IMG/VR virus record: IMGVR_UViG_3300020437_000499
Coordinates: 1-23,040 of that record
Strand: one strand, 5' to 3'
DNA from: a virus
Length of the DNA: 23,040 nt
Position 1 is the stretch's first letter. Every line of letters starts with the position of its first letter. A program made the position numbers and the translations under genes. The notes below the pieces were generated by a model that searched no databases, was not told the origin of the DNA, and saw only the letters and a program-made list of their open reading frames with translations. This document shows, piece after piece, positions 1 to 23,040 of the stretch.

Positions 1-161
1 AAAGAATTATACTGAGACAAATATTTATCTATCTCTTGATAAATTACTCTCTCATTCATTTCTGAAAAATATTCTGATTTCAGATAAGGCAAAGTTCGCC
101 TTGCATAATCTTCTTCGTTAAGAAGATGTTTCAGTACTACTAGTTCTATCCTGTTCTGCAT
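1..161 (-). CDS. gp41: gp41 replicative DNA helicase, N-terminal fragment (runs off the left edge)
   Basis: Only the first 53 codons are in the window; the frame is open to base 1. The peptide begins MQNRIELVVLKHLL and continues with a stretch containing ARRTLPYLKSEYF and VIYQEIDKY. This resembles the N-terminal helical domain of T4-like gp41, the DnaB-type hexameric helicase that unwinds the fork and carries the gp61 primase. The ATG at 161-159 lies inside the end of the upstream 118-aa gene (44-nt overlap, different frame), with a weak AAGAGA ribosome site just before it. Its place after uvsX and the small genes matches the uvsX-41 order of marine T4-like phages. The Walker motifs are outside the window, so the call rests on N-terminal resemblance and context. 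Confidence 0.72.
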   Translation of the reverse strand, partial: MQNRIELVVLKHLLNEEDYARRTLPYLKSEYFSEMNERVIYQEIDKYLSQYNS

Positions 162-474
162 CTTGTCTCTTAAAATGTTGTTGTAATAAGTTTTGTAATA
201 TGTTTCCTAGTTTATCTTTAAATACTTGCTGTGTCAAGTCTAAGTCATTAGGATTTTCACATATTATAAAATTGAAATTGAACTTAGCTATATTATCACC
301 GTTCTCATTCTTTTCTTCTCTTGCTTGAATAACATCGAACTGTATTATAACATCAGCATATTCACCACTAATTATTCGTACACAACCTTGATCTTCATGA
401 AAAGCTTTCGGGTGGGTATCTATAGTTATGAATTTAGGTTCAGTACCGCCTTCATAGAGGTTCTTTATATTCAT
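118..474 (-). CDS. Conserved-looking hypothetical protein between uvsX and gp41 (118 aa)
   Basis: Function not recognised. The 118-residue protein has an N-terminal beta-rich part (about 1-75) and a C-terminal helical stretch (about 78-103, VFKDKLGNILQNLLQQHF) ending in a Ser/Thr/Glu-rich tail (TSSTETSS). There is no signal peptide, membrane segment or cysteine motif beyond two isolated Cys. Its ATG overlaps the TGA of the 50-aa gene by ATGA (471-474), indicating translational coupling. The start of gp41 is embedded in its last 44 bases. Being locked between uvsX and gp41 in one run of overlapping genes suggests a replication or recombination accessory, but that is inference from position only. 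Confidence 0.8.
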   Translation of the reverse strand: MNIKNLYEGGTEPKFITIDTHPKAFHEDQGCVRIISGEYADVIIQFDVIQAREEKNENGDNIAKFNFNFIICENPNDLDLTQQVFKDKLGNILQNLLQQHFKRQDAEQDRTSSTETSS

Positions 475-623
475 CTTGCTTTGCCTTGTCCTCTATACTT
501 TTTGAACTGTCTTCTTTTATGCTTATTCATTTTAGTTAGAGATAGCATACCATTACCTATTGAAGTTTTTACTTTCCTTGGTTCATGAACTGCTACTGTA
601 AATCCTCTTGCTTTTCTAGCCAT
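471..623 (-). CDS. Small, very basic protein (50 aa)
   Basis: Short ORF beginning MARKARGFTVAVHEPRKVK and ending KKYRGQGKAR, with about 16 Lys/Arg in 50 residues and no acidic residue except one Glu. The basic composition would suit nucleic-acid binding. It is supported by position: its ATG overlaps the stop of the 65-aa gene (ATGGCTAG, 616-623), its TGA overlaps the ATG of the 118-aa gene (ATGA, 471-474), and AAGGAA lies about 10 nt upstream of the start. It exactly fills a gap that would otherwise be the only non-coding stretch between uvsX and gp41. The family is not recognised; function unknown. Confidence 0.75.
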   Translation of the reverse strand: MARKARGFTVAVHEPRKVKTSIGNGMLSLTKMNKHKRRQFKKYRGQGKAR

Positions 624-813
624 TATGTAATTTCCTTATCGCTTCAATATCTTCTTTATCAATTAACTCACCACAACCACAACGAGTTGGATATTCTATA
701 TTGACAACATTATCTTCCCAAGTACACCAATGTTGCCAATATATTTTATCGCCCTCAATGTACGCTGTCTTCTGCCCCTTCGTCAACTGAAAGTTCATCG
801 GTAGATTCACCAT
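616..813 (-). CDS. Small Cys-containing hypothetical protein downstream of uvsX (65 aa)
   Basis: Unrecognised 65-aa protein. It contains HWCTW (28-32) and, later, RCGCGELI (44-51); the cysteines and nearby His could hold a metal ion, but there is no canonical four-ligand zinc-finger spacing. The start at 813 is set by a strong AAGGAG seven bases upstream of the ATG (in the opposite-frame end of uvsX); an alternative in-frame ATG at 798 lacks such a site. The gene overlaps the last 59 bases of uvsX and, by 8 bases, the following 50-aa gene, so it is part of the same translationally coupled string. Role unknown; expression together with uvsX is likely. Confidence 0.75.
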   Translation of the reverse strand: MVNLPMNFQLTKGQKTAYIEGDKIYWQHWCTWEDNVVNIEYPTRCGCGELIDKEDIEAIRKLHNG

Positions 814-1807
814 ACAAAAACTCCTTCTTTGCTACTTCTTCTAATTTAGTCATTATATCTTCAGTAAAATATTTTTCAGGTTCTTGATTGATAGTTTTAC
901 CAAATACTTTTGTACCATCAGGCATTTCATATCTTGTTGAAACTTTCTTGATGATATCATACTTTTCAGCTAAATCTAGTAGTCCATAGTATCGATCTAG
1001 TCCTGTAGAGTAAGATAGTTTTACTTCCACTTTCTTATTCTCTTGAGTAAATCTAGATTTAGCCATCTGTACTTTTACTATATTACCAATCACATCTGTA
1101 CCATCTTTATCTTTCTTCTTTGAAAGCATAGCGATAGATGATGATGCATACTTGAGTCCAGCACCACCAGACATTTCTTTCATTGGTATGTATGCACCAA
1201 CCACATCATACACATGATTAGTAACGAGAAGTGGTACTTTTGCTTTTGCAAGCTTGAGTGATAATACTCTAAATGTACCACGTAGCAATTGTGCTTTTGT
1301 CATGTCTCTTGCTGGTTTACCAGACTCGACATCTTCTAATTCTTTTGCTGACGATAGTTGCCCTAATGAGTCAAGTACCATCATCATAGGTGGAGCATCT
1401 TTGTGTTCCATATAGTTTGTTAGCATCTTTACTGCACTTGTACGAAAGTCTTCGATTGACTCTGGTTCTGCAATAGATACTCTTGATACATCGATGCCTC
1501 TTGTTGACATCATATCTTTTGTTACGGCGGCTTCTGTGTCAAAATAGATAACACCACCAGTTTTATTATCTTCTAAGAATTGCTTGATAACGCCTAGAAC
1601 AAAAAAGGTTTTCCCGGTTGCTGATTCCCCTGCAAATGCGGTTATTTTATTGTTGGGAACACCACCATATAAACTACCACTAAGTACTGCATTCATAATA
1701 TAAGAACCGGTATCTATCGTACCAGTAAATTCAGAAGAGTTACCGCCATCAGCTAATATATTAGTGTTGTCGATACCCTTTATTACATTACTTAAAAAGC
1801 TATTCAT
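755..1807 (-). CDS. uvsX: UvsX RecA-like recombinase
   Basis: Strand-exchange protein of T4-like phages: it forms filaments on single-stranded DNA and drives recombination-dependent replication and repair. The 350-aa protein (T4 UvsX is 391) carries Walker A GESATGKT at 60-67, the YFDTEAA stretch at 88-94 typical of RecA-fold ATPases, and Walker B MMMVLDSLG at 141-149. The C-terminus is acidic (about 333-350), as is common in RecA-type proteins. The ATG overlaps the upstream stop as ATGA (1804-1807), with GAGG ten bases before it. It sits directly after gp43 and the 89-aa gene and before gp41, so polymerase, recombinase and helicase are made from one transcript. Confidence 0.97.
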   Translation of the reverse strand: MNSFLSNVIKGIDNTNILADGGNSSEFTGTIDTGSYIMNAVLSGSLYGGVPNNKITAFAGESATGKTFFVLGVIKQFLEDNKTGGVIYFDTEAAVTKDMMSTRGIDVSRVSIAEPESIEDFRTSAVKMLTNYMEHKDAPPMMMVLDSLGQLSSAKELEDVESGKPARDMTKAQLLRGTFRVLSLKLAKAKVPLLVTNHVYDVVGAYIPMKEMSGGAGLKYASSSIAMLSKKKDKDGTDVIGNIVKVQMAKSRFTQENKKVEVKLSYSTGLDRYYGLLDLAEKYDIIKKVSTRYEMPDGTKVFGKTINQEPEKYFTEDIMTKLEEVAKKEFLYGESTDELSVDEGAEDSVH

Positions 1808-2073
1808 CTATTATATACCTCATCTAGTTTATCAGAAAATTCTTCAATCTTTTTTAATCTTACTTTGCCTTCCCAATAGATATAATCTTTCTCTGGATTT
1901 TTAGCCAGATTGTTCAGCAAAGGTTTAATCATATTGTATAGAGTATCGCATTTTTCTTGCGTCTTGTCAAGTCCAGCTGTTTTCATTACCGCTGTTTCTT
2001 TTGCTTCTATTACTGCGTCTAGTTCGTCTTCGGTAACGGCAGTAAAGCCAAAGTCAAAATCTAATTCACTCAT
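1804..2073 (-). CDS. Small acidic protein between gp43 and uvsX (89 aa)
   Basis: The protein starts MSELDFDFGFTAV and has a motif LNNLAKNPEKDYIYW in its second half followed by a helical end. Genes of this type, with a DFDFGF start and NPEKDYIYW core, are familiar between the polymerase and uvsX in marine T4-like phages; no function is known to me. A 103-residue version starting at 2115 is possible, but GGAGG ten bases upstream of the ATG at 2073, and the ATGA overlap with the gp43 stop at 2070-2073, favour the shorter form. It is coupled at its 3' end to uvsX by a second ATGA overlap. It is a candidate recombination or replication accessory by context only. Confidence 0.88.
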   Translation of the reverse strand: MSELDFDFGFTAVTEDELDAVIEAKETAVMKTAGLDKTQEKCDTLYNMIKPLLNNLAKNPEKDYIYWEGKVRLKKIEEFSDKLDEVYNR

Positions 2074-3158
2074 GAGAAAAAGTCCTCCAATGTTGCTCTC
2101 TTCTCTGTTGCCCAATCAATCTTATCTAATATAAGTTTCAAAGGCTCTAGAAACGATTTGTTAAACTGTGTTTCATAATCTATATACTCACTCATACCAA
2201 ACTCTTGAGGTAAGACATTTATTATAGATAACACATTTTGTCTCAATGGGTTTGGTTCTTTCATATAACAATACTTTATCTTTTCACCAGATTTTATAGT
2301 TTGATATTTCTTTAAAAGTTTCCTCTCTTTTATACAGTTGTTGTATATCAAAGCACCTCGAATATGTAAAGGTGTTCCTTTCATAATCTCAAAGTTTTTG
2401 AACACTGTACCAACAGTACTATCGTATTTATTTAATTCAGATACGCCTCTAGGGAAAGCTACCTCTTCAAATGGTAGAGAAGAAAACTTTTCTTTGAACT
2501 CTACAATATAAGCTTGCAAAGTCTTTTCATCTTTTGTCATGATAATATCAATAGCTTTCTTAATCGCATCACGACAAACCTGTGGAGTACTAGACTTGAT
2601 AGCTTCTATTCCCATCATCTTGAGTTTAGGTTTCTGATATCTAACACCCTCATTATCATATACGTTGAGCATGTATCTTTTCTTGGCAGTCCATATGCCT
2701 TTGTCGCATATCGTTTCTCTCTTCATGAACATCTTCTGATCAAAAGCATTCATGATATCTGCGAGTTCTTGATAAGCTTTGTCGATGAATGGTTCTATTC
2801 TATCTGTTGCAACTTTATCTAGAAAGTCTATAGGATTCTTAGGTTTAAACTTTTCTATTAGCTTGTCAAAAGTTATGTATAGTGAATCTGTATCTGATGC
2901 AACAACATAATCAATATCCTCTGTACTCAATAATTTGTTTAGATATTCGTTGATACGTGCTTCTATCCATTTGATAGATAATTGTCCAGATTTAGTAATA
3001 GCTAATGCTTGTCGTATATCATAAAATCTAAAGTATTGATTACCAATCGCACCATAAGCAGAGTTCAACTGTATCTTTTTTGCCATCTGCATGTTGTAAT
3101 ACTTAGCAACATCTTTCTCTAGCTGTTGCTTTTTCATTTCTAGTTCTGCTCTATTCAT
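2070..3158 (-). CDS. gp43: DNA polymerase gp43, C-terminal part (43B: second finger helix, palm, thumb)
   Basis: The second piece of the family B replicative polymerase, 362 aa. Motif B KKIQLNSAYGAIGN is at 27-40 (incoming nucleotide binding) and motif C ASDTDSLY at 87-94 (catalytic aspartates). The thumb follows, and the C-terminal tail LEDFFS is in the place where T4 gp43 has its clamp-binding peptide. The protein begins within the finger domain, so it cannot polymerise without the N-terminal piece. Its ATG overlaps the stop of 43A (ATGAATAG, 3151-3158), and its frame is +1 relative to 43A with an in-frame TGA immediately before the ATG. All conserved motifs remain, so it is probably a working subunit rather than debris. 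A one-base error in the sequence is the alternative. Confidence 0.93.
   Translation of the reverse strand: MNRAELEMKKQQLEKDVAKYYNMQMAKKIQLNSAYGAIGNQYFRFYDIRQALAITKSGQLSIKWIEARINEYLNKLLSTEDIDYVVASDTDSLYITFDKLIEKFKPKNPIDFLDKVATDRIEPFIDKAYQELADIMNAFDQKMFMKRETICDKGIWTAKKRYMLNVYDNEGVRYQKPKLKMMGIEAIKSSTPQVCRDAIKKAIDIIMTKDEKTLQAYIVEFKEKFSSLPFEEVAFPRGVSELNKYDSTVGTVFKNFEIMKGTPLHIRGALIYNNCIKERKLLKKYQTIKSGEKIKYCYMKEPNPLRQNVLSIINVLPQEFGMSEYIDYETQFNKSFLEPLKLILDKIDWATEKRATLEDFFS
2084..2088 (-). promoter_or_regulatory. Ribosome binding site deciding the start of the 89-aa gene
   Basis: GGAGG on the minus strand, ten bases before the ATG at 2073 and inside the end of the polymerase reading frame. It supports initiation at 2073 rather than at the upstream in-frame ATG at 2115. 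Confidence 0.7.
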
Positions 3159-4593
3159 TCAGTAACTTCTTAACTTTCTCTAGTTCTTTCTGTGCCTCAA
3201 TCATTTTCTTCTTGTAGATGACTCTATCTTCATACATAGATTGCATCATATCATTTAGAAAACCTTTCTTGTCTTTTCGAAAGTATTGTCCGTTTGCCGC
3301 CAATACTTTGTCTTTAGATGTAGATACATTCTTCTCTATAATATCATCAATGCTCACGTTTTGCAAGTCACCTTCTATGATTGTGTCAGGTGAAACATTA
3401 TACTGCATTATCAGATGAGGATACAATGAGTTCAAATCGAAAGACATAATCCATTTATGTAAGCCAACTTGTGGATCTTTTACGTAAGCACCTTCATACG
3501 CTTCGCTTTTATGTTTAGCTTTCTTCTGAGGTATCACAATGTTTTTATCAAGTAGATAGTTGTGTATCAAAACGTCCCACATTCTAACTTGTGAATGATT
3601 GTCTTCATAGTTTACTTTAGCATCATATGCGATAGCCATTGCCAACTCTATCAGTTTTAGTTTGTCTTCTATTCTTTCTACAAGTTCAACGTCTTTAATA
3701 TTATATTCTATGAACTTCTGATAGTCATTTTTGTATAGCTGGTGTAAGTTAGCAAACTCTGAGTAGTCAAGTTTCTTTTCACCGAGTTCAACATTAGATA
3801 TGTGATCTAGTCTGTATGACTCTTGTACTTGACGATTATCTTTCTTATACAAATCGATATAGTCTAAAACTTCTATGCCTTCTAGCTTGTATGTTTTAAG
3901 TGATGCTTTACCAAAAGAGTTCCACACATTAGATGACTTCTCTTTTACTATTCCCCATGGTGATAGAAGTTCTACTTTATAATCACCAAACATTCTTCGT
4001 ATACGATTGACAAGATAAGGCACATCAAAGCCCTTTACATTCCAACCTGTGACAATATCAGGATCAAGCTTTCGCCATGTTTTCAGAAATACATCTACAA
4101 GATTTTGTTCACTCTTACAATCTATGTAATATACATCATCTCTATCATTTCTAAACTCACCATTACCTATAACATAGAACTTATCTTTCATCTTTATAGT
4201 GATAGCAGTGATAGGTTGATCTGCATGTTCAGGTTCAGGAAAACCTTCTTCAGAGCCAACTTCGATATCTATATTAGCTACACGTATCTTATCAAAGTCA
4301 TAGTCATTACCATACTTTTCATTCAAGTATGTATAAGCAAACATTGTAGAGCCATAGAAACTAAAGCCTGTAACATCTTTGAACTTTTCAGTATACTCTT
4401 TACAAGCTTTGATACTGTTAAACTTCTTAGGCTTTACAGGTTGTCCTGTGATTGTTTTATATCTAGATTGTTCTCTTGTAGGTTCATAGAGAGTAGGTTT
4501 GTAAAAAACTTTTTCGTTAAATCTTTTACCATAGTCGTAGCCACGAACATACACGTAGTTACCACGAACAAAAGCGTTTGTGTAGAATCTCAT
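3151..4593 (-). CDS. gp43: DNA polymerase gp43, N-terminal part (43A: N-domain, 3'-5' exonuclease, motif A)
   Basis: The first piece of the family B replicative polymerase, 480 aa. Proofreading motifs are intact: Exo I NIDIE at 107-111, Exo II NVKGFDVPY at 185-193 and Exo III YNIKDVEL at 297-304. Polymerase motif A DLNSLYP is at 386-392. The protein ends KKLLNE in the finger domain, after a charged helix starting near EDRVIYKKK (455-463). Pieces A and B total 842 aa against 898 in T4, and the joined finger tip is not shorter than in intact relatives, so nothing is missing. The start MRFYTNAF aligns with other gp43 N-termini. No Shine-Dalgarno sequence precedes it; instead a near-consensus promoter ends 6 bases before the ATG, suggesting a leaderless transcript. 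Confidence 0.94.
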   Translation of the reverse strand: MRFYTNAFVRGNYVYVRGYDYGKRFNEKVFYKPTLYEPTREQSRYKTITGQPVKPKKFNSIKACKEYTEKFKDVTGFSFYGSTMFAYTYLNEKYGNDYDFDKIRVANIDIEVGSEEGFPEPEHADQPITAITIKMKDKFYVIGNGEFRNDRDDVYYIDCKSEQNLVDVFLKTWRKLDPDIVTGWNVKGFDVPYLVNRIRRMFGDYKVELLSPWGIVKEKSSNVWNSFGKASLKTYKLEGIEVLDYIDLYKKDNRQVQESYRLDHISNVELGEKKLDYSEFANLHQLYKNDYQKFIEYNIKDVELVERIEDKLKLIELAMAIAYDAKVNYEDNHSQVRMWDVLIHNYLLDKNIVIPQKKAKHKSEAYEGAYVKDPQVGLHKWIMSFDLNSLYPHLIMQYNVSPDTIIEGDLQNVSIDDIIEKNVSTSKDKVLAANGQYFRKDKKGFLNDMMQSMYEDRVIYKKKMIEAQKELEKVKKLLNE

Positions 4594-4599
4594 AAAGAC

Positions 4600-4628
4600 A
4601 TAATAACAGATTGTATGTTATGTGTCAA
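4600..4628 (-). promoter_or_regulatory. Sigma70-type promoter for gp43, probably leaderless
   Basis: On the minus strand: TTGACA (4628-4623), a 17-base spacer, then TATTAT (4605-4600) preceded by an extended -10 TG. Six bases separate the -10 box from the ATG at 4593, so transcription should start at or within about two bases of the start codon. There is no ribosome binding site upstream of the ATG. The -35/extended -10 arrangement is identical to that before hsp20. Confidence 0.8.
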
Positions 4629-4630
4629 GC

Positions 4631-4714
4631 TTACAGAAAATTATATATTGCGTAACCAGTAACTATGCCGATAACTAGCATAGCGAAATGTGTTAGAAAT
4701 ACTTCTTTACTCAT
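4631..4714 (-). CDS. 27-aa single-pass membrane peptide
   Basis: A very short ORF, MSKEVFLTHFAMLVIGIVTG continuing to YAIYNFL, of which about residues 6-26 form one hydrophobic helix. It is supported by an ATGA overlap with the stop of the 84-aa gene (4711-4714), and its TAA lies just before the gp43 promoter, so it neatly ends the late cassette. No good independent ribosome site is visible; coupled re-initiation is likely. Small membrane peptides are common in T4-like phages. Placement downstream of a muramidase and adhesin-like genes allows a role in lysis or in virion or envelope association, but the sequence alone does not decide it. Confidence 0.62.
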   Translation of the reverse strand: MSKEVFLTHFAMLVIGIVTGYAIYNFL

Positions 4715-4965
4715 GCCATTATATCCAATGTTCTTTGTATTCTCATATCATTTAGCATGTTCCACATATTGTTCTTTGCGAAAAACTGCATCATCATTAT
4801 GTACGCCATCCACTGATACTGTCTTTTCTCTTGCTCTCTTTGCCACTGTGCTTGATTATATTCTTCAACTTTTTGTTGGTTCTGAGCATACTGTTGATTA
4901 GCAATTTGTGTGCCTTCGTTGATATATGTATTGATATATTGATTAGTTACGTTACCTATCTGCAT
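4711..4965 (-). CDS. Q/N-rich small protein of the late cassette (84 aa)
   Basis: Unrecognised 84-aa protein. Residues 1-35 are rich in Asn and Gln (NVTNQYINTYIN, NQQYAQNQQ). Residues 36-52 are strongly charged and helical (QWQREQEKRQYQ). Residues 52-70 are hydrophobic and Met-rich (WMAYIMMMQFFAKNNMWNML), perhaps amphipathic or membrane-associated. A GGAG five bases upstream of the ATG overlaps the stop of the preceding LamG gene (TAGGAG). It follows the two giant LamG genes and is coupled to the 27-aa membrane peptide. A structural, chaperone or membrane role is possible; no function can be assigned. Confidence 0.78.
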   Translation of the reverse strand: MQIGNVTNQYINTYINEGTQIANQQYAQNQQKVEEYNQAQWQREQEKRQYQWMAYIMMMQFFAKNNMWNMLNDMRIQRTLDIMA

Positions 4966-4973
4966 ATTAGCTC

Positions 4974-7900
4974 CTATTCAAATGCTGAAGTTGAAGGTGT
5001 GAAATTTGCACTATAGATTCCTTGTCCTTTAACAACTCTTAGATTACTAAAGTAACCTTGAAAATTATCAGAAGTTGTATCAGGACTACCGAAACCTACA
5101 ACTCCAGTTGGATATGTTCTTGTATTACCTGTAGCACTACCAACTGGTTTACCATTAACAAATACTGTCAGAGTTCCACTAACTCTTTGTACACAAACAT
5201 GATGCCACTTAAAAGGAGGAAAAAGAGTATTATAGTTAGGTATTGATAAATCATTACCTACTCCTCTTCTTCTTACTGTGAATCTATTTGATCCACCTGG
5301 ATCACCACTTCCAGCTTTAAAGAAACCCAGTCCTCCGCTAACAGCCGTGTTGATGTGTCTATGCGATGTACCAGATGCAACAACTTCATCATGATAAATG
5401 TAATACTCAATTCCAAAATCATCACTACTAGCAAAAGTAAAAAGTCCATCTTGTGCAGAAGTTGTAAATGATGCGTAAGTAGTTGGCCCAGCTCCACCGT
5501 CCATGTATATTGATCCACCACCAGTATAAGGTGCAAAAGTGCTTACAGAAGTTCCAGAACCAAGTGCTACAGTTATATCAGAGGCAGCCGTTCCTGACAT
5601 AGTGCTTGCATTAGAACTATTATAAACACCTACCACTCTAACATTAGATCCTGTTACAGTAGTAGCTGGATCAGTTGAGTTAGTTGTAGTGAGTTGTATA
5701 AATTCAGGAACAAAAGGATAACGTGCTAAACCTTTACTAACTCTAAAATCGTGCATATATCCAGCGAACATTCTATTCGTATTGTCAGCATATCTTGATG
5801 CTAGTCTTAAATTTGTATTAGTAATATCAATTGATGTGGTTGAAGTTCCTTGAAGTACGCCATTTCTATAAAGATAATGAACTCCATCTTGTCTTTGTAA
5901 AACAACATGGCTCCACTCATTATCAGGCACAACTGGATTGAATGTAATTAAATCTGATGATCCTCCTTGTGGACCAATTGCTTTATCTTTTGCCACCGAG
6001 ATACCAGCACCAGAAGATGGGTGAGCAGAAGCAAAGAAACCTTTGTAAGTTGCGTCACCACCAGTAGGATATACCCATGCTTCGTGGGTATGATCTTCAG
6101 TGCTTATAATAGGATTTGGTGTATCGATATAATCTCCAGTACCATCAAAATACACAGTGGCTTCTGAAAAATGTTGTTGTGCTGATGATGAGGCAGTATC
6201 ACCAACTATAGCAAGTCTATCTACACTCACATCTGATTTTGCAAGAAGAGTTTGAGATGCATCAAAAATTTTGAAGTCTGTGAATGGTAGATGAAGAACA
6301 GTTCCTGATATAGCTGTAAGAGGTTCAGTTGGTGGAGTAAAAGCACTTGTATACACGGCAGTGCCTTTTACTATTCGAAGATCACTCCAATAAGCCCTTG
6401 CTTGTCCTGCACCACCACTGGCGGCATCTTTTCCTAAAGTTAAAGTTTGTAAACTAAAATTATATGTTTCTGCACCACTATAAACTTCGTTTCCATCTAG
6501 ATACATTTTCATAGTGCCACTACTTCTAACCCATGCACAATGATGCCAACTGAATGGAACCATAGTTGCTGAGTTACTTTGATTGGTAGTTCCTGTTCCT
6601 GGTTTATAATAAGCCATTTTATTAGGATTTAAGTAAAGAGCAAGTCTACCAGCTGTACTTCCTGTGGCTCCAGGAGTACATGTATCCATAATCATCTGAT
6701 GAACTGACATAGCTTCTGGAAAAACCCATGCTTCTACAGTAAAATCTCCAGTCCCAAATGCAAAATCAGAAGATGATGCAACTGTAAAATAATCATTACC
6801 TCCTTGAGGACGTAGACGAACAGAACCACCGTCTGTTGCAGTTGTATACTTATCATCTCTATCAAAAGGAGTAAATGGGTGACAACCAGCAGTTCCACCT
6901 ATTGTTCCTGGATTCCTAAATCTAAAATCTAAGTGTGGTTTCTGAAATCCATGAAAGATATTAGCTGATTCGTGTGGTGTACTCTTTGCTGTAGGCACAG
7001 GAATAAATTGATTAGTAGATGTATATAAGGCGGCTTTTGTAAACTTTACATCATACATATAACCATTGAAATAATTTCCTAAAGAGCCCATGTTGGCGGC
7101 ATCAGCCTCTGTACCGAAAGCCCAACCATTGTTATTAAAACTTATTCTAGTATTACCTGTATCTCTAAACACTCTTCTTCCATCTATCCAAAGTGTTATA
7201 ACATCAGCGTTTGAAGCTCCATCTGTTTCATGCATTATAACATAGTGTTGCCACTCATATTGTTTTCCATAGGTTGCACCATAATCACTTCCTACTTGAG
7301 AGGCATTCCAATATGTTCTATTAGTTCCAAAAATAAAATCGTTTGCACCATTTGCTAGATTATTAGAGCCTACAAAATAGTCTGAATCTGTTGGATCATC
7401 TTCATTATAGATCCACATCTCTAATGTAAAATTATCGCATTTTCCGCCAGTATCGTTGATGTCTGCTATAGTATCATCTCTTAGATAATCACCAGAGCCG
7501 TCAAAATATACCGAATATCCGTTATTACGATAAGGACTAAAAGCCAACTGTTCAAGATCCCCGTATGCAGTTAGAATATGTCCACTTGAAGATTTATCAA
7601 ACCAATTATTATTATCGCCATAAAAATAAGGGCTGTTAGTTGATGGAGTAGTCGATACCGAACCGTTATTCGTTATAGTAACACTGTTATCACTACTATC
7701 TGTAATTGCACCTTGTAAAGTTAATAATTTTGTATGTGAAGCTGTAATACTTGTATTGACATTATTTGTCGATGGATATGTACCGCCAGTTTTTGTAAGC
7801 ACACCACTTGGTGGTGTAAAGTTACCAGTGTAAACAGCCGTACCAACAACAATTCTAAAGTTTGAATAGTCTGCATGATTGTAGCCTGTAGATATAACAT

Positions 7901-8963
7901 CACCACCGTTAGCAATATGAAAATTAGTTCCAACACCTGCTAGATTAGTACTGCTTGAGAAACTACCTATAGATGTACCATTTTGATACATTGTTATAGT
8001 TGTACCATTTCTAACAACAGCTAAATGATCCCATTGATTATAATTAAGTGTACCACCATTTACTGAAGGAAAAGTTAAACCATGATGTGCTATAGTATAA
8101 CTGGTAGTATGATTTGGATGTCCAGCAAATAGTGCGATTGCACCTGAGGCGTATGAATTATAATTATTCCAGACTACATTATGGTTTGTTGCTCTACTAC
8201 GTAAGTAAACCCAAGACTCAATAGTAAAATCACCAGTTCCTAATGCTACATCTGAATTAGGTAGTGTCAAATATTGACTAGAACCATTAAAAGCTATTGA
8301 TTTTTGTGCAGTTGTAAGCACGCCAGTTTTTGCTTTTAATAAAATAGCAGTTTCGGCAGTATTTTTTCCGCTATAATATGCAGTGGTGATAGTGATAGTT
8401 CCTGTACCAGTATTTACACCATCAGTTACACTTAATGTAACTGTAGCATCTCCTTCATATTTTGTAGTACCATCGAATACTAATCGTACATGATTATTAC
8501 TTGCAGTATGTGTTATTGCAACATTGCCTGTGGTAGCAATACCTGAGTTAGCAAAAGTTACAGTGGTTGGTGTTCCTTCTGGCTCTGTGACAGTGTATGT
8601 TAAATCTACAGTAAGATTTGTAGCTGTCGGAGTAGCAGTTGTTGATGATAGAGTAATTGATGGTGTAGTATTTACCATTGATATTTTATACCAACCAGAA
8701 CCATTTGACATATACAATGTACCAGTCGCTGTTGTATATGCTAAACTTCCTGCTGGAGATATGGGCGAAAATGGTAACACTGAAGAGTTTGCATAAGTTG
8801 ATACACCACTTTGTCCTTGTACACCAATTCCTGGTTCTACTATAGAAGTATTTGCATCTGAATCTTTTACTATCAAATTACCACTATCTGCACCTAAGAT
8901 AACTCTACTTGTACCTGTGCCTAGTGTAATACTATTTGCTGTGTAAGATAACTTTTGTACCAT
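4974..8963 (-). CDS. Giant five-module LamG (concanavalin A-like) surface protein, copy 1 (1329 aa)
   Basis: The protein has an N-terminal region (1-95) with the pattern GTLYMSNGSGWYKI typical of phage fibre or structural proteins, then a cadherin/Ig-like region (about 98-196, ending VTDGVNTGTGTITITTAY). Five LamG-like lectin modules follow at about 223-385, 483-650, 715-880, 934-1090 and 1150-1325. Several modules open with an FDGxGDYL-like strand and GTGDFTxEAWVY-like motif and close with a LRIVKGTAVYTxxFTPP-like strand. LamG modules bind glycans or proteins, so a virion adhesin or tail-associated fibre is the best inference. No signal peptide or transmembrane helix is seen. It is a tandem paralogue of the gene immediately upstream (27-base gap) and lies in the cassette driven by the TATAAATA promoter at 13687, consistent with late expression. 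The host receptor is unknown. Confidence 0.9.
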   Translation of the reverse strand: MVQKLSYTANSITLGTGTSRVILGADSGNLIVKDSDANTSIVEPGIGVQGQSGVSTYANSSVLPFSPISPAGSLAYTTATGTLYMSNGSGWYKISMVNTTPSITLSSTTATPTATNLTVDLTYTVTEPEGTPTTVTFANSGIATTGNVAITHTASNNHVRLVFDGTTKYEGDATVTLSVTDGVNTGTGTITITTAYYSGKNTAETAILLKAKTGVLTTAQKSIAFNGSSQYLTLPNSDVALGTGDFTIESWVYLRSRATNHNVVWNNYNSYASGAIALFAGHPNHTTSYTIAHHGLTFPSVNGGTLNYNQWDHLAVVRNGTTITMYQNGTSIGSFSSSTNLAGVGTNFHIANGGDVISTGYNHADYSNFRIVVGTAVYTGNFTPPSGVLTKTGGTYPSTNNVNTSITASHTKLLTLQGAITDSSDNSVTITNNGSVSTTPSTNSPYFYGDNNNWFDKSSSGHILTAYGDLEQLAFSPYRNNGYSVYFDGSGDYLRDDTIADINDTGGKCDNFTLEMWIYNEDDPTDSDYFVGSNNLANGANDFIFGTNRTYWNASQVGSDYGATYGKQYEWQHYVIMHETDGASNADVITLWIDGRRVFRDTGNTRISFNNNGWAFGTEADAANMGSLGNYFNGYMYDVKFTKAALYTSTNQFIPVPTAKSTPHESANIFHGFQKPHLDFRFRNPGTIGGTAGCHPFTPFDRDDKYTTATDGGSVRLRPQGGNDYFTVASSSDFAFGTGDFTVEAWVFPEAMSVHQMIMDTCTPGATGSTAGRLALYLNPNKMAYYKPGTGTTNQSNSATMVPFSWHHCAWVRSSGTMKMYLDGNEVYSGAETYNFSLQTLTLGKDAASGGAGQARAYWSDLRIVKGTAVYTSAFTPPTEPLTAISGTVLHLPFTDFKIFDASQTLLAKSDVSVDRLAIVGDTASSSAQQHFSEATVYFDGTGDYIDTPNPIISTEDHTHEAWVYPTGGDATYKGFFASAHPSSGAGISVAKDKAIGPQGGSSDLITFNPVVPDNEWSHVVLQRQDGVHYLYRNGVLQGTSTTSIDITNTNLRLASRYADNTNRMFAGYMHDFRVSKGLARYPFVPEFIQLTTTNSTDPATTVTGSNVRVVGVYNSSNASTMSGTAASDITVALGSGTSVSTFAPYTGGGSIYMDGGAGPTTYASFTTSAQDGLFTFASSDDFGIEYYIYHDEVVASGTSHRHINTAVSGGLGFFKAGSGDPGGSNRFTVRRRGVGNDLSIPNYNTLFPPFKWHHVCVQRVSGTLTVFVNGKPVGSATGNTRTYPTGVVGFGSPDTTSDNFQGYFSNLRVVKGQGIYSANFTPSTSAFE
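7722..7856 (-). repeat. Segment shared with the paralogous LamG gene (copy at 10365-10499)
   Basis: Residues 370-414 of copy 1 match residues 846-890 of copy 2 at 39 of 45 positions by direct comparison (RIVVGTAVYTG, then LTKTGGTYPST, then ASHTKLL). This is much closer than the surrounding parts. It joins the end of module 1 in one protein but the end of module 3 in the other, so the match is out of register and suggests module shuffling or gene conversion. Confidence 0.75.
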
Positions 8964-8990
8964 TTTCTATTCTCTTTTATCTCTATTTAG

Positions 8991-11900
8991 TTATACAAAT
9001 CTTCTTGTTGGTGGGGTAAATGTTTTATCGTATAGTGCCTGTCCTTTGATAATTCTAACATTTGAAATATATCCGTTGAACATATGATGTTCTGAACCAC
9101 TTCTCACACTACCACCTATTCTTACAGCGGTTGAAGTAATATCACCAGTATAAGCAGTTTCACCAACATTAGCTCCATTCATATAAGCTTGCATTTTTCC
9201 AGTAGAATCTCTATGAACGTAAGCCATGTGATACCACTTATGTATTACTGGTTTGATAGTACTTTGTCCATAATACCGCCATTCATTAGAATATCCAGTT
9301 TCTCCCCATGAGCCGGCATGATATATATGAAACTGATCTCTATGTGACGCATAGTAGAAACCTGGTGAGTAAGAGGTGTCTCCTCCAAAATTAACATGAT
9401 TTCGACTATTACCTGAACCAGTAGGTAAGTCATTATGATATACCCAATATTCTACAGTCCAATCTCCAGTGCCTAAAGCAGAAGCTGTCGTTAATGATAA
9501 GTAATCGCCAGTACCATCAAAGTAAACAGATTTCATTCCAGGAGCAGGGCCAAAGTCAGACACAACTGCGTTTCCATGTGCTGTAATTGAAGTGTTGTTA
9601 GAACTTCCGTCTGTTATCGTAGAAGAACCTGCCGTACCAGTATGACAGGTTAATAATAGTGTATTGCTTGCACTTGATACTGTGGGTGTTGTACCACTAG
9701 GTGTTGTCATACCAGAGTTAGTGGTTGTAAGTGTCACTGGCTCTGAAATGTAAGGATATTGTGCATGATCAAAAATAATTCTAGTATTCTCTAAATTTCC
9801 TACAAAATCAGCAGTACCACCGGCGGCGGCATCATTACCTATACCTAAATTAAATAGTGCTAAATCATCAGTTAAAGGATATCTTGGATTTGGGTGTGAG
9901 GTTACTAAATCTACTGGTGTTCCGTCAAGATACATACGCAATACACCATTAATTCTATACCAAACTGCATGATACCATGTGTTTAATGAAATGTTTCCAG
10001 AACTCATTTGAACTACACTAGTTCCTGGAGTGAAATAACCTAGCCTCTCAACACCACCAGAAGCAACAAACATGAATGCTATTCTACCTGTCTGACTTCC
10101 AGAAACACCACGAGTTTGAGTATCGAACAACACTACCTGCCCACTAGCTGTCTTATAGAAAAATGTTTCAATCGTAAAGTCTCTTGTTCCAAAATTACCA
10201 AATGAAGTTCTTCTATAAGCATCTATGTAAGCGTATTGTGTATCAAACCTAATTGTAGGTTCTCCAGTAAACTTTGATACGTTTAGTGCAGAGGTAATAC
10301 CTGCTGAAATTTCAGTAGTTTTACTTTGAGTTAAATCTTTTATTAAGTTATCACTAAAGTTTAATAAAAGCTTTGTATGAGAGGCACTAAAACTTGTATT
10401 TACATTAGTTGTTGATGGATATGTACCACCAGTTTTAGTCAGTGTTTGACTTGGTGGTGTAAACTCACCAGTATAAACGGCAGTGCCTACAACTATTCTT
10501 AAATCTGCAAAATGTCCCTCACCAGGTAATTCACTTGTAACTGAGCCTGCTCCAAACTCTATTTCACCTGCCGTTGAAGTTGTATAATCATATGTATCAG
10601 AAGAAGATCCTTTTTCAATACCATTTGCATATATTTTCATAGTGCTACCACTCTTTACAACTGCAATATGTGTCCACGTATGATTATATAACACAGCACT
10701 ACTAGTGGTAATTGAATTTGTAGTTGAACGATACCATTTGAGATATCCATTACTAGCATCTTTGTACACTCTCCAACCACCAGTGGTAGCATAGCGTTTA
10801 CTTAAAAGTGCTTCCCAAAAAGATGTATGATCATCTGGATTATACCAAAATTCTATTGTAAAATCACCTGAACCTAATTGTATTTCATTTGATGCTTTAT
10901 CTGTTGTTTCTATATTTCCGGCGGCGGCATTATTAAGAACAAATGATCCACCATCTTCTGATTTTCCGGCAGTTCTAGCAAAAGGACTAAAAGGTGAATT
11001 GTGAACATCGCCATTGTAAGTAATAGTATGTTTATTAGTAGACATATCTCTATTATAAGGAGTGTTGAAAGCAAGTAGTGAAGTATTAGTGATTGCAGTA
11101 AGTCTTGCTGGAGGTGTGAACTCACTTGTATATACGGCAGTGCCTTTGACAACTCTTAAATCTGCAATGTGTCCACTAAAGTTTCTACTAGTGTCAAGAT
11201 TTGATTTTCCGGTATACATTGCGAATTGTTGATTAAAATTTGTATTGTAAGTTCCACTATAACCTTGCTCACCATTAACAAATATTTTTAAAGTACCTGA
11301 TGAACGAGCCCAAGCAATATGAGTCCACTGTCTTTCAGGCATACCAATAGAAGAAGTTGCTTGACTACTACTATTCCATAATGCAGGACGACTATTTGTA
11401 TTTGTTAGAAAGAAAAGACAAGAAGGAGTAGCGAAACCTCCAAAAATAGTTTGATCGTCTGAAACACCACCTGAACCAACATTCTCAGGAAATACCCATG
11501 CTTCTACTGTAAAATCTCCTGTACCAAAAACAAAACTCGCATCAGAAGGATACGTTACATAATTTGAAGAGCCATCACCGATAAAACCTGAATAACCACC
11601 AGTTCTGTAAGGACTCAAAGAACTATTATGACTTTGTGCTACTGTGCCGTTAAATGATAAAGTATGTGCTGAGTCTGAACTATCTCTTACAAACTTATTA
11701 TTATATGCTGTGCCAGCTGGTGCAAAAGGACTTAATTCATTGTAAGAACCTCCATATGATGTTAGAGTATGTCCTACAGAAGAATGATCTGTTAATGAAC
11801 CTTGTGCAGTTAAAAGAACTGTATTAGTTATTGCAGTGAGAGGAGAAGTTGGTGGTGTAAAATTACTAGAATATACAACTGAACCTTTGACAATACGCAA

Positions 11901-13034
11901 GTTACTTATGTAACCATGAAAGTCATGAGATATACCTGTATAGTCCATAAATCTACCTATTCTCGCCGTTCTATTCAAAGACGTATTATATGTACCAGAA
12001 AAACTTCCTGTACCTACCGATGTACCATTCTTATATAATGTCACATTATTACTAGAGTCCATTGTGCAAGCAAAATGAAACCACTCATTTAAATTAATTG
12101 TAGTGCTTGCGTTTATACTTTGATCTTGTCCACTTCCAGAACCACCACCTGCGGACCAATACATTCCAATTTCACCTGATTTAAATCTAAAACTATATTC
12201 TCTTTGTTGGGCAGTAGAGGCACTTCCTGAACCCTTAGAGAAAAAATGAGATTGAGTTTGATGAGAAGTTGGATATAACCATGCTTCTACTGTAAAGGCT
12301 CCTCCTAATATTTGCAAATCTGAAGAAGCTGGTATTGTTATCACATCTGCATCACCATTAGGAAGATAAAGAGATTGTTGTTTTACATCTGTTACTCCTG
12401 GTGCATTTTCTGCCACTAGAGTAAGTGCTTCACGTTCATTACGTAAGAAAACATACGCTGTATTAATTGTAATAGTTCCTACACCCGTATTCACACCATC
12501 TGTTACAGTTGCGGTAATTGTAGCATCTGTTAAATTAGTAGTACCATCAAATACTACTCGTATATTATTGTTTGAAGTTGTGTGAGTAATTGTAGCTACG
12601 TTTGTATCAGCAATACCAGAGTTAGCTAAAGCAACAGTGACAGGAGTGCCTTCTGGTTCTACTGTCGTATAGTTTACATCTAATGTAAGATTAGTACCAA
12701 TTGATGCAGTTGTTTTGTTTAGAGTTATTGATGGACTTGTATTCACTAATGATATTCTATACCAGCCACCACCTGATTTCAAAAACAACTCATTAGTTGC
12801 AGACGCAAAATACAAAGCTCCGTTACTTATACCTGTGGGAGGTAATGGTAGTGCCGCCTTGTTTGCTACAACTGTAACGGGAGAGGCATTTGTAACACCT
12901 AATCCTGGACGAACAGTTGTTGTTGAGCCGCCAGATTTGATTAGTAAATCTCCACTGTCAGCACTTAACTCAACTTTTCCAGAACTCAAACCAACGACTA
13001 CATTGTTAGCGAATGTTTTGTTTCTGTAAACCAT
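8991..13034 (-). CDS. Giant five-module LamG (concanavalin A-like) surface protein, copy 2 (1347 aa)
   Basis: Same architecture as the downstream paralogue. The fibre-type N-terminal region is at 1-95 (ELFLKSGGGWYRI at 82-94), followed by a cadherin/Ig-like region at about 98-194 with TVEPEGTPVTV and VTDGVNTGVGTITI. Five LamG modules sit at about 221-395, 482-642, 696-862, 926-1090 and 1168-1345. The N-terminal 195 residues of the two proteins are clearly homologous, while the modules have diverged. A shared 45-residue segment lies at 846-890. A glycan-binding virion adhesin is the likely role (family knowledge plus inference). The start is one base after the muramidase stop and no ribosome site stands out, so translation probably depends on re-initiation from that gene. 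Confidence 0.9.
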   Translation of the reverse strand: MVYRNKTFANNVVVGLSSGKVELSADSGDLLIKSGGSTTTVRPGLGVTNASPVTVVANKAALPLPPTGISNGALYFASATNELFLKSGGGWYRISLVNTSPSITLNKTTASIGTNLTLDVNYTTVEPEGTPVTVALANSGIADTNVATITHTTSNNNIRVVFDGTTNLTDATITATVTDGVNTGVGTITINTAYVFLRNEREALTLVAENAPGVTDVKQQSLYLPNGDADVITIPASSDLQILGGAFTVEAWLYPTSHQTQSHFFSKGSGSASTAQQREYSFRFKSGEIGMYWSAGGGSGSGQDQSINASTTINLNEWFHFACTMDSSNNVTLYKNGTSVGTGSFSGTYNTSLNRTARIGRFMDYTGISHDFHGYISNLRIVKGSVVYSSNFTPPTSPLTAITNTVLLTAQGSLTDHSSVGHTLTSYGGSYNELSPFAPAGTAYNNKFVRDSSDSAHTLSFNGTVAQSHNSSLSPYRTGGYSGFIGDGSSNYVTYPSDASFVFGTGDFTVEAWVFPENVGSGGVSDDQTIFGGFATPSCLFFLTNTNSRPALWNSSSQATSSIGMPERQWTHIAWARSSGTLKIFVNGEQGYSGTYNTNFNQQFAMYTGKSNLDTSRNFSGHIADLRVVKGTAVYTSEFTPPARLTAITNTSLLAFNTPYNRDMSTNKHTITYNGDVHNSPFSPFARTAGKSEDGGSFVLNNAAAGNIETTDKASNEIQLGSGDFTIEFWYNPDDHTSFWEALLSKRYATTGGWRVYKDASNGYLKWYRSTTNSITTSSAVLYNHTWTHIAVVKSGSTMKIYANGIEKGSSSDTYDYTTSTAGEIEFGAGSVTSELPGEGHFADLRIVVGTAVYTGEFTPPSQTLTKTGGTYPSTTNVNTSFSASHTKLLLNFSDNLIKDLTQSKTTEISAGITSALNVSKFTGEPTIRFDTQYAYIDAYRRTSFGNFGTRDFTIETFFYKTASGQVVLFDTQTRGVSGSQTGRIAFMFVASGGVERLGYFTPGTSVVQMSSGNISLNTWYHAVWYRINGVLRMYLDGTPVDLVTSHPNPRYPLTDDLALFNLGIGNDAAAGGTADFVGNLENTRIIFDHAQYPYISEPVTLTTTNSGMTTPSGTTPTVSSASNTLLLTCHTGTAGSSTITDGSSNNTSITAHGNAVVSDFGPAPGMKSVYFDGTGDYLSLTTASALGTGDWTVEYWVYHNDLPTGSGNSRNHVNFGGDTSYSPGFYYASHRDQFHIYHAGSWGETGYSNEWRYYGQSTIKPVIHKWYHMAYVHRDSTGKMQAYMNGANVGETAYTGDITSTAVRIGGSVRSGSEHHMFNGYISNVRIIKGQALYDKTFTPPTRRFV
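10365..10499 (-). repeat. Segment shared with the paralogous LamG gene (copy at 7722-7856)
   Basis: Partner of the segment in copy 1: residues 846-890 here, 39 of 45 identical. At the DNA level both copies share runs such as gatggatatgtacc and acttggtggtgtaaa (plus strand), making this a possible crossover site between the two adjacent genes. Confidence 0.75.
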
Positions 13035-13035
13035 T

Positions 13036-13641
13036 TTAGATCATCTTTAAAGCTGTTTCCGTAGTCTCTGTAACTCTTCTTGTCCAACCTCTACCGAAAG
13101 TTTTAAAAGTAGAAAGTCTTTCATAATATCCTTGTCGTGCTTCTTGATATGATTTGATACCATGCTCTACACCATGTTCTTTTATCCAAGCATCAACTTG
13201 TTTTAGTGTATTAGGTCCAACTGCTCCGTCAGGAGTTGCACCAACCATTTTTTGTAGATAGATGCCTGCCCTTTTTGTTCCAGCATTAACGCCAAAATCA
13301 AAGACGCATAAATCTAAACCTTTTGGTAAGCTATCACACTTGCAACGTCCCCAATAGTTCTTTTCATATATTGGTGCAACGTCAGCAACTTTTAAATCTT
13401 TCATATCTTTTTTACCACCCCATTCTTCGTATACTCTTTTAGTAACACCGAGGTTAGTTTCTCCACCAGGATCTTTTGGGTGATTTACATATCCACCTTC
13501 ATGATGTAGAATTATCTTTAAACATTTATCATAATTTGATTTCGCCATACCATTGTCCTTTTTCGCTTTTGTTTCTGTCTTAGGTTTAGTAACAGTTTTA
13601 GTCTGCTTCTTTAAACCTGTCTTCTTAAATAGTCCAAACAT
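13036..13641 (-). CDS. GH108-type muramidase (endolysin or virion lysozyme)
   Basis: Peptidoglycan hydrolase of glycoside hydrolase family 108, cleaving the glycan backbone. The family signature is clear: HHEGGYVNHPKDPGGETN at 46-63 (catalytic Glu48 expected) followed by LGVT. A C-terminal peptidoglycan-binding-like part contains GAVGPNTL. The first 31 residues are an unusual Lys/Thr-rich extension (KKTGLKKQTKTVTKPK) rather than a signal peptide. GGAGAGG four bases before the ATG at 13641 supports this start. An internal ATG at 13548 (MAKSNYD) has its own AAGGA seven bases upstream, so a shorter form lacking the extension may also be made. It is first in the late cassette, behind the TATAAATA promoter, and is followed at one base by the LamG gene. 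Lysis or cell-wall penetration at entry are both possible. Confidence 0.92.
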   Translation of the reverse strand: MFGLFKKTGLKKQTKTVTKPKTETKAKKDNGMAKSNYDKCLKIILHHEGGYVNHPKDPGGETNLGVTKRVYEEWGGKKDMKDLKVADVAPIYEKNYWGRCKCDSLPKGLDLCVFDFGVNAGTKRAGIYLQKMVGATPDGAVGPNTLKQVDAWIKEHGVEHGIKSYQEARQGYYERLSTFKTFGRGWTRRVTETTETALKMI

Positions 13642-13652
13642 TTAACCTCTCC

Positions 13653-13690
13653 AAAAAAAATAAGGGCTGAATTTTACTTCAACCCTTATT
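13653..13690 (-). terminator. Rho-independent terminator behind hsp20
   Basis: On the minus strand, a 13-bp stem (AATAAGGGTTGAA paired with TTCAGCCCTTATT, one G-U) with a six-base loop is followed by a run of eight T including the last stem bases. It would stop transcripts coming from hsp20 before the muramidase gene. Its upstream arm overlaps the TATAAATA promoter at 13687-13694. Confidence 0.88.
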
Positions 13691-13694
13691 TATA
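13687..13694 (-). promoter_or_regulatory. T4-type late promoter for the muramidase/LamG cassette
   Basis: An exact TATAAATA on the minus strand, the T4 late consensus used with gp55-modified polymerase and the gp45 clamp. It is 46 bases upstream of the muramidase ATG. The expected start (about 13681) falls inside the upstream arm of the terminator, so late transcripts would lack most of that arm and escape termination. Confidence 0.75.
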
Positions 13695-13717
13695 ATTGCG
13701 AAAAAGACTAATAAGTA

Positions 13718-14146
13718 TTATTTGATTTTAATAACTTTAGGCTTTTTATGCTCTGGTACAATTCTCTCTAACTGGATTTCTAACAATCCATTTTTGAGTT
13801 CTGCACCTTTTACTTCGATATCGTCAGCAATAGTAAATTTACGTGTGAATTTTTTCTGCGAGATACCTCTGTGAAGTACTTCAGCGTTTTCGACTTTATC
13901 ATCGAATACTGATTTAACTGTAATGGTGCCGTCTTCTACAACGACTTCTATATCCTCTTTTGAGAATCCTGCTAAAGCCATTTCAATTGTAAACTCATAT
14001 TCATCATGCTTTACAATATTATATGGAGGGAAACCTGTTGAGGTGTGCATATTATGGGCGTGATCCCATAATCTATCAAACACTCTATCAAAACCTACAG
14101 CGTAGGGAGTGAATTTATTAATGTCAAATGTGGTAAGGTTATTCAT
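13718..14146 (-). CDS. hsp20: Hsp20 / small heat shock protein
   Basis: A 142-aa alpha-crystallin-type holdase that binds unfolding proteins without ATP. A short N-terminal arm (FDINKFTPYAVGFDRVFDRL, resembling IbpA) is followed by the crystallin domain from about 42 to 132, including EMALAGFSKEDIEV (55-68), HRGISQKKFTRKF (92-104) and the NGLLEI motif (118-123). A C-terminal IKI-type anchor completes it (VIKIK). Hsp20 genes are characteristic of marine T4-like phages, where a role in virion assembly or host stress is assumed but not shown. GGAG precedes the ATG. It forms a single-gene unit with its own dual promoter upstream and a terminator downstream. No key element is missing. Confidence 0.95.
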   Translation of the reverse strand: MNNLTTFDINKFTPYAVGFDRVFDRLWDHAHNMHTSTGFPPYNIVKHDEYEFTIEMALAGFSKEDIEVVVEDGTITVKSVFDDKVENAEVLHRGISQKKFTRKFTIADDIEVKGAELKNGLLEIQLERIVPEHKKPKVIKIK

Positions 14147-14215
14147 TGCTATTCTCCTTTATTAAGCTAGAATATTAAAATTAAGAAGTACCCTCTATTA
14201 GGCATACTTCAACTG

Positions 14216-14223
14216 TATTTATA
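14216..14223 (-). promoter_or_regulatory. T4-type late promoter upstream of hsp20
   Basis: An exact TATAAATA on the minus strand, 69 bases before the hsp20 ATG. Its first three bases coincide with the last three of the TATTAT -10 box of the sigma70-type promoter in the same gap, so early and late polymerases would compete for the same DNA. Confidence 0.72.
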
Positions 14224-14249
14224 ATAACAAAAATTTACACTTTTGTCAA
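14221..14249 (-). promoter_or_regulatory. Sigma70-type promoter upstream of hsp20
   Basis: On the minus strand: TTGACA (14249-14244), a 17-base spacer, then TATTAT (14226-14221) with extended -10 TG. The -35 begins two bases after the MazG-like stop codon. The hexamers, spacing and TG are the same as in the gp43 promoter. Confidence 0.8.
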
Positions 14250-14250
14250 G

Positions 14251-14748
14251 TCACTTTCCAGTAACAGCACTTTCATCATCAAATAAACTTAATTGTGCTA
14301 GTTGATCTCTATCGATGTTAGGCGATGAGTTCTCTTCTATCTTTTTTATTTTTGCTAATACTTCTTGATGGTATACTGTATCATACATATTTGGTGGTTT
14401 ATAGTTAGGACCTTTCATGACTTTACCATCTTCTCTATAGATTGGTTTACCATCTTCACCTAACTTTGACATATTACTTCTGTGAACTTCATCGAAACAA
14501 TAATCTAGTTCTATACCCATGGCGGCACCCATACCATAAACTACATAGAGTAAATCAGTAAGAGCATCAGCAATCTCTATCATATTCTTTCTTTCAACAC
14601 CAAGATAGAGTTCTCTTAGTTCTTCTTCTATAAGTTCTAATCTAAGTTGCAAAGTCTTTTCATCTAACATAGTAGGTTTTTCTGCTACGTTTTGTCCAAA
14701 CGATCTCATGAAATCTTCTACTTTGTCAAAGTTAGTGGTATATCTCAT
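14251..14748 (-). CDS. MazG-like NTP pyrophosphohydrolase with a clamp-binding-type tail
   Basis: All-alpha NTP pyrophosphatase family, which hydrolyses nucleoside triphosphates to monophosphates; phage members are thought to adjust nucleotide pools or host (p)ppGpp. Numbering from the ATG at 14760, the acidic metal-binding helices are visible as ELIEEELRELY (42-52) and EIADALTDLLYVVYG (62-76). The tail is unusual: QLAQLSLFDD, with QLSLF at 156-160, is the consensus shape of a bacterial sliding-clamp binding peptide. The start at 14748 (MRYTTNF) is chosen because GGGAGG lies just upstream; the ATG at 14760, overlapping the regA stop by one base, would add four residues. It is the last gene of the gp45-gp44-gp62-regA operon, so it is made alongside the clamp. 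Confidence 0.85.
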   Translation of the reverse strand: MRYTTNFDKVEDFMRSFGQNVAEKPTMLDEKTLQLRLELIEEELRELYLGVERKNMIEIADALTDLLYVVYGMGAAMGIELDYCFDEVHRSNMSKLGEDGKPIYREDGKVMKGPNYKPPNMYDTVYHQEVLAKIKKIEENSSPNIDRDQLAQLSLFDDESAVTGK

Positions 14749-14752
14749 TGAT

Positions 14753-14758
14753 CCTCCC
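14753..14758 (-). promoter_or_regulatory. Ribosome binding site favouring the internal start of the MazG-like gene
   Basis: GGGAGG four bases before the ATG at 14748. It would lie inside the coding region if the ATG at 14760 were used. Confidence 0.55.
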
Positions 14759-14759
14759 A

Positions 14760-15155
14760 TTATCTTTTCTTCCCTATATTATATTTTGCCGCCAAGTTCC
14801 ACTCGTCTTTTTCTTTATGTGGTAAAACTTTAATCTGTGAAAGAGGTGACACTGGCTCTTTCGTTTTTTCAGGATTTACTAATTCAACTAAACCCCATTC
14901 TGCTAATAAATTAGCTATAGAATTTCTACGTGATATATCATCTTCTGTAAAATTGCTTGGTTTTCCGTCCATAGAAAAAAGTTCTTTGAAGTGTGTGATA
15001 TAATACTTTCCTTGCTTATGAAGAATATGACAACTCTGGAACAATGTCTTATCTTTTCTACTAGCTACACCTATGCGTGTAAGTGTTTCTCTTATCTTTA
15101 AGAAGTCTTCGTCTTCTTTCAACTTTACTTCTACTAAACTACTTATTTCAATCAT
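14760..15155 (-). CDS. regA: RegA translational repressor
   Basis: RNA-binding protein that blocks ribosome loading on early T4 mRNAs, including those for clamp and clamp-loader proteins. The 131-aa sequence (T4 RegA is 122) follows the family closely: EDFLKIRETLTRIGVA (16-31), KDKTLFQSCHILHKQGKYYI (34-53) and HFKELFSMDGK (55-65), with DEWNLAAKYNIG (117-128) near the end. The extra length is mainly at the N-terminus, VEVKLKEDED. It is coupled to gp62 by an ATGA overlap (15152-15155). Its position directly after 62 matches T4, but the usual next gene, 43, lies about 10 kb away. Autoregulation is expected from the family; no specific RNA operator could be assigned here. Confidence 0.96.
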   Translation of the reverse strand: MIEISSLVEVKLKEDEDFLKIRETLTRIGVASRKDKTLFQSCHILHKQGKYYITHFKELFSMDGKPSNFTEDDISRRNSIANLLAEWGLVELVNPEKTKEPVSPLSQIKVLPHKEKDEWNLAAKYNIGKKR

Positions 15156-15550
15156 ACTCCACCTTTATTTAACTTCTCTCTAATAAATTTCATTTGTTCG
15201 GGAGTTAGAATTGATAGAGCCTGCATAGCTTTTGTATTGTTATATCCATAATAGTCTTTCACAAGAGATATGTCCCTATCATTTTCTTTTTTCACCCATT
15301 TAGCAAATCTTTTTTTTGCTCTAACGATATTTAGTAAATATTCGAATTGTGGAAGATTATCCAGATGATGTCTCTGATTCATCTCATTAGCATATCCTAT
15401 CGTATCTGCAAAGTATGATAGTGAACGATTAGATAGAAAAGGACTATACTCTTTCTCTGCTATCGTATCATTGTTGCTACCTCGCATGAGATTTTTCTTT
15501 GATACGTTGATAGCAGTGATATAGTCAAAAGGATTAGTTTTTACTGCCAT
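15152..15550 (-). CDS. gp62: gp62 clamp loader small subunit
   Basis: Non-ATPase subunit that joins four gp44 subunits to open and load the gp45 clamp. The 132-aa protein starts MAVKTNPFDYITAINVSKKN and carries the family-like YSPFLSNRSLSYFADT (35-50), followed by a helical end with LTPEQMKFIREKL. T4 gp62 is longer (187 aa); short forms are usual in marine relatives. Identification relies on this N-terminal pattern plus position: it overlaps the end of gp44 by 10 bases and is followed by regA with an ATGA overlap, exactly the 44-62-regA order. It has no independent promoter. Confidence 0.92.
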   Translation of the reverse strand: MAVKTNPFDYITAINVSKKNLMRGSNNDTIAEKEYSPFLSNRSLSYFADTIGYANEMNQRHHLDNLPQFEYLLNIVRAKKRFAKWVKKENDRDISLVKDYYGYNNTKAMQALSILTPEQMKFIREKLNKGGV

Positions 15551-16482
15551 TCTGTTTCTACCATCAACTCTGTGAGAAAAGCCATAAAGTTAACTTCTTG
15601 ATCAGCTACAAACGCAGATTTGTATTGATAGTCAGCAAGAGTAACAACAACTTGAGGTATGCTTGTAGGTTTTACATACTGAGTTATAGTGTCGTATATT
15701 TTACGAAACATTGGTGCAACATCACCATCTATATTTTTACCTACCCATTTACGAACTGAAGTAAACTCTTTGTCTTTCAAAAGTTGCATGAGTTCTTTAA
15801 TACTTGTCTCTGATAGATTAGCAAGTATACCACTATCAATATGTCCTGTTGCAGAATATCTTTGTAACTCATTTAGTATTCTACGATTATCGGGAAAATG
15901 TTTTGCAAGAACTTCTCTAATTACTTTCTCGTCAAAACTTATGTTTTCTTGTTTGAGAATGTCTAGTATTCTAGTATACAAGTCTTTAGCCATACTAGGC
16001 TTATCTTTGTTTGCTATTTTAAATTCTACAACTGAACATCTACTATGAAGTGGTTGTATAATCTTGTTGACAAAATTACATGTCATTATAAAACCACAGT
16101 TCTTACTAAATTCTTCCATGAAGTTTCTGAGAGCAGGCTGAACAGTTTCAGCATTACAATAATCTGCTTCATCAAGAATTACATACTTACGCCCACCTGC
16201 TAGAGATACAGATGATGCAAAGTTTTTAATTTTAGTTCTGAGTGTGTCAATCAATCTACCTTCATCTGAGCCATTGATAACAATATAATCAGCACCTAGT
16301 TCTTCTAACATAGCTTTAGCAACAGTAGTTTTACCTATGCCTTGTGAGCCTGTTAGAAGAAGATTAGGCACATTGTTATTATCAACGAAAGTTTGAAATA
16401 GAGTCTTTAACTCAGGACTTAGTACAGTATCCTTTATTGTCTTTGGGCGATACTTCTCTACCCACAAAAAATCTTCTCGCAT
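15541..16482 (-). CDS. gp44: gp44 clamp loader ATPase subunit
   Basis: AAA+ ATPase of the clamp loader. The 313-aa protein has Walker A GSQGIGKT at 45-52, Walker B VILDEAD at 101-107 (DEAD as in RFC-type loaders), sensor 1 TCN at 134-136 and the SRC motif at 147-149, which supplies the arginine finger to the neighbouring subunit. N-terminal WVEKYRPKTIKD (7-18) is the RFC-box start. The ATG is preceded by GGTGA. A 28-base AT-rich gap separates it from gp45, with no convincing promoter or terminator. It works with gp62 (overlapping downstream gene) to load gp45 for gp43. Confidence 0.97.
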   Translation of the reverse strand: MREDFLWVEKYRPKTIKDTVLSPELKTLFQTFVDNNNVPNLLLTGSQGIGKTTVAKAMLEELGADYIVINGSDEGRLIDTLRTKIKNFASSVSLAGGRKYVILDEADYCNAETVQPALRNFMEEFSKNCGFIMTCNFVNKIIQPLHSRCSVVEFKIANKDKPSMAKDLYTRILDILKQENISFDEKVIREVLAKHFPDNRRILNELQRYSATGHIDSGILANLSETSIKELMQLLKDKEFTSVRKWVGKNIDGDVAPMFRKIYDTITQYVKPTSIPQVVVTLADYQYKSAFVADQEVNFMAFLTELMVETEWQ

Positions 16483-16510
16483 GAATCACCATAATATAAA
16501 TTTCAATTTT

Positions 16511-17176
16511 TTAATTATAACTTGAATTAGTCTCTGTTGCAATCCAATATTGAATATTTTTTGAAGTAGATTTGAAATGTGCTATACCTGCTTTAGATAT
16601 ATCTACATTATAGTCACTAGTACCAAGCTTCTGTAAGTTTTCAGTTTTGAAAACCATAGAGAAGTTATCATTAGTAGAACCAAGTGTAACACTATGTTCA
16701 TTAGATGTTGGATTTTTTGTATCTGTAGCTACTATAGCTATACTGCCTTCTGCACCTCTAACTACAACTTCAGGTAAACCTAGTTGATTGGCGGCTGATA
16801 AAACTCTTTTCATATCATCAGCAGATATTTTAATTGATACATCAGCATTATCTAACTCAAGATTTTTATCAGGAGCAGAAGTTACCATAGATGGATCAGT
16901 GTAAGTATATTTTGACTTACTACTACCCTCACTAATCACAACTTCTTTTTCACCAAAAGCAAAATCTGGTTTATCATATAAACTTGCTAAACCTAAAAAC
17001 TGATTAAGTTCATAGATTGCAAAGTTAACAGGTAAGCTTTCGCCTATCACTGCTTGTGCTAGAATATTCTTCTGTTCTGAAACAGTTCGAATAGTATTAC
17101 CAGCTTTGAAATTCAAAGAGGGATTTATAGTTGAGAAGTTTTTTAGTACTTCTATTGTATCATCACTTATCTGCAT
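16511..17176 (-). CDS. gp45: gp45 sliding clamp
   Basis: Trimeric processivity clamp for gp43 and, in T4, also the mobile activator of late transcription. The protein (221 aa from this start; T4 228) begins MQISDDTIEVLKNFSTIN, matching the T4 start MKLSKDTTALLKNFATIN in pattern. It continues with the IYELNQFLGLASL clamp strand-helix (about 56-68 from this start) and a second-half repeat beginning VSIKISADDMKRVL. Three consecutive ATG codons occur at 17182, 17179 and 17176. AGGAG lies 3, 6 or 9 bases upstream of these, so the second or third is most likely, and alignment favours the third. It overlaps the end of the DUF3310 gene. Exact TATAAATA late promoters in the window fit a gp45-dependent late programme. 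Confidence 0.95.
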   Translation of the reverse strand: MQISDDTIEVLKNFSTINPSLNFKAGNTIRTVSEQKNILAQAVIGESLPVNFAIYELNQFLGLASLYDKPDFAFGEKEVVISEGSSKSKYTYTDPSMVTSAPDKNLELDNADVSIKISADDMKRVLSAANQLGLPEVVVRGAEGSIAIVATDTKNPTSNEHSVTLGSTNDNFSMVFKTENLQKLGTSDYNVDISKAGIAHFKSTSKNIQYWIATETNSSYN

Positions 17177-17462
17177 CATCATTATCTCCTGTTTGCATTG
17201 AATTTATATGTAGAGCCATAATAGCATAATGAGCAACTTTTAGCAAGTCTGCCCTATTTCTTCCGTTTTTCTTACCATATCTTTGTGCATACTTGATAAT
17301 GTTACCAAGCATAAAACCTTCTCCGTGTCCACAATCTATGATAAACTCGGTTGATTGAAATTGGTTTGTAGAATAATGTCCTTTGTACGTAGTAGAAACA
17401 TAGTCATACAACTCTTTGAGTATTCTATCTTCTTGAAATTTAAAGTTTGGTTTCTCACTCAT
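17163..17462 (-). CDS. DUF3310-like protein (99 aa)
   Basis: Small phage protein of the DUF3310 type, whose biochemical role is not established. The C-terminal half has the family-like pattern FMLGNIIKYAQRYGKKNGRN followed by ADLLKVAHYAIMAL (50-83), where related sequences show GNxIKYxxRxGxK and a two-helix end. The N-terminal half is less typical and includes TEFIIDCGHGEG. It starts in an ATGA overlap with the glycosyltransferase gene (17459-17462) and runs into the start of gp45, so it is co-expressed with the clamp. The last residues (TGDNDDADK) are acidic and probably disordered. Domain assignment is by pattern only. Confidence 0.78.
   Translation of the reverse strand: MSEKPNFKFQEDRILKELYDYVSTTYKGHYSTNQFQSTEFIIDCGHGEGFMLGNIIKYAQRYGKKNGRNRADLLKVAHYAIMALHINSMQTGDNDDADK
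17185..17190 (-). promoter_or_regulatory. Ribosome binding site before the triple ATG of gp45
   Basis: AGGAGA on the minus strand followed by TA and three successive ATG codons. Spacing is too short for the first ATG and good for the second and third. Initiation may slide between them. Confidence 0.6.
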
Positions 17463-18346
17463 TCAATTTCTCCTAAGTTAAGTTGTATACCTTTTGGTTC
17501 TTTCTTCTTAGTTTTTTCAATCTCTACTGGATCGGCAGTTGCTGATACACCTAATTGTGCTAAATCTAATAAACTACCACCAAATACATAGCTACCTGTG
17601 TGAGATAATTTCATCCAAGGACAATACCATGTTGGTACTCCAGCTTTTTTCATCCACTGACAAAACATATAATCTTCTGAAAGATATCTTTTTGACTCTG
17701 GATCTATCAGTGCTTGAAAATACATACCGATATCTCTACTACCATCAAAGTGTTTTGTTCTAACATGATCGGGAAAATATCTTAAATCTGGATATGCTTC
17801 ATCAAATTTCTTAAAAGCAGTTCTAGTTATCATCATGAAACCTGTACCACCCTCTAACACTTCGATAGGTTCATCTAGTCTCATTTCTAAAGCATCACTA
17901 GCTGGATTAAATACGTAATCTCCACCAAAGTTTTCTAATTCATTAGGATTTTTATCTCCGAATCCCATCTCAACTGCTTTTTTAATTTTTTCCCAAGCTA
18001 TAGTTTTCTTTGGATATGGACCACATACGATATCTCTATTACCTTCATCAGCTATAATAGCTAGAGATAATACATCGTTAGGATCAAAACCAATATCAGA
18101 ATCTATAAACATCATATGAGTATAGTCGCTACGTAGAAATTCGTCAACACAATAATTTCTTGCTCTAGTAATTAGAGACTCATTAAAGAGATAGAACATT
18201 TTAACGTCCATCTCATATGCTTGTGATATTTTTGCTAAGTCGCATGATGCTTTAGTGTACATACCGTGACACATACCACCATACATTGGCGTAGCTACGA
18301 ATATTTTTTTCTTACGTAGTTCAGCTAATTCAATTTGTATTTCCAA
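17459..18346 (-). CDS. GT-A-type glycosyltransferase-like protein (295 aa)
   Basis: Looks like a nucleotide-sugar-dependent glycosyltransferase: a short beta strand KIFVATPMYGG (14-24), a segment NESLITRARN (55-64), and FIDSDIGFDPNDV (80-92), where DSD is in the position of the metal-binding DxD motif. GGTGFMMITRTAF follows about 80 residues later, and the C-terminal SEDYMFCQWMKKAG / WYCPWMKLSHTG pattern is common in this fold. The acceptor is unknown; DNA bases, virion glycoproteins or host envelope are all possible. It leads the operon that includes gp45, gp44, gp62 and regA, behind a TTGACA promoter and 32 or so bases of leader. AAGGA lies about 13 bases before the ATG. No signal peptide or membrane helix. 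Confidence 0.8.
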   Translation of the reverse strand: MEIQIELAELRKKKIFVATPMYGGMCHGMYTKASCDLAKISQAYEMDVKMFYLFNESLITRARNYCVDEFLRSDYTHMMFIDSDIGFDPNDVLSLAIIADEGNRDIVCGPYPKKTIAWEKIKKAVEMGFGDKNPNELENFGGDYVFNPASDALEMRLDEPIEVLEGGTGFMMITRTAFKKFDEAYPDLRYFPDHVRTKHFDGSRDIGMYFQALIDPESKRYLSEDYMFCQWMKKAGVPTWYCPWMKLSHTGSYVFGGSLLDLAQLGVSATADPVEIEKTKKKEPKGIQLNLGEIE

Positions 18347-18377
18347 GTTATATTCCTTTTCATAATATATTGTTATG

Positions 18378-18407
18378 AGTATATACTAAAAAGCCCATCT
18401 TTGTCAA
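18378..18407 (-). promoter_or_regulatory. Sigma70-type promoter for the glycosyltransferase-gp45-MazG operon
   Basis: TTGACA (18407-18402, minus strand) is followed either after 18 bases by TATACT (18383-18378) or after 16 bases by TATATA (18385-18380). The -35 hexamer spans the tetraloop of the terminator hairpin for cobS, so terminator and promoter occupy the same DNA. Confidence 0.7.
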
Positions 18408-18418
18408 GACAGGCTTTT
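18388..18418 (-). terminator. Rho-independent terminator behind cobS
   Basis: Minus-strand hairpin: AAAAGCCTGTCTT, loop GACA, AAGATGGGCTTTT. This makes 13 pairs including two G-U, followed by a total of five T at the 3' side. The two wobble pairs become C-A mismatches in plus-strand RNA, so the structure is built for minus-strand transcripts, as expected after cobS. Confidence 0.85.
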
Positions 18419-18438
18419 CAAGGTTATATATTTTTTTA

Positions 18439-19617
18439 TCAGAATGGAATCTCTTCTTCATTCTCAATAGCAGTATCAGGTGTTTCTGAAACTTCTGCAT
18501 CGATTTTGGTGTACAAGTCTTTGAATGACAACTTGGTGTCCTCGTCAAATCGATTGATGCACATATCGATGGCTGTCATTTTGTCGTTGAAGATTGAGAA
18601 AGCTTTTGCTATGTGAACTAGCCTTCTTGTTGAGATAATCTCGTCAACACCACCATCGTAGAAAGTTTTTCTGATAATGTCAGCCCAATCAACAAGCTTG
18701 GCAACAAAACCATCGTCAGAGACACCCAAGTCAGTAAATACTTTACCAAGTATTTTCTTTTCAGTAGCAACTGGTGGATACTCTTGCTCGACAGTGATAG
18801 GAAATCTTTCTAAGAAAGCTTCATTCATCACGTTAGTACCGATGAATCTACCATCGTCAGAACCTTTACCTTTTGTGTTCGCAGTAGCAATCACGGTGAA
18901 ACCAGGAGCAGGCTTGATAAACTCACCTGTCTTTTTGATGAAGTAACCTTTGCCTTCAAGAATTGATTGTAAGCACATTACTTTGGCAGGGTTAGCTAAG
19001 TCTAACTCGTCAAGTAAAGCAACTGCGCCTTTCTCCATCGCATTGATGATAGGACCTTTGAAGAACTTAGTATCACCATCGATGAGTCTAAAACCACCAA
19101 TGAGATCATCTTCATCAGTTTCTACAGTGAAGTTAATTCGAATAACTTCTCTTCGGGCTTGGGCACATGCTTGCTCAATACCGAAAGTTTTTCCGTTACC
19201 TGACAAACCAGTAACGTACACAGGATAGAACATCTTTGAAGATATTATCTGCTTTATCTTGGTGAAGTTACCAAAAGGAACAAATAAAGGATCAACTGCT
19301 GGTACTAGATTTTCTGTAAAAGCAGTAGTCTCTACTGAAAGAGAAACTTTAGGTGCAGGTTGTAAATTAACCTGTGCATCACTAGATGCGACAGGTGTTG
19401 AACTTGTCATAGTTGCAGTAACTGTTTCAGGACCACCTACTGAAGGTAGTTGAAACTGATTGTAACCGACTTTAGCAGTTTTCCAGAACCACCATGGAAA
19501 TGGAATGTTTGCATCATCGGCGGCACTTTGAACTTCTTGTCGATTTAGAATCGCACCGACACCAAACTTGCTGGTGGCGGTATCGACAAAAAGTTTTTTT
19601 CGTGGTGATAAATACAT
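18439..19617 (-). CDS. cobS: CobS-like AAA+ ATPase (MoxR-type)
   Basis: A 392-aa protein whose AAA+ core has Walker A GLSGNGKT at 137-144, Walker B ALLDELD at 200-206, sensor 1 TANT at 245-248 and an arginine-finger-type EAFLERF at 266-272. In bacteria CobS is the ATPase of aerobic cobaltochelatase. Genes of this type are common in marine T4-like phages, usually annotated cobS, although no phage cobalt insertion has to follow. The first 110 residues form a distinct N-terminal domain with an NIPFPWWFWK stretch (37-46) and a Thr/Ser-rich linker. GAGAGG precedes the ATG. Its neighbour is the CobT-like VWA gene; no CobN is present, so the pair more likely acts as a MoxR/VWA remodelling module. 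The C-terminus is acidic. Confidence 0.92.
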   Translation of the reverse strand: MYLSPRKKLFVDTATSKFGVGAILNRQEVQSAADDANIPFPWWFWKTAKVGYNQFQLPSVGGPETVTATMTSSTPVASSDAQVNLQPAPKVSLSVETTAFTENLVPAVDPLFVPFGNFTKIKQIISSKMFYPVYVTGLSGNGKTFGIEQACAQARREVIRINFTVETDEDDLIGGFRLIDGDTKFFKGPIINAMEKGAVALLDELDLANPAKVMCLQSILEGKGYFIKKTGEFIKPAPGFTVIATANTKGKGSDDGRFIGTNVMNEAFLERFPITVEQEYPPVATEKKILGKVFTDLGVSDDGFVAKLVDWADIIRKTFYDGGVDEIISTRRLVHIAKAFSIFNDKMTAIDMCINRFDEDTKLSFKDLYTKIDAEVSETPDTAIENEEEIPF

Positions 19618-19663
19618 AATATAACCTCTCTATTTAATTATCAAACGAATCACTTACATTATT

Positions 19664-19691
19664 AGGATAGCAAACCTGGTGGGTTTGTCAA
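19664..19691 (-). promoter_or_regulatory. Probable sigma70-type promoter for cobS
   Basis: TTGACA (19691-19686, minus strand) contains the TGA stop of the upstream gene. A 16-base spacer and TATCCT (19669-19664) follow; the -10 is a modest match. A 6-bp hairpin (CAAACC/GGTTTG, 19671-19687) lies in the spacer but has no T-run. Confidence 0.55.
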
Positions 19692-21940
19692 GCTACTAAT
19701 TCAATAAATTGTGATAACATCACTCGACTAGTCCTAGAACCAGTAGTAGCTTTTTTGAAAGCTTGTCTAATCTTTCCTTTTGTAGCACCCTCGTCAACTT
19801 CGATAGCACCGTTAGATGTTGCAAGCTTTGAACCTTGAACTAGAAACTGCTTAGTATAACCATTTGTGGTATTCACTACAAATGAGTCATGAAGTAATCT
19901 AGCCCACATGCTCTCTTTTTGGTGGTGCCTTAATTCGTGTCCCATCTCATGTAGTGCAGTTCTCTTGTTTCTAGGTAGAATGTGAAATCCAATCACATTC
20001 GAATTTGTGTAGTTAGCTAGAGACTTTAGAAATGTCGGAGTTGTATTGATACCAAGTCTATTTGTACCACTTTGAGTTAGTCTTATAGACTTTTTAGTAA
20101 CTTCATTCGTGAATATCCAAGTCTCATTCCATGGTGCAACATTTACTCTAACATCATAATCTCTATTGTAGTAAGAATAGTTACTAGCACCATCAGTTAA
20201 GAATACTGTATTCACTATGTCAATTCTATTAGTCTTTTGAAAAGCTTTTACAATTGCATGAGCAGAAAGTATTGCATCATTCAAAGGAGTACCTGACAAC
20301 CAGAACTTTCTTGGAACCCAATACTCACCGTACTTACTATCGAGTCTGTATCTATTTTCCCAATACTTACCAACTGCTAGTGTAAAAGCACACATTTTCT
20401 GAAACTCAGTTCTTGACATTTTGTGGTTGAAAAACTCAAGTAGGTGAAAACTATCTTGAAGAGTAGTATAACCTTTTGTCTTGACTCTCATTTTTGCTCT
20501 AGCATCTCTACCACCAAACATTTCATAAGCTAGTGTATCGTTATCGCTAAAAGCATAAACTTGAAAAGGTATCTGAACTTGTCGGCAAAAACTAACTAAG
20601 TTAATCAACTGATCAACAGTGTTAGAAAGATTGCTTGCCATAGAACCACTCCAATCTATGAACATTACTAGTCCGTGATTTTTACCATCAGGAACGATTG
20701 TCATTTTCTTGAAGATATCATCAGAGAATTTGTAGTTGTTCATCTTGAGTGTATCAAGAACACCAGTTTTAGAAACTGTTGCTCTCTTATACTCAGAAGC
20801 TTTTTTCTTCATTTCAAATTCTTTTACCATGTAGTTGATAGCTTTTTTATTGTTGACTTGAAAATCTTTGTACATAACAGAACCAGCATGTATCGCACCG
20901 CCAGTATCTTTATCAGAAAGTATTTTCTTGTAACTGAAAATTCTATCTTGATATGTCTTTAAGTTCATATCAAGTGTCACATTGATAACTGCTTTACCAT
21001 TTGTAGGACTTAGAGACTTTATGTTATCTTCTAACATAGCGTCAGTTTCTGCAATAGGTAGATTAGGATTTAGAGGCTCAGGTGACTCACCACCAATTCT
21101 TGAATGTGAAACTTGTTGAACTGGTGTTTCTACTTCTTCTCCTTTATCTTCAGAGTCGCTCTTGTCACCAGAACCTTTTAGTTCTTCTTCAGTTTCTTCT
21201 AAATCTGAGTCTTCGCTTTCGCCTTCGCCAGAGCCATCTTCAGAACTATCGTCTCCATCTTCATCGATATCATAATCGTCATAATCCATGTCACTGTCAT
21301 CAAAGCTGAAATTATCATCATCTTCTCCATCTTCTTGCATCTCCTCTTCTGACTCTTTTTGAGCCTGTTGCTCTTTTTCTTTTTTCTCTTTTGCTAACTC
21401 AAATAACTCAAGAGCAACTTTGTAAGCTTCATCTTGAGTTTCTATCTTAGCGATAATGTCTAACCACTTCTTTTCATCATCAGCAAATTTTGTACCAGTT
21501 GACATACCGCACTTGAAGTAAACATTGATTCTATCAATAAGTTCGAAAGTATTGATTTCTGTTTCATCTCTACCGAAAAAACCCTCACTCAACATTTTCT
21601 TGTATGATTGAATGAAGGATCTTTTCAAACCAGGATATGTTCTCTGGATTTTCTTTTCTATTCTAGCATCTTCTACGATGTTTAGAAAACCTTTGAAGTT
21701 CTTGCCGTGCTTTTCGATAGCTGAAGCCCACCCGTCAGCATCAGTGTATAAAGCATGTCCTACTTCATGTCCAACTAAATGATCGTATGTGAAGTTCTGC
21801 ATATCGTCCCACATAGGCAATGTTAGAACTCGATCTTTTACATTGAAACTCGCAGTAGAAACATTTTGATGCTCAACAGTAATGTTCTCAGTGGCGAGTA
21901 GCCTTGCTAGAACTTCTTTTGATTGAATATTTAATGTCAT
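19688..21940 (-). CDS. CobT-like VWA protein with two HExxH motifs (750 aa)
   Basis: Partner of the adjacent CobS-like ATPase. An N-terminal metallopeptidase-like segment has HLVGHEVGHALYTDADGW (HEVGH at 58-62) and VEDARIEKKIQ (89-99). An extremely acidic, probably disordered linker (about 195-272, D/E/S-rich) follows. The VWA domain shows GLVMFIDWSGSMAS with MIDAS DxSxS at 429-433, the metal threonine in GTPLNDA (550-556) and LTDG at 581-584. A second zinc-type motif, HEMGHELRHH (664-673), sits near the C-terminus. The acidic linker plus C-terminal VWA is the layout of cobaltochelatase CobT; two HExxH motifs are not part of that enzyme as I know it. MIDAS residues are intact, so metal-dependent ligand binding is expected. 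Protease activity is inferred, not shown. It is transcribed from its own promoter just upstream. Confidence 0.88.
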   Translation of the reverse strand: MTLNIQSKEVLARLLATENITVEHQNVSTASFNVKDRVLTLPMWDDMQNFTYDHLVGHEVGHALYTDADGWASAIEKHGKNFKGFLNIVEDARIEKKIQRTYPGLKRSFIQSYKKMLSEGFFGRDETEINTFELIDRINVYFKCGMSTGTKFADDEKKWLDIIAKIETQDEAYKVALELFELAKEKKEKEQQAQKESEEEMQEDGEDDDNFSFDDSDMDYDDYDIDEDGDDSSEDGSGEGESEDSDLEETEEELKGSGDKSDSEDKGEEVETPVQQVSHSRIGGESPEPLNPNLPIAETDAMLEDNIKSLSPTNGKAVINVTLDMNLKTYQDRIFSYKKILSDKDTGGAIHAGSVMYKDFQVNNKKAINYMVKEFEMKKKASEYKRATVSKTGVLDTLKMNNYKFSDDIFKKMTIVPDGKNHGLVMFIDWSGSMASNLSNTVDQLINLVSFCRQVQIPFQVYAFSDNDTLAYEMFGGRDARAKMRVKTKGYTTLQDSFHLLEFFNHKMSRTEFQKMCAFTLAVGKYWENRYRLDSKYGEYWVPRKFWLSGTPLNDAILSAHAIVKAFQKTNRIDIVNTVFLTDGASNYSYYNRDYDVRVNVAPWNETWIFTNEVTKKSIRLTQSGTNRLGINTTPTFLKSLANYTNSNVIGFHILPRNKRTALHEMGHELRHHQKESMWARLLHDSFVVNTTNGYTKQFLVQGSKLATSNGAIEVDEGATKGKIRQAFKKATTGSRTSRVMLSQFIELVA

Positions 21941-21969
21941 TACGAATCACTCTCTCTTATTACTCTTAC

Positions 21970-21998
21970 AGTATGACTCAAAATGATATGAATGTCAA
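21970..21998 (-). promoter_or_regulatory. Sigma70-type promoter for the CobT-like gene
   Basis: TTGACA (21998-21993, minus strand), a 17-base spacer, then CATACT (21975-21970). The -35 is perfect and the -10 matches four of six. The ATG is at 21940; the upstream site GAGTGAT is a weak ribosome site. Confidence 0.62.
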
Positions 21999-22006
21999 CC
22001 TCTATT

Positions 22007-23040
22007 TTATAAAGCACCTTGTTTTAAGTTATTTGTAGCAGTGTCTAGAGATGCGTGTTCAATATTAGTTGTTTTAGTTTTCTTATAGGAAGAAAATTCA
22101 TCATGTGCTACATGAGTTCTGCTATCATAAATTTCTTTCCAAGATACTATTTCATTAGATTTTGTTTTTATTTTACCTCTAGAAAGTTGATTTCTAGACA
22201 TTTTAAATCTATCCATTCTTGAAAGACTTCTTGGACCAGGAGAAACAAAATATTTCTCCATTTCAAGTCCTTTTTCTTCAAATTTCTTTCTAATTAATTT
22301 ATTTCTAAGAGTATTCAACTTAGCTGAATTATGCCCTACCATCTTTTCAAAAGTTCTCAAGTCCTCTTTACCTGCTTTACTTACATTAAATACATGTTGA
22401 GTGTTATCATTTACAAGTTCTTCTGCTACGTCAATAAAATCTTTTATAAAAGTCTTATTAGCTTTATCACGAAATACTTTATTGTTATTTGTAACTTGTT
22501 CATTATATAAAATAAAACAATCTAACAACATGTTCTTATTAGGTAGAGAAAATATCTCTGAACCATCATAAACTATTTCTGACATAAAAGATTTGAATAA
22601 CTTATTAAATTTATGTACACCATCTATAGTATTCGTTTGCTTAGGCTCATATAGTTGTTTCATGAATTTTTCAGAATTTTCTGTTTTTACTCCATACATG
22701 AATATATTGAACATCTTAGCTATAAAAATATCAACCATTCTTCTATTCAAATCATTAGGAGTAAAATTAAATTCTTTTAGATATGCTTTATATAACCTTG
22801 CTAAATCACGAATAACTTGTGCAACGGCACCTGAAGTAGCATTTAAGTATTCAGGTAAATTTAAAGACTTACCTTTGTTTATGTTTTGAAATAGAAAACC
22901 ATGTTGTTCGGCAGTAATTCTTTTAAACACTTTTATGTCTATGTCTGCCGTATCAAAAGCTTCTCTTAACTTTACGTCTAGTTTAGAGTAAGGAGTTTTC
23001 TTCTTAACTATATAAGTTATATTATCTAGAAGCTTGTATT
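22007..23040 (-). CDS. DUF262-like (GmrSD-type) protein with HNH-like tail, 5' end outside window
   Basis: The frame is open from the right window edge for 343 residues with no ATG, so the start lies beyond base 23040; the GTG at 22930 is internal. Residues 36-66 (from the edge) include KVFKRITAEQHGFLFQNINK then GKSLNLPEYLNA. This is the second conserved block of DUF262 proteins (usually vFxxI, LFxxiNxGxpLn, ExxnA). The upstream ParB-like block with its DGQQR motif would be outside the window. The last 45 residues, with SWKEIY, VAHDEF, KTKTTNIEHA and NNLKQGAL, resemble an HNH domain in layout but lack its usual histidine/cysteine pattern. DUF262 proteins include modified-DNA restriction enzymes; in a phage it could attack host or rival DNA. 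Domain calls are by pattern. Confidence 0.6.
   Translation of the reverse strand, partial: YKLLDNITYIVKKKTPYSKLDVKLREAFDTADIDIKVFKRITAEQHGFLFQNINKGKSLNLPEYLNATSGAVAQVIRDLARLYKAYLKEFNFTPNDLNRRMVDIFIAKMFNIFMYGVKTENSEKFMKQLYEPKQTNTIDGVHKFNKLFKSFMSEIVYDGSEIFSLPNKNMLLDCFILYNEQVTNNNKVFRDKANKTFIKDFIDVAEELVNDNTQHVFNVSKAGKEDLRTFEKMVGHNSAKLNTLRNKLIRKKFEEKGLEMEKYFVSPGPRSLSRMDRFKMSRNQLSRGKIKTKSNEIVSWKEIYDSRTHVAHDEFSSYKKTKTTNIEHASLDTATNNLKQGAL

Follow-up and report, generated by a model that had tools for sequence, protein, structure and literature searches.

A predicted T4-type late promoter overlapping the arm of a terminator hairpin before the muramidase gene of a marine T4-like phage

The window analysed here is the whole 23,040-nucleotide stretch at positions 1 to 23,040 of IMG/VR virus record IMGVR_UViG_3300020437_000499. 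It derives from a marine T4-like myovirus whose named relatives, by similarity, are Kyanoviridae. On the minus strand, an hsp20 gene is followed by a muramidase gene, and the gap between the two holds both a terminator hairpin and a candidate late promoter. The features of this region are the following:

14216-14249, minus strand: hsp20 promoter, TTGACA, 17 nt, TATTAT (14249-14221), overlapping a second TATAAATA (14223-14216); read from the sequence, conserved in all relatives compared
13718-14146, minus strand: hsp20, the gene ended by the hairpin; phrog_432, E 2e-43
13687-13694, minus strand: TATAAATA, candidate T4-type late promoter box; from the sequence, invariant in relatives, marks gene starts in relative G001
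13678-13691, minus strand: 5' arm of the terminator hairpin, AAATAAGGGTTGAA; terminator scan, fold, covariation
13680-13682, minus strand: predicted late transcription start, from T4 late promoter spacing (PMC2988020)
13658-13671, minus strand: 3' arm of the terminator hairpin, TTCAGCCCTTATTT; terminator scan, fold, covariation
13653-13660, minus strand: run of eight T (U-run of an intrinsic terminator), the first three T in the stem; from the sequence
13646-13652, minus strand: GGAGAGG, muramidase ribosome-binding site, outside the hairpin; from the sequence, GGAG conserved in relatives
13036-13641, minus strand: muramidase/endolysin gene behind the late box; phrog_315 endolysin, E 8e-53
8991-13034, minus strand: first large downstream gene, putatively LamG-like (a label from the preliminary description); an ORF without another strong promoter-like site directly upstream
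4974-8963, minus strand: second large downstream gene of the same putative kind; an ORF

The TATAAATA box at 13694-13687 (minus strand) can be read directly from the sequence of the hsp20-muramidase gap, where it begins 23 nt past the hsp20 stop codon. Its last five bases are also the first five of the 5' arm of the hairpin. A preliminary description of this DNA had proposed that a late box overlaps the terminator arm, and these five shared bases (13691-13687, minus strand) bear it out; the arm, which it had placed at 13690-13678, is indeed present but starts one base earlier, at 13691. The stem consists of 14 perfect base pairs, four of them G-C (13691-13678 with 13671-13658, minus strand), and a GTAAAA loop separates the two arms. 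The muramidase ATG follows at 13641 on the same strand, 3' of GGAGAGG.

The hairpin folds with -18.1 kcal/mol (z = -4.9); all 200 shuffled sequences folded less stably. In the terminator scan it ranked first among 6 terminator-like sites in 5 kb (shuffles, 2.0 +/- 1.5). A stable, GC-containing stem with a U-run immediately 3' marks an intrinsic terminator, and both are present here (14 bp, eight T). The promoter scan listed no sigma-70-type site between hsp20 and the muramidase gene. The 23-kb window contains just two exact copies of TATAAATA; both lie on the coding strand, with a gene directly 3' of each. Separately, an Rfam scan of 13000-14800 returned an L20-leader match alone, which was rejected (E 0.54, well under the gathering score).

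We wondered whether TATAAATA is a late promoter. The 146,609-bp genome of the relative G001 encodes homologues of gp55 (57% identity to HTVC008M gp55), gp33, and gp45. In this genome, 15 of 31 TATAAATA copies lie 20-70 nt before gene starts, as against 61 of 1279 permuted 8-mers (Fisher p ~1e-11; distances run from box to ATG of ORFs of at least 100 aa). The hallmark of a T4-type late promoter, a box about one helical turn from the start in a phage with gp55, is thus found here, with gp55 taken from G001 because the window is a fragment without a visible gp55. We regard TATAAATA as a credible late promoter in these phages. The bases directly 3' of the 13694-13687 box, AGGGTTGAAG, begin with GGG and include 5 G in 10; T4 late promoters show a preponderance of A/T just downstream of the box, which is not a rule (PMC2988020).

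In T4, late transcription begins roughly one helical turn 3' of the box (PMC2988020). The +1 position is therefore predicted near 13681, inside the 5' arm, in line with the start of about 13681 given in the preliminary description. RNAs beginning at 13682, 13681, or 13680 would keep 5, 4, or 3 bp of the stem, and they fold with -1.8 to -0.8 kcal/mol. The further proposal that upstream RNAs span the whole hairpin, whereas local late RNAs lack most of the first arm, agrees with the 3-5 bp left on folding. A late box overlapping the 5' strand of a hairpin, so that the late RNA lacks that strand, is the arrangement of T4 gene e and I-TevI and is present at 13694-13678. Neither kind of RNA has its ribosome-binding site within the hairpin, so the two are expected to differ in termination, not translation. 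From these features we infer late initiation at the 13694-13687 box, termination at the U-run, and escape of the late RNA.

We consider it likely that these 42 bases are an intrinsic terminator fused to a T4-type late promoter, an element that would sort RNAs by where they start. Polymerase coming from hsp20 or from farther upstream, at any time, would copy both arms; the hairpin would form ahead of the U-run, and transcription would end. Late in infection, gp55-RNA polymerase together with gp33 and the sliding clamp would open TATAAATA and start within the 5' arm. The resulting RNA, lacking 9-11 of the 14 arm bases, would form no hairpin and would extend into the muramidase gene and, probably, both large genes beyond it. 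The muramidase gene would be kept off upstream transcripts and be expressed only from its own late promoter. The output would be transcriptional, since the ribosome-binding site is outside the hairpin.

The first large gene (8991-13034) is probably in the same late transcript as the muramidase gene and the second (4974-8963) possibly so, because no other good promoter was seen upstream of them. A TATAACTA, one mismatch from the box, lies just upstream of the second large gene, at 8995. Two other features of the coding regions deserve mention. The muramidase gene begins (13641-13548, minus strand) with a lysine-rich N-terminal extension of 31 residues ahead of an internal ATG (MAKSNYDK), the ATG at which most muramidase relatives outside the clade begin, and two starts are possible. 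Farther along (2070-4593, minus strand), a gp43-like DNA polymerase is encoded by two overlapping ORFs of 480 aa (3151-4593) and 362 aa (2070-3158), whereas that of HTVC008M is one gene of 2478 nt.

The preliminary description had cast the element as an "early-stop, late-go" switch. This label is only approximately right. As hsp20 has its own late box, its late RNAs carry the full hairpin too, and late RNAs from upstream should also stop; the element would therefore sort RNAs by origin. It should separate them by place of start, with timing coming from the late promoter only. The hsp20 promoter is itself composite (14249-14185, minus strand): its TATTAT -10 and the late box TATAAATA have common bases, and a hairpin (14210-14185, minus strand) starts exactly at the predicted late start of this box and is conserved in the clade like the composite promoter.

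Searches of IMG/VR with hsp20, the muramidase, and MazG yielded a clade with the same gene order. Conservation in relatives was a check that the preliminary description had itself put forward, and box and hairpin were never apart at the hsp20-muramidase junction: they are fused in 11 of 11 relatives examined. We aligned the junctions of the window and ten relatives (ten distinct rows in total). Box, stem, U-run, and SD keep a constant register in this alignment; the loop length and the flanks vary. The stem cells are 100% paired in the 10 distinct sequences. At one stem position both partners differ, with A-U in five rows and U-A in the other five, and another position is either G-U or A-U. 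Because the relatives are close, this single double change amounts to modest covariation. The TAT of the box, three bases outside the stem, is invariant in all relatives aligned. No homologous junction with box and hairpin apart was found among the relatives compared; hsp20 of more distant phages precedes other genes, so there is no separated junction to compare. Three distant muramidase relatives (L136, L140, and L143) carry AATAAATA beside a hairpin before the gene, with an off-consensus box and a weak T-run.

Fusions of the same kind were found elsewhere. In 851 kb of contigs selected because they carry gp13 (neck protein), irrespective of any fused element, 9 of 87 TATAAATA copies were fused to a terminator arm, compared with 12 of 6897 for 55 permuted 8-mers (Fisher p ~1e-12). 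Most of these fusions are not independent events, because they represent one conserved site directly before gp13, TATAAATACCCCTAGGAAACTAGGGGTATTTTTTTATG, which has covarying stem pairs (in rows drawn from pattern hits). Across 76 gp13 loci, box and hairpin are fused in 11; other loci have a weaker hairpin without a U-run. At L408, L409, L417, L410, L413, and L415, a strong hairpin followed by a U-run immediately precedes gp13 and contains (A/G)CTAAATA in its loop; the Aeh1 late consensus resembles this motif (PMC2988020). The 3' arm of the gp13 versions includes AGGGG just 5' of the ATG, and translation could therefore also be blocked there. Further matches to the fusion precede homing-endonuclease-like genes (phrog_447 and phrog_3339). 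The TATAAATA-fused element before gp13 is absent from the cultured phages P-SSM2, S-SM2, S-CAM1, S-CAM3, S-CAM9, P-TIM68, Bellamy, Sf-FS3, and Melnitz.

Over all viral contigs, the TAT-prefixed (TATAAATA) terminator pattern was found in 34 stretches, roughly one in three of which belong to the focal clade, versus 28 for the permuted prefix ATT and 79 for TTA. Since this is no excess over permuted prefixes, scattered matches in unrelated contigs were not counted as support. Outside the focal clade, 6 of 16 TAT-prefixed matches lie within 60 nt of a gene start, versus 8 of 84 permuted ones. None of the 121 TATAAATA copies in seven cultured T4-like genomes, T4 included, is fused to a hairpin with a U-run; dropping the U-run condition leaves one site in these genomes, T4 gene e (identified by sequence). 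As an observation apart, six loci (L251, L300, L302, L310, L313, and L320) carry a near-identical TATAAATACCCTCAAATATGAGGGTATTTTT directly before different small genes starting with MKKIILL, and this sequence resembles a repeated promoter-terminator cassette.

The occurrence of the same kind of fusion before gp13 in other marine T4-like contigs counts for a fused switch, whereas the GGG after the box, the closeness of the relatives, the late box of hsp20, and the lack of a collection-wide excess count against it. Could box and hairpin simply be compact neighbours? Late promoters are A/T-rich, as are terminators whose 5' arm is rich in A, so their overlap might be unselected and late escape a by-product. 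Terminator arms beginning with TATAAATA are no commoner than permuted controls collection-wide, and the relatives compared are close, both as this explanation would have it. It also gains from the late boxes that occur beside but outside terminators in the same genomes: G001 boxes are mostly ordinary, two sit separately after a terminator, and only the muramidase box is fused; HTVC008M, Mosig, and G006 likewise have boxes after terminators and no fused ones. Such late promoters (G001 118622, Mosig 106683) insulate and relaunch at a gene boundary as the element here would, but there the hairpin precedes a separate box and the two have zero bases in common. However, box, stem, and register stay fused in every one of the 11 relatives though loop and flanks vary, and a second conserved fusion exists at gp13. 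Moreover, late RNAs would be terminated if the box stood 10-40 nt upstream of the hairpin, and a search of four genomes showed no such arrangement within 60 nt. We therefore think an unselected overlap unlikely.

Known systems provide a second alternative. T4 gene e, I-TevI, segB, and Aeh1 mobE each have a late promoter within the 5' strand of an RNA hairpin, and this hairpin sequesters the ribosome-binding site (PMC3014915, PMC2988022). There, as proposed here, upstream RNAs fold the hairpin and late RNAs lack its 5' strand. In switches of the gene e / I-TevI type, the longer early RNAs extend through the gene but are translated poorly. The hairpin on upstream RNAs might accordingly block the muramidase ribosome-binding site and leave transcription running. 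The promoter-in-hairpin geometry is that of T4 gene e, whose product is, like the muramidase, a cell-wall hydrolase (PMC3014915), and AGGGG in the 3' arm of the gp13 versions points the same way. Yet gene e and I-TevI hide the ribosome-binding site, whereas here GGAGAGG (13652-13646) and the ATG (13641) are exposed beyond the stem, 3' of a run of eight T such as terminators typically have, so that termination is expected. A translational switch at the muramidase gene is thus quite improbable. Least probable is that the box is unused, a chance A/T-rich sequence in a plain terminator with the muramidase gene served by read-through or another promoter: the GGG directly 3' of the box and a late start that is predicted only would allow it, but the box is invariant even at bases unneeded for pairing, TATAAATA marks gene starts genome-wide in G001, and the hsp20-muramidase gap has no listed sigma-70-type site, which would leave this lysis gene behind a strong terminator with no promoter.

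The fused terminator and late promoter, the reading that we favour, also has counterparts among the composite promoter-terminator cassettes of T4-like phages called PeSL, which were reportedly described by Arbiol in 2010 and Comeau in 2014. PeSL promoters are early and of the sigma-70 type. Both PeSL and the element here place a promoter and a stem-loop terminator in one short intergenic unit; they differ in that the promoter here is a late box with its predicted start inside the 5' arm, and the scan of the hsp20-muramidase gap lists no site of the sigma-70 type. The PeSL of T4-like phages join an early promoter and a stem-loop terminator in one element (PMC4503421). A composite of this kind is seen behind hsp20 in distant phages (L015, L016, L018-L022, and L080, also S-PM2 and P-SSM2), where the loop of the hsp20 terminator has TTGACA with TATAAT ~17 nt on. 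Upstream of seg43, Aeromonas phage 25 has a hairpin (PMC2988022) that, like the one here, is very stable and stands immediately 5' of an exposed ribosome-binding site, but the search used here found no fused TATAAATA-hairpin in the phage 25 genome. The element would combine gene e / I-TevI logic with a PeSL-type terminator, a fresh variation on a device familiar from phage T4.

If this is true, a single element of ~40 bp allows a T4-like phage both to insulate a late lysis gene and to launch it, with no regulatory protein required apart from the late transcription machinery itself. The design would be compact, a terminator whose hairpin can form only in RNAs begun elsewhere; it would extend the logic of T4 gene e from translation to transcription termination and would explain how late genes can stand directly behind early genes on the same strand. 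Marine T4-like phages may even have evolved late promoters repeatedly in the arms, and in some lineages perhaps the loops, of terminator-like hairpins at module boundaries (muramidase, gp13, and homing-endonuclease-like genes), a generalisation that we hold tentatively, at slightly below even chances. If so, the repeated cases would belong together as self-escaping terminator-promoters, a class of elements separating transcripts according to start site.
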